A stretch of DNA of 64,000 nucleotides from Hydrogenovibrio marinus (GTDB lineage Bacteria; Pseudomonadota; Gammaproteobacteria; Thiomicrospirales; Thiomicrospiraceae). Positions 1 through 64,000 of this stretch are shown one piece after another. Location of the stretch: NCBI RefSeq assembly GCF_013340845.1, contig NZ_AP020335.1, forward strand, positions 1,426,001 to 1,490,000. Direction: 5' to 3'. Each line of letters starts with the position of its first letter. Positions within the stretch are counted from its first letter, which is position 1. A program made the position numbers and the translations under genes. The notes under the pieces were generated by a model. The model was not told where the DNA came from. It saw nothing but the letters and a program-made list of their open reading frames with translations, and did not search any database.

Positions 1-1646
1 TTTTTCATGTGCACCACTTCATCATGCGACAACGGCAAAATAAAGTTCTCCGAGTACGCGTACATCTGACTAAAGGTCAAATCGTTATGGTGATAAGGGC
101 GATAAATGCAGTCCTTCTCGAAATAGCCGAGCGTATCGTTCATCCACCCCATGTTCCATTTCATAGAGAAACCGAGCCCGCCCATCCAAGTCGGTCTAGA
201 TACCATCGGCCAGGAAGTGGATTCTTCTGCCATCATCACAATTCCCGGGCATTGTGAGTGAACTTCAGCATTCAATGTTTGCATAAATTCAATGGCTTCA
301 AGGTTCTCACGACCGCCATGCTTATTGGCTATCCACTGTCCTTCTTCTCGCGAGTAATCAAGGTACAACATTGAAGCGACCGCATCGACTCGCAGTCCAT
401 CAATATGAAACTCTTTCAACCAGTACAACGCGTTGGCAATCAGGAAGTTGCGAACTTCATTTCGACCAAAGTTGAAGATATATGTTCCCCAATCCTGATG
501 CTCACCCTGCCTTGGATCTTCGTGTTCATAAAGTGCAGAACCGTCAAATCTCGCCAGAGCAAATTCATCTTTCGGAAAGTGCGCCGGCACCCAATCCAAA
601 TACACACCAATGTCGTTTTTGTGGCAATGGTCAACGAAATAACGGAAGTCATCTGGTGAACCAAATCTGGAAGTCGGGGCAAAATACCCAGTCGTTTGAT
701 AACCCCAGGACTGGTCCAAAGGGTGTTCAGTAATCGGTAATAGCTCTATATGAGAAAAGCCCATCCATTTCACATAGTCAACCAAACGGTGTGCCATTTC
801 CCGGTAACTCAAAAAATTGCCGTAATCGTCTCTTTGCCATGATCCCAAGTGTACTTCGTATATATTCATCGGCAACGAAGCCCATTGGTCTTTAGCTCTT
901 TGCAAAAGCCAAGTTTGATCTCCCCACTCATAAACTGAGTTATACACAACACTTCCAGTTTTGGGGCGCTCTTCCATCCATTGCGCGTAGGGATCAGTTT
1001 TGGTGTAGCAATAACCTGTGCGGGCATTTCGGATTTCAAATTTATAAATATCTCCAGGATGAAGTCCCGGGATAAAGATTTCCCACACACCACCGCCAAT
1101 AGTGCGCATAGGGTGACGCAAACCATGCCAACCGTTGAAGTCACCTACTACCGAAACACGATTGGCTGCAGGTGCCCAAACCGCAAATTGAACCCCCTCA
1201 ACACCATCAAAGGTTTTGTGGTGTGCCCCCAAAATATCGTAGACATCCCAGTGACGCCCTTCTTGAAATAGGTGTAAGTCCAGTTCACCTACCGTCGGTA
1301 AAAAGGTATAAGGAGAAACTGCTTCGTGAGTTGATCCATTCGCTTCAGTCCACTGTACTTTAAAATGCTGTGGGAGCGATTTTTTCGCTGTCTTGGTTAT
1401 TTTCGCTACAAATAAATCTGTACCATCTATGCGTGTCAGGCTATGAGTATTCTCTACAGTGGCTTCTTCAGCTGTTGGTAACCAAACACGAAGCATCCAG
1501 TGTTTGTCATCTTCATGGCAACCGAGCACTTGGAACGGATCATGGTGCGTACCGGACTGCAACCGGGCAATATCCGACTCAATTCTGTTCAATTCATCAT
1601 CCGTAACGACGGAAGTGGATTTTGAGGCTTTCGTGGTTCTTGCCAT
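1..1646 (-). CDS. glgB: 1,4-alpha-glucan branching enzyme, partial (3' end outside window)
   Basis: Makes alpha-1,6 branches in glycogen in the cytoplasm. About 548 codons are visible before the window ends, against about 730 for the family, so the C-terminus is missing. The visible order is an N-terminal region, a CBM48 domain (about residues 110-200, with [19 protein letters not shown]) and the GH13 barrel. The nucleophile Asp is in [10 protein letters not shown] (about 418), the acid Glu in MAEESTSWP (about 474), and [10 protein letters not shown] carries the transition-state Asp near the cut. The start is the ATG ending at 1646, 36 bp after the malQ stop. It is the last visible gene of the leftward glk-glgC-GH57-malQ-glgB unit. 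Confidence 0.96.
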
Positions 1647-1682
1647 AACATCTCTTTGGTTTCGTAGTTAATTCAACAGCTC

Positions 1683-3044
1683 TTAAGCTATTCGTTCATA
1701 TTTCTTAATTAATGTTTTGATTCTAGCAGACAAATCATTGGGGATTTCCTGCCATTCAAATTGCCACGCCCAGTTTCCATCACAAGTACCGGGGATATTC
1801 ATACGCGCTTCCGTTGCTAACCCAAGATAGTCCTGCAAAGGCGCAATCATCGTCAAGGCGGGTGAAGACATCGCCGCTGCAATCAACGGCCAAGGCATAT
1901 CGCCAGCGAACTGAAAATCTGCTAACTGCAAGTCAACCCAGTGGCGTGTTTCATCGTCTAGGCTATCCCACCACCCCAAGGTGGTGTCGTTGTCATGCGT
2001 TCCCGTATAGACAATAGAGTTTTCAACCTGCTCTTTCAGATCATGCGGGTTGTCAGGCAGACCGTTAAAGCCAAACTGCAACACCGACATACCCGGCAAG
2101 TTAAAGGCTTCTTTCAACGCCACTACTTCCGGCGTGATTACTCCCAAGTCTTCGGCTACCAAATTCATATGTGGAAAGTTACGGTGCAAGTCCGACAACA
2201 ACTTATCTCCCGGCACTTTACGCCACTCTCCATTCATTGCCGTTTCTTCTTTGGCATCAATTTCCCAACAGGCTTCTAAACCACGGAAATGATCAATACG
2301 GACGAAATCAAATTGCGAAATTGCTTGCGCAATACGCTTATGCCACCAATCAAAATCATCCTCCAGCATCACTTCCCAGTTGTAGTGAGGATTACCCCAG
2401 TGTTGCCCAGTTTCCGAAAAATAATCCGGCGGCACACCCGCCACAACAGTTGGTTTTAAATGTTCATCCAGTTTGAATTGATCCGGATTCGCCCAAACGT
2501 CAGCACTGTCGTAAGCGACAAAAATAGGCATATCACCAAACAGCATAATGCCTTTGGCATTGGCGTCCGCTTTAAGTTTCTGCCAGATAACACCCAGCAC
2601 AAACTGTTCCTTCTTCAAAAACGTGATGTGTTCCTGATGTTGTTGAGCAAAATTGGCCAACGACAGTAAATCACGCTTTTGGTAAACATCCGGCCAGCTT
2701 GACCAGGGTTCGTAATTGAACACTTCTCTAAGCGTCATAAAAAGCGCATAGTCATCAAGCCAGTGCGGAGGATCCTGCAAAAACGCATCAAACGCTGTGG
2801 CATCAAATTGTTCTTGCCAATCTTCCGGCAACAGTGCCGGATTCATTGCAAACGCAGAAACACTTTGGTACGGCGATAACCCTTGTACCGGTTGGGTCAA
2901 AGGTAGCATTTGCCAAACGCTCAACCCGGCTTCTTGCATCCAATCCAAAAATTGCCAAGCGGCTTTATCCAGTCTACCCAATGACCCTTCATGCGGCAGC
3001 GATGTCGGATGCAACAACACCCCCGCACGTTTGGCCGCGGACAT
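1683..3044 (-). CDS. malQ: 4-alpha-glucanotransferase (amylomaltase, GH77)
   Basis: Transfers maltodextrin segments between glucans and releases glucose, which feeds the glucokinase of the same operon. The 453-residue protein is compact compared with the roughly 500 residues of Thermus-type amylomaltase. The start RAGVLLHPTSLPHEG is typical of the family. The catalytic residues are visible: nucleophile Asp251 in RIDHFRG, acid Glu298 in VAEDLG and Asp351 in TGTHDNDT. Its ATG overlaps the stop codon of the upstream GH57 gene (TAATG), so the two are probably translationally coupled. Confidence 0.95.
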   Translation of the reverse strand: MSAAKRAGVLLHPTSLPHEGSLGRLDKAAWQFLDWMQEAGLSVWQMLPLTQPVQGLSPYQSVSAFAMNPALLPEDWQEQFDATAFDAFLQDPPHWLDDYALFMTLREVFNYEPWSSWPDVYQKRDLLSLANFAQQHQEHITFLKKEQFVLGVIWQKLKADANAKGIMLFGDMPIFVAYDSADVWANPDQFKLDEHLKPTVVAGVPPDYFSETGQHWGNPHYNWEVMLEDDFDWWHKRIAQAISQFDFVRIDHFRGLEACWEIDAKEETAMNGEWRKVPGDKLLSDLHRNFPHMNLVAEDLGVITPEVVALKEAFNLPGMSVLQFGFNGLPDNPHDLKEQVENSIVYTGTHDNDTTLGWWDSLDDETRHWVDLQLADFQFAGDMPWPLIAAAMSSPALTMIAPLQDYLGLATEARMNIPGTCDGNWAWQFEWQEIPNDLSARIKTLIKKYERIA

Positions 3045-4777
3045 TAGGAAATCCCTCTTTGCATCACACCACCGTTATCCATTTCGCCACCTCCTTGGGA
3101 CAAAGGAATCTGCAATTGCTCCGGCGGACGTTCGCCAAGCAACTGATAAAGTTTTTCCAAATGACGGCGATAAAGCTGGTCAAAATCTTTGACGCTTCCC
3201 GCAGGGTTGTAATCACCAAACCACCAGAACCAATCCGAGCCTTCACAGATTGCCAACTGCTCAGTCACAGCTTGCTTTTGGCTTGCTGTCAATGTTCCTG
3301 AAGCCACAACTTTGTCATAAGTTTGTTTTGCCTCTACCAGCAAATCCCAACCTGCATTTTTATCCGGCTCGCCAATCCAGGTAGAGAAAGAGCCATATAC
3401 CCAACTTCCCGCTTTCAATATAGGCAAATGTCTTAGCGGAATTTCCTGAGCCAACGCATCGGAAAAAGTCGTCATATCAATACGTTCATCTTTTCCAAGT
3501 TTTTCATAAAGCGTCCTCAAGAAATAGTATGCATTCTCAGGGTAGTATTCCCAGGCGTTTTCTCCATCCAAAATCACTGACACAACATGGTCTTCAACTT
3601 TGTCTCCAAGAAACTCGGCAATATTGTGTAAGTTGTGCAAGAAGTTATTAGCAGCATCTTCAGGTTTCCAGTCCTTATATTGGAAACCGATCAAATCGGA
3701 CAAGCCATCATCCCTAAAGAACATGGCGCACTTTTGTGAGGCATGTTGTAGCGGCTGATACAACGCCCGCTTCGAAGCGATATCGTGATGGTCCAAATGC
3801 GACGCCTCACATGAGTGACGCCAGACACCTTCACCTGAAGCCGTCCATTGAATGCCATAGTGATCCAATAAACCTACAGAAGCACTACTGATAGCACCTT
3901 CGGACAACCATACACCTTTCGGTTTTGTACCAAAGTAATGCTCATAAACCTCAAAGCCTTTTTCCATGTGCCATTTAGCGCGTTCATACCCATCCGGGTA
4001 GGCGTCACTCAACGGCATAGGCGCATGAGGCAAGGCATCCTTCATAGAATTGAAGTCGATTAACAAGGGTACAATCGGGTGTCCATAAGGCGTCATTGAA
4101 ATTTCAATTTGTCCTGACTCCATCAATGCGCGATAACGCGGAATAATGCCTTCAATCGCATCCGCCATCACCTTAATCAGCGTTCTCTGATCTTCTGGTG
4201 AGAAGTGTTGCCCCAAGTTGCCTTTTTTGATGAGCGCTTTGACTCGATCATCTTTCAGTCGCAAACTCGTTCCCATCCAAGTCAGGTGGTACCACATCAA
4301 CAAATCAATAAAAAACTGATCATTGAAATAAGACAGTCCTTTGGACTCTTCGAATGGCGTATTTTCATCACACTGCGACATCATGATTAAGCTCTTGAAT
4401 GCCGGATAAGGGTCAATCATGGTAGGCGCAAACGCTTTTTGGCAGGCTTGGACTATCTCAAAACGTTGCTCAAGATCTGTGCTGATGGCATTTTCACCCG
4501 AAACCCAATTCAGTAAGGGATCACACATAGCAACATCTGATGCCAGCCAATCACGCATTTGTTTTGCATAGTCGTCCATTTGCTCCAACAACACTGGTGC
4601 AAAGTTCACGACCACGCGAGCTTTTGGGCAGTTTTCCAGGTGAGCAACCATGTCCGTGTAGTCTTTGATGCCATGCAAATACACCCAAGGCAGACGATAC
4701 AAACCATCCAAACCGTCACGATAATGCGGCTGATGCATATGCCAGCAAATCACCAGTTTGAGTTTTTTGTTTTCCAT
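3044..4777 (-). CDS. GH57 family alpha-amylase / 4-alpha-glucanotransferase
   Basis: A retaining alpha-glucan-active enzyme of family GH57, probably acting on glycogen or maltodextrin in the cytoplasm, as no signal peptide is seen. Family motifs over 577 residues: HMHQP at 13-17, the nucleophile motif WLSEGA with Glu293, RDDGLSDLIGF around 355-365 carrying the likely acid Asp, and LDGENAWE with Asp404. It lies 44 bp after glgC and overlaps malQ by one base. Sequence alone does not separate amylase, amylopullulanase and glucanotransferase activity. Having both GH57 and GH77 enzymes suggests dextrin remodelling during glycogen turnover. Confidence 0.9.
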   Translation of the reverse strand: MENKKLKLVICWHMHQPHYRDGLDGLYRLPWVYLHGIKDYTDMVAHLENCPKARVVVNFAPVLLEQMDDYAKQMRDWLASDVAMCDPLLNWVSGENAISTDLEQRFEIVQACQKAFAPTMIDPYPAFKSLIMMSQCDENTPFEESKGLSYFNDQFFIDLLMWYHLTWMGTSLRLKDDRVKALIKKGNLGQHFSPEDQRTLIKVMADAIEGIIPRYRALMESGQIEISMTPYGHPIVPLLIDFNSMKDALPHAPMPLSDAYPDGYERAKWHMEKGFEVYEHYFGTKPKGVWLSEGAISSASVGLLDHYGIQWTASGEGVWRHSCEASHLDHHDIASKRALYQPLQHASQKCAMFFRDDGLSDLIGFQYKDWKPEDAANNFLHNLHNIAEFLGDKVEDHVVSVILDGENAWEYYPENAYYFLRTLYEKLGKDERIDMTTFSDALAQEIPLRHLPILKAGSWVYGSFSTWIGEPDKNAGWDLLVEAKQTYDKVVASGTLTASQKQAVTEQLAICEGSDWFWWFGDYNPAGSVKDFDQLYRRHLEKLYQLLGERPPEQLQIPLSQGGGEMDNGGVMQRGIS

Positions 4778-4821
4778 GATTGAACCTTACTTTTTTTGAC
4801 CTAAAAAGATTTTGCTAAGAT

Positions 4822-6090
4822 TTAACGAATGATATGCAGTCTTTGTCCAAGCATATCCGGCGTCACCAACACTATTCCCGAGCTTGGCTCGACGTAAAAG
4901 CGCTCGGCATCTGCTACCGGATCTTCACCAATAATCGTGCCGTCAGGGATGACGGTTCCCTTATCAATCACCGCATTTTGAATACGACAGTGACGACCAA
5001 CCTCCACCCGAGGTAACAACACGGAGTCCTTAATCAAGCTATAGCTGTGCACGCGGCCACCGCTCGAAATGACCGAACGTTTGATTCGAGCACCGGAAAT
5101 AATGCAACCTCCAGCAACCATTGAGTCAATGGCTTCACCACGACGACCATCATCGTCAAATGTAAATTTCGCCGGTGGCATCTGTGCCTGATACGTCCAA
5201 ATCGGCCAGTCTCTGTCATAAAGATTCAATTCTGGCGTGATGCTACACAAATCAAGGTTTGCTTTCCAAAAGGATTCGATTGTTCCCACATCTCGCCAAT
5301 AGGCAGGTTCTTCGTTGTCATCTACAAACGGATAAGCTTTCACTCGCCAGTCTTCAATCACTGACGGAATAATGTCTTTCCCAAAGTCATGGCTTGACGT
5401 CGAGTTGTCATAGTCTTCAATCAATTTTTGGAACAAAAACTCTCTGGAAAAAACATAAATCCCCATGGATGCCAAAGCAGTGTCCGGCTTGCCCGGCAAA
5501 GTATCTGGTTCCGAAGGCTTTTCGGTAAATTTGGTAATGGTCAGCGTACGATCAACGGACATGACTCCAAAGCCTTTGGCTTCGTTAACCGGCACTTCGA
5601 TACAACCAATCGTTACATCTGCTGCCGAGGCGACATGCGCCATCAGCATCTTACTGTAGTCCATCGAGTAAATGTGGTCTCCACCTAACACCAACACATA
5701 TTCAGGTGTATGGCGGCGCATGATGTCCAGGTTTTGAAATAAGGCATCCGCCGTTCCACGATACCAATCTTTATCGACACGTTGCTGTGCCGGAAGCAAC
5801 TCGACGAACTCCCCCACTTCATAACGCATGAAAGACCACGCACGTTGCACGTGACGAATCAATGAGTGCGATTTGTACTGCGTCAACACCCCAATCTTAC
5901 GAATACCGGAGTTCACACAATTGGACAACACAAAATCAATAATGCGATATTTACCACCAAACGGTACTGCGGGCTTTGCACGCCACTTGGTCAAGTCTTT
6001 CAGTCGGCTGCCCTCTCCACCAGCCAAAACCAGCGCCAGAGTATTTTTCGTCAAATCAGTCTCTGTCTTGGTCTCACAGTAATACTTCAT
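4822..6090 (-). CDS. glgC: Glucose-1-phosphate adenylyltransferase (ADP-glucose pyrophosphorylase)
   Basis: Makes ADP-glucose from glucose-1-phosphate and ATP, the committed step of bacterial glycogen synthesis. The 422 residues are the standard family length. Visible are the nucleotide-binding loop [15 protein letters not shown] with KPAVPFGG, the YRGTADA segment, [18 protein letters not shown], and a C-terminal left-handed beta-helix (about 300-400, hexapeptide pattern such as [20 protein letters not shown]). It starts 23 bp after the glk stop, consistent with one operon. Allosteric control by sugar phosphates is expected from the family, not shown here. Confidence 0.97.
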
Positions 6091-6113
6091 GAATGTCTCT
6101 CTCCTGCTGTTAT

Positions 6114-7097
6114 CTATTTATTATTTTTTTGACTAAATCTTAGTTTGGCCAAATGCTTCATCCCCAATAAGCCAATCTGGTCATTTACTACCAAATAAAC
6201 CGGTATATCTTTCACCAATCCCGACATACGACCTTTTGCCGTCATGGATCTTATAAAGCGGGGTTGTTGCATCCAGTCACGTATTTTGGGGCCAATGCCG
6301 CCAGCGATATAAACACCGGCTTTGGCTTGCCATAGCAATGAAACGTTGCCGATATACGCGCCGTAAACTTCAACAAAAGTGTTCAAGGTTTTCTGTGCAA
6401 TAGGTTCTCCTTTCATGGCAAGTTCATGGACTTGCTCGGCAGAACAAATTGGGGTGAGGTTGTGATGGCTATGTCCGTGATTTTCAGCGTTGAAAAACGC
6501 ATAGAGAAACTCAATCCCTTCTCCAGATAGAATACGCTCATACGACACATGCGTCCATTTTTTGTGCAACCAGTCAAACAATTTCAATTGTGTGCTATCC
6601 AAAGGTGCGAAATCCATGTGTCCGCCCTCAGATGGTTGAGGGATAAACTCTCCCCCACAGTTCTTTATGGGCGAAATGCCCAATCCCGAACCTGCACCGA
6701 CGATAAGTTTATTTCCCGCGGCATCGTAATCACCTGTTTGTAGGCACACAGTATCTTCTTCAGACAACTCATTGATGCCTAATGCAGCGGCAGCGAAATC
6801 ATTCATGATTTCAACATAATCAATATGGCAGTCTTCCGCCAAAACATCGGCATCCACGATCCAGGGTAAATTTGTTAAATGAACTTGTCGTGCAGAAACA
6901 GGCCCTGCTAGCCCTAAACAGGCAACGTCAAAATGTGAATAGGAAAATTCTTCTTGGAAGGTTTGAATCAACTTGGACAGTGAACTGAAATCTGCGCTCA
7001 AGTAGCGTTTTTGCGCCAAGGTGTGATCTGTTTCAGCATCAAATGCAGAAACCAAGACTTTTGTTGCGCCGACATCTACTGCTAGCAGTTTGCCCAT
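6114..7097 (-). CDS. glk: Glucokinase (bacterial Glk family)
   Basis: Phosphorylates glucose with ATP to glucose-6-phosphate. The 327-residue protein has an N-terminal phosphate loop [15 protein letters not shown] and the motifs [18 protein letters not shown] and [10 protein letters not shown], all typical of the E. coli-type Glk family rather than ROK kinases. It is the first gene of the leftward glycogen/maltodextrin unit, so it would recapture glucose freed by MalQ. The promoter is expected in the 280 bp upstream gap (7098-7376). Confidence 0.93.
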
Positions 7098-7376
7098 TAC
7101 TCTTACCTCGAGTTATCAACACTTGAAACCTAACTGTGTCGTTAGCGTGCGACTTCGCCATGTTATGAAAGATTCTAACAAGGCGCTTGGGGGCAAATAT
7201 GACGACTGCATGAAAATAAAAAGACGACAAGATTAATAAATCCTGCAGCCTACATACAGAGCATGAATTTTGTTATTTTGATTATTTTTGTTTAATAACC
7301 CCAATGAAAATAAGAATACTATAATCTACTTATTTAACAGAAGTGTTTTTTGCAATTTTTTACAATTGTTTCATAA
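7098..7376. other. Intergenic gap between glk and the pseudouridine synthase
   Basis: This 279 bp AT-rich stretch has no convincing ORF. It should hold the promoter of the leftward glk operon and the 3' end of the leftward pseudouridine synthase transcript. I see no strong terminator hairpin and no copy of the dispersed repeat here. Confidence 0.5.
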
Positions 7377-8135
7377 CTAGTTGCTATCAAACGCTTTCCA
7401 AGGCTCTCGCCACTGCCGAATTTGTTCAACACAGCCTTGCGCCACAAAACGCTGTCCTTCTTGTGGAAACACGCTGAAGGCGTAGCTTTCACCAAACAAA
7501 GTAAACCGAATGGCAAAGGCATGCAGATACCCTCTATCTTCCTGATGTGCTTGTTGCAGATTTTGATAACGTTCATCTCCAGCGATTGGCGCGCCAAGGC
7601 TTTTAAGTGCTACACGTATTTGATGCGTCTTTCCCGTTAGAGGCTTTACCAAGAACAACCTTTGATTTGGCCCAATGCTTTGGCTGATAAATCTGGTTAT
7701 GGCGGGGCTATCTTGCGTTGACGTCAGCTTCCAACTGCCGCGTCTGGCAGGTTGCATATCGCCTTTGATCCAACCCTGCTTTTTCTTAGGCTTATCCGTC
7801 GCAATTGCCAAGTAAAACTTATCCATCTCACGATTTTCAAACAGGGTTTGAAACGCCTGTGCAGCTTCTTTAGTCAATGCAAACAACACCAAACCAGAAG
7901 TCATCTTGTCCAATCGATGTACAGGATAAAGCTCAATATCACCTGATGACTCTGTCTGTAACCGCTGCTTCACGACAACTGCCAAACCAGCTTCTTCTTC
8001 CGAATGAAAGTTCATGCCCGCAGGTTTATTCACCAAAACGAAGTGTTCATTTCGGTAAAGCATTTGCACTGGGTGCGTGCTGTTAGATATTTGCTCTGGT
8101 TTGATGGCTGAATCCATTGTCATGATGCTTGGCAC
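7377..8135 (-). CDS. RluA-family RNA pseudouridine synthase
   Basis: Predicted to isomerise uridine to pseudouridine in RNA. The 252 residues contain the family signature YPVHRLDKMTSGLVLFAL, whose Asp is the catalytic nucleophile, and later LVKPLTGKTHQIRVALKSLG. There is no N-terminal S4 domain. It begins with FVLVNKPAGMNFHSE, so it resembles the small single-domain RluA-like branch. The RNA target cannot be told from sequence. Confidence 0.88.
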   Translation of the reverse strand: MPSIMTMDSAIKPEQISNSTHPVQMLYRNEHFVLVNKPAGMNFHSEEEAGLAVVVKQRLQTESSGDIELYPVHRLDKMTSGLVLFALTKEAAQAFQTLFENREMDKFYLAIATDKPKKKQGWIKGDMQPARRGSWKLTSTQDSPAITRFISQSIGPNQRLFLVKPLTGKTHQIRVALKSLGAPIAGDERYQNLQQAHQEDRGYLHAFAIRFTLFGESYAFSVFPQEGQRFVAQGCVEQIRQWREPWKAFDSN

Positions 8136-8338
8136 TATTCGTTTTATTCACTCTGGTATTAACGCCTATTCTATCGAATACCGCTGTTTGCCAGCGTCAA
8201 TTTTTTTGCCTTTTCAAATTGGCACGCTTCTTGGAATAGAGTCATTGAAATAGGATTTTTCATCCAAAAATAGTCATTTTTTTGACACAAAAAAAACATT
8301 TCGGACATGACGTCATACGAAAATACAAGGGGCCAGAC

Positions 8339-8791
8339 ATGAAACAGAAGTTGATGACACCAGAAGAAAAAGTACATTCTTGCTTGGAATACATTGATGA
8401 GCGCTTGGAAAACACTTCCGAGCAAACACTGCACATTGCAGAAACCATTATCGATGATATCAAATCACTCAGTAGCAGCTATAAAGACGCCATCGAAAGC
8501 CACCGCCTTCGCGAGCATGCCGACAAGGTTCACAACACCCAAATGAAATGGGTCAACCAACTGCATGACATTATCTTGGATCAAACCAATCGTGAGTTAA
8601 ACAATCAGGTCATCCAGGCATTACAGAATTTCGTCAACAACTTGAACAAAAAACAAATGAAACATTTGGACTTTGATCTCCCGAAAGCGGTCGATTACCA
8701 ATTCAAAAACGGTAAAACCCCTGCCAAAACACCGGCACTACCGTTTAAAAACCTGATGAATACCCGAAACAATAATCCAACAAAACACTAA
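8339..8791 (+). CDS. Hypothetical helical protein
   Basis: A 150-residue protein if translation starts at the ATG at 8339, which has an AAGGGG ribosome site about 10 bp upstream; an in-frame ATG at 8282 lacks one. The sequence is rich in Glu, Asn, Lys and His, predicted mostly helical, with a coiled-coil-like stretch over about residues 10-110 (EEKVHSCLEYIDERLENTSE onward). There is no signal peptide or membrane segment. I do not recognise the family; its helical acidic character loosely recalls CheZ-type proteins, but no motif supports that. It is followed by the inverted-repeat terminator at 8819-8880. Confidence 0.6.
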   Translation: MKQKLMTPEEKVHSCLEYIDERLENTSEQTLHIAETIIDDIKSLSSSYKDAIESHRLREHADKVHNTQMKWVNQLHDIILDQTNRELNNQVIQALQNFVNNLNKKQMKHLDFDLPKAVDYQFKNGKTPAKTPALPFKNLMNTRNNNPTKH

Positions 8792-8818
8792 CTTTCTTTT
8801 TCATCTATACCCTTTTCT

Positions 8819-8880
8819 CAACTGGTAGATTTTTCTTTCCCCTTGTTTTCAAACAAAAATCTGCCAGGTTGGGGTTTTTT
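8819..8880 (+). terminator. Terminator built from an inverted pair of the dispersed repeat
   Basis: The left arm CAACTGGTAGATTTTT (8819-8834) pairs with the right arm AAAAATCTGCCAGGTTG (8855-8871) across a 20-base loop. The right arm runs on to GGGG and TTTTTT at 8875-8880. For the rightward gene ending at 8791 this is a plausible intrinsic terminator. The right arm is a full reverse-oriented copy of the 19-bp dispersed element. Confidence 0.7.
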
Positions 8881-8970
8881 CAACACCAATCAAACTTCTT
8901 TCACACTTCAAATAGTGACAAATTTACGCCTTACTGCATACAATAGAGTTCAACTACAGTTGAATGACCT

Positions 8971-10191
8971 ATGAGCAAAACGGAACCCTTTATCAAAGAA
9001 ATGACCCAAGAGCTGCTCTCGCAGATTGAAATCAAATCCTTTTCCTCTATTGATCAAATTCCTGCCGATCAATGGAATGCTCTAGTACCAAATCATTACC
9101 CTTTTATCCTGCACGAATACCTCAACGCACTGGAGACCCATGAATGTGTCGGTGAAAAATATGGTTGGATTCCCTGCCATCTCGGCGTTTTTCATCAGGA
9201 TAAACTCATTGCAGCCTTGCCTCTCTATGAAAAATATAACAACTATGGCGAGTTCGTTTTCGACCAAGCCTGGGAAAGTGCTTGGAAACAAGTCGGGTTG
9301 GATTACTACCCCAAACTTGTCAGTGCCATGCCTTATACACCAGCACGAGGGCCAAGGTTCCTTACGACAGACAATCATCCCGACATCCATGTTGAACAGC
9401 AACGCAAACTTTTGCTTAATGCCATGAAATCCCTGTGTAATGAATACCAACTTAGTGGCGCACATATTCTGTTTGCCAACGCCGAACAACAAAACTGGCT
9501 GGAGTCCTTACCGAGCGAAAACAATCTTCTCTTTCGCTTCGGCACGCAATTTCATTGGGTTAACCAGCGCTATGAAAGTTTTGATGATTTTCTGGCTCAG
9601 CTGACCTCTAAAAAACGCAAGAACATCAAACAAGAACGTCGTGCCATACAAGAGTCTGGTGTCACCTTCCGCATACTGGACGGCCACACTGCCACAGAAA
9701 CCGACTGGGCGAACTTCAGTTATTTCTACGATAAAACCTTTATTGAGAAATGGAGTACGCCAACCCTCAACAAAGACTTCTTTATTGAAGTCGCACAAAA
9801 GCTACCGGACACCATTGTGTTGGTGCTTGCAGACTTGGATGGGCAATGCATCGCCGGCGCGTTGATGTTTCAATCAGACGACACGCTGTATGGCCGCCAC
9901 TGGGGTGCTATCAAAGACGTCAAACACCTGCATTTTGAAACCTGCTTTTATCAAGGCATCGAATACGCTATTGAAAAAGGCCTGAAGATTTTTGAACCCG
10001 GTGCGGGCGGTGAGCACAAAATTGCGCGCGGGTTTATTCCCGTGCCGATTCACTCAACTCACTGGCTAAGGGTGAATCCGTTTGCAGAAGGCATCGACCA
10101 CTTCATTGAACAAGAAAAGGCTGCCATCAATGGCTATATGGATGAGTGTTCAGACATGAGTCCTTACAAAACCAATCCTGAAATCGACTAG
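8971..10191 (+). CDS. GNAT/FemAB-like acyltransferase, COG3146 (DUF482) family
   Basis: A 406-residue protein of the peptidoglycan biosynthesis/recognition-like GNAT family DUF482. Family features include an early region with DQAWESAWKQVGLDYYPKLVSAMPYTPARGPRFL (about 85-125), FLAQLTSKKRKNIKQERR (about 205-222), and a C-terminal acyltransferase half with GRHWG and FEPGAGGEHKIARGF. It is cytoplasmic, with no signal peptide. Substrates are not known for the family. The ribosome site before the ATG at 8971 is weak. A repeat pair lies downstream at 10217-10296. Confidence 0.82.
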   Translation: MSKTEPFIKEMTQELLSQIEIKSFSSIDQIPADQWNALVPNHYPFILHEYLNALETHECVGEKYGWIPCHLGVFHQDKLIAALPLYEKYNNYGEFVFDQAWESAWKQVGLDYYPKLVSAMPYTPARGPRFLTTDNHPDIHVEQQRKLLLNAMKSLCNEYQLSGAHILFANAEQQNWLESLPSENNLLFRFGTQFHWVNQRYESFDDFLAQLTSKKRKNIKQERRAIQESGVTFRILDGHTATETDWANFSYFYDKTFIEKWSTPTLNKDFFIEVAQKLPDTIVLVLADLDGQCIAGALMFQSDDTLYGRHWGAIKDVKHLHFETCFYQGIEYAIEKGLKIFEPGAGGEHKIARGFIPVPIHSTHWLRVNPFAEGIDHFIEQEKAAINGYMDECSDMSPYKTNPEID

Positions 10192-10216
10192 TGTTTCTCA
10201 CCGCCAAAAACAACAA

Positions 10217-10296
10217 AACCCAACCTGGTAGATTTTCTCGCCTTACCCCTTCGGGCGGCGAGTGCTTCGTTTCATGAAAAACTACCAGGTTGGGTT
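10217..10296. repeat. Inverted pair of the dispersed repeat with a nested hairpin
   Basis: The left arm AACCCAACCTGGTAG (10217-10231) is perfectly complementary to CTACCAGGTTGGGTT (10282-10296). Inside, CTCGCC (10237-10242) pairs with GGCGAG (10257-10262), so the 80 bp can fold as one long bulged hairpin. It sits between convergent genes ending at 10191 and 10337. It is the most complete inverted copy of the dispersed element. Its ends match the short core consensus of integron attC sites (ACCCAAC and GTTGGGT), but nothing else supports that reading. Confidence 0.85.
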
Positions 10297-10301
10297 AAGG
10301 C

Positions 10302-10324
10302 TTTAAAACAAATTTCGTTTTAAA
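10302..10324. terminator. AT-rich hairpin at convergent gene ends
   Basis: TTTAAAAC (10302-10309) pairs with GTTTTAAA (10317-10324) around a 7-base loop just after the repeat pair and 13 bp before the end of the leftward lipoprotein gene. The stem is weak (AT only), so this is a possible bidirectional terminator. Confidence 0.35.
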
Positions 10325-10336
10325 TTCAGAAGCGAA

Positions 10337-10660
10337 TTATGGCTTACATTTGTAGATATCAAATGTCATCGTGCCATCTTTCAACGGGCTAGTAGCAACG
10401 ATAGAGTCCCCGCCCATTTTAGCGGCTGTGTTTCTAGCCAAATCCGCTAGCTCTTTCTGCATGGTTTCCGGATCACGTTTGATAATACCGATTTTATCCG
10501 CAACACTCGTTGTGGTTGACCCCAGCTTCTTACAATCCTTCACATTGAACTCTTTCACCAATGTGACTTGAGCGCCCTCTTTTGTGGTTTGCACAAATGA
10601 ACACGCTGATAAAGACACCACTGCGGCCACAACCGCTGAAAACAACAATCTTCTCTTCAT
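10337..10660 (-). CDS. DUF4156-like outer-membrane lipoprotein
   Basis: A 107-residue secreted lipoprotein. The N-terminus is MKRRLLFSAVVAAVVSLSAC, a short basic and hydrophobic signal peptide ending in the lipobox LSAC. The mature part contains CKKLGSTTTSVADKIG and ends in YKCKP, which fits DUF4156 and leaves two cysteines that could form a disulphide. The ATG at 10660 is chosen because the sequence AAGGTGGAG precedes it; the GTG four codons upstream overlaps that site. Function is unknown. Confidence 0.75.
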   Translation of the reverse strand: MKRRLLFSAVVAAVVSLSACSFVQTTKEGAQVTLVKEFNVKDCKKLGSTTTSVADKIGIIKRDPETMQKELADLARNTAAKMGGDSIVATSPLKDGTMTFDIYKCKP

Positions 10661-10683
10661 AAACTTCTCCACCTTAATTAAAA

Positions 10684-11004
10684 CTACTCAGGACGCTTAC
10701 CGTTTGGATTCGGTCGCATCGTCAACAATTCTTCAACTTCATGCTGAGTATAACCACGCTCAAAAGCAAACTGCGCCAACTGGCGTGCTCGTTCGTGCAA
10801 CTCATCCATCTCTACACCGTTTTCAATCGCCTCTTCCAACCACTCGGACAACAAGTCTATTGTCCCGGCTTCCGACTCATTACCATCAGCATCCACACCT
10901 TCTTCCTTCAAGCGCTTCAGGTTCAAGTCAAAAGCATCCAGCAGCTGCTTGGCTTTCAAACGGTATTTAATATTCAACACTTCACTCATAGCCGACGCCT
11001 TCAT
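10684..11004 (-). CDS. Hypothetical acidic helical protein
   Basis: A small cytoplasmic protein of 106 residues from the ATG at 11004, or 101 from the ATG at 10989, which has a slightly better purine-rich leader. It is rich in Glu and Leu, predicted helical, with no membrane segment. It ends in a conserved-looking tail EVEELLTMRPNPNGKRPE. I do not recognise the family. It lies upstream of the lipoprotein gene on the same strand with 23 bp between, so the two may be co-transcribed. Confidence 0.6.
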   Translation of the reverse strand: MKASAMSEVLNIKYRLKAKQLLDAFDLNLKRLKEEGVDADGNESEAGTIDLLSEWLEEAIENGVEMDELHERARQLAQFAFERGYTQHEVEELLTMRPNPNGKRPE

Positions 11005-11189
11005 ATTCTTATTATGGATAAACGTCTTACCTCTAACCCTCTTTGCGCGAGTGCTGCAAAACAAGGTTATATTAAGTTTGGCTTAAAAACATGAAGAGTT
11101 CAATATGCATTTTATATGGGTCAAGCATTGTATAAAGATTAATGACTATCCTATCATTACACTATGACAGTTCATTTAAGATGCGAATC

Positions 11190-11963
11190 ATGGCAAACAA
11201 CTCATCAGACATCCTAAACGGTATCAAAGCCGTTTTCCTCGATTTAAGCGGTGTACTCTACGAAGGCCACCGGCTGATTGATGGTGCCGTCGAAGCCGTA
11301 CAATGGCTACGGCAGCAAGGCTATGTTTTGCGCTTTGTCACCAATACTGCCACCAAATCACATCACATGATTTTCGATGAGTTGATAGAGCTTGGGTTTC
11401 ATCTTGAAGAATTCGAGCTTTTCACTGCACCACAAGCGGCTAAGAACTATATTACCGAACACCAGCTTAAGCCCTATTGCATTCTGCACCCCAACCTCAT
11501 GCCCGAATTTGCAGAGCTACAATCCGACACCCCTAATTGCGTACTGCTGGGCGATGCGCAAGATGCACTCAACTACAGCAGCCTTAACAAAGCTTTTCGT
11601 TTGATTGAAGATGGCTGCCCGCTGATTGGCATAGGCAAAAACAAATACTTCATGAGTCATGATGGTTTAAAACTGGATGCTGGTGTGTTTATCCACGCGT
11701 TGGAATGGGCTAGCGGAACGGAAGCGATTATTATGGGGAAACCCGACCACCACTTCTTTCACGAAGTGGTTGCCTCAACGGATTTCAAACCGGAAGAATG
11801 CCTAATGATAGGCGATGATGTGATTGGTGATGTCAAAGGCGCCATTGATGCCGGATTAAAGGCTTGTTTGGTTCAAACAGGTAAATTTAAGGAAAGTGAT
11901 TTAAGCTCTCTTCCAAATAATGCCTTTTTGATAACATCGATTAGTCATTTAGTCACCGAATGA
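11190..11963 (+). CDS. HAD superfamily phosphatase, subclass IIA (LHPP/TIGR01458-like)
   Basis: A phosphatase-like protein of about 257 residues. Motif I is VFLDLSGVLYEG; the second acidic position is Ser where most HAD phosphatases have Asp, as in the LHPP-type subgroup. Motif II is in FVTNTATKS. A lysine and the acidic motif IV appear as IIMGKPDHHFF and CLMIGDDVIGDVKGAIDAG. The substrate is unknown; LHPP relatives act on phospholysine, phosphohistidine or pyrophosphate. Two ATGs (11181 and 11190) are possible. It is followed by a short membrane protein gene after 51 bp. Confidence 0.82.
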   Translation: MANNSSDILNGIKAVFLDLSGVLYEGHRLIDGAVEAVQWLRQQGYVLRFVTNTATKSHHMIFDELIELGFHLEEFELFTAPQAAKNYITEHQLKPYCILHPNLMPEFAELQSDTPNCVLLGDAQDALNYSSLNKAFRLIEDGCPLIGIGKNKYFMSHDGLKLDAGVFIHALEWASGTEAIIMGKPDHHFFHEVVASTDFKPEECLMIGDDVIGDVKGAIDAGLKACLVQTGKFKESDLSSLPNNAFLITSISHLVTE

Positions 11964-12014
11964 ACCTCTTTGCTTTTATAATCAATTTTCATGCAACAAA
12001 AGGACTTTGATTAA

Positions 12015-12296
12015 ATGAAAGCATTTTTCACCAAACTCTTCTCCCCAATCTTAAAGCTATTCGAAAAAGGTGAGGAGCCTGAGAACTATCAACCTTCCCA
12101 CCGAAAAATCCTTTTGATTATGGGCGTGCTGTTTTTAGGGCTGGCGGGTGTGTCTCTGTATTTCACTTTCCGCACAGACCAAATGGCGGCATTATTACCA
12201 ACTTTGATTTTTGCAGCCACTGGCTTGGTTTGCGCCATTGTCGGATTCTTGGGCAGTGATAAGGCGGTTTCGAACATTTGGCGTAGCGCGCGTTAA
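12015..12296 (+). CDS. Small membrane protein, two predicted TM helices
   Basis: A 93-residue protein with a basic amphipathic N-terminus (MKAFFTKLFSPILKLFEKG) followed by two hydrophobic segments, about 33-52 and 60-80, and a short basic tail. The AAAGGA ribosome site at about 11999-12004 supports the ATG. I do not recognise the family. It ends 12 bp from the convergent LysR gene with no visible terminator. Confidence 0.65.
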   Translation: MKAFFTKLFSPILKLFEKGEEPENYQPSHRKILLIMGVLFLGLAGVSLYFTFRTDQMAALLPTLIFAATGLVCAIVGFLGSDKAVSNIWRSAR

Positions 12297-12308
12297 GTAA
12301 TCTTCGTT

Positions 12309-13178
12309 TTAGCGTATAAACGCACGAATCCAATGTGTGTTATGCCCGAGATCGGGTAACAGCATAGACAAGGGACGAATGATTCTGTCTTCTTCGCGCA
12401 AACTTCGCCAACGAATCGTTGGCGGCAGCGTCTCCACCGCCAGCTTGGAGACCAATGCTATACCAAGCCCGACTCGAACAGCTTCTTTAATGGACTCGGT
12501 ACTGTAAAGCTCAATAACGGGTTCTATTTCCAAATCCAGTCGCTGCTTAAAGGCGAGTTCAATCATCTCACGCGTTCCTGAGCCTTGCTCGCGCATAATC
12601 AGCGGGTAATCATAGAGTGACTCGAGTGTAACCTCTTCCACCTCTGACAACGGATGCTTTTCGGGCATAATCAAAATCAACTCGTCTTGTTTCCAAGCGG
12701 TTGGGTAGTAACCTGTGTTTTTGATGCCATGTACTCGCCCTTCTACAAACGCGGCATCCAAAGTGGTTAGATTCTGCAATATCTTTTGGGTGTTACCGAC
12801 CAATACATCAACCTTAATCGCTGGATAATCCTTATGAAACTGCGCAATCAATGTCGGCAATGCATAGTTGGCAATGGTGGTTGAAGCACCAACCTTTAAG
12901 GTAACAACCTGATCGTATTCTATCTGAAGTCGGAAAGTCTCTGCATCTATCAACAACTTTGCCTGACGTTGTGCATAGGGCAATAGAGATTTTCCCAGTT
13001 CCGTCAACTCAACCCCCATGCCTTTACGCTCATACAGAGGTTGCGTGAACGACTCTTGCAAAGCTTTCAACTGACCGGAAACAGCCGGTTGTGAGCGGTG
13101 TAAAGCCTCTGCCGCCAGAGAGATGTTTTTTAGCTCGGCAACCTTAGCAAAGGTTTGTAGATAGCTGGCCTTAATCAT
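12309..13178 (-). CDS. LysR-type transcriptional regulator (YeiE/CbbR-like)
   Basis: A 289-residue LTTR: a winged-helix domain at residues 1-60 (TFAKVAELKNISLAAEALHR, then SQPAVSGQLKALQE) and a periplasmic-binding-like effector domain from about 90. It is divergent from the YeiH-type transporter gene starting at 13292, the usual arrangement for a local LysR regulator and its target. The effector is not deducible; CysB/CbbR relatives sense sulfur or carbon metabolites. Confidence 0.9.
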   Translation of the reverse strand: MIKASYLQTFAKVAELKNISLAAEALHRSQPAVSGQLKALQESFTQPLYERKGMGVELTELGKSLLPYAQRQAKLLIDAETFRLQIEYDQVVTLKVGASTTIANYALPTLIAQFHKDYPAIKVDVLVGNTQKILQNLTTLDAAFVEGRVHGIKNTGYYPTAWKQDELILIMPEKHPLSEVEEVTLESLYDYPLIMREQGSGTREMIELAFKQRLDLEIEPVIELYSTESIKEAVRVGLGIALVSKLAVETLPPTIRWRSLREEDRIIRPLSMLLPDLGHNTHWIRAFIR

Positions 13179-13201
13179 CAGAATTTCCGATAGTTTGTAT
13201 A

Positions 13202-13219
13202 AATAAATAGGATTTTATT
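13202..13219. promoter_or_regulatory. AT-rich dyad in the LysR/YeiH divergent promoter
   Basis: AATAAA and TTTATT form a 6-bp dyad separated by 6 bp, 24 bp upstream of the LysR start and 73 bp upstream of the yeiH start. The interrupted-dyad pattern resembles a LysR box, but AT-rich dyads arise easily by chance. Confidence 0.3.
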
Positions 13220-13291
13220 ATATATAGACTTTTCTAAAATAACACCTAAATCAATCCCAACTTAATCTATTCAATCTTTAGGAGCGTTATT

Positions 13292-14323
13292 ATGTTTGCT
13301 ACCGCTACCCTTCGGAGTCAAACCTTAAATGGCATTTTGTTGGTCGCCTTGTTTGCGATTGCCGCTCATGCCATTTCACAAACCAGCATCATTACAAGCT
13401 TAGGCTTGAGTCCTTTAATTGTCGGGATTCTATTAGGTGCTATCTACGGTAATACACTACACCAGCACATTCCGACGGAGTGGCACGCTGGGATTCATTT
13501 CTCAGCGAGAAAAATTCTGCGATTGGCGATTATCCTTTATGGATTTTCCATTACATTGCAGGAAGTTGCCTCCATCGGTTGGCAAGGTATTTTGCTGGCT
13601 GCTACCGTGGTCTTGACCATCTTGTCTGTTGGCTACGTGATTGGCACTAAAGTGCTAAAAATGGAACCTGAAACCGCCCTACTGACTTCCGCTGGTAGTG
13701 GTATCTGCGGTGCGGCAGCCGTACTGGCAATGGAACCTGTCACCAAGGCTCAAGGTCACCAAACAGCCGTTGCAGTTGCGACAGTGGTGGTTTTCGGCAC
13801 GTTGGCGATGTTTTTGTATCCGGTTTTGGACAGCCTACACCTTTTCCAACTGGGTACAGAAGCCAAAGGTTTATATTTCGGGAGCACTATCCATGAAGTA
13901 GCGCAAGTGGTTGGCGCATCCAGTATTTTGCCAAGCCACGCGCAGGATTATGCGGTGATTGAGAAAATGACCCGTGTTTTGATGATCGTGCCTGCCATTC
14001 TGGTGGTTGGCTGGTTGATGTCTCGTAGACAATCTGCCGGGCAAACTGAAAAATCATCGCTTGTGGCATCTATTCCTTGGTTTGCAGTTGGGTTCCTTGC
14101 CGTAACAGCATTCAACTCATTGAACCTATTGCCTCATGACATCGTCGATTCGATTCATGAAATCGATACTTTCCTGTTAACCATGGCGATGGTGGCTTTG
14201 GGAATGGAAACTCAAGTGAGTAAAATGAAACAGGTTGGGTCAAGCGCCTTTATTCTGGCTGGTATCCTATTCCTGATTCTGATGATTGGCGGTTATTTCC
14301 TGGTTAAACTGATGATTGTTTAA
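13292..14323 (+). CDS. yeiH: YeiH/UPF0324 family membrane protein, putative sulfate exporter
   Basis: A 343-residue inner-membrane protein with about ten hydrophobic helices. UPF0324 motifs include LGLSPLIVGILLGAIYGN, ILRLAIILYGFSITLQEV, TSAGSGICGAAAVLAMEPV and STIHEVAQVVGASSI. Family members are annotated as putative sulfate exporters, but the substrate is not firmly established. In a sulfur oxidiser, disposal of sulfur oxyanions would make sense, as inference. It is preceded by TAGGAG and ends at a strong terminator. Confidence 0.9.
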   Translation: MFATATLRSQTLNGILLVALFAIAAHAISQTSIITSLGLSPLIVGILLGAIYGNTLHQHIPTEWHAGIHFSARKILRLAIILYGFSITLQEVASIGWQGILLAATVVLTILSVGYVIGTKVLKMEPETALLTSAGSGICGAAAVLAMEPVTKAQGHQTAVAVATVVVFGTLAMFLYPVLDSLHLFQLGTEAKGLYFGSTIHEVAQVVGASSILPSHAQDYAVIEKMTRVLMIVPAILVVGWLMSRRQSAGQTEKSSLVASIPWFAVGFLAVTAFNSLNLLPHDIVDSIHEIDTFLLTMAMVALGMETQVSKMKQVGSSAFILAGILFLILMIGGYFLVKLMIV

Positions 14324-14345
14324 CTTTCCTATCAGCTCAAACAAC

Positions 14346-14367
14346 AAACCCACCGAAATGTGGGTTT
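14346..14367 (+). terminator. Rho-independent terminator after yeiH
   Basis: AAACCCAC and GTGGGTTT form an 8-bp stem with a 6-base loop, followed by TGTTTTTT on the + strand, 23 bp after the yeiH stop. Confidence 0.85.
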
Positions 14368-14392
14368 TGTTTTTTCATTTATCGGTATCTCT

Positions 14393-15295
14393 CTACCGGG
14401 AAATCACACTATTGATGGATAAAGGAAAACCATTGAATGAGATTCCCATTGATTTACCGTCTTTACTGGCACTCATGTGCAAATGTGGTTCTAAGGAATT
14501 CCCTGAGTTACCGACTTGTGCAATAGGGTCTCCGTCCAATACCAATTGTTTTGGCGTCACTTGAATACTCCCTTGTTTCAAATGCGCTAACAGCACCTCA
14601 CCACTATCACATTTGATGACAACGCTGTTTCCCTCTGGCATTGAAGGATTTGGGTGCATAGGTTCGTTATCGGCAACGTCATTATGCACAGACACCACCT
14701 TCCCACTACAGGGGCTGTAAACGGTTTCGCCGTAAATGTTGTAATCGTTCAGATCGCTTGGTGCCAAACCAGATGCTCTGTTGCCCAAAACGTTCAATTT
14801 AACGATATCCATCGCCTTGTCTGCACCGCCTATCGTATGGAAAGGATTGGTAACGAAACTATTACCGCCTTGCAACACATAGTAGCGGCCTGACTTGAGC
14901 GGAAAATCGATATTCAAAGTATTGTCCGCCGGGTAACGAGACAAAATTGCGATAATGCTTAATGCCATGAACATCAAGAAAACGACAATAGACGCCAAAG
15001 AAACCACTTTGGTGTTGATGGTATCCGGCTCCACCTCGGAAATGCCCAATATCATTTTGAGATAAGAATATGCCACGGCAACAGCAAACACCGCAACTAC
15101 GAAGTACCGCAAATAGTAACTTGAAAATGCCCAAGGACTGGTCAAATAGACAAACAGCATGACACTGCTCGTCGCCAATAATAGCGCAATCCAGTTCGCC
15201 CAATTGTGACGATGCGCACCGCAGATCCAGAAAGTCGCTGCTGCCGCTAACAACAAAGGATAGAGTGCAAATAAGTAGGGAAGAACAACATCCAT
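14393..15295 (-). CDS. Membrane-anchored M23 (LytM-type) peptidase-like protein
   Basis: 300 residues. The first 120 hold about four hydrophobic helices (around 1-22, 33-55, 62-83, 98-118). The rest is a LytM-like beta domain with AMDIVK, VYSPCSGKVVSVHND, NSVVIKCDSGEVLLAHLKQGSI and the EPHLHM zinc motif. The Asp of AMDI, the His of LAHL and the H-x-H of PHLHM are present. The usual first ligand His is less clear, replaced by GGADKAMDI with FH further upstream, so activity is uncertain. It is probably a periplasm-facing cell-wall endopeptidase or a recruitment domain. Confidence 0.82.
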   Translation of the reverse strand: MDVVLPYLFALYPLLLAAAATFWICGAHRHNWANWIALLLATSSVMLFVYLTSPWAFSSYYLRYFVVAVFAVAVAYSYLKMILGISEVEPDTINTKVVSLASIVVFLMFMALSIIAILSRYPADNTLNIDFPLKSGRYYVLQGGNSFVTNPFHTIGGADKAMDIVKLNVLGNRASGLAPSDLNDYNIYGETVYSPCSGKVVSVHNDVADNEPMHPNPSMPEGNSVVIKCDSGEVLLAHLKQGSIQVTPKQLVLDGDPIAQVGNSGNSLEPHLHMSASKDGKSMGISFNGFPLSINSVISR

Positions 15296-15410
15296 GACAG
15301 ACTCCCTGCCAGAGTATTTATACTGGCGAAACTTAAAATTGATGTACTACTATATTACATCAATCACTAAACATCACCCTACATAAAATTCTGTAAGCAT
15401 TTGAAAAACA

Positions 15411-15581
15411 TCACTCTTTCAGGTCTGTTTTTGGTTTTACAAACAACACAAAAACAATTGCCAAAGGCCCAAACAATAGCGCCATCACAACCCAAAATAC
15501 GACATCGGCGCCCTTCTTGTCGGCAATAAAATAAACAATAATCATCGACACCAAAGTCATCAAAATCAACAGCATCATCAT
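15411..15581 (-). CDS. Small single-pass or hairpin membrane protein
   Basis: A 56-residue ORF starting MMMLLILMTLVSMIIVYF, with a second hydrophobic run (VVFWVVMALLFGPLAIVFVLF) and a charged tail KPKTDLKE. The ATG at 15581 follows AGAGGC. Two TM helices separated by ADKKGAD are likely. It lies between the M23 gene and a DUF4260 gene on the same strand. I do not recognise a family. Confidence 0.6.
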   Translation of the reverse strand: MMMLLILMTLVSMIIVYFIADKKGADVVFWVVMALLFGPLAIVFVLFVKPKTDLKE

Positions 15582-15596
15582 AGTTGCCTCTCTTGA

Positions 15597-16001
15597 TTAT
15601 TCTTCATGTTTGGATAATTTTACACCCTTGCCGATCATACCTAAGTGCGTATGCGAAAAACTATCGGGAAACTTCAAACCATAGCCCAACATACGGTCAA
15701 AACCGATATGAGCAAACCAAACAACTGCTAACATCAGTGCCACATCGTTATGAGCCATTAGCCCAATAATCGCTAATACCGCAGGGAAAACTTTATTATG
15801 CGTGAGATTGTAGGCGGCTGCCCCTACCAAGGGATTGAAAAGATAGAACAACATTGCCAGATCCGGCACAAGAAACAGCCACAGAAAACTATACCAGCTG
15901 AAACCTTGCACGTCATAAACCACTAATGACAACACAAAAATAGACAAGCCTTCAAGCTTCAATAACACATTTGGTTTAGCAAGCAGGTTTAACATAAGCA
16001 C
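15597..16001 (-). CDS. DUF4260 family membrane protein
   Basis: A 134-residue inner-membrane protein with about four hydrophobic segments. DUF4260 features are LAKPNVLLKLEGLSIFVLSL at the start, FLWLFLVPDLAMLFYLFNP, and the C-terminal HIGFDRMLGYGLKF with DSFSHTHLG. Function is unknown. It starts 9 bp after the stop of the AlkD gene, so it is the third member of a leftward cupin-alkD-DUF4260 unit. Confidence 0.85.
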   Translation of the reverse strand: MLMLNLLAKPNVLLKLEGLSIFVLSLVVYDVQGFSWYSFLWLFLVPDLAMLFYLFNPLVGAAAYNLTHNKVFPAVLAIIGLMAHNDVALMLAVVWFAHIGFDRMLGYGLKFPDSFSHTHLGMIGKGVKLSKHEE

Positions 16002-16010
16002 TCCTCCGGC

Positions 16011-16718
16011 TTAGTTAATCAGACCTTGTAAATAACGTTTACGTTCAGGCTCAGCAAAGCGTTCAATAGCGTAGCGTAGCATGGTTCTCGGCATGTTGTG
16101 ATAATGCTGCTTCAAAAAAGCTTTCAAAACCAGCTCATCTCGCTTGCCCACTTCTCTAAGCATCCAGCCCACGGCCTTATGCATCAAATCCTCTTTGTCT
16201 TGCAGAAGTATTTCGGCAAGCTTCAGAGTATCATCAAACTGATGATTGCGGATGAAATGAAATGTGGAAACCATAGCAATGCGCCTTTCCCACAGAATTG
16301 AAGAGATTGCCCAATCATAAAGCAATGTCTTGTCACGTTCCAACAAATAAGCCCCCACGACATAAGGCGCAGAACCATCCACCAAATCCCAGTTGTTGAT
16401 GCAAGCGGTATGCGACTTGTAGAGTTGAAAAATAGTTTCCTGCTCATCTGCCTTCGCTTTTTTGTAGCGATCCGCCAATAGCAACAATGCAAATAAACGA
16501 ACTTCATGAATGTGAGAGTTCAACAGCGGTACGACTTCCGTCAAATCCACCGCAAAAAATTGCTTCACCTGCTGGCGTAACACCGGCACACGAATACCAA
16601 TAAACACATCACCTTCACCGTACTCACCCTTACCAGTTTTGAAGAAACGTTGAGCTTGCTCCGCCATCTCGGCATTTCCCAAGCTCATGAGTTGTTGATT
16701 AATGATGTCTGCATTCAT
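16011..16718 (-). CDS. AlkD-family DNA alkylation repair protein
   Basis: A 235-residue all-helical HEAT-repeat protein matching AlkD-type DNA glycosylases, which remove bulky or cationic N3/N7-alkylated bases without base flipping. Visible family motifs are FIGIRVPVLRQQVKQFF near the N-terminus, NNWDLVDGSAPYVVGAYL around 110-128 with the Asp, and the Trp-rich WERRIAMVSTFHF. Its ATG overlaps the end of the cupin gene by four bases (ATGA), implying translational coupling. Confidence 0.9.
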   Translation of the reverse strand: MNADIINQQLMSLGNAEMAEQAQRFFKTGKGEYGEGDVFIGIRVPVLRQQVKQFFAVDLTEVVPLLNSHIHEVRLFALLLLADRYKKAKADEQETIFQLYKSHTACINNWDLVDGSAPYVVGAYLLERDKTLLYDWAISSILWERRIAMVSTFHFIRNHQFDDTLKLAEILLQDKEDLMHKAVGWMLREVGKRDELVLKAFLKQHYHNMPRTMLRYAIERFAEPERKRYLQGLIN

Positions 16719-17056
16719 TCGATGATTCTATCTCCATGGCTGGGCGGTGTTGAGATGACGAGAAATCTCACATCCTCTTGTGTCTGGTTACTGAGCTGAT
16801 GTTTCACCCCTGCCGGAACGTGCATCCCTTCTCCTGCGTGAAGCATGTGAGCTATCCCTTCCACTTCAAGCTCAGCTTGACCGGATAACACATAGAAAAA
16901 CTGTTCTGCGCGCTCATGGTAATGTCTCACCTCAAAGCAGCCGGGCAACACCCGTTCTTCTATCACACTGAGGTTATCCGAACGAGCCAAGTGCCAACCA
17001 TCACAGTTATCGCCCCAGTTGTAGTGCTCGGCATTTTTAATGGATGTCACTTTCAT
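16715..17056 (-). CDS. Cupin-domain protein
   Basis: A 113-residue single-domain cupin. Motif 1 is FEVRHYHERAEQFFYVLSGQAELEVEG (His, His and Glu ligands) and motif 2 is GMHVPAGVKHQLSNQ (His ligand), so a metal site is likely. No enzymatic role can be read from sequence. It overlaps the AlkD gene by 4 bp and lies 22 bp after the GNAT gene. Confidence 0.88.
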   Translation of the reverse strand: MKVTSIKNAEHYNWGDNCDGWHLARSDNLSVIEERVLPGCFEVRHYHERAEQFFYVLSGQAELEVEGIAHMLHAGEGMHVPAGVKHQLSNQTQEDVRFLVISTPPSHGDRIIE

Positions 17057-17078
17057 CGCATATCTCTCTCAGCTAGGC

Positions 17079-17564
17079 TTAGAACAATTCTTTTTCGTAA
17101 ACAATGAACGCTATATCACTTTTAACCATTTTGTCCGTTTGAACAAAACCGAAACTTTCATACAGCTTATGCGCGCTTGTCATAGTCAATTGCGTCCATA
17201 AGATCATCTTTTTCCAATGATTTTCTTGTGCAAACGCTAAAGCATGCGAAACCAATTGTTTTCCAACGCCCAAATTTCTAAAGTTGTTTTTGACTCCCAA
17301 TAAATGCATCTCGCATTCATCCTGCTTTGCTCTCACAACAGTACTGGACGTCGGCGGCACGACGATAACCATGCCGACAAGCTCACTTGTTGCAGTGTCA
17401 CGCGCGCATAGCATTTGCCCCCGTGCTTTCACCTTGTTAGGTTCAAAAACGCTTTCGGCAACATCCTTTCTGATAAAACCACCTTGTACATAAACCTCGT
17501 CAAGTAATGCTGACAGCTCAGCATCCGTGACTTCCTCATGACATTTTTCGATTTTAAACAACAT
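17079..17564 (-). CDS. GNAT family N-acetyltransferase
   Basis: A 161-residue acetyltransferase. The acetyl-CoA loop is recognisable as LLGVKNNFRNLGVGKQLVSHAL (pattern R/Q-x-x-G-x-G/A; here N-x-G-V-G-K), preceded by beta strands with ELVGMVIVVPP, and followed by LYESFGFVQTDKMV. The substrate is unknown. It is part of a run of small leftward genes. Confidence 0.87.
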   Translation of the reverse strand: MLFKIEKCHEEVTDAELSALLDEVYVQGGFIRKDVAESVFEPNKVKARGQMLCARDTATSELVGMVIVVPPTSSTVVRAKQDECEMHLLGVKNNFRNLGVGKQLVSHALAFAQENHWKKMILWTQLTMTSAHKLYESFGFVQTDKMVKSDIAFIVYEKELF

Positions 17565-17585
17565 GACACGTTCTATGTGCTTACC

Positions 17586-17921
17586 TTAATTGTTTGCCCT
17601 AAGTGCTGCTTCATAACCTAAACCTGCCCAATAGCTCAAGGTATCCAGGTCATCAATCACTTCTTCGGGAACCGTGTAGTAGGATAAATAACAAGTCTTG
17701 CCTTGGCGAAGGTAGGAAAACTTCTCCAATCCTTTTTCTTCAAACAAGTTGCGGTTTTCATCATCAACCTTAACGTAAAGCTCCCCAGCGATGATAAGTG
17801 CAAACATCAAGTCACCGCAAAAAATGCCATAGCCACCAAACATACGTTTTGCCGTCGCAGGACAAAACAACTGGAGGTTATCCACTATGAGGTCAACAAA
17901 GTCATCTCGCTGCTTGGCCAT
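17586..17921 (-). CDS. TfoX/Sxy N-terminal domain protein
   Basis: A 111-residue protein consisting only of the TfoX N-terminal domain (KRMFGGYGIFCGDLMFALII, then ELYVKVDDENRNLF and SYLRQGKTCYLSYYTVPEEV). Full-length Sxy/TfoX induces competence genes with CRP; the single-domain forms are of unknown role. The ATG at 17921 is preceded by GGTTGGGGTGAA, so its only good ribosome-site-like sequence is the end of a dispersed-repeat copy. Confidence 0.85.
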   Translation of the reverse strand: MAKQRDDFVDLIVDNLQLFCPATAKRMFGGYGIFCGDLMFALIIAGELYVKVDDENRNLFEEKGLEKFSYLRQGKTCYLSYYTVPEEVIDDLDTLSYWAGLGYEAALRANN

Positions 17922-17925
17922 TTCA

Positions 17926-17944
17926 CCCCAACCTGGCAGATTTT
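17926..17944 (+). repeat. Dispersed 19-bp repeat, abutting the tfoX-like start codon
   Basis: CCCCAACCTGGCAGATTTT on the + strand, an 18/19 match to the consensus. On the leftward mRNA it lies between the yaiI stop and the tfoX-like ATG, with its GGGG end 4 bases before that ATG. Confidence 0.9.
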
Positions 17945-17948
17945 ATTA

Positions 17949-18404
17949 TTATTTCGCCTTGTTCTTCGCTAGCCATTTGTCCAACTGATTGGCAAAAGCC
18001 TGTCTGTCTTTTTGGTTGAACGCATCCGGCCCACCGGTTTGAATACCACTGGAACGAAGGGTTTCCATGAAGTCACGCATATTGAGACGTGCACGGATGT
18101 TACTTTCGGTATACAACTCACCTCTTGGGTTCAGTGCTAGTGCCCCTTTGGCAATGACTTCTGACGCCAAAGGAATATCTTGTGTAACGACCAAATCGCC
18201 TTTTTGACACTCTTTGACAATCCAATTGTCAGCAACATCAAACCCTTGAGTGACTTGCCGAAAATCCACCCACTTCGAAGCGGGAATGCGCATGGCATGG
18301 TTGGCAACCAATGTCACCTGTGTTTGCGTACGGTTTGCCGCCTTGAAAAGAATCTCTTTAATCACCACGGGACAGGCATCGGCGTCTACCCAGACTTGTT
18401 TCAT
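17949..18404 (-). CDS. yaiI: YaiI/YqxD (UPF0178, DUF188) family protein
   Basis: A 151-residue PIN-like-fold protein. Family motifs are [19 protein letters not shown] at the N-terminus, [20 protein letters not shown] and the conserved ALNPRGELY, plus [20 protein letters not shown] near the end. The acidic residues suggest nuclease ancestry, but no activity is established for the family. It is followed by a dispersed-repeat copy directly after the stop codon. Confidence 0.93.
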
Positions 18405-18428
18405 TCGGTATTTCTCATTACTTGAAGG

Positions 18429-19067
18429 TTAAATAGCAAAGTAGTCTTTGATTCCCGCCAGAACATTAGAGACAGCCATGGCGGCCAAAATCATCCCCAT
18501 TACTCGGCTGACAATACTTGCACCGCCATTGCCAATAAAGCGGTGAACCCAGGTAGCCAATAGCATCAACACCAGCACAACCAATAGTACCGCTAAAATC
18601 ATCAGGGAAGTTTGTACTTGTTCAAACAGGTTATAGCGGTTGTTTTCAGTCATGAGCACCGCCGCTAAAATCGCTCCTGGACTCGCGATGGATGGCACTG
18701 CGAGTGGAAAAATCGCAGTTTCATTGGCGTTTCCAGCCATCTTAAGTTCTTCTTCTGGCTTGCTTTCGCCAAAGATCATCGTCAGAGCAAACAGAAACAG
18801 GATAATACCTCCCGCTATCTGAAAGGCGGATAGCGGGATATTGATGGCATTGAGGACAAGTTCACCTGCAACGACGAAGAAAATCAAAATCAATGCCGAC
18901 ACAAATGTCGCCTGAAAAGCGATTTTACGTTTGACCTTTTCTTCATAATGATTGGTAACAGAGATAAACACCGGCACAGTACCAATCGGGTCAATGACCG
19001 CAAAAAAGAAAATAAAAGTCGCCAATAATTCGCTCATAACCATCCAATGTGAATTCGTTTCCGTCAT
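18429..19067 (-). CDS. MarC family integral membrane protein
   Basis: A 212-residue inner-membrane protein with six hydrophobic helices. MarC/UPF0056 features are FFAVIDPIGTVPVFISVT near the N-terminus, FQIAGGIILFLFAL, and ATAIFPLAVPSIASPGAI-like residues around 115-135 (NETAIFPLAVPSIASPGAIL). The old link to antibiotic resistance was withdrawn for E. coli MarC, and the substrate is unknown. It lies 24 bp upstream of yaiI on the same strand. Confidence 0.92.
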   Translation of the reverse strand: MTETNSHWMVMSELLATFIFFFAVIDPIGTVPVFISVTNHYEEKVKRKIAFQATFVSALILIFFVVAGELVLNAINIPLSAFQIAGGIILFLFALTMIFGESKPEEELKMAGNANETAIFPLAVPSIASPGAILAAVLMTENNRYNLFEQVQTSLMILAVLLVVLVLMLLATWVHRFIGNGGASIVSRVMGMILAAMAVSNVLAGIKDYFAI

Positions 19068-19130
19068 CCTAAGTTAGGATGACTTCGGCGTCAATGCTCA
19101 CCCGGTACTTAACCATTGTGGAGCATAAAA

Positions 19131-19162
19131 AAACCCGCCTGATAATCTTATCGGGCGGGTTT
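19131..19162 (-). terminator. Terminator between the rhodanese pseudogene and marC
   Basis: ACCCGCCTGATAA (19133-19145) pairs with TTATCGGGCGGGT (19148-19160), with one wobble and A/T runs at both ends. It can terminate leftward transcription from the rhodanese pseudogene (T-run 19124-19133 on the minus strand). Confidence 0.85.
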
Positions 19163-19196
19163 TGTCAGAGGTTTAAAACGCTTGTTGGGTAAAGGC

Positions 19197-19607
19197 TTAA
19201 TCAATACGACAAGGCTCTTTCAATGTTACCGTCACCCCTTCGTCAGAAGGAATAACCATAGGGTAACCTGCTGCTTGCCAGCCGCCCATACCAGCAACCA
19301 AGTTGTGACATTACTGAAACCCATTTCATTCAGGGTTTTGGTTGCCAATGCTGCGCGCCCACCAGACAAACACACGACCAATCAAGCATTATCACGTGCA
19401 TCACGCAAAGCAGGATAGCACCCGGGTAGTTTAAATCGGCAGCAGGTTCCAAGACCCCTCTCGGCACATTGATAGCGCCTTGAATCGCGCCTGCTAGGTA
19501 TTCGCCTGGCTCACGAACATCCCAAACTTACCCTTTTCCACCAAAGCGTGACCTTCTTCCACAGGCACTTCCTTAATCTGCTGTTTGGCTTCTTCAATAT
19601 AATCCAT
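19197..19607 (-). pseudogene. Rhodanese-like protein, multiply frameshifted
   Basis: Reading leftward from the ATG at 19607, with a GGAGGAAA-type ribosome site, the frame gives MDYIEEAKQQIKEVPVEEGH and then stops after a frameshift. The next frame carries WDVREPGEYLAGAIQGAINV, typical of a rhodanese domain. After another lesion, VVCLSGGRAALATKTLNEMG holds the active-site Cys loop. The last frame ends at TAA 19197-19199. At least three lesions are needed to restore about 135 residues. The ribosome site and terminator are still intact, so decay is recent. Confidence 0.85.
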
Positions 19608-19661
19608 TAAACCTTTCAAAAGTTTCCTCCTTTTATCGTTAATTTTTTTATTGATACTTGC

Positions 19662-19865
19662 TTAAGATTGCGTGCTTTTTAAAAGCGCCATTTGAATGCC
19701 GGTAGCCGCGCCTGCCGCTTTATTGATGAGGTTTACCGCCCATGCCGTTATTCGTTGTTTGGCAAGCTGTGCGGCGACTGTAATGGCGCTTGGCTCCGGC
19801 ACCATAATCATCATCACAGTTGTCACAAAAAGATTGAATAAAGCCCAATATCCACTTTTTGTCTT
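19662..19865 (-). pseudogene. LysE/RhtB-type exporter, N-terminal remnant
   Basis: The leftward frame ending at TAA 19662-19664 reads LFNLFVTTVMMIMVPEPSAI then TVAAQLAKQRITAWAVNLIN and KAAGAATGIQMALLK. This resembles the first TM helix and following loop of LysE/RhtB amino-acid exporters, with the hallmark PGP changed to PEP. About 60 residues remain of the usual roughly 205. No matching 5' start or downstream portion is visible, so it is a fragment. Confidence 0.6.
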
Positions 19866-19949
19866 TCAAAAAAACCGGATTCAATGCGTCCAGATGAGCC
19901 AAAAAATTAGGGCGCTAGTATAAACAATCTCCCAGTAGACGCCACGCCT

Positions 19950-20054
19950 TTATATCGCAAGCAAAGCGTGAATACGCGCTTTCAACTCAGGTAAGACTTC
20001 CTGATCAAACCAAGGATTCCGCGTGAGCCATAAGTTGTTTCTTGGGCTTGGATG
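19950..20054 (-). pseudogene. Uracil-DNA glycosylase family, C-terminal remnant
   Basis: One leftward frame reads HPSPRNNLWLTRNPWFDQEV and LPELKARIHALLAI before TAA at 19950-19952. The HPSP-R motif plus NPWF is the C-terminal signature of a uracil-DNA-glycosylase family (COG1573-like). Only about 34 residues remain, and the upstream bases give no continuation, so it is a truncated relic next to the DUF938 gene promoter. Confidence 0.65.
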
Positions 20055-20139
20055 CTTCAAACGTCATCTCGCCACACTCTCATCTTTCCTTGCCTTATTC
20101 GATATAATCAAATGAACTTAAATTCAAAAAGTCCTAGCT

Positions 20140-20754
20140 ATGTTACAACAAGACACCTATCGCAAACCATTTGCGCAGTCCAGCGAAGAGAACAAACACG
20201 TTATCCTTGAAGCGATTCGCCCATTTTTAATGCCGCGTTCAAACGTATTAGAAATCGGTAGTGGTACCGGACAGCATGCAGTGCATTTTGCCGCGGAAAT
20301 GCCTCACCTGACGTGGCAAACGTCAGATTTAATGGAATCGCATGATGGCATTAATCAGTGGATTGCGGATGCGGAACTGACTAACGTGCTTGCGCCACTT
20401 CGTTTGAATGTATCGGAAGATGCCTGGCCAAATGAGCGCTACGATGCCGTCTTCACTGCCAATAGCTTCCATATCATGGCGCACAGGAACGTAGAGGACT
20501 TCTTTGACAACATTGCATCCATACTCACTGAAAATGGCATCATCATGATTTATGGACCATTTAATTACAACGGTCAGTACACCTGTGAAAGTAACGCTCG
20601 ATTTGATGTTTGGCTAAAACAACGTAATCCGGAAAGTTGCATCAAGGATTTTGAGTGGTCTCATCAATTGGCGGAAAATGCAGGTCTAAGCTTATTGGAT
20701 GATATTGAGATGCCGCAGAACAATCGTATATTGGTCTGGCAGAATAACGTTTGA
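20140..20754 (+). CDS. DUF938 (UPF0585) SAM-dependent methyltransferase-like protein
   Basis: A 204-residue protein with the start KPFAQSSEENKHVILEAIRP and the SAM-binding motif VLEIGSGTGQHAVHFAAEMP, both family signatures, then FTANSFHIMAH and the C-terminal QNNRILVW. No substrate is known. It is followed directly by a strong terminator. Confidence 0.9.
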   Translation: MLQQDTYRKPFAQSSEENKHVILEAIRPFLMPRSNVLEIGSGTGQHAVHFAAEMPHLTWQTSDLMESHDGINQWIADAELTNVLAPLRLNVSEDAWPNERYDAVFTANSFHIMAHRNVEDFFDNIASILTENGIIMIYGPFNYNGQYTCESNARFDVWLKQRNPESCIKDFEWSHQLAENAGLSLLDDIEMPQNNRILVWQNNV

Positions 20755-20760
20755 AAAACA

Positions 20761-20783
20761 AAAGCCACTTTTACAGTGGCTTT
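20761..20783. terminator. Bidirectional terminator between DUF938 gene and dps
   Basis: AAAGCCACT and AGTGGCTTT form a 9-bp stem around TTTAC, with a T-run on the + strand and an A-run on the other side, between convergent genes. Confidence 0.88.
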
Positions 20784-20811
20784 TTCTAGTGATCGGCAAG
20801 TTGAAACCAAA

Positions 20812-21261
20812 TTAGACGTATTTTGCCTCGCCTTTGGTTGCCAATAGCATCCACTCTTCTTTTTCCAATACTTCCAATTGGTCATCGGCCAATGCCGCAG
20901 TGGTACGGTCGCCTTCGTCATCGGCTGTTTCCGCAAGCGTTCTATAACTATCAATCAAATGCTTCAGCATCTTTTCAACATACGCCAATACTGCTTTTTC
21001 ATCAAAAACCTTATCGCTCAATGGTGCTAATGTCGAAGCGACTTTCAACTCATCTATGCTCAAAAGCGGCATTGCACCCTTTTGCAGTAAACGCTCTGCA
21101 GCATCATCATACATTTCAGACATGCGTTCATAGTAGCCTTCAGTCATTTCGTGCATAGCCTTGAAACGAGGTCCTTGCACCAACCAATGAATTTGGTGAA
21201 GCTGAAGATAGTAAGTGTGGGCATTTGCTTGAATGGTTTTGAGTTGCGTGATAACTGACAT
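20812..21261 (-). CDS. dps: Dps family ferritin-like DNA-protection protein
   Basis: A 149-residue miniferritin that oxidises and stores iron and protects DNA from peroxide, normally as a dodecamer. The ferroxidase pattern is recognisable as LHQIHWLVQGPRFKAMHEMT followed by EMYDDAAERLLQKG, with the two His and the Asp/Glu ligands. The start is the ATG at 21261 because AGGAG lies 7 bases upstream; longer in-frame starts lack a ribosome site. A palindrome at 21294-21310 in its promoter region is a candidate regulator site. Confidence 0.92.
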   Translation of the reverse strand: MSVITQLKTIQANAHTYYLQLHQIHWLVQGPRFKAMHEMTEGYYERMSEMYDDAAERLLQKGAMPLLSIDELKVASTLAPLSDKVFDEKAVLAYVEKMLKHLIDSYRTLAETADDEGDRTTAALADDQLEVLEKEEWMLLATKGEAKYV

Positions 21262-21293
21262 GGTGTTTCTCCTGATGTTTTTTGAACAAACAA

Positions 21294-21310
21294 ATAAGAA
21301 CAATTCTTAT
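21294..21310. promoter_or_regulatory. Palindromic operator candidate upstream of dps
   Basis: ATAAGAA-CAA-TTCTTAT is a perfect 7-bp dyad 33 bp upstream of the dps start codon. The position fits a repressor or activator site for an oxidative-stress or iron regulator; the sequence is not a clear Fur or OxyR consensus, so the protein is unknown. Confidence 0.45.
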
Positions 21311-21444
21311 GTTGGCAAAAAATCACCCCAATAGCAAGGAAGGATCATGTACGGAGAACGAATATTTATTAATCATCTCAATAGTTTATTTCTATTGATA
21401 AAAAAAAGGGGGGATCGCCGATTCTTCCTGAATACAGCATTTCC

Positions 21445-21493
21445 CCCCAACCTGGTGGATTTTTCAGTTTTTCAAAACAGAAAAATCTACAGG
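21445..21493. repeat. Dispersed repeat with partial inverted partner
   Basis: CCCCAACCTGGTGGATTTTT (21445-21464) faces the imperfect partner AAAAATCTACAGG (21481-21493), with a short spacer. It begins 4 bp after the stop of the small basic gene at 21497 and could form a leaky hairpin in its mRNA. Confidence 0.85.
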
Positions 21494-21496
21494 AAC

Positions 21497-21754
21497 TTAG
21501 TCAGGCCAAACGCGTTGGTTTGATCCCATAGGCTTAATAGTTTCAGACTCCTGCTCTGTCTTTGGTGCTGGCTTCGCAGCTGGCTTTGCGCTAGCTGTCT
21601 TAGCTGGCGCTCTTCGAGTGGTTGTCGTTGCTTTCGGAGCCGCAGTTGTTGTGGCCTTCTTTTCTTCCTCTGCCACTTTGTTTTCGGTTTGCGCCGTCTT
21701 CGCTCGGCGTACGCTGTTGGTTAGTTTTGATCCTGCTGTTTGTGTATTACTCAT
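21497..21754 (-). CDS. Small disordered basic protein, candidate McdB-like ParA partner
   Basis: An 85-residue, low-complexity protein rich in Ala, Lys and Thr (TTTAAPKATTTTRRAPAKTA region) with a polar N-terminus MSNTQTAGSKLTNSVRRAKT and an aromatic end SNQRVWPD. Its ATG overlaps the ParA stop (ATGA), so the two are made together. Alpha-carboxysome McdB proteins are small, disordered, encoded right after a ParA-type McdA and, as I recall, carry an invariant C-terminal Trp; the Trp third from the end fits. Alternatives are another ParA adaptor or a histone-H1-like protein. Confidence 0.6.
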   Translation of the reverse strand: MSNTQTAGSKLTNSVRRAKTAQTENKVAEEEKKATTTAAPKATTTTRRAPAKTASAKPAAKPAPKTEQESETIKPMGSNQRVWPD

Positions 21755-22383
21755 AATACCTCCTCAATAATTTCATCGACTTCTTTGGCTGCCGCTGCAC
21801 CTGTCTTACCGACACAGTAGACACTCGCGCCATCCACTGCCGCATTACGATAAATCGCTCTGCGACGAATACCGCCTTTCAATGCTGGAATATCAAACTC
21901 TCCCAGTGCTTGCTTCATCGCATTCGACAATGCACTACGTGGTTCCAACTGATTGACCACGATAAACGGCTTCAACGCACGGTTTTGCATCTTAGCTTGC
22001 TCAATAGCTTCAACCAAACGGATACTCGCCCATAAGTCCACTGGTGATGGCAATACCGGTATCAAAATCACATCCGATACTTTCATTGCCATTTGCATCA
22101 CGCCTGTTTCAAGTGTTGGCGGGCAATCAATGACCACAAAGTCATAATCCTGTGCGAAACGTTTTACTTCAGTCGCCAAATTACCGCCAACTCGAATCAC
22201 CGAGACCGGAAATAATCTGTCTTCCGGTGCCAGGCTGCTCCATTGTCCCGCTGAACCTTGTGGATCGGCATCAATAACTAGGGCTCTTCCGCGTTTGGCC
22301 AGACCTGCGGCAAAGTTCATACTCAAGGTGGTTTTGCCAGTTCCCCCTTTTTGGTTGGCGATCGAAAAAATACGTGCTGGCAT
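21751..22383 (-). CDS. ParA/MinD-family ATPase, candidate McdA
   Basis: A 210-residue ATPase with deviant Walker A NQKGGTGKTTLSMNFAAGLA at the N-terminus, Walker A' region VIDADPQGSAGQWS and Walker B DYDFVVIDCPPTLETGV, ending shortly after IPALKGGIRRRAIYRNAAVDG. It has no N-terminal HTH and no ParB or parS nearby, so it is not a chromosome partitioner. Such orphan ParAs position cargos such as carboxysomes, chemoreceptor arrays or flagella by ATP-dependent nucleoid binding. Co-translation with the disordered protein supports an McdAB-like pair. Confidence 0.85.
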   Translation of the reverse strand: MPARIFSIANQKGGTGKTTLSMNFAAGLAKRGRALVIDADPQGSAGQWSSLAPEDRLFPVSVIRVGGNLATEVKRFAQDYDFVVIDCPPTLETGVMQMAMKVSDVILIPVLPSPVDLWASIRLVEAIEQAKMQNRALKPFIVVNQLEPRSALSNAMKQALGEFDIPALKGGIRRRAIYRNAAVDGASVYCVGKTGAAAAKEVDEIIEEVL

Positions 22384-22571
22384 TCAGGCTTCCAAGTTTA
22401 AGTTTGCTAGCCAGCAGCACTGCTGGTTTGCAAGAATAATGATTAACTGCGATCTATTATATTTTTACGGATGATTCACAATCAGAGTTTTATCCTATGG
22501 ACAACTCGCAACCCATAGACGTTGTGAATGGATTAAAAACGGTGAATGAAAATGGGCGGGCACAAACAAAA

Positions 22572-22591
22572 AAGCCCGCAAATGCGGGCTT
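22572..22591 (-). terminator. Terminator after ybiT
   Basis: AAGCCCGC and GCGGGCTT form an 8-bp stem with a 4-base loop and a T-run on the minus strand, 22 bp after the ybiT stop. Confidence 0.9.
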
Positions 22592-22613
22592 CTGAAAAAC
22601 GTTTGAATAGGAA

Positions 22614-24215
22614 TCAAGCATCAAGAGTTTGAAGATATGACTCGTAATCCCCACGGTAGTCTTCAATACCTTTTTCCGTCATCACCAAAACACGTGTTGC
22701 AATCGAAGATACGAACTCGCGGTCATGGGAAACGAAGATAACCGTCCCAGGATAGTTTTCCAATGCGATGTTCAACGACTCGATTGATTCCATATCCAAG
22801 TGGTTGGTCGGTTCATCCATAATCAACACATTGGGTTTTTGCAGCATCAGCTTACCGAACAGCATTCTGCCCTGCTCTCCCCCGGAAAGCACTTTGACAG
22901 ACTTGTCGATTTCTTTTTGCGAGAACAACAAGCGCCCCAAAATGCCGCGAATGGCTTGCTCGTCATCACCCGGTTGTTTCCACTGGCTCATCCAATCCAG
23001 AAGACTCAAGTCTTCAGCAAAATCCGAAGCATGATCCTGAGCGTAATAACCGATCTTAACGTTTTCAGACCACTTCACTTCACCGGATGTCAGCTCAGTA
23101 TCCCCAACCAAACATTTCAAGAAGGTTGTTTTACCGATACCGTTACCCCCGATAATCGCAAGACGCTCTTCCACTTCCAACATCATACTGAAGTCTTTAA
23201 TCACTTCATTGTCGCCATCATCGTCATGATAGGTTTTGCTTAGGTGTTCAATTTCCAACGCCAAACGGAAAAGCTTCTTGTCTTGTTCAAAACGAATGAA
23301 CGGGTTCACACGGCTAGAAGGCTTGACCTCCTCTAACTCAATCTTATCAATCAGTTTAGCGCGTGACGTCGCTTGCTTGGCCTTTGAAGCATTAGCAGAG
23401 AAACGACTCACGAAGGTTTTCAATTCATTGATTTGCGCTTGTTTCTTAGCATTGTCAGACAACAGACGATCGCGCGCTTGCGTAGCCGCCACCATGTACT
23501 CGTCATAGTTACCAGGGTAAACGCGCAGCTCACCATAATCCAAATCGGCCATGTGCGTACAAACACTGTTCAAAAAGTGTCTATCATGCGAGATGATGAT
23601 CATCGTACTTTTACGTTCGTTCAGTACGTTTTCCAACCAACGGATGGTATCAATGTCCAAGTTGTTCGTCGGTTCGTCCAGTAACAGAATATCTGGGTCA
23701 GCAAACAACGCCTGTGCCAGCAACACACGCAGCTTCCAACCCGGTGCAACTTCGCTCATCGGCCCGAAGTGTTGGTCAACCGGAATCCCCACGCCCAACA
23801 ACAATTCGCCCGCACGAGATTCAGCAGTGTAACCGTCCATCTCAGCAAATTTCACTTCCAAATCTGCGACCTTCATACCGTCTTCTTCAGTCATTTCCGG
23901 CAGACTGTAGATGCGATCACGTTCTTGCTTCACTTCCCACAATTCAGGGTCGCCCATAATCACGGTATCGACCACTGAGAATTCTTCATAGGCGAACTGA
24001 TCCTGTTTCAGTTTCCCCAGACGCTCATCTGGATCAAGGCTCACATTACCAGCAGTAGGCTCCAAGTCGCCCCCAAGGATTTTCATTAGGGTAGACTTAC
24101 CGCAACCATTTGCCCCAATCAAACCATAGCGATTACCATCGCCGAACTTGACTGAGATATCTTCAAAAAGCGGTTTTTCACCAAATTGCATCGTAATGTT
24201 TGCGGTCGATAACAC
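22614..24215 (-). CDS. ybiT: ABC-F family ATPase, YbiT type
   Basis: A 533-residue cytoplasmic protein with two ABC domains and no membrane part. Walker A motifs are [14 protein letters not shown] (about 34) and [14 protein letters not shown] (about 355). Signatures include [19 protein letters not shown] and [19 protein letters not shown]. The helical linker between the domains (about 245-310) holds [21 protein letters not shown], which contacts the ribosome in ABC-F proteins. YbiT relatives act on translating ribosomes; the exact role is unsettled. Confidence 0.93.
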
Positions 24216-24365
24216 CTTAAAAAATCCTTATTTAACTGACGGGTCGAATGAACTTAACTGACTGAATTTCTAACAAATAAAATGAATGCGGTATTCTGAC
24301 ATAACTCGAAGGAAATTTGGGGCGAATACGCTAGTTTTTCCTCTAGTTTTTTTACAGACTAAACA

Positions 24366-24384
24366 CCCCAACCTGGTAGATTTT
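24366..24384 (+). repeat. Dispersed 19-bp repeat, exact consensus
   Basis: CCCCAACCTGGTAGATTTT between the ybiT start and the fklB terminator, on the + strand. Confidence 0.92.
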
Positions 24385-24432
24385 GCATGACTTGAATCTA
24401 TTTTGCCAAGCCTGATGTTCAGCAAAAATACA

Positions 24433-24454
24433 AAAGCCCGCTATTGCGGGCTTT
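24433..24454 (-). terminator. Terminator after the FKBP isomerase gene
   Basis: AAAGCCCGC and GCGGGCTTT, a 9-bp stem with loop TATT and a T-rich run on the minus strand, 25 bp after the stop codon. Confidence 0.9.
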
Positions 24455-24479
24455 AACTGAGTACAGAGCAAACGTTTAC

Positions 24480-25094
24480 TTAAGAAGCAATACCCAGCAA
24501 CTCAACTTCAAAAACCAAAGTTTGGTAAGGCCCGATTGCGCCACTAGAACCTTGCTCACCATACGCCAAATCGTAAGGGATTGTCAGACGCCATTTTGAA
24601 CCCACTGGCATCAATTGCAATGCTTCTGTCCAACCGGCAATCACGCGATTCACAGGGAACTCCGCTGGTTGACCACGCTCTACCGAGCTGTCGAAAACCG
24701 TACCGTCAACCAACGTGCCGTGGTAGTGAGTGGAAACCACAGAATCCGCCTTAGGTTTTTCGCCATTGCCTTCAACTAGAATCTCATATTGAAGACCGGA
24801 TTCCAGTACCACGACATTGTCTTTTTTAGCGTTTTCCATCAAGAAGGCTTCCCCTTCTGCTGCAGCTTCTTTCGCTTTCTCAGCTTGCTTTGCCATCATC
24901 ACATCATTGATTTCCTGGAAAGCATCTTGCATAGCCGCTTGGTCGATTGGGCTTGCTTTACCGCTAAGCGTATCAATCAAACCTTGCGCCATTGCTTCGG
25001 CATTCAAACCATCAAACGGATCTGCCACCAACTGGTCGCCAAACTGACGCCCTAATGTATAACTCACAATATCTGCAGAAGAAGTATAAGACAT
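24480..25094 (-). CDS. FKBP-type peptidyl-prolyl isomerase (FklB/FkpA-like)
   Basis: A 204-residue isomerase. An N-terminal helical dimerisation domain (about 1-85: SYTLGRQFGDQLV and MAQGLIDTLSGK) is joined by a charged helix to the FKBP domain (about 95-204), with DSVVSTHYHGTLVDGTVFDS, GWTEALQLMPVGSKWRLTIP and LAYGEQG. No signal peptide is visible, which favours a cytoplasmic FklB-like protein over periplasmic FkpA. The ATG at 25094 is preferred; a TTG five codons upstream is the alternative. Confidence 0.9.
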   Translation of the reverse strand: MSYTSSADIVSYTLGRQFGDQLVADPFDGLNAEAMAQGLIDTLSGKASPIDQAAMQDAFQEINDVMMAKQAEKAKEAAAEGEAFLMENAKKDNVVVLESGLQYEILVEGNGEKPKADSVVSTHYHGTLVDGTVFDSSVERGQPAEFPVNRVIAGWTEALQLMPVGSKWRLTIPYDLAYGEQGSSGAIGPYQTLVFEVELLGIAS

Positions 25095-25184
25095 AATTTC
25101 ACTACTCAATCAATTCAAAAGAGGCGTAGCTTAACATAGTTTTACCGACTTTTTTCGGGTTTGGTCCACTCAAATAAAGGCATA

Positions 25185-25220
25185 AAAAACCGCCAGGTTG
25201 GGGGGGCGCATGGCGGTTTT
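25185..25220 (-). terminator. Terminator overlapping a divergent reverse copy of the dispersed repeat
   Basis: AAAAACCGCCAGGTTGGGG (25185-25203) is a reverse-oriented repeat copy with three changes. AAAACCGCCA (25186-25195) pairs with TGGCGGTTTT (25211-25220), so the changed bases are the ones that complete a hairpin. It lies 28 bp after the stop of the dUTPase gene. Confidence 0.8.
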
Positions 25221-25248
25221 ATTTAAAGCTTTAATTCGCTATAAGGTG

Positions 25249-25938
25249 CTAAGCAAGCTGGGAATAGGTTTCCTTCAAACTGATATAAAGTTCATCACCG
25301 GAAAAGATCGTCATGCGCTCGATAATCTCGAACATCACTACGTTGTCTTCTTTACCATCCCACACTTTGACATAAGTGCCTTCTTTGTAGCCATGGTCTT
25401 GGCGAAATTTATTTAAAACATTCTTCGCCATATAGATTTGGTACAACTGATCAAACTCAAGCTCGGCAACCTGGCAAGACCTGAAGAATGTCACTGTGAG
25501 TGCCGACAGGTAGCTGTCTGTCACTTGTGTTTTAATCAGCGCTTTTGCCATCATCGCTTCATGAACCTGTACTTGGATAATAACAGACAAATCTTTTAGC
25601 TTTTCGTCATCGCTGGATTCATAAGCTTTGTTCAGGATATCTGCCGCGTCATCCTTACTGAAGTTTTCCAACGCCAAACTCAGTAGAAAATGCCAGATAT
25701 CCACCAACTCGACACGGACATTTTCCCTATCGGTTGTCGCATCAACACTCTTCCAGTGTTTCCATGGGTAACTGTCTATCAGCTCAGCGGTTTCCATCAC
25801 TATGCAGCGTCGCCAATCAATCACTTTACCTAGTGCCGTCTTACCACTACGCCAGTTTGCACCGTTTGTCATTTCATTCAATGCAGCTTGCATTGAAAGC
25901 ATTTCATTAATCGCATTGGCTGATTTTGAGTTAGACAT
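25249..25938 (-). CDS. All-alpha dUTP diphosphatase (dUTPase_2, MazG-like)
   Basis: A 229-residue enzyme that hydrolyses dUTP to dUMP. The family fingerprint is MLSMQAALNEMTNGANWRSG, WRRCIVMETAELIDSYPWKHWK (E-x-x-E half-site) and VELVDIWHFLLSLAL (E-x-x-D half-site), which bind Mg2+. No trimeric beta-type dut is seen in this window, and this dimeric type can supply the function alone. It faces the hydrogenase gene divergently. Confidence 0.9.
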   Translation of the reverse strand: MSNSKSANAINEMLSMQAALNEMTNGANWRSGKTALGKVIDWRRCIVMETAELIDSYPWKHWKSVDATTDRENVRVELVDIWHFLLSLALENFSKDDAADILNKAYESSDDEKLKDLSVIIQVQVHEAMMAKALIKTQVTDSYLSALTVTFFRSCQVAELEFDQLYQIYMAKNVLNKFRQDHGYKEGTYVKVWDGKEDNVVMFEIIERMTIFSGDELYISLKETYSQLA

Positions 25939-26103
25939 AAAATTCCATTTACTTAAATTAAAATCGTAAAGAGATAATACCAGTTCAAATTTATTTTCAA
26001 CACTGTTTCATCCCCTAAAATTCTTTCTAATTTACATTGAATTATGTGATACTCAACAAAGAGTGAGTCACTACTGTGCCTTGGACATCATCAGGAGGAG
26101 CAT

Positions 26104-28176
26104 ATGATTGAGGTGACCGTTAATGGTAGAAAGACCGAAGTAGAAGAAGGTACTACGTTGCTGGAGGCAGCGAGAGCCGTCGGTGTTCACATTCCAACAC
26201 TCTGTTACTACCCTCGCTTACCCTCTCACGCCGTATGCCGACTCTGCCTGGTTAACGTCAGTAGTGAAAAGAAACCTCAACCTGCCTGCAAAACCACCGT
26301 CAAAGATGGCGATATCGTCGAAACCGATACCCAAGAATTAATCGAATACCGCAAAACTGATGCGCAATGGTTATTGGCTCGCCACCCAAATGATTGCATT
26401 CGTTGTGAAGTCAATGGCTCATGCCAGTTTCAAAACTTCGTCAGCGAGTACCAACTGGAAGACTGTTGGGAAAAATTGCCCCGAGGTTCGGAAGAACATC
26501 CAGAACATCAACTCTCCGACCACACTTCACCCAGTATTTGGCGGGACATTTCAAAATGCGTCGAGTGTGGTTTATGTGCAGATGCCTGTGGCGAAGCTGG
26601 TCAACAGCAAAACATCATCGGCTTTGCGGAGAACAGTTCTGGGCGAGTGCCTGTCACGGTTTTCGATAAACCGCTTTCGGAAACCAAATGTATCTCTTGC
26701 GGGCAATGCACACTCGTTTGCCCTGTCGGCGCTTTAATTGAAGCACCGCACTGGCATGATGTGATTCATACACTAGATGCTCACAGACATATTTCCGCCG
26801 TACAAGTTGCCCCTGCAACACGTGTTGCCATCGGCGAAGAGTTTGGCATGAACCCAGGCACAATCAGTACCGGGCGGATGATAAATGCCCTGAGACAACT
26901 TGGGTTCGATTACGTGTTCGACACCAACTTTGCCGCAGACCTGACCATTATGGAAGAAGGCACCGAGTTTCTTTCTCGCCTGAAAGCACAGAAAAACCTG
27001 CCCTTGTTTACCTCCTGTTGCCCCGGATGGGTGAACTGGGTGGAGCTGAATCGCCCAGACTTGATTCCACATTTAAGTACCACCAAATCCCCACAACAAA
27101 TGCATGGTGCCCTCACCAAACGCGGTGCCTTCGCCCGCTCACTTGGCGCTGAATTTGAGTCGGGTAAAACCGAACCTTATGTGGTGAGTGTCATGCCTTG
27201 TACCGCCAAAAAAGATGAAGCTGTTCGCCCTGGAACGTCTGGAGATATTGACCGCGTTTTGACCACCCGAGAACTCGCCAGAATGATCAAGGCTCGTGGT
27301 ATTGCTTTCAGCGCATTACCGGATGACGGTAAGTTCGACAATCCACTAGGGGAAAGCACTGGAGCCGCACAAATCTTTGGTGCATCGGGTGGCGTGATGG
27401 AAGCTGTGGTGCGAACCGCTACCCACTTGATTGACAAGGAAAACACGCTTCCTCTGGAATGGGAGCAACTTCGCGGCGTCAACACCGGCGTAAAAACCGC
27501 CGAGGTGCCTGGCATCGGCAAGATTGCCATTTGCAATGGCATAGCGGCAGCACAACGATTGTTATCAAATGATGACTGGCGAAAAAAATATGTCGCCATT
27601 GAGGTCATGGCTTGTGTAGGTGGATGCTTAGGTGGTGGTGGCGAACCGAAGTCCATGGATCCAAAAGTCCTAGAGAAACGTATGCATGCCATTTACGAAA
27701 TCGACAAAAACTCCACACGCCGACGTTCTTACGAAAACCAAGACGTACAAAAGCTTTACGAAACGGAATTAGAGAAGCCCAACTCTGAAAAGGCGCATCA
27801 CTTGTTACACACGCATTATGCGCCTCGAGCTTCCAAACGTCTTCTGCTGATGCAATTCCTGGATTGTGTGGATAGACGAGATGCTGAAGAAATTGCCAAA
27901 CTGCTCCATCCGGATGCCATCTGGTCAACAGCCTCTCCTTTTGGCGATGTGCAGGGCATATCAAACATCAAAGCGTTGATTACAGGCAAACTCCCACCAC
28001 GTCAGTATGGTTCTAAGTATGTCCGTCATCAAATGGCATCGGCTGCGGATATTGAAGATTTAACGGTAATAACCCCTACGGGTGAACGTTGTCGCTTTAC
28101 GCTTGAGGTTGATACTCAACAGCATGGCAACTCTTCAAGAATGGTGATTAAAAAACTGGTCAGAGAAGTTTTGTAA
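26104..28176 (+). CDS. hydA: Modular [FeFe]-hydrogenase with extra C-terminal NTF2-like domain
   Basis: A 690-residue single-subunit hydrogenase; no signal peptide, so cytoplasmic. Cluster ligands in order: plant-type [2Fe-2S] Cys34, 45, 48, 62; His94/Cys98/101/107 for the His-ligated [4Fe-4S]; two ferredoxin clusters (Cys152-162 and Cys196-206); H-cluster motifs L1 TSCCPGW (Cys305 proton-relay, Cys306 ligand), L2 MPCTAKK (Met364, Cys366), L3 MACVGGC (Met502, Cys504, Cys508). L3 ends GGGGEP where GGGQP is usual. The small-subunit-like segment SEKAHHLLHTHYAPR follows (561-575), then about 115 residues resembling a SnoaL/NTF2 fold (KRLLLMQFLDCVDRRDAEEI onward). The AGGAGG site is strong. Maturases hydEFG are not in the window. 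Confidence 0.95.
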   Translation: MIEVTVNGRKTEVEEGTTLLEAARAVGVHIPTLCYYPRLPSHAVCRLCLVNVSSEKKPQPACKTTVKDGDIVETDTQELIEYRKTDAQWLLARHPNDCIRCEVNGSCQFQNFVSEYQLEDCWEKLPRGSEEHPEHQLSDHTSPSIWRDISKCVECGLCADACGEAGQQQNIIGFAENSSGRVPVTVFDKPLSETKCISCGQCTLVCPVGALIEAPHWHDVIHTLDAHRHISAVQVAPATRVAIGEEFGMNPGTISTGRMINALRQLGFDYVFDTNFAADLTIMEEGTEFLSRLKAQKNLPLFTSCCPGWVNWVELNRPDLIPHLSTTKSPQQMHGALTKRGAFARSLGAEFESGKTEPYVVSVMPCTAKKDEAVRPGTSGDIDRVLTTRELARMIKARGIAFSALPDDGKFDNPLGESTGAAQIFGASGGVMEAVVRTATHLIDKENTLPLEWEQLRGVNTGVKTAEVPGIGKIAICNGIAAAQRLLSNDDWRKKYVAIEVMACVGGCLGGGGEPKSMDPKVLEKRMHAIYEIDKNSTRRRSYENQDVQKLYETELEKPNSEKAHHLLHTHYAPRASKRLLLMQFLDCVDRRDAEEIAKLLHPDAIWSTASPFGDVQGISNIKALITGKLPPRQYGSKYVRHQMASAADIEDLTVITPTGERCRFTLEVDTQQHGNSSRMVIKKLVREVL

Positions 28177-28188
28177 AACTTGGTTAAG

Positions 28189-28239
28189 ACTCAAGCTGTG
28201 TAAACTGCAACAAGGTCGCTCTTTATTTTTACAGCTTGA
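28189..28239. terminator. Possible terminator after the hydrogenase gene
   Basis: CAAGCTGTGTAAA and TTTTACAGCTTG form a long stem with one bulge around a roughly 24-base loop, just after the hydrogenase stop and before the end of the convergent gene. The large loop makes it uncertain. Confidence 0.35.
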
Positions 28240-28264
28240 GATATAGATAGATTTGAAACTGAGA

Positions 28265-28600
28265 TTACCAATCGCTCGCAGGCGCTGAGCGGACTAAATG
28301 CTGGTCAATCAAGGTTAGTGCAAACTTCTCATCAAACTCAGTGTGCCCAATATCATCAATCCACTCCGGGTTGCTAAACCCGCCATAAGCATCGGGTTCA
28401 TAAAACGCAAAGCCGACTTTATATTCATCGCTCATGCGGGCAAACATCATGACCAGCTTTTTGCCGTTTTGCTTGTTCTTGATCTCACAGGTATTATTGT
28501 CGTTTTTCTGAAAAACGATTTCCACAGTATCATCCTGTTTTAAATAGGCTTCAACTGCCGATTGAACCGTGATATATAACTCTTCGTAATTTTGAATCAC
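28265..28600 (-). CDS. Hypothetical protein
   Basis: A 111-residue soluble protein, acidic, with mixed alpha/beta character (YEELYITVQSAVEAYLKQDD at the N-terminus, KKLVMMFARMSDEYKVGFAF in the middle). No signal peptide, membrane helix or recognisable motif. It lies opposite the hydrogenase gene and is divergent from the helicase pair. I do not recognise the family. Confidence 0.6.
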   Translation of the reverse strand: MIQNYEELYITVQSAVEAYLKQDDTVEIVFQKNDNNTCEIKNKQNGKKLVMMFARMSDEYKVGFAFYEPDAYGGFSNPEWIDDIGHTEFDEKFALTLIDQHLVRSAPASDW

Positions 28601-28717
28601 TTTGTTTCTCCAATTTTTTCAGAAGATTCTACCTTAAATCACGGTTTCCGACGAATTTTGAATTGTTATCATAATCCGCTCACCACGGGAAATGAGTCAA
28701 TGAATCCCTCTTTCTTC

Positions 28718-28736
28718 CCCCAACCTGGTAGATTTT
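28718..28736 (+). repeat. Dispersed 19-bp repeat, exact consensus
   Basis: CCCCAACCTGGTAGATTTT on the + strand. This copy is in a divergent promoter gap (hypothetical gene / rhlE), unlike the others. Confidence 0.92.
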
Positions 28737-28887
28737 TTTCACTATTTTCGATTTATCTTGGCGTTTGGGTTGAGCTTTCCGACATTTATGTGCGTAATGC
28801 TTTATAATTCAACGGCATCTCTCCTAATTCACCATTCCAGTTTCAGAAGCCTACCCGCTGCAATTTATTCGACCGATGAGGATTTCT

Positions 28888-30081
28888 ATGTCATTTTCAC
28901 AACTTGGATTGTCTGCTCCGATAGTTAAAGCGGTTACCGAGCTTGGTTATGACACACCTACTGAAATCCAGCAACAGGCGATTCCAGTTATTTTGTCTGG
29001 CAAGGATCTCATGGCGGCAGCACAGACTGGAACAGGTAAAACTGCCAGTTTCGTATTGCCTTTGCTGGAAAAGCTCACCGCGTTTGATGCTGTTCGTGGT
29101 CGCTCCATCCGCGCACTTATCCTTGCGCCGACGCGTGAGCTGGCTGTGCAGGTTGAGAAAAATATCGTGGATTACGCCAAGCACTTGAACCTGAGTTCAT
29201 TGGTGGTTTACGGTGGTACGGATTTAGAGCCGCAAAAGCAGCGTCTGTTGCAAGGTGTTGATTTATTGGTGGCAACACCAGGAAGATTGCTGGACTTGGC
29301 GTATCAACGCGCCCTGTTCTTTGATGACTTGGAATTTCTGGTTTTAGATGAAGCCGACAGAATGCTCGACATGGGCTTTATTGATGACATCAATAAAATC
29401 ATCGACCGTTTGCCGCTTAACCGCCAAAGCCTATTGTTTTCCGCCACGCTGACAGATGATGTACGTTATCTTGCCGACACGGTTTCCCATAGTGCCGTCG
29501 AAATCTCGGTTTCGCCCGAAACCAAAGCGGCTCCGAAGATAAATCAATGGTTGGTTACGGTCGACAAAGATACTAAGTCCGCACTACTGAGCCATTTGAT
29601 TAATGAACAACACTGGGATCAGGCACTGATTTTCGTTGAGAAAAAACACTCCGCCGCCAAACTCGTCGAACAGCTTGGCAAGCGAGGCATTATTGCTGAC
29701 TCCATCCATAGCGGTAGAAGTCAGGCGATGCGAGAACAGGTTTTGTCCGACTTCAAATCCGGCAAACTGAAATATTTGATTGCCACCGGCATTGCTGCCC
29801 GTGGTATTGATATAAATAACCTCAGCCGCGTAGTGAACTACGATTTACCTTATCCGGCTGAAGAATACATCCACCGCATCGGCCGTACAGGTAGAGCCGG
29901 TGCCACAGGCGAAGCCATCTCTCTAGTATCGAAAGATGACTTCAAAAACCTTTGCGCCATTGAAAGCTTATTGGGGCACCTTATCCAACGTATAGAAATC
30001 GAAGGCTTTCCGGTCAAAAAGACCGTCCCCATTTCGATTCTGAATTATCAACCGAAAAATAAAACACAAAATAAAAGATAG
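28888..30081 (+). CDS. DEAD-box RNA helicase, RhlE type (copy 1)
   Basis: An RNA helicase of about 397 residues. Visible are the Q motif (TPTEIQQQAIP), Walker [30 protein letters not shown], the DEAD box [16 protein letters not shown] (FSATLTDD), then helicase C motifs [12 protein letters not shown] and [10 protein letters not shown]. The ATG at 28888 follows GAGGATTT. It lacks the basic C-terminal extension of its neighbour. The next gene is a paralogue starting 66 bp downstream. Confidence 0.93.
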   Translation: MSFSQLGLSAPIVKAVTELGYDTPTEIQQQAIPVILSGKDLMAAAQTGTGKTASFVLPLLEKLTAFDAVRGRSIRALILAPTRELAVQVEKNIVDYAKHLNLSSLVVYGGTDLEPQKQRLLQGVDLLVATPGRLLDLAYQRALFFDDLEFLVLDEADRMLDMGFIDDINKIIDRLPLNRQSLLFSATLTDDVRYLADTVSHSAVEISVSPETKAAPKINQWLVTVDKDTKSALLSHLINEQHWDQALIFVEKKHSAAKLVEQLGKRGIIADSIHSGRSQAMREQVLSDFKSGKLKYLIATGIAARGIDINNLSRVVNYDLPYPAEEYIHRIGRTGRAGATGEAISLVSKDDFKNLCAIESLLGHLIQRIEIEGFPVKKTVPISILNYQPKNKTQNKR

Positions 30082-30147
30082 GTTGTCTCCCCACAAACAA
30101 CAGCGCTCGCGAAACGAATGCTGATTTAAATTTAATATCGAGAAACA

Positions 30148-31542
30148 ATGAAATTTACCGAACTTGGCTTAAATGCCCAAATTACACAAGCCATTGCAAA
30201 CACTGGCTATACGACACCGACCCCTATTCAGGCGCAGGCAATCCCTGCTGTCTTGGAAGGGCACGATGTCATGGCAGCTGCCCAAACGGGTACAGGAAAA
30301 ACCGCCGCCTTTACACTTCCCTTGCTTGAAAACCTTTCCAAAGGACCTAAAGCAAAATCAAACCAAGCACGTGCGTTGATTCTAACGCCTACACGTGAGC
30401 TTGCGTTGCAAGTCAGTGAGAGTGTTGAAACCTATGGCAAAGAGCTCACACTAACCTCTGCTGTGGTTTACGGTGGTGTGAAGATCAATCCGCAAATGCA
30501 ACGCCTACGTAAAGGTGCAGACATTTTGGTTGCCACACCCGGCAGACTGCTTGATCTTTATCAGCAAAATGCTGTGCGCTTCGATCACTTGGAAGTACTC
30601 ATCTTGGACGAAGCCGACCGTATGTTGGATATGGGCTTTATTCGCGACATCAAAAAGATTCTGACGCTGCTGCCTAAAAAGCGCCAAAACCTGCTGTTTT
30701 CAGCCACCTTCTCCAATGAGATTAGAGAGCTGGCAAAAGGTCTGGTTCATAATCCAGTCGAGATTTCGGTTACCCCGAAAAACTCTACCGCAGAAACCAT
30801 TAAACAAAAAATCTACCCCGTCGACAAAGCTCAAAAAACCAAATTACTGATCCAGCTCATTAAAGACCATGCCTGGTACCAAGTGCTGGTCTTTACCCGC
30901 ACAAAACATGGTGCAAACCGACTGGCCACGCAATTGGATAAAAGTGGTATCAAAGCCGATGCCATTCATGGCAATAAAAGCCAAAATGCGCGAGTTCGCG
31001 CATTGAATGGTTTTAAGGAAAACAAGTTACAGGTGCTGGTTGCTACGGACATCGCCGCACGCGGTATTGATATTGATTTGCTACCCCATGTGGTGAACTT
31101 CGATTTACCGCATGTATCTGAAGATTACGTGCACCGTATCGGCAGAACAGGTCGTGCGGGTGAGAGTGGTGAAGCCATCTCTCTGGTATGTGCGGAAGAA
31201 TTCCAAGAACTGGTCGGCATTGAAAACCTGATCAATCAAATTCTACCAAGGGAAATCGTTCCTGGTTTCGAGCCGAAAAACCCACTGGGAGAATCCAAAA
31301 TCGGTCTCAAACCGAAGAAGCCCAAAAAGCCTAAAAAACCAAAAGTGTTTGAAGACAAGCCAGCAGGCAAAGCACCCGCTTCGCCACGCAAAAGTCCTGA
31401 CAAACGCAATACAGGCGGTAAACAAAACGAGAACCGTACGAACAAAAGAACGGGCAATGACTCCCCTTACCGCAAGGGCTCTAAGCCTAATTCTTCTGGG
31501 CGCAATCGCAAACCTGCAAACGCTCAAAACACCAATTCATAA
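30148..31542 (+). CDS. rhlE: DEAD-box RNA helicase, RhlE type (copy 2, basic tail)
   Basis: 464 residues with all DEAD motifs ([73 protein letters not shown]). From about residue 385 the tail is very basic and repetitive ([10 protein letters not shown], then Asn/Arg/Lys/Ser-rich), a typical RNA-binding extension. Tandem with copy 1, probably by duplication. Such helicases assist ribosome assembly or RNA turnover, especially in the cold. Confidence 0.94.
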
Positions 31543-31723
31543 AATTAAATCAACTTGCTAGGGGTATTGAAATACACTAAACAATATCCCAACCAGATGG
31601 CATTTTATTGTTCAAACAGCCAATGATTGCTCTTGTGATATGCTGCAATTTCATTAGAATAAAATTATGATTGTTCAAACCTTTTGTTGTGTTATTCAAC
31701 TTAAACTCAAAGGGAGGGTGATT

Positions 31724-32161
31724 ATGAGTACCACCATTGGCTATGCTATCGTTGCTGATATTGGCAACATTAAAGTGTTTGACATAGAACAAACCGAGCA
31801 AAAAACAGTTTCATTCCATGCCTACCAGTCTATTGAAAGCATTGAAGGTCACGCTAAACTATCGGAAATCTATAGCGATAGGGCGGGAGGCTATTCTAAT
31901 TCAATCGCAGGTGGACACAGTTCTTTTGAAAATAAAAGTGAAATAGAACGAAAACATCATCTGACTGAAAGCTTAAGTGAATTTATCAACGCATTCGCGA
32001 AGCAGCATGATGCAAAACTCTATTTATCAATCTCAAAACCAATTCACAACCAAGTTAAGAAAGGCTTAAATGATTTAACCTTGTCTAAAATTAAAGTATT
32101 TCTGGCTAAAGACTTTACCCATCAAAACGTTGAAAACATACAAAAAGCTTTTGAGCTCTAA
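31724..32161 (+). CDS. Host-attachment-protein-like (PF10116 type) small protein
   Basis: A 145-residue soluble protein starting MSTTIGYAIVADIGNIKVFD, with a central DRAGGYSNSIAGGHSSFENK and a C-terminal helical region LSEFINAFAKQHDAKLYLSI. The pattern of an N-terminal VADxGxxxxF strand and a central D-R-x-G block resembles proteins called required for attachment to host cells; function is unproven. The ATG at 31724 has GGGAGGG upstream. Followed by a terminator at 32211. Confidence 0.55.
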   Translation: MSTTIGYAIVADIGNIKVFDIEQTEQKTVSFHAYQSIESIEGHAKLSEIYSDRAGGYSNSIAGGHSSFENKSEIERKHHLTESLSEFINAFAKQHDAKLYLSISKPIHNQVKKGLNDLTLSKIKVFLAKDFTHQNVENIQKAFEL

Positions 32162-32210
32162 GTTATGAACGTAAGGTCAGCAAAAGCGCTACTTTTTAAT
32201 CCCACATAAA

Positions 32211-32237
32211 AAAACCGTGACACTTGTTCGCGGTTTT
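32211..32237 (+). terminator. Terminator after the host-attachment-like gene
   Basis: AAAACCGTGA pairs with TCGCGGTTTT (one wobble) around a 7-base loop, with a T-run on the + strand. Confidence 0.85.
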
Positions 32238-32346
32238 TCATAGTCTTGAAAACAGTCATGGTTTTTCAAGTAAACCTGCGCGTGATTGGCTTAGGATAGT
32301 CCGGTTAGCTATTTTTACTTTTAAATTGGAAATGAGGGATTATTAA

Positions 32347-32613
32347 ATGGCGCAGAAAAGACAAACATTCGGTTCAATAGGTGCAAGCGGCAAAGAAGCT
32401 CTGAAAAAAGCCATTATCCTGAGTATTCCGCTCTTTATTCTTAACTTCATTATCGTTTCTCATGTAATTAACGATATTGGGTTACCCTACTTCCTATCTC
32501 ATTTCAAAATAGCTTTCTATATGCTGTTCAATACAGCAGCAGATGTGATTACGTTTTACATTGTCTTGATGCAGTTCCACAAAATCGAACATCATAAACT
32601 TCAGCTAGGTTAA
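32347..32613 (+). CDS. Small membrane protein, two TM helices
   Basis: 88 residues: a basic N-terminus (MAQKRQTFGSIGASGKEALKK), two hydrophobic segments (about 22-40 and 52-74), and a His-rich end HKIEHHKLQLG. GAGGGA lies upstream of the ATG. I do not recognise the family. It is a single gene between terminators. Confidence 0.65.
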   Translation: MAQKRQTFGSIGASGKEALKKAIILSIPLFILNFIIVSHVINDIGLPYFLSHFKIAFYMLFNTAADVITFYIVLMQFHKIEHHKLQLG

Positions 32614-32706
32614 GCCCTACTTCTGCTAGACAATAAACCTTAATGACACCAGCCGAAACCCGAGTCAGGGTTGCGACTGGTAAAAGCACAGCAAAACGAT
32701 TGCGCT

Positions 32707-33882
32707 TTAGACTTCACTGTTGTATTTGCGTTCGTCTTCTTTCAACAAGTAAGTATCAAACCCAAATACCTTACCTGCCCAGATAAACATCAGCCACACC
32801 ATCAATCCAAATGGCATGTATCCCAAATAGCCTTCCAGCGGCATTTCAGAGAAGATGTGAATGACATTCACATAAGGCACGTCATACACCCAATAGTTTG
32901 GGTTGGAAATCGGGTTCGTTGGATGTGAGCTTCCGTAGTTCCACATTTCCCAGAAGAAACCGTTGAACAGCGCCGACAACGCAATCAAAATCATCGGGCT
33001 CCAGTTACCTTTTGCCAACTCACTCAATGGCGAAGGAATACTCAACATCACCAACACTCCGGAGAACGCCAGCATAATGCCGACCCAAATCGCCCAAAAG
33101 AATGGATAAGGATAGAACACCATAATGGTGATTAATGCCAAACTTACAAGTAACAACGCCGTACCTGGCAGCTTCACTTTAGGACCATCAGAATACTTCA
33201 CGGCTAGTTTCGGGAAGGTATGTAGCAAAGCGTACCACTCGAATACTGCTGGCCATACAGTGGTGTAAGCTACCAAATAGAGAACGACAATCTCAGGATG
33301 AGATAAAGCTGGAATCAAAACCGTATTTGGATAATACCAGTTACCCAATGCGAAGTAGTCGAAATACTCAAAGTAGAACCAGGCAAACATCGACACCACA
33401 ATGGTGATGGCAAACAGCTTCGGCTTCTTGCTCATCAACGAGTAGCCGCCACTTCTGGAGTAAACCAAGCCATCAATCAGTGTGATAAAACCCCACCACA
33501 ATGGTGGGAATGCCAAATAAACGAGATTCATGAGCGGCTCTGGACGTGCCCACATCAAATACCAAAAGAACAGAGTAATGATCAACCCCGCCCAAAACCA
33601 CCATGGCAAAGGTTTACGGTCGTAAGGTGTAGGCGGTTCAACGGGCTTGAACCCGAACTTTTGGGGAAAGACTAAGAAAAAAATTAAAAATGCTTCTACT
33701 GCCAACAACACAAGAAATATGGTCAGGTTAAAGCCAGGCGTTGGCGGTTCAGTCACCTGTAGTGGTGGAAACACACCAAATCCGGGTGGAAGGTGATCTG
33801 CGTAGGCAAACCATGAAGCAATCAGTGGCAAAATCGTTAAAGCAACTATCGGTAAAATCAAACCTTTCTTTTGTGAGCGCAT
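32707..33882 (-). CDS. Trp-rich polytopic membrane protein
   Basis: A 391-residue inner-membrane protein with about ten hydrophobic helices, starting with MRSQKKGLILPIVALTILPL. Many Trp and Pro residues cluster at helix ends (PLPWWFWAGLIITLFFWYLM). A late acidic motif EMPLEGYLGYMPFGL faintly recalls lycopene-cyclase-type domains, not enough for a call. It starts 2 bp after the stop of a 7TM diguanylate cyclase gene on the same strand, so the two are almost certainly co-transcribed. Confidence 0.75.
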   Translation of the reverse strand: MRSQKKGLILPIVALTILPLIASWFAYADHLPPGFGVFPPLQVTEPPTPGFNLTIFLVLLAVEAFLIFFLVFPQKFGFKPVEPPTPYDRKPLPWWFWAGLIITLFFWYLMWARPEPLMNLVYLAFPPLWWGFITLIDGLVYSRSGGYSLMSKKPKLFAITIVVSMFAWFYFEYFDYFALGNWYYPNTVLIPALSHPEIVVLYLVAYTTVWPAVFEWYALLHTFPKLAVKYSDGPKVKLPGTALLLVSLALITIMVFYPYPFFWAIWVGIMLAFSGVLVMLSIPSPLSELAKGNWSPMILIALSALFNGFFWEMWNYGSSHPTNPISNPNYWVYDVPYVNVIHIFSEMPLEGYLGYMPFGLMVWLMFIWAGKVFGFDTYLLKEDERKYNSEV

Positions 33883-33884
33883 CC

Positions 33885-35519
33885 CTATCCCTCTTTGTTA
33901 AGTTGTTTTTTCCGTCTATACTTATTTTCATACATCCTGATATCCGCAAGGTGCTTCAACTCGGATGTATTGGTTACTTCATGCATATAGGCTGCCCCTG
34001 AGCTGACACCGGCATTTTCAAAACCGGACCCTCTCATCTCATCGACAACATGTTCTATAAGCCCCCGCACTTTTTGCTCATTGCCATCCTGGCAGATGAT
34101 TGCAAATTCATCCCCGCCCACGCGGAAGATACGTGCATTTTCTTTGCCATTTTCCAGTCTTTGGTGCATCAACTTGGCGAATGTCGACAATAGCTCATCG
34201 CCCTTCGCATGCCCAAAACGATCGTTGTAAAACTTGAGGTTATCCATATCAATGTAAGTCAAAGAAGCATATGGTCCCATTGAAGAAAACTCCATCTCCA
34301 ACGAATAACGGTTTGGAATTTGTGTCAAAGAATCGGTATGCGCCAACTTTTTATTGTGGTCGAGATGATGCAATATATTCATGCGCTCTCGGTAAAGCTC
34401 ACCGACTCGATAGGTCAAGGTTAACGCCAACAAGATCGCTTCAACAGCAATCGCTGCTATCCCATAATGTTCGACATCAATGGTATTTGAACTCAATTGC
34501 GTCGGCAACGTCGCCATACTGGCAAGCATGATAAATGCTGTGAGTGCCACCAAATACAAACGCGCGACAACGCTGCCCTTAATGGCGCGTGAGACACCCG
34601 CAATAAAGCCATACAGCAAAAACACCCATACGCCATAACGAGCCATCTCATTGATCCAGTTAGGCGCCATCAGCGCAAACAATGCGAATATTGCCAACAG
34701 CACCAACCCGACAATACCCAAGGTGTACAGACGTTTGTTTTTAACAGGATGGATTTCCAACAACCTCATAACAAAGAGGACATAGAAGAAGTTGGAGATG
34801 AGAATAGGAAAGGACACCAGATAGAAGTTATGCCAGTTCAACATCTGCGCCAGAATCAAATGCGCTCCGGCATTAAATATCAAATTGGAGAAGATAAAGA
34901 TGGCATAGAAAAGCTCGGTTTTACGGGAGCTGGCAAATGCCAGCGCGCCATAATAAATCCCCAACGCGAGGAAAATGCCGATACCAATCAGCACAATCGC
35001 ATTCCCCAGCTTTATCTCCTGCTGGTAGTCACTAAGGGTTTCGATATAAGGAACGGGTTGCGCGATAAAGTATGGCGAAGACACTTCCGCTAGCAGCTTG
35101 TACTGCCCTGCCTTCAAATCAAAAATACGTCCGTGGCGAAGGAAGAATGGATTTAACGCCTTACTGCCTATGCCGCCATTCGCACTGGCAACAAGGTTGT
35201 TTTGTTGGTCGTAAACATAAAAAGAAAAGCGATCTATCGTCGTGGTGTTTTTAAAATCGACAACATAATCCCCTGTTTTATTAATGTGCAACGTTCCCTC
35301 ATAGAGATAGTGCCCACCCACCAAAGAAATACCATCCGCTTTCTGTAGATTTGTTGTGTCAGGACTACTGGGATCAATCGGTAAGCTGCTATCTATGCTG
35401 TAGAGTTGCCAATCAATGTGTTCAGATTGTGAAAAAGCTCGACTGGAAAAGACAAAACTGAGTAACAAACCAATGAGCAGCAGTGTCATGTAAGGCCGAA
35501 GGTGAGGAGGATTGTTCAT
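33885..35519 (-). CDS. 7TMR-DISM sensor diguanylate cyclase
   Basis: About 544 residues: a signal peptide near the start (MTLLLIGLLLSFVFSSRAFS), a periplasmic beta-rich DISM extracellular domain (to about 175), seven TM helices (about 180-375), then a GGDEF domain with TDSLTQIPNRYSLEMEF, the metal/substrate loop DNLKFYNDRFGHAKGDEL and an intact VGGDEFAI. It should make cyclic-di-GMP in response to an external ligand. The ATG at 35519 is preferred; a TTG seven codons upstream is also in frame. The neighbouring membrane gene follows after 2 bp. Confidence 0.92.
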   Translation of the reverse strand: MNNPPHLRPYMTLLLIGLLLSFVFSSRAFSQSEHIDWQLYSIDSSLPIDPSSPDTTNLQKADGISLVGGHYLYEGTLHINKTGDYVVDFKNTTTIDRFSFYVYDQQNNLVASANGGIGSKALNPFFLRHGRIFDLKAGQYKLLAEVSSPYFIAQPVPYIETLSDYQQEIKLGNAIVLIGIGIFLALGIYYGALAFASSRKTELFYAIFIFSNLIFNAGAHLILAQMLNWHNFYLVSFPILISNFFYVLFVMRLLEIHPVKNKRLYTLGIVGLVLLAIFALFALMAPNWINEMARYGVWVFLLYGFIAGVSRAIKGSVVARLYLVALTAFIMLASMATLPTQLSSNTIDVEHYGIAAIAVEAILLALTLTYRVGELYRERMNILHHLDHNKKLAHTDSLTQIPNRYSLEMEFSSMGPYASLTYIDMDNLKFYNDRFGHAKGDELLSTFAKLMHQRLENGKENARIFRVGGDEFAIICQDGNEQKVRGLIEHVVDEMRGSGFENAGVSSGAAYMHEVTNTSELKHLADIRMYENKYRRKKQLNKEG

Positions 35520-35579
35520 GCGTATATTCTTATCACTCAATTTAGAAGTCTATGATAATGATTAATTAAATTCTGAAGG

Positions 35580-36518
35580 TTACAGTTTATTAATAGAAAC
35601 CACCTGATTGCGACCATTTGATTTGGCTTCATATAAACAAGTATCGGCAGCTTCTATAAAAGTAAGCATATCGAAGTCAAACTCCGGAGAAATCGTGCTC
35701 ACGCCTAAGCTGACAGTCACTATCGAATGCACGTTTGAGCTTTCATGCGGCATTTTCAAATCAAGAATACTGACTCTGCACCGTTCAGACAGTTTAATGG
35801 CATCTACCAATCCCGTATTGGGCAGCAAAATGGCAAACTTTTCCCCACCATAACGTGCAACAATATCGGACGATCGTTTAACCACTTTTGATAATGTATT
35901 GGCAACCACTTTCAAACAATCATCGCCTGCCAAGTGCCCATAACCAATGTTGTAATTTCTAAAATGATCTATATCGACAATGATTAGCGATAGCTCAGTA
36001 TCATCCCTTAACGCACGCTTCCATTCCTTATGCATGCTTTCATCAAAGGCACGTCTGTTCAGCACACCTGTCAGCCCATCAGATGTCGATATTCTTTCAA
36101 ATTTTGTATTCAGGCGTTCCAATTCAGCTTCTTGAACTTTGCTGTCAGTGACATCAAAGATATAGCCACCCCAGATAACTGCATCGCCTTTTTTTCTGTC
36201 CGTTGGCTTAGTGGTAACCCGAATCCAGATTTCGCCTTTTGATGGATGCACTACCTTGGTATCAAAAGCAGAAGTGTTTTCATCTTGACCGTCTACTTCA
36301 TCCTTTTGCGCTAGGTCATCAGGATGAGTCAAACGCCAAAATGTATCCATGTCTTCAAGAAAGTCTTCTTGGGCGTAACCTAAAACATCAAGGCTTTTAG
36401 GGCTAATGTAAATCAACTCTCGGGAACCATCAGTTTCAAGCGCATACTCGAACAGAACCGCTGGTAAAAACTCTACAAAACTTGTCATTGCTCCTGCATC
36501 AGGCACGCTTACTGCCAT
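35580..36518 (-). CDS. PAS-GGDEF protein with a GGEKF signature
   Basis: 312 soluble residues: a PAS domain (about 14-125, FEYALETDGSRELIYISPKS and a PAC-like GGYIFDVTDSK) and a GGDEF domain (about 142-312, DGLTGVLNRRAF, VDIDHFRNYNIGYGHLAGDD). The signature is GGEKF (224-228) instead of GGEEF: the catalytic third-position Glu226 is kept, but the fourth residue is Lys. That position normally helps bind metal/GTP, so activity may be reduced. There is no EAL domain. It lies upstream of the other GGDEF gene. Confidence 0.9.
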   Translation of the reverse strand: MAVSVPDAGAMTSFVEFLPAVLFEYALETDGSRELIYISPKSLDVLGYAQEDFLEDMDTFWRLTHPDDLAQKDEVDGQDENTSAFDTKVVHPSKGEIWIRVTTKPTDRKKGDAVIWGGYIFDVTDSKVQEAELERLNTKFERISTSDGLTGVLNRRAFDESMHKEWKRALRDDTELSLIIVDIDHFRNYNIGYGHLAGDDCLKVVANTLSKVVKRSSDIVARYGGEKFAILLPNTGLVDAIKLSERCRVSILDLKMPHESSNVHSIVTVSLGVSTISPEFDFDMLTFIEAADTCLYEAKSNGRNQVVSINKL

Positions 36519-36798
36519 TTTTCAATCCCTTGCCATTCAATGAATGAATATCTAACTAAAACCACACTCCCGACTGTGGATTTCAATATAAATATAATTC
36601 GTAATTTTTACAATCAGTTTTTCTTTCGCGCCAACATGATAATTTAATCGCGACACAGACTTTCATACTCATTCAATGATAAACGTCACCATCCAGAAAC
36701 AATCGGGAGTTATACTTTGAACGTTACTCAACAAATCAATTTACTGATTTTTTGTATGGATTCGCAATAACGTCCATTCATGAAGAAGGAGACATGCA
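36519..36798. other. Intergenic promoter region between the PAS-GGDEF and OYE genes
   Basis: 280 bp of AT-rich sequence between divergent genes. I see GAAGGAG 6 bp before the OYE start and no ORF, terminator or repeat. Confidence 0.5.
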
Positions 36799-37875
36799 AT
36801 GCCAACAGATACAACGCCCCTGTTTCACCCTGTAAAACTCGGTGACCTAACAATCGCCAACCGATTTGTGATGGCGCCTCTTACCCGTTGTCGCGCCATC
36901 AACCATATTCCTAACGACCTCATGGCGGAATACTACACACAACGCGCAAGTGCAGGTTTAATCATCACCGAATGCACCATGGTCACCCCACAAACCTCCG
37001 CTTTTGGTAACGACCCTGGCATTTACTCACTAGAACAAGTTGAAGGCTGGAAAAAAGTGACTGAATCGGTTCACCAAGCCGGCGGAAAGATTTTCCTACA
37101 AATCTGGCATGCTGGACGCGCTGCACACCCATTACTGAATGATGGCAAAGAAGCCGTTAGTGCAAGTGCTATCGCCATTGACGGAGAAACCCAAACACCA
37201 GAAGGCAAACAGCCTTACACCGTGCCTCACGAACTCACTAAAGAAGAAATCGCCAATATTGTGTTGGATTTCCGCAAGGCAGCAGCAAATGCTATGGCGG
37301 CGGGATTCGATGGCGTCGAAGTACATGGTGCCAACGGTTATCTTATCGACCAATTCCTACGAGACAGCGCCAATCAACGCACCGACGAATATGGTGGTTC
37401 AATCGAAAATCGCGCGCGTTTCCTGACGGAAGTCCTTGAAGCGGTTACCGATGAAATTGGGGGGGGTTGTGTCGGCCTACGTCTCTCGCCACTGAATAGC
37501 TTCAACAGCATGAAAGACAGCCATCCAACCTATTGGATCAGTTACCTTGCAGAGCATGTCAATCGATTCAATCTCGCGTACCTGCATGTAATGAGAGCGG
37601 ATTTCTTTGGCTTACAGCAAGCGGATGTCATTCCTATCGCTCGTGAGCACTTCAAAGGACATTTGATGGTGAATATGGGCTATAACGCTGAAGAAGCCGC
37701 AGAAGTGATTGCCAACAACTTGGCGGACTCCGTAGCCTTTGGTACTGGCTTCCTTGCCAACCCAGACCTGCCAGCGCGTGTTAAAGCAGGCGCTGAGTTG
37801 AATGCACCGGATCAAGACACCTTCTACACCTCTGATGCAAAAGGCTACACCGATTATCCTTTCATGAAAGCTTAA
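36799..37875 (+). CDS. Old Yellow Enzyme family alkene reductase
   Basis: A 358-residue FMN-dependent NAD(P)H oxidoreductase of the NemA/OYE type, reducing activated C=C bonds or nitro compounds. Family motifs: VMAPLTRCRA near the start (residues 24-33), LQIWHAGRAAHP (100-111), and HGANGYLIDQFLRD with His176, Asn179 and Tyr181 at the active site, then RTDEYGGSIENRARF. No signal peptide; cytoplasmic. Physiological substrate unknown. It ends at a strong terminator fused to a repeat copy. Confidence 0.93.
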   Translation: MPTDTTPLFHPVKLGDLTIANRFVMAPLTRCRAINHIPNDLMAEYYTQRASAGLIITECTMVTPQTSAFGNDPGIYSLEQVEGWKKVTESVHQAGGKIFLQIWHAGRAAHPLLNDGKEAVSASAIAIDGETQTPEGKQPYTVPHELTKEEIANIVLDFRKAAANAMAAGFDGVEVHGANGYLIDQFLRDSANQRTDEYGGSIENRARFLTEVLEAVTDEIGGGCVGLRLSPLNSFNSMKDSHPTYWISYLAEHVNRFNLAYLHVMRADFFGLQQADVIPIAREHFKGHLMVNMGYNAEEAAEVIANNLADSVAFGTGFLANPDLPARVKAGAELNAPDQDTFYTSDAKGYTDYPFMKA

Positions 37876-37898
37876 ATACAAATCCGGTAAATAAAAAA

Positions 37899-37924
37899 GC
37901 AGGTTTCAACGTATTGAAACCTGC
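37899..37924. terminator. Terminator joined to a dispersed repeat copy
   Basis: GCAGGTTTCAA and TTGAAACCTGC form an 11-bp perfect stem with loop CGTA between convergent genes. An A-run on the left gives leftward transcripts a U-tract. The stem's last C is the first base of the repeat copy at 37924. Confidence 0.88.
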
Positions 37925-37942
37925 CCCAACCTGGTAGATTTT
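37924..37942 (+). repeat. Dispersed 19-bp repeat, exact consensus
   Basis: CCCCAACCTGGTAGATTTT on the + strand, directly continuous with the terminator stem, between convergent genes. Confidence 0.92.
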
Positions 37943-37974
37943 ACTCAGTAACGTCCGACGGTTATCCCTGACAG

Positions 37975-38805
37975 TTATTGTAGCCAAGCACGTTTAAAAG
38001 CTTTCCCTTGATTCATTTCTTTGGCCAAGAGACACAACCCGGCATTGTCCATCACCTTGGATACATGCTTAATCCACGCTGGTCTCGTATTAAAACTTCT
38101 CGGTTTGCCACCAATGCTTTTCAAAAACTCTTTTGCGACCTTGCAATTCAACAAGATATTTTTACCCTTCTTGGAAACCAATTTATCCATATCTTTCGAA
38201 GCCTTAAAAAACACAGGCACTTTAGATTTTTCACTTATCCAGCTACCGGAAAAATCCTGCATCACATGGGTATAGGCTTGCTTCAAAGCTTGAGGATGAT
38301 TGCGAAAGTAAAGCAGATTGTTTTTCGTACCGGCATAAGGTTTAGGACGGTAATCTTTTTTTAGGCTCGGCGGTCTTTTTTGCCAAACCACCTGATTTTT
38401 CGGCAGCTGTTTTGCCTTTTTGAAATCAATCATGAGCTTATTGGTCTCAAGATTTCTCGGCAAGGTTAATGGTGGCAACTCGGGCTCACCCTTTCGCGCG
38501 CCCAAGCTCATGATATTACCCGTAATCTGCGAAACATACCCTTGCCCAAAGCCTGACTCCCAACCGGCAATCGCCAAGATAGCCGCGGGAGGAATGTTTT
38601 CCTTCATTCCGATTTTTACCGCCTCTTTCGCCGTTAAACCGTAAAACTGTTCAACGTGAGGGTATTTGCGCAATGAGTAATGAGAGTTATTAGAAGCAGT
38701 ATTGGAAGCTTTACTATGAATCTCTGTGTTCGCCTGCACTCCCATAAATAATCTCGCGGTGAGAACAGCACTAACAACAGACAAGAATAAGATAAAAAAT
38801 TTCAT
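37975..38805 (-). CDS. Secreted GH73 glucosaminidase-domain protein (FlgJ/LytG-like)
   Basis: 276 residues: an N-terminal signal peptide or anchor (MKFFILFLSVVSAVLTARLF), a short linker, then a glucosaminidase domain with AILAIAGWESGFGQGYVSQI, whose Glu is the likely catalytic acid, followed by TGNIMSLGARKGEPELPPLT. It probably cuts peptidoglycan glycan strands in the periplasm. Not in a flagellar operon, so general wall remodelling is likelier than flagellar assembly. Confidence 0.85.
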   Translation of the reverse strand: MKFFILFLSVVSAVLTARLFMGVQANTEIHSKASNTASNNSHYSLRKYPHVEQFYGLTAKEAVKIGMKENIPPAAILAIAGWESGFGQGYVSQITGNIMSLGARKGEPELPPLTLPRNLETNKLMIDFKKAKQLPKNQVVWQKRPPSLKKDYRPKPYAGTKNNLLYFRNHPQALKQAYTHVMQDFSGSWISEKSKVPVFFKASKDMDKLVSKKGKNILLNCKVAKEFLKSIGGKPRSFNTRPAWIKHVSKVMDNAGLCLLAKEMNQGKAFKRAWLQ

Positions 38806-38858
38806 CGCGGTATTTTATCGAATTCCAGCCGATTTAGCTCATCTCAATAATCAAAACA

Positions 38859-38877
38859 CCCCAACCTGGTAGATTTT
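38859..38877 (+). repeat. Dispersed 19-bp repeat, exact consensus
   Basis: CCCCAACCTGGTAGATTTT, 17 bp after the stop of the leftward lipoprotein gene (in mRNA sense) and upstream of the glucosaminidase gene. Confidence 0.92.
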
Positions 38878-38893
38878 GATGGTTGCTATCACA

Positions 38894-39409
38894 TTATTTT
38901 TTATAGTAGTTGGGGCCGAAGTAAATCTGATAGCGGGCACCACGGTTGTCAACGCCCGTTCCTTGACCTGAAAAGAACACCGCATAATCATTATTAGGAT
39001 TTTTGGTTGGCGTGAGGTTTAGAGAAATATCAATCACCGTCCCCTTGCTTCCCGTCAAGACTCCTTTAGCGGTAGCCGCGGTGGCGTCAGAGGTTGTCTT
39101 AATAGAGCCCGTTGTAAACCCCCAGGCGTTTGTCACAACCCCCGTCGATGAACCGCCGCCAACTAACATCACATGATATCGACCGCTAAATGCTTCATTC
39201 GTTGTAGAGTTAAATGCCGTAATCTTACCGCCCTCATAATGGCTCGAAATAAACTCCACTGCACACGCCAACTTAGTTCCATCTTTCAGTGAAATCATTT
39301 CACCTGGCATCATGTCACCCAAATTGATGTTACGTGCATTGTGCGAAGCACACCCGGAAAGCGTCATCAACATTAACAACGCAATACCCCATGAAATATG
39401 ACTCTTCAT
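38894..39409 (-). CDS. Lipoprotein of unknown function
   Basis: 171 residues. Signal peptide MKSHISWGIALLMLMTLSGC with lipobox LSGC. The mature protein is beta-rich, small and polar, with a Gly-rich loop VMLVGGGSSTGVVTNAWGFT, and ends YQIYFGPNYYKK. A single further Cys lies in KLACAVEF. It is a predicted outer-membrane lipoprotein (no Asp at +2). I do not recognise the family. Confidence 0.7.
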   Translation of the reverse strand: MKSHISWGIALLMLMTLSGCASHNARNINLGDMMPGEMISLKDGTKLACAVEFISSHYEGGKITAFNSTTNEAFSGRYHVMLVGGGSSTGVVTNAWGFTTGSIKTTSDATAATAKGVLTGSKGTVIDISLNLTPTKNPNNDYAVFFSGQGTGVDNRGARYQIYFGPNYYKK

Positions 39410-39513
39410 ATCCCAACCCCTATTCTTGTTATTGACCTAACTATTGCTAACGGTTATTACTTATATTATTACGAAATCATTAGAGACGGAATAGAATTAA
39501 ATGCTCCCAACAA

Positions 39514-39534
39514 AAACCCGCTCATGGCGGGTTT
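39514..39534 (-). terminator. Terminator overlapping the methyltransferase stop codon
   Basis: AAACCCGC and GCGGGTTT form an 8-bp stem with a 5-base loop. Its first two transcribed bases are part of the TAA stop at 39533-39535, giving a minimal 3' UTR for the leftward gene. Confidence 0.85.
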
Positions 39535-40252
39535 AATATATGGCAGGTATCAATCGATAACGCACGCGCTGCGCATAATCCTGATACCCCGGTAACTCGG
39601 CTTGTAACGCGCGGTCTTCAAGCTCTGTTCTCGTCACTGTGATAATGGATGCTACTACTGCAGGAATCAAAGTCCAAACCGAGCTTAGTGCAAACGCCAT
39701 ACCAAACAACGCCAACATATTTCCCGCATAGCCCGGGTGTCGCACAAACCGATACGGACCACTGTCACAAACCACATGACCTTGATCTGTACGAATGCGA
39801 ACCACGCTGTAGAAAAATCGGTTTTCCGCAAATGCCCATGCCGAAAAAGCATAGCCCACTGCAACGAATAAAAGCCCGGTAAGGTTAACCCAAAGTGGAA
39901 ACGCTTGAGACCACTGATAGCGATGATCCAACCCAGCCACTATCACCATAGGGAAACTGATACTCACCGCCATCAAAGGCGCAAGTACTTTATCCCACGC
40001 CTTGGCTTGTTGAAAACTTTCTGTATCTTGTCTGTCGGCGGTTAATCCAGGGTGGCGTTGCTCTCCCCACATGCGTCCACCAATCCCAGACGTAAAGATA
40101 AATAGAGAATAAACCCAAGCCTGCCACCACCCGAAATCTCCACCACAGACCAGTAAAATCAGCAAAATGAAGAAATACACCAAAACCAGTCTAACCCAAT
40201 GTCGAAGGGAGACAGTTTGAGCAGTGTCGTTATTAGCCGGCGTTACAGACAT
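39533..40252 (-). CDS. Membrane methyltransferase (isoprenylcysteine carboxyl methyltransferase-like)
   Basis: A 239-residue inner-membrane protein with about five helices. The C-terminal SAM-binding signature DSGPYRFVRHPGYAGNMLALFG and RTELEDRALQAELPGYQDYA place it in the ICMT/PEMT-like family. Substrate unknown in bacteria (possibly lipids or small hydrophobic compounds). It lies 23 bp downstream of the rhodanese gene on the same strand. Confidence 0.85.
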   Translation of the reverse strand: MSVTPANNDTAQTVSLRHWVRLVLVYFFILLILLVCGGDFGWWQAWVYSLFIFTSGIGGRMWGEQRHPGLTADRQDTESFQQAKAWDKVLAPLMAVSISFPMVIVAGLDHRYQWSQAFPLWVNLTGLLFVAVGYAFSAWAFAENRFFYSVVRIRTDQGHVVCDSGPYRFVRHPGYAGNMLALFGMAFALSSVWTLIPAVVASIITVTRTELEDRALQAELPGYQDYAQRVRYRLIPAIY

Positions 40253-40275
40253 GTCTTATTCTCCAAAATAGCAAC

Positions 40276-40956
40276 TTAGGGTGTAACGGTCGTCAAACCA
40301 AAGGCATGCCAGGACTGCATCCCTCCTCGATACCAATGGAGCTTATGCGCAGGATAGCCCATACTGACCAATGCTTTGATATTGGTGGGCGATTGTCCGC
40401 ACCAAGGGCCATTACAAAAAAACACCAAATCTTTTACATTGGAAAAATTCCAAATTCCATCATGCACGGTTGCGCCAAATCGGTCAGTCAAAATACCTTC
40501 TACAACCATCGGTTCATAGTTAGAGGCTTGTTGATACAGTTGTGTCCATGGAATATTAATAGACGTGGGAATCGTCCCTTTCGCCACCCAATCCGGCGTA
40601 CGAGAATCGATAATCAATAGGTTCGGGTCACCTTTAGATGCGCGTTTAATGTAATTCAACATCTCCAATTCCCCTATCGTCTCCACTCCTGGTAGCAGGT
40701 GCATGGGCTGGATACAGAAAGGAGGGCATACTCTTGAGGTGAGTGCATAATCCTTAACAATAGTATTTTGCTGGTTTTGGTTACGTTGAATCACAACGGG
40801 TTTACCATTGTGCATCACAGTGAAAGAACTGATATCTCGGGTGATTTTGACTTTAAGATCGGCTTTATTGTCAGCTTTAGAAGCGTCTGCCGCCCAAGCT
40901 GGCGTTGTAAAAAGCATGACGGCTGCGGTAATGATCAATACGATTCTACGAGCCAT
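40276..40956 (-). CDS. Periplasmic rhodanese-like sulfurtransferase
   Basis: 226 residues with a signal peptide ending TTPAWAADAS, a 70-residue spacer holding a paired CPPFC motif, and a single rhodanese domain (about 95-226) with LLIIDSRTPDWVAKGTIP and the active-site loop FFCNGPWCGQSPTNIKAL. The active-site Cys is present. In a sulfur oxidiser a periplasmic rhodanese could handle sulfane sulfur, as inference. Its upstream gap contains a repeat copy. Confidence 0.85.
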   Translation of the reverse strand: MARRIVLIITAAVMLFTTPAWAADASKADNKADLKVKITRDISSFTVMHNGKPVVIQRNQNQQNTIVKDYALTSRVCPPFCIQPMHLLPGVETIGELEMLNYIKRASKGDPNLLIIDSRTPDWVAKGTIPTSINIPWTQLYQQASNYEPMVVEGILTDRFGATVHDGIWNFSNVKDLVFFCNGPWCGQSPTNIKALVSMGYPAHKLHWYRGGMQSWHAFGLTTVTP

Positions 40957-41055
40957 GCTACCTCCTTTAAATGAGAGTCATTTGGCTATACGATCAACAT
41001 TAATCTTAGCAGAGTGATACTGAAAAGAAATTGATATTTATCGGATGCTTCTTCC

Positions 41056-41075
41056 CCCCATACCTGGTAGATTTT
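41056..41075 (+). repeat. Dispersed repeat with a one-base insertion
   Basis: CCCCATACCTGGTAGATTTT, the consensus with an extra T (or changed A) after CCCCA. It lies 16 bp left of a hairpin and downstream of the DUF4396 gene. Confidence 0.85.
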
Positions 41076-41091
41076 GGGAGTTCGAAGAAAT

Positions 41092-41113
41092 CAATGGAGC
41101 TCAAGCTCCATTG
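41092..41113. terminator. Perfect hairpin after the DUF4396 gene
   Basis: CAATGGAGCT and AGCTCCATTG pair perfectly with a 2-base centre, 22 bp after the stop. No U-tract follows, so it may be a stabilising 3' hairpin rather than an intrinsic terminator. Confidence 0.5.
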
Positions 41114-41135
41114 ACTTATAACCCTACTTCAATAA

Positions 41136-41564
41136 TCAGTGGCACGATTTACCATGTTTCTGCAACCGCCAATAATTATATGGCCAAGGGGTTAAAAAAC
41201 CGATAAACAGTGAAATAGGGATGACCCACCAGTTCAATACTGCGCCGCCGGTCAACAAGTAATCTGTAATATTCATTGCAATTTCCATGGCCAACATGGA
41301 TATAAAACTCATACCCAGCGCCGTGATAAGCGCATCCTTCAAACTGAAATTTGAACGAAACAAAATAAGGGTTTCAAGCAAAATACTGGTTAACAGGCCG
41401 TTTAAGGTTGCCAACATCATGACTGAAAAAGTCGAAAGGCTATGTTCGTTAAATTGGAAATAGGCAATCGTGCCAAAATCTCCAATGGCACAGCCAATCA
41501 AACACCATTTCGTATTATGGGCGCTCTTAATCCAGTTAATTTTATTGTTCCACACGGTATTCAT
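41136..41564 (-). CDS. DUF4396 membrane protein
   Basis: A 142-residue membrane protein with four helices. The end is the DUF4396 signature FLTPWPYNYWRLQKHGKSCH, and AMEIAMNITDYLLTGG matches the AMNLxD region. The His/Cys end (HGKSCH) suggests metal contact, but the function is unknown. The upstream neighbour is a regulator with a CxxC metal-site-like N-terminus, which hints at a metal-linked role. Confidence 0.82.
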   Translation of the reverse strand: MNTVWNNKINWIKSAHNTKWCLIGCAIGDFGTIAYFQFNEHSLSTFSVMMLATLNGLLTSILLETLILFRSNFSLKDALITALGMSFISMLAMEIAMNITDYLLTGGAVLNWWVIPISLFIGFLTPWPYNYWRLQKHGKSCH

Positions 41565-41656
41565 TTCATTACTCCGATTTCGTTAAACATCGGGAATGAT
41601 TCTAATGCGCTGGAGACGAAACCCTGTTACATCCTGTCTGCCTTCTTTTACAGAAT

Positions 41657-42232
41657 TTACAGTTTGTCCAAAGGGGTTCGCAATTTTTGATCTTTCAATA
41701 AACGAAAGTGACTTGGCGTCAGGCCGGTGATTTTTTTGAATTGCCCACTTAAATGAGCAACACTGCTGTAACCTAATTGAAAGGCAATCTCTTTCAGCGC
41801 CAGTTCTCTATAGACCAGTAACTCTTTCACTTTTTCCACTCGCATCTGTATGAAATACTGTTCAATGGTTATACCTTCAACAACGGAAAACAGACTGCTC
41901 AAATAGTTATATTCAAGCTGGATCGTGCTGCTGATGTATTCCGATAGCTTTTTCTTACCAGGATTTTCAATATCCTGAAGATAGTTCAAACATGATATTT
42001 TTATTTCACCGATGAGCTGACTGTTTTTATCATTAAGAATTGAAAACCCCAAAGCTTCCAATGCTTCTGACAAGCGCTTTTGTATGCTGTTTGGGAGCTT
42101 TATCCCATAATGGTCTGCAAAATCAATTTCGCCCAAACTAATGGATTCATATTGCAAACCCATCTCTTTTAATACATTGCCAACGGCCAGACAGCATCGG
42201 TCACAGACCATATTTTTGATATAAATTTTCAT
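41657..42232 (-). CDS. AraC-family regulator with an HMA-like CxxC N-terminus
   Basis: A 191-residue protein. The N-terminus MKIYIKNMVCDRCCLAVGNV (Cys10, Cys13, Cys14) and LGFSILNDKNSQLIGEIK resemble a heavy-metal-associated domain, with a duplicated beta-alpha-beta arrangement. The C-terminal half (about 105-180) is an AraC double HTH: LALKEIAFQLGYSSVAHLSG then QFKKITGLTPSHFR. It may sense metal or thiol state and control the DUF4396 gene 92 bp downstream. Ligand and target are inferred. Confidence 0.75.
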   Translation of the reverse strand: MKIYIKNMVCDRCCLAVGNVLKEMGLQYESISLGEIDFADHYGIKLPNSIQKRLSEALEALGFSILNDKNSQLIGEIKISCLNYLQDIENPGKKKLSEYISSTIQLEYNYLSSLFSVVEGITIEQYFIQMRVEKVKELLVYRELALKEIAFQLGYSSVAHLSGQFKKITGLTPSHFRLLKDQKLRTPLDKL

Positions 42233-42247
42233 TGTTTCTTTAATTGT

Positions 42248-43339
42248 TCAATTGCCGGTTTCCATATCAGCGGCCAGATGCTCCGCCAACTGCATCAGTT
42301 CATCAGCCTTATCAAGCCCATCAAGGAATCGCTTGGGGATGCCACTCATGCCAACTTGAGCACCGGTAAGCGCGCCAGTCAGAATTGCACGTGCCTGATT
42401 TTGCCCGCCACCGTTAACCGCATGCAACACGGCCAACTCAAAGTCATCATGAAATAAAGCAGACAGATAGTAAGCCGCAGGTAGTTGATGATAAATAGCA
42501 CATGGCATCCCATAAACGATTGAGACTTTCCAAGGCGGTTCAATTTGAATATCAGGATCAAAGGCAGCTTCCGCCATATAAGAAGGGGTTAGCAAGGCAT
42601 CTGGAGAAGCAAAACGTCCTACACGTGGTGGATCAGGGTCTCCTTTTTTCGGCGGTTGCAAATCATCATTGGTGACGGCATGAAAAGGTAACGCACCACT
42701 TTTCACCAGCTTCATCAGTTTTGCAGAGATATCCATATCCAAGCGGTTACCCTGAACAAGCAGCCCCAATACCGCACCAAAGGCGACAGTCATAGAGACG
42801 ACCGTATCATCATCTTGTGTCAGAATCGTGTTATGCGTAATGGCTGTAGCAAGTTTGTCTGGCTGAAATGCATAACGAACAGCAATGGCAAGGGTACGCT
42901 CAATCGCTTCTGTGGTATCCGCATGCCCGCTGACTTGCCCCCAAGGAAAGTTTTGCTGAATGCGTTTTCGCCAAGCATCTCGAATGGATTGGCTGGTATA
43001 GTTCCCAGGACCGCTGATAGGCGTACCGTCAATGAGCGGAAAAAGTTCTTCGTCCATTCGACGACAAAAATCTTGTTCATCATAACCCTTGTTTTCAACT
43101 AGGGAGCGCAACAGGAGTTCTAGAATAAACCCTGCCTGAGAGAGTTGACCGGCTTTCAAACCGTCATGGTATCGACCCGGCTTTGGATCAGTGTAGTCCT
43201 CTATCCAATCGCCGTAGTCTCTACGCAGTTCGGTCAGGTCATAATACCAATGAGGGCCTAGTGCAAGCGCATCGCCGATAAAAGCGCCCATAATGGCACC
43301 CGCAGCACGATCTTTAATTTCCGAAGAGTTCATCATCAT
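42248..43339 (-). CDS. ADP-ribosylglycohydrolase-like protein with altered metal site
   Basis: A 363-residue helical protein of the DraG/ADP-ribosylglycohydrolase superfamily (AAGAIMGAFIGDALALGPHW, ILTQDDDTVVSMTVAFGAVL, then NGGGQNQARAILTGALTGAQ). In canonical enzymes the late motif reads GGD-x-DT and binds Mg2+; here it is GGGQNQ (310-315). The early GD remains, so the site is rebuilt or inactive. Three ATGs in a row (43339, 43336, 43333) follow AAGGAGG; the third has the best spacing. Confidence 0.8.
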   Translation of the reverse strand: MMMNSSEIKDRAAGAIMGAFIGDALALGPHWYYDLTELRRDYGDWIEDYTDPKPGRYHDGLKAGQLSQAGFILELLLRSLVENKGYDEQDFCRRMDEELFPLIDGTPISGPGNYTSQSIRDAWRKRIQQNFPWGQVSGHADTTEAIERTLAIAVRYAFQPDKLATAITHNTILTQDDDTVVSMTVAFGAVLGLLVQGNRLDMDISAKLMKLVKSGALPFHAVTNDDLQPPKKGDPDPPRVGRFASPDALLTPSYMAEAAFDPDIQIEPPWKVSIVYGMPCAIYHQLPAAYYLSALFHDDFELAVLHAVNGGGQNQARAILTGALTGAQVGMSGIPKRFLDGLDKADELMQLAEHLAADMETGN

Positions 43340-43480
43340 ACCTCCTTAATGCAGCGTTTAATCTGACATTAGTTTGCGGAATTAAATTCAATCATACCCT
43401 TTATAACAAATTGTTTTAACTAAACTTATCAAATCAAAATCTAATTCTGCCTGGCTTTGATTATTCTATATCCATTAGCC

Positions 43481-44215
43481 CTACTGACTTTGGTTTGGAT
43501 TATATTTCGCTATCCACGCTGACCAAAACAGGCTAGAAAAGAATTGCTCTGCTTCAATAAATCCAGCACTGCCAAGCAAGTCTATAACGGCTTCATTTGA
43601 TGCAAGTGGATCAGCCCCGTGTAGTATTTTTGCTCTCTTACTTTCGACCTCTTCCTTTGAAACACCGTTCATGCGCCATAACTCTCCCCATGCAGATAAA
43701 AAAAGAGGTTTACTCGCGTAGTCAAAACGGTTGCCAGCCAGAATAATCGGTGCGCCAGGCTTAAGCTTGCTTGCAATTTCATCAAGAATTTCTTTCTTTT
43801 TATCCTCACCTTGCAAGTGATGAATAACGCCAATCAATGTTGCTGCATCGAATTTTTTTTCGGTTCTCAAGTCCCTTACATAACCCAAGTGTAGTTCGGT
43901 ACGTGCTTCTAACCCTTTACTGGCAAGAGATTCTCGAGATAGCTGCAACATGGGTTCGGAAGGATCTACAGCCGTAAATTTCCAGTTAGGTGCCAGCTTC
44001 GATGCAGCAACAATTTCTTGAGCAGTGCCGCCCGCGCCAACAACAAGAATTTGGGCTTCACTCTCAGAGTCGAGTGTTACAGATAGTAGGCAAGCGGCTA
44101 GATCGTGGCAGGCATCATAACCAGCCAGTCCAATACGACTTTGCTGTGCGTATTCACCTGCCCGATCTTGATCGAATTTACTTGCTGAATCAACTGCCTT
44201 AATCTCATTGCCCAC
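43481..44215 (-). CDS. Class I SAM-dependent methyltransferase
   Basis: 244 residues. SAM motif I is AQILVVGAGGTAQEIVAASK, followed by WKFTAVDPSEPMLQLSRESL (acidic ribose-binding position) and FDAATLIGVIHHLQGEDKKK. Substrate unknown. It is a single leftward gene with AT-rich flanks (43340-43480 and 44216-44380) in which I see no other features. Confidence 0.87.
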   Translation of the reverse strand: MGNEIKAVDSASKFDQDRAGEYAQQSRIGLAGYDACHDLAACLLSVTLDSESEAQILVVGAGGTAQEIVAASKLAPNWKFTAVDPSEPMLQLSRESLASKGLEARTELHLGYVRDLRTEKKFDAATLIGVIHHLQGEDKKKEILDEIASKLKPGAPIILAGNRFDYASKPLFLSAWGELWRMNGVSKEEVESKRAKILHGADPLASNEAVIDLLGSAGFIEAEQFFSSLFWSAWIAKYNPNQSQ

Positions 44216-44385
44216 AACGTTTCTCCCTTAACTTGTAAACCTAAAAACACATCACAGCAACAAGTCATACTGACCTGTTAATAATTTTGAACGCCAATAA
44301 ATCTTACCATTTCGTGCCAAAAAGCTGCTGAAAATTTAATGCTTAGCCTTCAAATAGAAACGAGAGTTTTTCTTCACAAACAAAA

Positions 44386-44406
44386 AAGCCTCGCAATGCG
44401 AGGCTT
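44386..44406 (-). terminator. Terminator, left member of a repeated terminator unit
   Basis: AAGCCTCGC and GCGAGGCTT with loop AAT and a T-run on the minus strand. Together with the repeat copy at 44424 it forms a roughly 70-bp unit repeated at 45741-45800. Confidence 0.9.
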
Positions 44407-44423
44407 AATAAATAATGGCTCTA

Positions 44424-44442
44424 CCCCAACCTGGTAGATTTT
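44424..44442 (+). repeat. Dispersed 19-bp repeat, exact consensus
   Basis: CCCCAACCTGGTAGATTTT, preceded by GCTCTA and followed by GATTATTTTCTA, which are shared with the copy at 45771. Confidence 0.92.
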
Positions 44443-44463
44443 GATTATTTTCTAATTAAAAGC

Positions 44464-44673
44464 TTATTTTCTTAAGGGATCAAGAAGCTGCTTTAAGCCA
44501 TTGTGATCCAACTCCTGCATGAGTGCCAATAACTCTCCTAAATTACCCGATGGAAAGCCCTTACGCGCAAACCAATTAAGGTAATTGCCCGGTAAATCAG
44601 CAATAATTCGACCCTTGTATTTTCCATAAGGCATAGTGGTTGTAACGAGTTTTTTTAGGTTCTCTGGATTCAT
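44464..44673 (-). CDS. DUF3820 family small protein
   Basis: A 69-residue soluble protein. MPYGKYKGRIIADLPGNYLN and WFARKGFP are the DUF3820 signature, a family annotated as putative quorum-sensing-regulated virulence factors on thin evidence. Function is unknown. It ends just before a dispersed-repeat copy and the terminator at 44386. Confidence 0.85.
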   Translation of the reverse strand: MNPENLKKLVTTTMPYGKYKGRIIADLPGNYLNWFARKGFPSGNLGELLALMQELDHNGLKQLLDPLRK

Positions 44674-44769
44674 AAGTTAAAGTATAGATATAAGCGTTTA
44701 GACCTTGGAGATATACGGGTACATCTTTCAGTAGCGTTTTAGGAGAGCTGCCGCCGCCTCTACCCTCAA

Positions 44770-45153
44770 TTATTTACTTGCAAGCCCAATAATAAGTGCT
44801 GCAAGAGCTGCACCGGCGATAAACGAACCTACTTCATTCCCCTCTGAGGACTTGGCTCTTGTTGCATTCCCTCTTGACTGCGCCTGAATAGAAACCTCTC
44901 CACTGTTTTCCAAGTTTTGCGCCATTTTTACAACTGATTGAAATAAATCTTGTACAGGAATGTCTAATGCCTGAGCACATTCAAACAACTGATCAACGGA
45001 AAACATAGATTTTCCTGACTCCAAACGGCTATAACTAGCTTGTGACAACCCCATTTCCTCAGCTAATACACTTTGTTCAATGCCAAGCTCTTTCCGTTTA
45101 GTAGCAACTACAACTCCTAGTATAGAAGAATAAGAAACTGTTTTTTTTATCAT
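44770..45153 (-). CDS. XRE-type HTH protein with a C-terminal TM helix
   Basis: 127 residues. The HTH lies at about 12-62 (VATKRKELGIEQSVLAEEMG, then LSQASYSRLESGKSMFS). A polar linker (about 75-105) leads to a hydrophobic end GSFIAGAALAALIIGLA, a likely TM or membrane-associated helix. A DNA-binding domain tied to the membrane is unusual for a simple repressor. It is divergent from an LRAT-fold gene that also ends in a hydrophobic segment. Confidence 0.8.
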   Translation of the reverse strand: MIKKTVSYSSILGVVVATKRKELGIEQSVLAEEMGLSQASYSRLESGKSMFSVDQLFECAQALDIPVQDLFQSVVKMAQNLENSGEVSIQAQSRGNATRAKSSEGNEVGSFIAGAALAALIIGLASK

Positions 45154-45173
45154 AAATTTTTACCAAAACAATT

Positions 45174-45195
45174 GACTGCATGACTGCATGGTCAT
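45174..45195. promoter_or_regulatory. Operator candidate between the HTH and LRAT genes
   Basis: Tandem GACTGCAT GACTGCAT (45174-45189) overlaps a dyad ATGAC-TGCATG-GTCAT (45180-45195), 21 bp upstream of the HTH gene start and 78 bp from the LRAT gene. It is the only repeated sequence in the 119-bp divergent gap and is a natural binding site for the HTH protein. Confidence 0.45.
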
Positions 45196-45272
45196 AAAAT
45201 GAATTTAAATACGTTTTACGTATACAAAATAAATTTTAAGATAAATATTACTTTAAACGCATGGAGTATATT

Positions 45273-45734
45273 ATGCAAAATAAATTAAAACCCGGAGACT
45301 TGTTATATCGCAAGAAAGGAATAGTAGAGCATGCCGGAGTCTATCTTGGTCAAGACCGTGTGATACACAACAGTCCTAATGGAAATACCCAAATAACATC
45401 CCTCAAAGATTATTCTAATGAGAAGGAGGTAAAAGTTATTTCAAACAATTTTACTAAAGCCCAACAGGAGAACTTAATCACAGAGGCTGAAAACTACTTA
45501 TCCATTGATAAAAAGTACAACTTACTGAACTTCAACTGTGAACATTTAGCATCCGCTTTCCTTGAAGAAAAACCCTCTAGCAAACAACTTCAAGGTGCAG
45601 CCCTTGGGGCAGGCACAGCGTTCGCATTGGCGCACAAAATGAAGTCAAATAATCTTTTATTACTTACAATTCTAGGCGGGGCAATTGGGTGTGCTATGGT
45701 CAATTCAATGCGAAAATATGACCACCTTGTTTAA
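45273..45734 (+). CDS. LRAT/NlpC-P60-fold protein with a C-terminal membrane segment
   Basis: 153 residues from the ATG at 45273 (GGAG 9 bases upstream). LRAT-like features: KPGDLLYRKKGIVEHAGVYL with His20, RVIHNSP with His32, and NFNCEHLAS with the likely nucleophile Cys89. From about 107 to 143 it is hydrophobic with Gly/Ala (GAALGAGTAFALAHK, then LLLLTILGGAIGCAMVNSM). The fold occurs in acyltransferases and peptidases, so thiol acyl transfer or hydrolysis is plausible but unproven. Divergent from the HTH-TM gene. Confidence 0.82.
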   Translation: MQNKLKPGDLLYRKKGIVEHAGVYLGQDRVIHNSPNGNTQITSLKDYSNEKEVKVISNNFTKAQQENLITEAENYLSIDKKYNLLNFNCEHLASAFLEEKPSSKQLQGAALGAGTAFALAHKMKSNNLLLLTILGGAIGCAMVNSMRKYDHLV

Positions 45735-45740
45735 ATACAA

Positions 45741-45762
45741 AAAAGTCTCGCGATGCGGGGCT
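45741..45762. terminator. Terminator-like hairpin, right member of the repeated unit
   Basis: AAGTCTCGC and GCGGGGCTT pair on the rightward transcript using two G-U pairs, 6 bp after the LRAT gene. It is a diverged copy of the terminator at 44386. Confidence 0.6.
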
Positions 45763-45770
45763 TAGCTCTA

Positions 45771-45788
45771 CCCTGCCTGGTAGATTTT
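45771..45788 (+). repeat. Dispersed repeat, diverged copy
   Basis: CCCTGCCTGGTAGATTTT, differing from the consensus at its 5' end. Context GCTCTA before and GATAATTTTCTA after match the copy at 44424. Confidence 0.88.
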
Positions 45789-45830
45789 GATAATTTTCTA
45801 CAAATCAATCGAGCCTGTTGCCATTGGATC

Positions 45831-45931
45831 TTAGCCACGAATACTGTTTCGGTGCAAATACGCCAGCAATGACTTCTCGCCAGTCTCACGTGCATTATAA
45901 ATTTTCTCTGAAAGCTCATCATCTAGATTAC
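45831..45931 (-). pseudogene. 3' fragment of the gene split by the IS3 element
   Basis: The leftward frame reads NLDDELSEKIYNARETGEKS and LLAYLHRNSIRG before TAA at 45831-45833. It is in frame with the 5' fragment across the IS once one TAC duplication is removed; the restored gene has 212 codons including the stop. Confidence 0.85.
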
Positions 45932-45939
45932 TGTACTGG

Positions 45940-46791
45940 TCAAGCAATTTCGGACACATCACGTTTATAATTTTCATATTCAATAGGACTCATGTCACCA
46001 TTGCTTGTATGAAGCCTTTCTAAGTTGTAATAACGCATATACGCTTTCACATCGTCAATCATATGCTCATGGTTAGGTTGATGTACTTTGAGCAGCCAGT
46101 CATGCTTTAAACTGCCAAAGAACCTTTCAACCACGGCATTATCCCAACACGCGCCAACATCGCCCATTGAGGCTCGGATTTTGAATTGTTTCAGCTGCGC
46201 TCTAAATGCGTCACTGGTGTATTGTGATCCACGATCACTATGGAAGATCACCCCTTTGGGCGGCTTTCTAAGCCAGTAGGCTTGCTTGAGCGACTCAAGC
46301 ACGAGTTCGGTGGTCATGCGCGGGCTGATTGACCAACCGATAATCCGGCGTGAGTACAAGTCCATCACCACGCTCAGGTATAGCCAACCCTGTGCGGTTT
46401 TTAAATAGGTGATATCACCGGCCCACACTTGATTCATGCCTGTGGGGTTAAAGTCCATGTTCACAAGGTTATCTGCCACAGCGTGGCTTGGGTCCCGTTT
46501 TGTGGTGACTTTGAATGCAACACGCTGTTCAACCTTTAGGTTTAAGATTTCCATTAACTTGATGACTTTGTGGCGCCCAACCTTAAAGCCTTCTTTACGT
46601 AATCGCTTCATCAGTTCTCGTGAACCGAGACTGTTTCGACTGGCTATAAAAAGGGCTTTAGCTCGCCGATACAGTCGCAGTTGTTCTTCGGTAATAATAG
46701 CCTTGGGACGCTTGATCCAATCGTAATAGCCGGAGCGGCTAAAACTCATCACCTTACAGCTTAATTTAACCGAGTAGCCTTCTTGCGCCAA
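45940..46791 (-). CDS. IS3-family transposase OrfB (DDE integrase core)
   Basis: 283 residues from the first internal ATG; the natural product is the OrfAB fusion. An HTH_21-like region (RRAKALFIASRNSLGSRELM) precedes the DDE core: VWAGDITYLKTAQGWLYLSV (first Asp), VIFHSDRGSQYTSDAFRAQL (second Asp), and GACWDNAVVERFFGSLKHDW (Glu). All three catalytic residues are present. Confidence 0.95.
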   Translation of the reverse strand: MAQEGYSVKLSCKVMSFSRSGYYDWIKRPKAIITEEQLRLYRRAKALFIASRNSLGSRELMKRLRKEGFKVGRHKVIKLMEILNLKVEQRVAFKVTTKRDPSHAVADNLVNMDFNPTGMNQVWAGDITYLKTAQGWLYLSVVMDLYSRRIIGWSISPRMTTELVLESLKQAYWLRKPPKGVIFHSDRGSQYTSDAFRAQLKQFKIRASMGDVGACWDNAVVERFFGSLKHDWLLKVHQPNHEHMIDDVKAYMRYYNLERLHTSNGDMSPIEYENYKRDVSEIA

Positions 46792-46811
46792 CGTATGGAT
46801 AAACTCAAATC

Positions 46812-47102
46812 CTAGTGCATTTCTCGGGCGAAGAAGGCTGAGGCCTTTTTTAAAATGTCTTTTTCCATTCGAAGCCGCTTGTTTTCAGCTCGCAGCTTTT
46901 TGAGTTCTTCACGCTCATTATCGCTTAAGGCCGCACCATTGGTTTGCGCTTCAAGCTTGTCTTTCCACTTGTAAAGCAAGTTTGGATTAACGCCTAGCGC
47001 TTGCGCCGCTTCAGCAACGCTATAACCTTGTTCAGTGACAAGCGCGACCGCTTCTTGTTTAAATTCTTTGGTGTAAGTTTTATAAACTCGCTTCTGATTC
47101 AT
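46812..47102 (-). CDS. IS3-family transposase OrfA (HTH)
   Basis: 96 residues from the ATG at 47102 (MNQKRVYKTYTKEFKQEAVA). It has an HTH with SVAEAAQALGVNPNLLYKWK and a leucine-zipper-like helix ELKKLRAENKRLRMEKDILK. It overlaps the OrfB frame, and the two are joined by slippage at AAAAAAG (46845-46851). Confidence 0.94.
   Translation of the reverse strand: MNQKRVYKTYTKEFKQEAVALVTEQGYSVAEAAQALGVNPNLLYKWKDKLEAQTNGAALSDNEREELKKLRAENKRLRMEKDILKKASAFFAREMH
46845..46851 (-). other. Programmed -1 frameshift site of the IS3 element
   Basis: The minus-strand heptamer AAAAAAG lies in the OrfA tail. A -1 shift changes ILKKASAFF to ILKKGLSLLRPRNALGFEF and reads on into OrfB without a stop, giving the OrfAB transposase. 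Confidence 0.8.
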
Positions 47103-47170
47103 AACCACTCCTAGATTCGACAACATCTATTGTCTCTCATTGAAGTGTCCGTTTCCATTAGACCAGTTCA

Positions 47171-47708
47171 TACTTGAGGGGTAGAGTAATTCTTGTGCCC
47201 TCACAACTTCTTCAGATTGCTGAATATTGTTTATTGAGTCGCTTTCAATAACATCTAGATAGGAGTTAACTCGATTAACTGTTTCTGTTAATAACGCTCC
47301 AAGTGGTAAAAAATCTTGATAAATTTTCGATCCTACAAGAATACGTAAATCGAGTTTGGCTGCCTCGTATTTTGCTATTTCTTTAGAAAAAAGTTTGACT
47401 CTGGCTTTATATGCATCTATCTCTGAGATTTTCCATCTTTCTTCTCTTGTCGTATTTTGAATGTCATTTTCTGTAAAAAACCTTCTTTCATATGTCTGAA
47501 CTGGTTCTCTAATTTTCTGAGCAGCTCTACAAATCAAATGACTTTCCTTGACTAGCTCTTTGGCAGCAGAATATACCTCCTTGCCCACTAAATCTCTTTT
47601 CCATGTCCTTATGCCATAAATACTAATAACTATGGTAGATAATGCAGCTAGAGCCAAAAAAAAATCCTTAATAAGGGCTAACCATTGTTGTATTTCAGAA
47701 TTTGGCAT
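47171..47708 (-). pseudogene. Membrane-anchored protein gene interrupted by the IS3 element (5' part)
   Basis: The first 179 codons: an N-terminal TM helix (ALIKDFFLALAALSTIVISI), then a charged helical cytoplasmic domain with coiled-coil character (AAKELVKESHLICRAAQKIR and EIAKYEAAKLDL). The open frame now runs into IS sequence and ends at 47127. Joined with the 3' fragment it would encode 211 residues. Family not recognised. AGGAAA supports the ATG at 47708. Confidence 0.85.
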
Positions 47709-47778
47709 TTCGTGACTTTCCTGTTAACTTGGTATTAAACAGTGCTTTAAATTTGGGGATTAGGAAGCAACTAATAAA

Positions 47779-47804
47779 AAACCCGCGTTTTTGAGCGCGG
47801 GTTT
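47779..47804 (-). terminator. Terminator downstream of the pyruvate dehydrogenase operon
   Basis: AAACCCGCG and CGCGGGTTT form a 9-bp stem with an 8-base loop and a T-run on the minus strand, about 130 bp after the lpd stop. Confidence 0.87.
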
Positions 47805-47931
47805 CAATATATCGAGTAATGGCTTTATTTGCGAGAAAAAACTTGTCAGTTCAAGACGGGAAATGTGAGCTTACAAATTGTAAGTGACCATTTCCCAACG
47901 CAGAAGTGGCGAGTTTTAGCCGCAAAGAAAG

Positions 47932-49713
47932 TTATTTACGCTTTTTCGGTGGCATTAGATCTGTAATCGTTCCTTCCGCCATTTCCGCTGCGAAACAGAT
48001 GGTTTCGCTGAGTGTTGGATGCGGATGAATGGTTAGACCAATATCCTGCATGTCTGCACCCATTTCGATGGCAAGCATAGCTTCTGCTATCAACTCCCCA
48101 GCGTTAGGCCCGACAATACCGCAACCAAGCAATCTGTGTGTTTTCGCGCAGAACAGGGCTTTGGTCATCCCTTCATCTCTACCCAAACTTAGGCTTCGAC
48201 CAGACGCTGCCCAAGGGAAAGCACCTTTTTCATAATCAATGCCTTCATCTTTAAGCTGCTGCTCTGTCTTACCTGCCCAAGCCACTTCAGGGTCAGTATA
48301 GGCAACAGATGGAATACCCATCGGTGTAAATGCGCTTGGCATACCGGCAATCACTTCTGCGGCAACCTTACCTTCATGAACGGCTTTGTGCGCCAACATA
48401 GGTTGACCAACAATATCACCGATAGCATAGATGTGGTCGACATTGGTTTTTTGACGCTCATCGACTTCAATGAAGCCCCAGTCATTCACCAAAACACCGG
48501 CTTTTTCAGCATCGATCAGTTTACCGTTAGGTGCACGACCTACGGCAACCAAGATACGGTCAAAGGTATCAGTTTCTGGGCAATCTTTCCCTTCAAAAGT
48601 AACGACCAAGCCTTTCTTAGTAGCTTCTACATTAGTGACTTTTGAGTTGAGGTAGATGTTCTCGTATTTCTTCTGAATCTTTTTCAGTAGCGGTTTAGAG
48701 ATGTCTTTATCCGCACCAGGAATAATGGTGTCACCCAGTTCAACCACAGTGATGCTTGAACCCAGTGAATCATAAACCTGAGCCATTTCCAGACCAATGA
48801 TACCGCCACCGATAACAAGCATTCGTTTTGGTACTTCTTCCAACTCTAGTGCATCGGTTGAGTCCATCACACGAGGATCATCATGTGGAATGAAAGGTAA
48901 CTTAACAACGCGAGAACCGGCGGCGATAATGGCTTTTTCAAACGCGATGGTTTTAGTAGAGCCATCTGCCGCTTCAACAGTCACAGTGTTAGCAGAACTG
49001 AATTTACCATAGCCTTGAACGACTTCCACTTTACGCGCTTTAGCAAGGCCAGCCAAACCACCGGTTAATTTACCGATAACGCTGTCTTTGTACTCACGCA
49101 TTTTGTTGGTGTCGATTTTTGGCTCGGCAAACGTAATACCGTGTGCGCCCATTTCACGTGTTTCGTTCAACACGACAGACATATGCAATAACGCTTTTGA
49201 AGGAATACACCCTACATTCAAGCACACACCACCGATATTTGCATAACGCTCGATCATGACCACTTTTTTGCCAAGGTCAGCCGCACGGAAAGCAGCAGTA
49301 TAACCACCAGGGCCAGAACCTAGCACCAAAACCTCACACTGCATATCAGCAGGTGGAAGGTCAGCAGAAGAAACCGCTTTTGGTGCTTCTTGCTTAGGTG
49401 CTTCAGGCGCTTTTTCTGGCGCAGCGGAAGCGGCAACGCTTTGCTCTACGTTAGCGGCAACGGTATCGCTACTGGCGATTTCCATTTGACCGATAATCGA
49501 CCCTTCGGAAACTTTATCCCCTACTGCTGCAGTGAAAGAGACAATCTTACCTGCATAAGGTGCTGGGATTTCCATGGTGGCTTTGTCGGACTCCAAGGTA
49601 ACCAAAGAGTCGTCTTGAGCAACTTCTTGACCGGCTTCCACCAAAACCTCGATAACGTCAACCGAGGCGAAATCACCAATATCAGGAATTGTGATGTCTA
49701 CAACTTTACTCAT
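47932..49713 (-). CDS. lpdA: Dihydrolipoamide dehydrogenase (E3) with an N-terminal lipoyl domain
   Basis: 593 residues. An N-terminal lipoyl domain (about 3-77, with LESDKATMEIPAP giving the lipoyl-Lys) and an Ala/Pro/Glu linker lead to the E3 flavoprotein. Redox motif GGVCLNVGCIPSKALLHM, FAD loop LVLGSGPGGYTAAFRAADLG, NAD loop MLVIGGGIIGLEMAQVYDSL, and the C-terminal HPHPTLSE base motif. It reoxidises dihydrolipoamide on E2 with NAD+. It lies 13 bp after aceF. A lipoyl domain on E3 as well as on E2 occurs in some proteobacteria. Confidence 0.96.
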   Translation of the reverse strand: MSKVVDITIPDIGDFASVDVIEVLVEAGQEVAQDDSLVTLESDKATMEIPAPYAGKIVSFTAAVGDKVSEGSIIGQMEIASSDTVAANVEQSVAASAAPEKAPEAPKQEAPKAVSSADLPPADMQCEVLVLGSGPGGYTAAFRAADLGKKVVMIERYANIGGVCLNVGCIPSKALLHMSVVLNETREMGAHGITFAEPKIDTNKMREYKDSVIGKLTGGLAGLAKARKVEVVQGYGKFSSANTVTVEAADGSTKTIAFEKAIIAAGSRVVKLPFIPHDDPRVMDSTDALELEEVPKRMLVIGGGIIGLEMAQVYDSLGSSITVVELGDTIIPGADKDISKPLLKKIQKKYENIYLNSKVTNVEATKKGLVVTFEGKDCPETDTFDRILVAVGRAPNGKLIDAEKAGVLVNDWGFIEVDERQKTNVDHIYAIGDIVGQPMLAHKAVHEGKVAAEVIAGMPSAFTPMGIPSVAYTDPEVAWAGKTEQQLKDEGIDYEKGAFPWAASGRSLSLGRDEGMTKALFCAKTHRLLGCGIVGPNAGELIAEAMLAIEMGADMQDIGLTIHPHPTLSETICFAAEMAEGTITDLMPPKKRK

Positions 49714-49726
49714 CTGTTACTCCCGA

Positions 49727-51046
49727 TTAAAGAATCAACTGACGCAAGTCAGATAGGTATTGGCTAACGGTTGTGGTGAAACGTACGCCTTCGGCACCGT
49801 CGACAGCACGGTGATCGTAAGAAACGCTGAATGGCATCATCAAACGTGGCTCAAACTCTTTACCGTTCCAAACCGGTTGCATCTTGGCCTTTGACAAGCC
49901 CATAATGGCAACTTCCGGTGCATTGACGATAGGCGTGAATTGTGTACCACCGATACCACCAAGACTTGAAATAGTGAAGCAACCACCAGACATATCCGCA
50001 GGGCTCAACTTGCCGTCACGTGCTTTGACTGAAAGCTCCATCAAGTCACGAGATAGTTCGTAAATACCTTTTTTATCAACGTCTTTCACGACAGGTACCA
50101 CCAAGCCGTTTGGCGTATCGACCGCGATACCGATGTTGTAGTATTTTTTCTTGATGATGGATTGACCGTCAGGCGACAAAGATGCGTTGAAAGATGGGTA
50201 ATCTTGCAAAGCTTTGACAACCGCTTTCATCACGAAAACCAATGGTGTTAGTTTCACGCCCTGCTTCTCAGCAGTGGCTTTCATGTCTTTACGGAATTGA
50301 TCCATCTCGGTGATGTCACACTCGTCGAATTGTGTGACGTGCGGTACGTTCAACCAGCTAGTGTGAAGGAACTTACCGGAAATTTTCTTAATACGACCCA
50401 ACTCTTCTGTTTCGGTTTCACCAAATTGCGAGAAGTCGATGACCGGAACTGGAGGAATACCAGCACCACCTGTTGCACCAGCAGAAGCTGGTGCAGAGCC
50501 TTGCATAACGGATTTGATGAAAGCTTCAACATCCGTTTGAATAATGCGGCCTTTTGGCCCAGACCCGGAAACTTGTGAAAGCTCTGCACCCAGTTTTCTG
50601 GCAAACGCACGTACTGATGGCGAGGCATGGTATGCTGCGCCCATTTCTTGCGTATTGACTGGTTTGGCATTGGCAATGGCAACCGGACTTGGCTGCACAG
50701 GTGCTGGCTCTGTTTTTGGTGCAGGTGCTGGTTCGGCTACCTTTTCAGGTGCTTTCTCGGCTGGAGCAGGTTTTGACTCTGCCGCAGGAGCAGAAGCTGC
50801 TGCTTCACCGCTGACTTCGATATCCAGCACATAAGCGCCTTCAGAAACCTTGTCACCGACAGAAACGGAAACTTTAGTGACTTTACCGGAAACTGGAGAT
50901 GGAATCTCCATGGTGGCTTTATCGGATTCAAGTGTTAATAAAGAATCATCAACCGCAACGACATCGCCTTCTGAAACTAAAACTTCAATGACATCGACCG
51001 AATCGAAATCGCCGATATCAGGAATTTTGATTTGTTCAACTGACAT
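49727..51046 (-). CDS. aceF: Dihydrolipoamide acetyltransferase, E2 of pyruvate dehydrogenase
   Basis: 439 residues: one lipoyl domain (about 3-78, ESDKATMEIPSP), an Ala/Pro/Glu-rich linker, a peripheral-subunit-binding domain (about 140-178, ASPSVRAFARKLGAELSQVS), and the catalytic core ending in SVSYDHRAVDGAEGVRFTTT with the active His. E. coli AceF has three lipoyl domains, so this is the short form. It sits 84 bp after aceE. Confidence 0.96.
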   Translation of the reverse strand: MSVEQIKIPDIGDFDSVDVIEVLVSEGDVVAVDDSLLTLESDKATMEIPSPVSGKVTKVSVSVGDKVSEGAYVLDIEVSGEAAASAPAAESKPAPAEKAPEKVAEPAPAPKTEPAPVQPSPVAIANAKPVNTQEMGAAYHASPSVRAFARKLGAELSQVSGSGPKGRIIQTDVEAFIKSVMQGSAPASAGATGGAGIPPVPVIDFSQFGETETEELGRIKKISGKFLHTSWLNVPHVTQFDECDITEMDQFRKDMKATAEKQGVKLTPLVFVMKAVVKALQDYPSFNASLSPDGQSIIKKKYYNIGIAVDTPNGLVVPVVKDVDKKGIYELSRDLMELSVKARDGKLSPADMSGGCFTISSLGGIGGTQFTPIVNAPEVAIMGLSKAKMQPVWNGKEFEPRLMMPFSVSYDHRAVDGAEGVRFTTTVSQYLSDLRQLIL

Positions 51047-51130
51047 ACTTTGTGTCCTTTTTGTTCATGCTATCACTATTGGGAGCCGTATTGATTGCAT
51101 AAATACGACTCCTAGCGCATCCCTAACGCA

Positions 51131-53791
51131 TTAAGCGTGTGTTGGGAAAACCTTGTCTGCATCCAAGCCATATTTCTTAATGGCGTCTGCAACGATTTCA
51201 GGTTTGATACTGCCTGCGTCGGCAAGTGCTTTTAGAGCTTCTACCACAACGTAGTGGCGGTCTACCTCAAAGAACTTACGCAGTTGTTCACGCGTGTCAG
51301 AACGTCCGAAGCCATCTGTACCAAGGACATAGTAGTCACCTGGAACATATTGGCGGATACGCTCTGGATAGTCACGAATGTAGTCGGTAGCGACTACAAA
51401 AGGACCTTTAGCATCCTTAAGCACTTCTGTGACATAAGGAACTTTAGGTTTGTCGGTTGGGTGCAAAGTATTCCAACGAGTCGTTTCGATACCGTCACGA
51501 CGTAGTAGATTGAAGCTTGGTACACCCCAGATGTCTGCTGCTACTTTCCAGTCTGCTTCTAGCATCTCTGCTGCTGCGATGACTTCACGGAAAATCGTAC
51601 CAGACCCCATTAGTTGAACTTTCAACTTATGTTTGGCTGTTGATTTCTTGAATGGGTAAATCCCTTTCAAGATACCTTCTTCTGCACCCTCTGGCATCGC
51701 CGGATGGATGTAGTTTTCGTTCATACCGGTAATGTAGTAGTAAACGTCTTCTTTGTTGTGCATCATGCGACGGATACCGTCACGGATGATGACCGCCATT
51801 TCATAAGCGAAAGTCGGATCGTAAGTCAAACAGTTCGGTACGTGGTCGAATTGGATCAAGTTATGACCGTCTTGGTGCTGTAGGCCTTCCCCTTCAAGGG
51901 TTGTACGACCAGCAGTACCACCGATCAAGAAACCTCTTGCACGAGAGTCACCTGCCGCCCAAGCCAAGTCACCAATACGTTGGAAACCGAACATTGAGTA
52001 GTAGATGTAGAAAGGAATCATGCTCACGCCGTAGTTGGCATAAGCAGTTGCCGCAGCAACCCAGTTCGCCATGGAACCCGCTTCGTTAATACCTTCTTCG
52101 AATACTTGACCGTTAGCAGACTCTTTGTACCACATCAATTGGTCTGAATCCATTGGCTGATAAAGCTGACCAGCAGGATCGTAGATACCAACTTGACGGA
52201 ACAACCCTTCCATACCGAAAGTACGTGCTTCATCAGGAATGATCGGTACAACACGAGGCCCTAATGTCTTATCACGCAACAGGATAGAGATGATACGAAC
52301 GAATGCCATGGTAGTAGACATTTCACGATCACCCGTACCGTCGGTCAACATTTTGAATGCATCCATATCTGGAACCGGTAAAGGCTCTGCGTCGTCATGA
52401 CGTGCTGGCAGGCTTCCACCTAGTGCTTCACGACGCTCTTTCATATAGCGCATGATGTCTGAGTTTTCTTCTGGACGGTAGAAAGGAATGTCTTTATCTA
52501 ATGCTTCGTTAGAAATCGGTACAGAGAAACGGTCACGGAAGTATTTCAAACCGTCGATATCCAGTTTCTTCTGTTGGTGAGCCGTGTTTGCCGCTTCACC
52601 GTATTGCCCCATACCGTAACCTTTGATGGTTTTGGCTAGGATAACAGTTGGCTGACCTTTAGCTTCTGACGCACGCTTATAAGCGTTGTAAATCTTACGA
52701 GGTGAGTGACCACCGCGGCTTAGTTTGAAGATTTCATCATCAGTCATGTCTTCAACCAAAGCACGTGTCTCTGGGTATTTACCGAAGAAGTGTTCACGAA
52801 CGAAAGCACCGTCTTTTGCTTTGTAGGCTTGGTACTCACCGTCAACAACTTCACCCATACGCTCGATTAGCTTACCACTGGTGTCTTTTTGTAATAGACG
52901 ATCCCAACCTGAACCCCAGATGACTTTGATAACGCTCCAACCAGCACCACGGAAGACACCTTCTAGTTCTTGGATGATTTTGTCATTACCACGAACAGGG
53001 CCGTCTAGACGTTGTAGGTTACAGTTGATAACGAAAATTAGGTTATCCAATTTCTCACGCTTAGCCAACTGAATCGCACCACGTGATTCTGGTTCGTCCA
53101 TCTCACCATCACCTAGGTAAGCCCAGACTTTACGACCTTCAGTTTTAGCCAAACCGCGTGCATGCATGTATTTCATGAAACGTGCTTGGTAGATAGCCAT
53201 CAAAGGCCCTAGACCCATCGATACGGTTGGGAACTGCCAGAAGTCAGACATCAACCATGGATGAGGATAAGAAGAAAGACCGTTACCATCTACTTCTTGA
53301 CGGAATTTGTGCAATTGGTCTTCGTTTAGGCGGCCTTCCATAAAGGCACGTGAATACATTCCTGGTGCGGTATGACCTTGGAAAAAGACCATGTCTGCAC
53401 CCAACTCATGCTTTGGACCTTTGAAGAAGTGGTTCATTCCCACTTCATAAAGCGTACAACTTGAGGCATAGGAAGCGATATGTCCACCCACACTGGTATA
53501 TTTGTTTGCTCTTGCCACCATCGCCATCGCATTCCAACGCAAAAGCGCTCTCATGCGTTTTTCAAGACTTAAGTCACCTGGATAGTTTTCTTGCTCTTCA
53601 GGGGCGATAGTATTGATATATGGGGTGTTTGCAGAATAAGGAATATCAATTCCGTGGACGCGTGCTTTTTCAATCAAGCTCGCGATAAGGTGTTGAGCCT
53701 TTTCAGAACCTTCAAACTCAACAACTGCTTCTAATGCATCGATCCACTCTTGTGTTTCTTGTGGATCTTGGTCGATGAACATCTCGCTCAT
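51131..53791 (-). CDS. aceE: Pyruvate dehydrogenase E1 component (homodimeric type)
   Basis: 886 residues, the standard length of the single-chain E1. It oxidatively decarboxylates pyruvate with thiamine diphosphate. Visible are DPQETQEWIDALEAVVEFEG at the N-terminus, the ThDP motif AYLGDGEMDEPESRGAIQLA continuing to FVINCNLQRLDGPVRG, and C-terminal EGLQHQDGHNL. First gene of the operon; its 330-bp leader region holds two hairpins. Confidence 0.97.
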   Translation of the reverse strand: MSEMFIDQDPQETQEWIDALEAVVEFEGSEKAQHLIASLIEKARVHGIDIPYSANTPYINTIAPEEQENYPGDLSLEKRMRALLRWNAMAMVARANKYTSVGGHIASYASSCTLYEVGMNHFFKGPKHELGADMVFFQGHTAPGMYSRAFMEGRLNEDQLHKFRQEVDGNGLSSYPHPWLMSDFWQFPTVSMGLGPLMAIYQARFMKYMHARGLAKTEGRKVWAYLGDGEMDEPESRGAIQLAKREKLDNLIFVINCNLQRLDGPVRGNDKIIQELEGVFRGAGWSVIKVIWGSGWDRLLQKDTSGKLIERMGEVVDGEYQAYKAKDGAFVREHFFGKYPETRALVEDMTDDEIFKLSRGGHSPRKIYNAYKRASEAKGQPTVILAKTIKGYGMGQYGEAANTAHQQKKLDIDGLKYFRDRFSVPISNEALDKDIPFYRPEENSDIMRYMKERREALGGSLPARHDDAEPLPVPDMDAFKMLTDGTGDREMSTTMAFVRIISILLRDKTLGPRVVPIIPDEARTFGMEGLFRQVGIYDPAGQLYQPMDSDQLMWYKESANGQVFEEGINEAGSMANWVAAATAYANYGVSMIPFYIYYSMFGFQRIGDLAWAAGDSRARGFLIGGTAGRTTLEGEGLQHQDGHNLIQFDHVPNCLTYDPTFAYEMAVIIRDGIRRMMHNKEDVYYYITGMNENYIHPAMPEGAEEGILKGIYPFKKSTAKHKLKVQLMGSGTIFREVIAAAEMLEADWKVAADIWGVPSFNLLRRDGIETTRWNTLHPTDKPKVPYVTEVLKDAKGPFVVATDYIRDYPERIRQYVPGDYYVLGTDGFGRSDTREQLRKFFEVDRHYVVVEALKALADAGSIKPEIVADAIKKYGLDADKVFPTHA

Positions 53792-54122
53792 ATTTTATTA
53801 ACCTCATTGGTTGGTATTGGTTTACCAGCTCACCATCCAACAGGGTAAGTCGGATGGTCACTCGGCCTGTGTAGTTCATACACAGAACCGTCCAAAAAAA
53901 CACCTTATTTTTCTGCTACTTAGTACTCATAAGGCGTCGGAATTTCTGATAAAAGGACACAGAAATCCCTATCTAATTATTAAAACAGTTGGCAATAATA
54001 ACACTTTTTACATGGGGGCGCTATTGATGAAAGCCCCATAGAGTAGTTGCTGCGGTGATACAGGGAAAAGTTTTTAATAAAGAGAATGGGTTAGCGATGT
54101 TAAAAGAATCTTGGGAAAAAGA
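53792..54122. other. aceE leader/promoter region with two hairpins
   Basis: 331 bp without a credible ORF. Hairpins on the leftward leader RNA are ACCATCC/GGATGGT (53832-53838 with 53852-53858) and CTGTGTA-GTTCA-TACACAG (53867-53885). TTGGTTTACCA (53818-53828) is a PdhR-like dyad with a 1-bp shorter spacer than the E. coli consensus. The promoter is expected further right, in the AT-rich part. Confidence 0.5.
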
Positions 54123-54635
54123 TTAACTATCTGATTCCACAGGATTCTTTTCGTTCAGCCAGAACTTTTGCAGGTGCTCTTCAAGTTCAGTTAAGGCTTG
54201 ATGATAAACACCTTGTTTGAAATCGACCACGTTTTGCACTGGAAGCCAATATTCGACCCACTGCCACCCCTCGAATTCAGGTGTTTCATGACAATCTAGG
54301 TTAATCTTCGCTTCATCACCGACCATACCGAGCAAAAACCAGATTTGTTTTTGTCCGATACAAACAGGGTGACTGTAGTGACGAATGAGATGCTTGGGAA
54401 GATCATAAGAAATCCAATCTTTAGTTCGCCCCAATATACGTACATCGGAAGGGTCAAGACCGACCTCTTCTTTCAGCTCACGAAAAACAGCTTGTTGCGG
54501 CGTTTCGTGCACTCGAACACCACCCTGAGGAAATTGCCACGCATCCTGATTGACACGTTTTCCCCAGAATAGCTTACCTTCCTTGTTTACGATAATGATG
54601 CCGACATTCTGTCGATAACCATCTGCATCAATCAC
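54123..54635 (-). CDS. rppH: RNA pyrophosphohydrolase
   Basis: A 170-residue Nudix hydrolase that removes pyrophosphate from the 5' end of triphosphorylated mRNA and starts RNA decay. The start is MIDADGYRQNVGIIIVNKEG and the Nudix box is GGVRVHETPQQAVFRELKEEVGL, intact. The typical WQFPQGG precedes it. Single leftward gene. Confidence 0.95.
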   Translation of the reverse strand: MIDADGYRQNVGIIIVNKEGKLFWGKRVNQDAWQFPQGGVRVHETPQQAVFRELKEEVGLDPSDVRILGRTKDWISYDLPKHLIRHYSHPVCIGQKQIWFLLGMVGDEAKINLDCHETPEFEGWQWVEYWLPVQNVVDFKQGVYHQALTELEEHLQKFWLNEKNPVESDS

Positions 54636-54853
54636 TTTTAACCTTAAAAAAACTTAAATTTAATACTGATATTATGGCAGTAAAAGGCGGCAAGTTACAA
54701 ATTTTTGCATTAAATATGCGTAAGGTTCCCCAAGCCATACTCCACCTTTGTTTTGGTATTCGCTGAATTCTCTATTGAGAACCTGCAATAACCCTGTGTT
54801 TTCGTTACAATAGGCGGCTATTTTAACAACTAACTGTAAGATGACTTTCCGCT

Positions 54854-55507
54854 ATGGCTCTAGCAATTTTCGATTTGGACAATACCCTGATTAGTGGTGA
54901 CAGTGATTACCTTTGGGGCAAGTTTTTGATTAAGCAAGGTTTGGTTGATGCCGAAAACTTTGAACAACAAAACGAGCAATTTTATGAAGACTATAAAAAA
55001 GGCTCTTTGGATATCATGGCGTATCAACGTTTTTCACTTGCACCGATTGCTAACCGCCCCATGGAAGAGTTGGATGCATGGCATAGACAGTTTATGGAAG
55101 ACTTTATCCAGCCAATTTATCTGGAAAAGGCACAAGCTTTGGTGAACAGCCACCGTGACAAAGGCGATACCCTACTGGTGATTACCGCCACCAATAGCTT
55201 TGTCACACGCCCTATCGCCAAGCTTTACGGTATCGAGAACCTTTTGGGCACCGACCCTGAAGTCAAAGACGGCGTATTCACGGGTGAAGTGGATGGTATT
55301 CCGACTTTCCAACATGGTAAGGTCGAGCGCCTAAATATGTGGCTAAAAGAAACCGGTGAGAATTTAGAAAACAGCCATTTCTATTCAGACTCTCACAATG
55401 ACATTCCATTATTGGAAGAGGTGTCCTTTCCAATTGTTGTGGATGCCGACGAGCAACTACTGGCACACGCACAGAAGAAAGATTGGCCGATTATCAGTTT
55501 GCGTTAA
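54854..55507 (+). CDS. HAD-IB family phosphatase (SerB/CicA-like)
   Basis: 217 residues. Motif I is LAIFDLDNTLISGDSDYLWG, motif II is LLVITATNSF, motif III/IV is FYSDSHNDIPLL. The N-terminal DLDNTL and the class IB cap match the TIGR01490 group, which includes phosphoserine and histidinol-phosphate phosphatase-like enzymes. Substrate not established. Confidence 0.9.
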   Translation: MALAIFDLDNTLISGDSDYLWGKFLIKQGLVDAENFEQQNEQFYEDYKKGSLDIMAYQRFSLAPIANRPMEELDAWHRQFMEDFIQPIYLEKAQALVNSHRDKGDTLLVITATNSFVTRPIAKLYGIENLLGTDPEVKDGVFTGEVDGIPTFQHGKVERLNMWLKETGENLENSHFYSDSHNDIPLLEEVSFPIVVDADEQLLAHAQKKDWPIISLR

Positions 55508-55546
55508 GCCACAACGCAAGCTGAGCCAAAGATACCCTACCCCCTA

Positions 55547-55565
55547 CCCCAACCTGGCAGATTTT
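55547..55565 (+). repeat. Dispersed 19-bp repeat
   Basis: CCCCAACCTGGCAGATTTT (one change from the consensus) between convergent genes, 40 bp before the terminator. Confidence 0.9.
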
Positions 55566-55605
55566 CACTAATGTTGAATTGAATATTGGGTTAAACGCTA
55601 GGCAT

Positions 55606-55635
55606 AAAAAAACCGGAATATATTCCGGTTTTTTT
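55606..55635. terminator. Perfect bidirectional terminator between the HAD gene and ffh
   Basis: AAAAAAACCGGAATA pairs exactly with TATTCCGGTTTTTTT, a 15-bp arm palindrome with A/T runs at both ends, between convergent genes. Confidence 0.92.
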
Positions 55636-55652
55636 TGTATCTACAACAAGAC

Positions 55653-57032
55653 TTATCGCATACCTGGCGGCAACATGCCTCCGCCCATGCCAGGCATCTT
55701 GCCTGCCATGCCGCGCATCATGTTTTTCATGCCGCCTTTGGAGACTTTTTTCATCATCTTCTGCATTTGAGTAAACTGTTTCATCAACTTGTTAATGTCT
55801 TGCACAGTCGTCCCAGAACCTGCGGCAATACGCTTTTTACGTGACCCTTTGATAATCAATGGGTGCGCTCTTTCCTGAGGTGTCATAGAGTAGATAATCG
55901 CTTCGAGGCGTTTGAAATCTTTTTCCATGGCACCTTGGTTGATTTGATCTTTCATCTGCGCCATTCCAGGCAGTTTACCCATCAAACCACCAAGACCGCC
56001 CATATTGTTGATCTGTTGCAGTTGCTGCAAGAAGTCTTCCAAATCGAATTGACCGGTTTTTTGAACCTTTTTGGCAAACTTCTCGGCTTTTTCTTTATCA
56101 ATCTTAGTTTCGACTTCTTCAATCAAACTCAGGACGTCACCCATTCCAAGGATTCGTCCAGCCATACGGTCAGGATGGAAAGGCTCCAATGCATCGGTTT
56201 TCTCACCCATCCCAACGAACTTGATTGGCTTACCGGTAATCTCACGAATCGACAATGCCGCACCACCACGCGCATCACCGTCTGCCTTGGTCAATACAAC
56301 CCCTGTCAGCGGCAAAGCGTCGTTAAAGGCTTTAGCGGTATTAGCAGCATCTTGCCCCGTCATGGAATCGACAACAAATAAGGTTTCAACCGGTTTGATG
56401 GCTTTATGCAGGCGCTGGATTTCCGCCATCATCTCTTCATCGACATGCAAGCGACCCGCGGTATCCAGAATCAATACATCAGCAAATTTTCTACGTGCTT
56501 CGGCATGGGCGTTCTTTGCAATCTCAACCGGGTCTTGATCCGCTGTCGATGGGAAGAACATCGCACCTACTTGCTCGGCAACCGTTTCCAACTGTTTGAT
56601 CGCCGCAGGGCGATAAACGTCGGCAGACACCACCATGACTTTTTTCTTCTCGCGCTCTTGCAACCATTTGGCAAGTTTTGCGACGGTGGTGGTTTTACCT
56701 GCACCTTGCAAACCCGCCATCATAATGACGGCTGGCGGTTCAACATTAAAGCTTAAAGGTTCAGCTTCGCCACCCATGACCTCAGTCAATTGGTCGCGAA
56801 CGATCTTGATGAATGCTTGCCCGGGATTCAGGCTTTTGCTGACTTCTTGACCTATGGCTCGAGCTTGCACTTGGTCAATAAAAGATTTCACTACCGGTAA
56901 AGCGACATCAGCTTCCAACAGTGCTTTTCGTACATCACGAATGGCGTCTTTGATGTTGGCTTCCGTTAGCTTCCCTTGACCGGTGATGTTCTTAAACGTC
57001 TGGGCTAAGCGGTCTGATAGATTGTCAAACAT
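55653..57032 (-). CDS. ffh: Signal recognition particle protein Ffh (SRP54)
   Basis: 459-residue GTPase that targets membrane proteins with 4.5S RNA and FtsY. NG domain: GLQGAGKTTTVAKLAKWLQE (P-loop), VSADVYRPAAIKQLE, LILDTAGRLHVDEEM and VLTKADGDARGGAALS. Methionine-rich M domain from about 325, ending MPGMGGGMLPPGMR. Divergent from the ypjD-like gene, as in many gammaproteobacteria. Confidence 0.97.
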   Translation of the reverse strand: MFDNLSDRLAQTFKNITGQGKLTEANIKDAIRDVRKALLEADVALPVVKSFIDQVQARAIGQEVSKSLNPGQAFIKIVRDQLTEVMGGEAEPLSFNVEPPAVIMMAGLQGAGKTTTVAKLAKWLQEREKKKVMVVSADVYRPAAIKQLETVAEQVGAMFFPSTADQDPVEIAKNAHAEARRKFADVLILDTAGRLHVDEEMMAEIQRLHKAIKPVETLFVVDSMTGQDAANTAKAFNDALPLTGVVLTKADGDARGGAALSIREITGKPIKFVGMGEKTDALEPFHPDRMAGRILGMGDVLSLIEEVETKIDKEKAEKFAKKVQKTGQFDLEDFLQQLQQINNMGGLGGLMGKLPGMAQMKDQINQGAMEKDFKRLEAIIYSMTPQERAHPLIIKGSRKKRIAAGSGTTVQDINKLMKQFTQMQKMMKKVSKGGMKNMMRGMAGKMPGMGGGMLPPGMR

Positions 57033-57198
57033 ACTGTCTTCCGAATAATTAGGTTGATCTCAAAATACATGGCGATGACGCATTTTTTTGTCAATTCATT
57101 TTAATTTTCGCTATTATACGGGTTTACGACTTAAATATCTAAGAAGACAGCGACAGCCTGTCAAAGAAGAAAGAGAAAAGGGATCAAGGACTCATTGC

Positions 57199-57996
57199 AT
57201 GTATACCGCTACGATTTTGTTAGCCACACTTTCCAGTCTGCTATATTTCTACACCACTTACATGCTTTGGAGACGTTTTGACACTGATACCGCGGTCGCC
57301 CAATGGCCACGTTCAAAATTCTTGACCTTAATTGTCTTTGCTGCTGTTTTCCAGTTCTTGTCGTTTGCGGGCAGCCTGTATTCCAACGGTATGATTCTGT
57401 TCAGCTTCGGCACCTCTCTTTCATTGATCAGCTGGCTGGCGGTTCTCTCGCTATTGGCAACCAACCTGAACAACACTACTGAGAACTTGGGGATTTTCAT
57501 CTTCCCGATTGCAGGCATTACCAGTCTCATGCCTTTTATGTCTTCAGAAGTCCACCCTCTACCTACCGAGTTGGGAAGCCATGTTTTGATTTCCGTCAGT
57601 GCATACAGCATCATGGGGCTTGCTACCGCTCAGGCAATCCTTTACTCAGCGCAGGAAAAACGTTTCCGCAAAAAAGAATTAAGCACTCTTTTCAGAAACC
57701 TACCACCACTACAAGTGATGGAAAAGATTCTGGTTCAATTGGTGATGATCGGTTTTGTACTTTTGAGCTTCTCACTATTGAGCGGCGCTTTCTTTATGGA
57801 AGATATGTTCGCGCAACATCTCATCCATAAAACCTTTTTCGCAATCCTTGCCTGGCTGACTTATGGCGTGTTCTTGATTGGACATTTCCGCTTCGGCTGG
57901 CGAGGTCAAAAAGCAGCCTACTATACAATCTGGGCTTATTTTCTGTTGATTCTGAGTTACATCGGAACTGAAGTTGTCTTGCTTAATTTAAACTAA
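57199..57996 (+). CDS. ypjD: YpjD/CcsA-family cytochrome c assembly membrane protein
   Basis: A 265-residue membrane protein with about eight helices, starting MYTATILLATLSSLLYFYTT. The late region LIHKTFFAILAWLTYGVFLI and SGAFFMEDMFAQHLIHKTFF matches the CcsA/HemX-like heme-handling family. Adjacent to ffh and corC as in E. coli ypjD/yfjD. The role (heme export or cytochrome c assembly) is assumed from the family. The start at 57199 is chosen because the upstream extension to 57088 is basic and has no ribosome site. Confidence 0.87.
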   Translation: MYTATILLATLSSLLYFYTTYMLWRRFDTDTAVAQWPRSKFLTLIVFAAVFQFLSFAGSLYSNGMILFSFGTSLSLISWLAVLSLLATNLNNTTENLGIFIFPIAGITSLMPFMSSEVHPLPTELGSHVLISVSAYSIMGLATAQAILYSAQEKRFRKKELSTLFRNLPPLQVMEKILVQLVMIGFVLLSFSLLSGAFFMEDMFAQHLIHKTFFAILAWLTYGVFLIGHFRFGWRGQKAAYYTIWAYFLLILSYIGTEVVLLNLN

Positions 57997-58114
57997 GTAT
58001 TTGATTATCACAGAATAAAATCCATTTAATTCCCCAAACTTTTTGAAAAGTTCTTGATGCGGTGAGTTGGTAGCCGATATAATTCCAGTTCGACTAACTC
58101 CGTTATTATGAAAA

Positions 58115-59383
58115 TTGAACAGTCTCCCCTTATCCGTACTCTTTAGCATCTTATTGCTTCTGATTATTCTATCCGCACTATTTTCCAGCTCTGAAACCAG
58201 TATGATGGCGATTAACCGCTATCGCCTGAAACACAAAGTTAAAGAAGGCCACAAAGGCGCAATCAAAGTTGACCGACTATTGGAAAAACCTGATCGCTTG
58301 CTTGGCGTTATCTTGCTTGGAAATAATTTCGTTAATATTTTTGCGTCATCCATCGCGACCATTATCTTCATGCAATTACTGGGTGAAGCTGGTATCGCAC
58401 TAGCTGCAGGTATCTTGACACTGGTTATCTTGGTTTTTTCTGAAGTGGCGCCAAAAACACTTGCTGCACTTTATCCTGAAAAAATCGCTTACCCGGCTGC
58501 CTACCTTCTTGAGCCGCTGCTCAAGGTGCTTTCACCATTAGTCTGGATGGTCAACTTTCTGGCAAACGGTTTTCTGCGACTGTTTGGTGTAAAAGTCAAA
58601 GAAGATGCAACCGATCAACATGCATTGAGCCAGGAAGAACTTCAAACACTCATCAACGAAGCGACGGGAAAGCTACCGGTTGAATACCGTAATATGCTGA
58701 ACGGCATCATGCAGCTTGAAAACATCACCGTTGAAGACGTTATGATTCCAAAACAGGATATCTACGGTATTGATGTCAATGAATCCATCGAAGACATCAC
58801 CAAGCGTATTGTCAAATCACCCTACACGCGCATTCCTGTATACCGTGACAATATCGATGAAGAGTTGATTGGTGTCGTCAATATCAAAAAACTGCTGCCG
58901 ATTATCGCCAAAAATGACATTACCCTAAAGGATTTGGTGAAAACCGCTCGTCCTGGTTACTTCATTCCTGAAACAACGACGCTTAACATACAGTTAGCAA
59001 ACTTCAATGAGAACAAACGCCAGATGGCTCTGATTGTTGACGAGTATGGCAATTTACAAGGCTTGTTGACCATGGAAGACTTACTGGAAGAAATCGTCGG
59101 TAAACTCAGTACAGACAAACGCACCAAAAGTGAATTGAATGCCGAAGTTAATGATGATGGCTCTATCACATTCGACGCCTCGGAGTTTATTCGTGACATC
59201 AACAAAGCCTACCACTTCGAGCTGCCGACTGGCGGTCCAAAAACACTTAATGGCCTGATTCAAGAAGAGCTTGAAACACTGCCTGGCGTGGGCACTTGTC
59301 TAAAAATCGATAGCTACTGCCTGGAAGTGGTGGAGACCTCGAAACACACGATTGAAAAAGTCAAAATACATTTACTGGATTAA
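58115..59383 (+). CDS. HlyC/CorC family transporter (DUF21-CBS), TTG start
   Basis: 422 residues: DUF21 membrane domain (three to four helices in about 1-140), two CBS domains (about 205-325) and a CorC_HlyC C-terminal domain. Relatives (YfjD, CorC, CNNM) are linked to Mg2+/Co2+ efflux. The start is a TTG at 58115; the only upstream in-frame codon before a stop is AAA, and the ATG at 58108 is out of frame. Followed after 2 bp by the IMPase gene. Confidence 0.9.
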   Translation: MNSLPLSVLFSILLLLIILSALFSSSETSMMAINRYRLKHKVKEGHKGAIKVDRLLEKPDRLLGVILLGNNFVNIFASSIATIIFMQLLGEAGIALAAGILTLVILVFSEVAPKTLAALYPEKIAYPAAYLLEPLLKVLSPLVWMVNFLANGFLRLFGVKVKEDATDQHALSQEELQTLINEATGKLPVEYRNMLNGIMQLENITVEDVMIPKQDIYGIDVNESIEDITKRIVKSPYTRIPVYRDNIDEELIGVVNIKKLLPIIAKNDITLKDLVKTARPGYFIPETTTLNIQLANFNENKRQMALIVDEYGNLQGLLTMEDLLEEIVGKLSTDKRTKSELNAEVNDDGSITFDASEFIRDINKAYHFELPTGGPKTLNGLIQEELETLPGVGTCLKIDSYCLEVVETSKHTIEKVKIHLLD

Positions 59384-59385
59384 AC

Positions 59386-60195
59386 ATGTCTAACTACCCC
59401 TTTTCTGATGCTTCCCAGTGGGAAAAGCTTAAAACCGGCATTATTGATTTAGCCAAACAAGAAATCCTACCTCGCTTTGAAAAGATCAGCGCTGAAGTCA
59501 AAAAAGACGGTTCTCTACTCACAGAAGCCGACCTTGAAATGCAGAAAAAAACCAAAAGTTTTCTGCATGACAACTGGCCTGTATTTTCTTTTTTAGGGGA
59601 AGAGTCAACGCGTGAAGAACAGGTAAAAGCACTTCAATCTGATATTGGGTGCTGGATTCTCGATCCAGTGGATGGTACCAGCAACTTTGCAAGTGGCATT
59701 CCAGTATTCACCGTTTCCCTTGCGTTAGTTGTGCAAGGGAAAACTGTCATGGGCTTGGTGTATGACCCAAGCCGAGATGAAATGTTTGCCGCTAGATTGG
59801 GCATGGGTTCGGAGCTTAATGGCAAACGTTTTAGTGCAGATACGCCAAAAGAGAAAATGAAGCAATGCATTGGTTTGATTGACTTCAAACGCTTACCTGC
59901 CGAACTCTCCATCAAGATCATTCAAGATAACCCCTATGCTTCACAACGTAGCATCGGTTCGGTTGCATTAGACTGGTGCTGGGTTGCTTACGGTCGCGGA
60001 CAGCTTTATTGCCATGGTGCGCAAAACATTTGGGATTACGCGGCGGGCTACTTAATTCTGAATGAAGCGGGTGGAAAAAGCAGTACGTTGACAGGCGAAG
60101 ATGTTTTCGTAACAGAAGTGGTGAAGCGCTCCGCTGTTGCTGCAACTACACCTGCACTCTTTAGCGAATGGCAAACGTACTTACTTGAAAATTAG
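59386..60195 (+). CDS. Inositol-monophosphatase family phosphatase
   Basis: 269 residues. Mg2+-binding motifs: FLGEESTREEQ (Glu), WILDPVDGTSNFASGIPVFT (the DPxDGT motif) and QNIWDYAAGYLILNEAGG (Asp). Related enzymes dephosphorylate inositol-1-phosphate, fructose-1,6-bisphosphate, PAP or histidinol phosphate; SuhB also acts in transcription. Exact substrate unknown. It begins 2 bp after the CorC-type gene stop, so they share a message. Confidence 0.9.
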   Translation: MSNYPFSDASQWEKLKTGIIDLAKQEILPRFEKISAEVKKDGSLLTEADLEMQKKTKSFLHDNWPVFSFLGEESTREEQVKALQSDIGCWILDPVDGTSNFASGIPVFTVSLALVVQGKTVMGLVYDPSRDEMFAARLGMGSELNGKRFSADTPKEKMKQCIGLIDFKRLPAELSIKIIQDNPYASQRSIGSVALDWCWVAYGRGQLYCHGAQNIWDYAAGYLILNEAGGKSSTLTGEDVFVTEVVKRSAVAATTPALFSEWQTYLLEN

Positions 60196-60213
60196 GGCGT
60201 CCAACTAGCTACA

Positions 60214-62466
60214 CTAACCCCAGGTATCCAATACTCGTCCTAGGTCGGATAAATTGATTGGCTTGGTTAGAAAGTCATTCATTCCGACTTCAAAGACTTC
60301 TTTTTGAGCGGATTCAAAAGCATTGGCCGTCAATGCAATAATAGGAATGGTGGAAACATCACTATCCAAAGCACGAATCTCTTTGGCAGCTTCAATCCCA
60401 TCCATCTCCGGCATGTTCAAATCCATTAGCACCAAATCAAACTTCTGACCCGCTTTTAAAGCATCCACGGCTTCTAGACCATTGGCAGCAATAACGGATT
60501 GGTGCCCTAACTTTTTCAAGATCGCTTGAATCAACATTTGATTTGTCTGATTATCTTCTGCGACCAAAATCGATAGATGCTTCGATTTTTTCTGATCTTC
60601 TTGGGAGGCTTGATCCCCTAAAGCATTTTGATCAGCTGCTTCAGTATCAATCTTAAGGGGAATTTCAAACCAGAAAGTTGTTCCTTTTTCTATCTTACTG
60701 TTGACACCTATAGAACCTTCCATCAAGTCCACGATTTTCTGACAAATCAGCAAGCCCAATCCAGTTCCACCATATTTTCTGTTAATGGAACTTTCCGCCT
60801 GTACATACTCGTTAAAAAGCTTCTGCTTTTGCTCGGGCGTGATTCCGATGCCTGTATCAGTCACCTCAAAGCGCACAAACATTGGGTTGTTTCGAGTGGA
60901 CTTTGATATCTTAAGTGTAATACCACCTTTTTCAGTAAACTTTGAGGCGTTATTAATGAGATTCAGCAATATCTGGCGTAACCTAGCGGCGTCACCTTTA
61001 CGATTAATCGGTAAAGCTGGATCAATCTGTAAATCAAGATACAAACCTTTCTCTTGCACCATGTGCTGATTCATTTTGGTGACAATTTCGACTAGCTGAG
61101 TCAAATCAAATGGAATCTCTTCCAACTCAAGTTTCTGAGCTTCCATCTTACTCAAATCAAGAACGTCATTAATAAGGTTCAACAAGTGAACGCCGGAGTG
61201 GTGAATCATTTCAATTTGAGAGCGGTACTCTTCATCAAATTCGTTCATCATCAACAGTTGCGCTCCACCAATTACAGAATTCAGTGGTGTACGAATTTCA
61301 TGACTCATGATAGATAAGAAGTCCGCCTTAGCTTTCAGCGCTTGCTCTGCAACATCCTTGGCATCAATCAGCTTGGACTCGGTATCCTTTTGATGGGTGA
61401 TATCAACCAAAAAGCCTAAAATCCAAGTTTGCTGATAATCATCCACCTTAATGTTGATTGGGCCTTTACCTCTCAAGAACCATTTACAATTCTCTTCATC
61501 CCCAACCTGGCAGATTTTTTCTTCATTAATGATGATTTTGCGAGATCGACTAGTATCAACATCTTCTTCATGCTGTTGCCTGGCTTGCTGAGGGGGCAAA
61601 AACTCAAAGTCCGTTTTACCGATAATTTTGTTACGACTATAACCCAGTTCAATCTCAGCTTGATGGCTGAAGAAGCGATAACACCCATTTTCATCTTTAA
61701 CGTAGATGCTGATCGGAAGACTGTCGAGGATTTGTACGATTAATTGCTCTCTTGTCTTCAGTGTCTGTTCGATCGCTTTCTTCTCGCTAATGTTGTGCAA
61801 TGTCGCAATCAGATGGGTAAGCTCATCATCATCCTTGTCCGAGACAGCCTTTGCTGTCATCGCCAACCAAATGAACTCTCCAAAAATGTTCTTGAATCGA
61901 AACTCAATGTCAAATGCCCATGAAACCTCAAAGTGCGACTGAATCGTATCTAAAACACGTTTTTGGTCTGATGGATGGATCCGATCAATAAACTGATCAA
62001 AATCATGACCTAATGACGAGTAGTCAATAGTACAGATTTCATAAAAATTCTGTGTATAGTGGATATGCTTTGTTTTTAAATCTAGCTCTAGTCCACAAGT
62101 TTTGGAGGTATCCAACATCATTTCATGAATGGATTTATGTGAACGTTTTATATCTGACTCACGAATATTTCCGAAGAAAAATTGCACCAGCAAACCTTCT
62201 CCCATCTCCGTAACAAAAAAACGGCAAGGCTGTACATTTTCTTTTAAATGATGGGTGAACGAAGTGGGCGCAGAATGCGAGAAAGCTTGGATAATCTGAA
62301 GTTTAAGATCGACATCTTCATTCAGATCGTAATCATCCCATAAAGCATCCGCCGCTTTATTTTGCCAGGCGATAAATAAATTGATATCGTCGTCTTTTTC
62401 AACATAGGCAGCGGCGATTGGTAAATCGCTGAAGTCGATCAACATTTGATTTAAAGCATTTGCCAT
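60214..62466 (-). CDS. Hybrid sensor histidine kinase with PAS domains and receiver
   Basis: 750 residues, no TM segment: a PAS-like region (about 10-110), PAS (about 120-235), PAS (about 240-360), HisKA with SIMSHEIRTPLNSVIGGA (His389), HATPase (NASKFTEKGG, VTDTGIGI, GGTGLGLLI) and a receiver (632-750) with EDNQ, the phospho-acceptor Asp682 (LVLMDLNMPEMDG) and Lys735. Codons 317-323 (KICQVGD) coincide with a reverse-strand copy of the dispersed 19-bp element. The partner regulator is unknown. Confidence 0.93.
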   Translation of the reverse strand: MANALNQMLIDFSDLPIAAAYVEKDDDINLFIAWQNKAADALWDDYDLNEDVDLKLQIIQAFSHSAPTSFTHHLKENVQPCRFFVTEMGEGLLVQFFFGNIRESDIKRSHKSIHEMMLDTSKTCGLELDLKTKHIHYTQNFYEICTIDYSSLGHDFDQFIDRIHPSDQKRVLDTIQSHFEVSWAFDIEFRFKNIFGEFIWLAMTAKAVSDKDDDELTHLIATLHNISEKKAIEQTLKTREQLIVQILDSLPISIYVKDENGCYRFFSHQAEIELGYSRNKIIGKTDFEFLPPQQARQQHEEDVDTSRSRKIIINEEKICQVGDEENCKWFLRGKGPINIKVDDYQQTWILGFLVDITHQKDTESKLIDAKDVAEQALKAKADFLSIMSHEIRTPLNSVIGGAQLLMMNEFDEEYRSQIEMIHHSGVHLLNLINDVLDLSKMEAQKLELEEIPFDLTQLVEIVTKMNQHMVQEKGLYLDLQIDPALPINRKGDAARLRQILLNLINNASKFTEKGGITLKISKSTRNNPMFVRFEVTDTGIGITPEQKQKLFNEYVQAESSINRKYGGTGLGLLICQKIVDLMEGSIGVNSKIEKGTTFWFEIPLKIDTEAADQNALGDQASQEDQKKSKHLSILVAEDNQTNQMLIQAILKKLGHQSVIAANGLEAVDALKAGQKFDLVLMDLNMPEMDGIEAAKEIRALDSDVSTIPIIALTANAFESAQKEVFEVGMNDFLTKPINLSDLGRVLDTWG
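61500..61518 (+). repeat. Dispersed 19-bp repeat inside the hybrid-kinase coding sequence
   Basis: CCCCAACCTGGCAGATTTT (one change from the consensus), inside the second-to-third PAS region. It is the only copy found in a gene; the reading frame is intact. Confidence 0.8.
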
Positions 62467-62529
62467 GGGAATTTTTTCTTATCTTTTAGTTTATTCTAAC
62501 CGAATTGTCGACAAATATAAAAGCTTCGG

Positions 62530-63894
62530 TTAAAGCAGCTCTAACGCCTCTGATAATCGGCTCACCGGATATATTTTCATTCCAGGAACAGGTTCTTTGG
62601 GCGCATTTGCGGCGGGTACTATCGCTTTTTTGAATCCATGCTTGGCTGCCTCAAAAATACGTTCCTGTCCACTTGATACTGGGCGGATTTCTCCTGAAAG
62701 CCCCACCTCCCCAAACACCACCAAATCTTCCGGTAGTGCTTTATTGCGCAGACTCGAAACCACAGCAGACAACACAGCTAAGTCGGCACTGGTTTCATTA
62801 ACCTTTACTCCGCCAACCACATTGACATACACATCCTGATCCGATGCTTGAATCCCTGCATGCCTATGCAATACCGCTAGCAACATCGACATACGGTTAT
62901 TATCAAAACCAACCGTGACCCGTTTTGGTGAGCCATAAGGGGAATCATCGACCAATACCTGTATTTCAATGAGCAAAGGACGAGATCCTTCCCAAACAAC
63001 CATAACAACGGAACCGGGAGACACAACCTCGCCCCTCGATAAAAAGATCGCTGATGGATTCTTGATTTGCTTCATGCCTTTTTCGGTCATGGCAAACACA
63101 CCTAGCTCATTAACTGCTCCGAAACGGTTCTTAATCGCCCTTAACGTTCTGAAGCGACTGTCTGACTGTCCCTCCAAAAACAATACCGTGTCGACAATAT
63201 GTTCTAACACTCTTGGTCCAGCAACTTCACCCGACTTGGTGACATGCCCAACTAAGAAAATCATAATGTTGTTTTGCTTGGCAAAGCGTGTGAGATAAGC
63301 TGCCGTTTCTCTAACCTGAGAAACACCACCTGCGGCACTGGAAACTTCTGAATGCTGTAGAGTTTGGATCGAGTCAACAATCATCACTTTCGGCTTTTCG
63401 TTACTGGCTGCCTCAGCTATTAACTCTACATCGGTTTCTGAATAGAGTTTTAAACTCTGGTCTGGCAAGCCCATGCGCTTAGCTCGCATGGCCACTTGTT
63501 GAAGCGACTCTTCCCCCGTCACGTAGAGTACTGACATGTTTTCGCTTAGGTGACAGGACACCTGCAATAACAAAGAAGATTTACCTACGCCCGGATCTCC
63601 ACCAATCAAAACAACAGAACCGGAGACTACTCCTCCGCCCAGAACACGATCCAACTCTTCAATAGAAGAGGAAAAGCGCGGAACTTCATCCAGACTGACA
63701 TCGTTTATGACTTTGATGTCAGAACTTTGTTCCCCAGCATAACCCAACTGACGCTTACTACTTACTTTTTGTGCGCCTAGTTTTATTTCCTTAAGCGTAT
63801 TCCACTCACCACAAGCGACACACTGCCCTTGCCATTGCGAATGCTCGGCACCACACTCGGTACAGACGTAAGCTGATTTTGATTTCTTTGCCAT
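62530..63894 (-). CDS. radA: DNA repair protein RadA (Sms)
   Basis: 454 residues from the ATG at 63894. An N-terminal zinc finger CTECGAEHSQWQGQCVACGE, RecA-like core with Walker A GGDPGVGKSSLLLQ, the RadA-specific KNRFG motif, and a Lon-like C-terminal domain. It drives branch migration in recombination. A longer in-frame start at 63927 would run through a terminator stem and is not preferred. Confidence 0.96.
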   Translation of the reverse strand: MAKKSKSAYVCTECGAEHSQWQGQCVACGEWNTLKEIKLGAQKVSSKRQLGYAGEQSSDIKVINDVSLDEVPRFSSSIEELDRVLGGGVVSGSVVLIGGDPGVGKSSLLLQVSCHLSENMSVLYVTGEESLQQVAMRAKRMGLPDQSLKLYSETDVELIAEAASNEKPKVMIVDSIQTLQHSEVSSAAGGVSQVRETAAYLTRFAKQNNIMIFLVGHVTKSGEVAGPRVLEHIVDTVLFLEGQSDSRFRTLRAIKNRFGAVNELGVFAMTEKGMKQIKNPSAIFLSRGEVVSPGSVVMVVWEGSRPLLIEIQVLVDDSPYGSPKRVTVGFDNNRMSMLLAVLHRHAGIQASDQDVYVNVVGGVKVNETSADLAVLSAVVSSLRNKALPEDLVVFGEVGLSGEIRPVSSGQERIFEAAKHGFKKAIVPAANAPKEPVPGMKIYPVSRLSEALELL

Positions 63895-63916
63895 AAAACT
63901 TTCTTCTTGAAAATAA

Positions 63917-63938
63917 AAAGCCCGCATCAGCGGGCTTT
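63917..63938 (-). terminator. Terminator upstream of radA
   Basis: AAAGCCCGC and GCGGGCTTT, 9-bp stem with loop ATCA and a T-run on the minus strand, ending the transcript of the gene to the right. Confidence 0.9.
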
Positions 63939-63943
63939 ATCAT

Positions 63944-64000
63944 TTAGTGTTTAATATCTCGCCAATATTCTTTCTTCAACAGATAAGTAATGATAAAGAA
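63944..64000 (-). CDS. C-terminal end of a further leftward gene, partial
   Basis: Only 18 codons are visible before TAA at 63944-63946: FFIITYLLKKEYWRDIKH. The hydrophobic-then-basic end suggests the last TM helix and tail of a membrane protein. It is followed at once by the terminator. Family cannot be decided. Confidence 0.55.
   Translation of the reverse strand, partial: FFIITYLLKKEYWRDIKH

Follow-up and report, generated by a model that had tools for sequence, protein, structure and literature searches.

The window under study, a stretch of 64,000 nucleotides from Hydrogenovibrio marinus, contains on its forward strand a single, uninterrupted open reading frame of 690 aa (26104-28176), with a Shine-Dalgarno-like AGGAGG (26093-26098, forward strand) before its ATG, and the ORF, Pfam and TIGR02512 together describe its product as a group-A [FeFe]-hydrogenase homologue with a C-terminal NTF2-like domain. 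All features within the gene lie on the same strand. Pfam matches and alignment place at the N-terminus a [2Fe-2S] ferredoxin domain (Fer2_4, residues 1-76, 26104-26331; C34, C45, C48, C62), followed by a His-Cys3 [4Fe-4S] site (NADH-G_4Fe-4S_3, residues 83-119, 26350-26460; H94, C98, C101, C107) and a ferredoxin dicluster binding two [4Fe-4S] clusters (residues 150-211, 26551-26736; C152, C155, C158, C162, C196, C199, C202, C206). The H-domain (PF02906, Fe_hyd_lg_C; residues 232-515, 26797-27648; E 5.9e-83 in the Pfam scan of the window protein) contains, by translation and alignment, the L1 motif TSCCPGW (residues 303-309, 27010-27030), the L2 motif MPCTAKKDE (residues 364-372, 27193-27219) and the L3 motif EVMACVGGCLGGGGEP (residues 500-515, 27601-27648), the last reading MACVGGCLGGGGEP and having E514 where most of the unfused relatives seen have Q. 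A Fe_hyd_SSU region identified by Pfam (residues 521-575, 27664-27828) precedes the NTF2-like tail. The initial annotation had proposed intact H-cluster motifs and four accessory cluster sites, and both proposals are borne out by the open frame, the three motifs, the Pfam domains and the conserved ligands. The protein is certainly homologous to group A; it passes TIGR02512 (438 bits vs a cut-off of 406), but fails the top-scoring subfamily model, NF040763 (672 bits vs a cut-off of 765). The fused gene is the sole PF02906 match in its own genome, a single contig of 2.49 Mb rated 100% complete. Elsewhere in the window, a chromosomal stretch on the reverse strand (21497-22383) holds a ParA-like ATPase gene and, after it, an Ala/Thr-rich ORF of 85 aa; judged from the translations alone, the two may act as a pair in partition or positioning.

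The tail was assigned to the NTF2/SnoaL-like group by Pfam, alignment and structural modelling (residues 578-690, 27835-28173). When the C-terminus was scanned alone, SnoaL_2, DUF4440 and SnoaL_4 matched from about residue 582, each just below the Pfam cut-off (E 1.7e-5 to 8.4e-5), and by sequence its similarity to solved structures is weak, with a best PDB match of E 0.15. An AlphaFold model of residues 562-690, built with 68 family members aligned, reached pLDDT 89 and pTM 0.84; the full-length model was poor (pLDDT 52.7, 16 rows). The modelled tail adopts the alpha+beta cone fold of the NTF2-like superfamily, and in Foldseek and VIA comparisons resembles ketosteroid-isomerase, SnoaL-like, LinA and CaMKII-hub folds, with VIA Z-scores of 10.6-12.3 and rmsd of 2.1-3.2 over 99-115 residues among the 50 matches listed. 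The structure prediction thus agrees with the NTF2-like tail that had been suggested at the outset. As the tail is present in full-length homologues and its model matches NTF2-like folds, it is not a product of chance. Nine positions are invariant in the family (D587, D590, R592, W607, T609, R641, H642, F665, R687), and the conservation of the polar ones (D587, D590, R592, W607, R641, H642 and R687) suggests that the tail may form a working pocket or interface.

The fusion had been flagged as unusual; it is real but not a one-off, being the mark of a family that spans several proteobacterial classes. A search of 62 genomes from the window's own family gave 17 carriers: 15 with a full-length copy (the present gene included), one whose copy is truncated where its contig stops (G057) and one whose copy is fragmented and has an internal TAG (G058). 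The other 14 full-length copies are 75-87% identical to the window protein and keep the tail. A wider scan with a C-terminal profile (two C-terminal peptide patterns), covering 84,980 species at one genome per species and possibly leaving out records very near the window, returned 61 loci, many of them in MAGs, all labelled Pseudomonadota and distributed over several classes. Since two C-terminal patterns would recover close relatives only, this distribution leaves room for the fusion outside Pseudomonadota. Carriers include Thioclava, Alloyangia, Salipiger, Jannaschia, Janthinobacterium, Pseudoduganella, Aquabacterium, Paraburkholderia, Gallionella, Nitrosomonas and Mariprofundus, as well as Thiomicrorhabdus chilensis. 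In an even sample of 398 Pseudomonadota genomes, four had PF02906 and three of these were fused; a sample of 369 genomes from the window's class gave eight, again with three fused (own genome included in both). In a rapidly built, midpoint-rooted tree, where the unfused rows number only 4 and are long-branched, the 65 fused rows form one clade on a long stem (SH-aLRT 100). Spread on plasmids was considered and set aside, the nine matching plasmid records all falling below 60% identity and stopping at query residue 572-576. In the open-access literature searched, no description was found of the fusion or of its link to absent maturases.

Conservation was assessed in a 70-row alignment of the family, with counts covering the rows that reach each position. 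Wherever a row reaches an Fe-S ligand, that ligand is conserved, including the H-cluster ligands C306, C366, C504 and C508 of L1-L3 (among them the bridging cysteine), and invariant positions are found in every domain. Such intact ligands and domains, together with the fact that 54 of the 61 loci hold a complete copy (687-702 aa), speak against a relic or decaying gene that has lost its function, a very improbable reading for which the broken gene of G058 is the one example. In that genome (locus L018, contig 69) the fused gene lies in pieces over contigs, has an internal TAG and reads GGGSEP at L3, which may reflect a decaying copy or an assembly error.

The active site was compared with CpI, the hydrogenase of Clostridium pasteurianum, using the CpI numbering of the pocket and proton-path sites. 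The pocket residues A230, P231, C299, S323, P324, M353, K358, F417, M497 and C503 are conserved in all rows reaching them, the bridging cysteine, CN-contacting lysine and both methionines being kept in 69/69 rows. Along the proton path, E279, E282 and R286 are kept in 68/68, as is the free cysteine, and S319 in 67/68; Q325 is kept in 66/68. S232 is replaced by A in 67/67 rows and I268 by T in 67/68. In the window protein, the counterparts are the free cysteine C305, K369, M364 and M502, with E285, E288, R292 and S325 along the proton path. Of the 16 sites listed for the [2Fe]H pocket and the proton path, 15 show an invariance of 98% or more, a level reached by 48% of H-domain positions (binomial 1.6e-4); the comparison is to be read knowing that the 16 sites were our own choice, mapped via the CpI alignment, and that buried sites are conserved anyway. 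The altered L3 seen in the window gene also holds across the family, the glutamine of GGGQP being glutamate in 69/69 fused rows, whereas ten unfused sequences have Q in eight cases and M in two. It is possible that these proteins are genuine hydrogenases with a complete H-cluster assembled without HydE, HydF and HydG, the NTF2 domain perhaps shielding the site from O2 or assisting assembly, a reading that we regard as the main rival of the model favoured below, and as less likely than it. The kept pocket provides the strongest argument for such a route, to which may be added the group-A model score above its cut-off and the 66-82% identity to the window protein among copies from several classes in the wide scan, an indication that the gene is under strong constraint.

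However, the CO, CN and dithiolate bridge of such a cluster would need a novel source, and no conserved neighbour encodes one. The H-cluster is understood to need HydE, HydF and HydG (for example PMC12752695). Above cut-off, HydG was found in none of 67 distinct carriers (searched as sets of 17 and 49 plus one further genome, duplicates merged), HydE in none of 66, and the HydF dimer domain in none of 66 distinct carriers. The weak matches below cut-off, namely one for HydG (19.8 bits) and those for HydE in 15 of 66 carriers (at most 42.3 bits), are tentatively read as other radical-SAM proteins. The complete H. marinus genome yielded no HydG match at E 0.001, no HydE match, and with the HydF model partial GTPase-domain matches alone, all below cut-off; the absence of maturases, initially remarked for the vicinity of the gene, thus extends to the whole genome. 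The same models are capable of detection, as HydG was found in 5 of 6 genomes with unfused relatives (368-541 bits) and HydF in G400, the single unfused genome given that search. Many carriers are MAGs of unstated completeness, which tempers the argument from absence, although the near-complete family genomes agree. The Hyp proteins, which belong to the other known route to Fe-CO/CN units, cannot be a general source and were rejected: HypD, whose search stands in for the whole Hyp route, was missing from 57 of 67 distinct carriers and present in 10, the present genome among them. By this criterion, 57 of the 67 lack both known routes to CO and CN bound to iron. In a separate case, a 1.0 Mb gammaproteobacterial assembly of 96% completeness (G804, locus L116) holds an unfused homologue and gave no HydG match; it may represent a reduced genome, a missing contig or another maturase-free case, and the association of unfused genes with HydG is thus not a perfect rule.

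Maturases or finished cofactor might instead be supplied by neighbouring organisms, or the maturases might be too divergent for the models. Nothing direct points this way beyond the weak sub-cut-off matches already described, and free-living bacteria would lack a steady external source; nor does a genome with no HydG match at E 0.001 resemble the unfused genomes with their 368-541 bits, and we regard this explanation as improbable. What the data do establish is a highly conserved set of stand-alone group-A homologues, forming one clade, with a CpI-type cluster chain and an NTF2-like domain and without detected HydE, HydF or HydG. Hydrogenase function is a candidate assignment for the family, drawn from homology, and the HydE, HydF and HydG genes that membership of group A would entail in the genome were not found.

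The surroundings of the gene were equally searched for partners, with neighbouring ORF calls made in this analysis. Among 61 loci plus the window, the gene itself apart, 7 of the 62 stretches was the most that any cluster reached, and this largest cluster was short-chain-dehydrogenase-like; clustering of the 210 proteins within two genes gave a largest cluster present in 5 loci; and Pfam, run on the 92 immediately adjacent proteins, found a commonest family with 4 matches. On these three comparisons, which showed no widely recurrent neighbour, an operon partner was rejected. Adjacent NuoE/NuoF-like genes, as expected of NADH-linked HydABC (A3/A6), were not found as a feature of the loci compared. 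In two MAGs (L048 and L050), a gene for a BFD-like [2Fe-2S] protein lies some 100 nt upstream in the same orientation, and its product is a possible electron partner there, not a general one. Upstream, an FNR-like site (TTGA-N6-TCAA) was present in 3 of 65 carriers, the window's gene not among them (shuffles: mean 0.36, maximum 3), and a sigma-54 site in 0 of 65. A leader ORF or riboswitch was likewise discarded, with no upstream ORF shared among 18 loci and no Rfam match in window positions 25000-29000. Directly 5' of the ATG, a stretch in the region of about 40 nt before the start codon, approximately CTCGGCAC-CGTTT-ATTAGCCGC, is shared by several of the 18 gamma- and betaproteobacterial loci aligned (L041, L046, L048, L051 and L058).

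Published physiology bears on the same question. In PMC4744846, the proteins of H. marinus and of three further species, T. chilensis, T. kuenenii and T. pelophila, are assigned to group A1 after Greening et al. (2015), with Roseibacterium elongatum and Wenzhouxiangella marina as the closest annotated relatives; for T. kuenenii and T. pelophila the presence of such a protein follows that account. The paper also reports that none of these three species consumed H2 in culture, an observation that weighs against a genuine hydrogenase, although the tests described there concern consumption and not evolution of H2. The initial annotation had offered a sensor or a fermentative hydrogen outlet as possible roles. 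Neither finds support: no neighbour gene is conserved, an FNR-like site is present in 3 of 65 carriers, and no tested carrier has, above cut-off, the HydG, HydE or HydF dimer domain that the known route to an active H-cluster needs; the three cultures, moreover, consumed no H2.

Taken as a whole, these observations allow a model, held with moderate confidence, in which the fused protein is a repurposed hydrogenase scaffold whose H-domain is free of a HydEFG-made [2Fe] unit and which is not a normal H2 enzyme. Electrons, probably supplied by ferredoxin as no gene for an NADH-oxidising subunit accompanies the fused gene, would enter by the N-terminal [2Fe-2S]/[4Fe-4S] chain and reach a [4Fe-4S] cluster of the H-domain. 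The adjoining pocket (C305, K369, M364, M502, E285, E288, R292, S325), holding no HydEFG-made [2Fe] unit, may then reduce or bind another small substrate with coupled proton delivery, while the NTF2 domain may bind a ligand or link subunits, thereby gating or feeding the pocket. The missing CO/CN machinery is the strongest argument for this repurposed scaffold over assembly by another route; the absence of a widely recurring partner gene, the T. chilensis cultures, the single clade and the uniform Q to E change in L3 are all consistent with it. However, the kept pocket is unexpected in a protein without a diiron unit, and substrate, ligand and partner are all hypothetical. A second, HydEFG-independent pathway in Proteobacteria, building an H-cluster or H-cluster-like diiron centre for the NTF2-fused family, is conceivable if rather unlikely. 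A large family with a full active site, spread over several proteobacterial classes and lacking detected HydE, HydF and HydG, either breaks the HydEFG rule, making its active site by a novel route, or represents a new enzyme with another function on the hydrogenase scaffold, and both are directly testable. Surveys that place such proteins among the group A1 hydrogenases (Greening et al., 2015, cited by PMC4744846) may overstate the H2 metabolism of these bacteria.

Several known systems provide points of comparison. Ketosteroid isomerase (KSI), LinA dehydrochlorinase, SnoaL-like proteins and the CaMKII hub have in common with approximately residues 574-690 their fold, the similarity being spread over several members with none specifically favoured. 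The catalytic positions of KSI, Tyr16 and Asp40, fall on F585 and T609 in a weak alignment (E 0.15) to a chain, 1e97, titled as Y16F, and KSI chemistry may not be kept. Nar1/IOP1, which act in Fe-S assembly in eukaryotes, offer a precedent for a hydrogenase-related protein that does not serve H2 turnover; PMC4967309 names Nar1. The fused family keeps L1-L3, the accessory clusters and the proton path, a set that Nar1 is not known to retain in full. Among solved structures, the closest relatives are the HydA subunits of NADH-linked HydABC (T. kivui, 8a6t; A. woodii, 7q4v; 'group A6' in NF040763), 8a6t matching the window protein over residues 1-576 (E 1.6e-148); in two annotated unfused relatives, however, the gene lies beside NuoE/NuoF-like subunit genes, and the fused family has no such recurrent neighbour. 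CpI needs HydEFG and reads GGGQP, and its match stops at residue 575, whereas the window protein continues into the NTF2 tail, reads GGGEP and comes without detected maturases. Nevertheless, CpI (PDB 4xdc; group A1, M3 type) and the window protein are both stand-alone and possess the same cluster chain and H-domain, aligned over residues 4-575 (E 4.5e-111).
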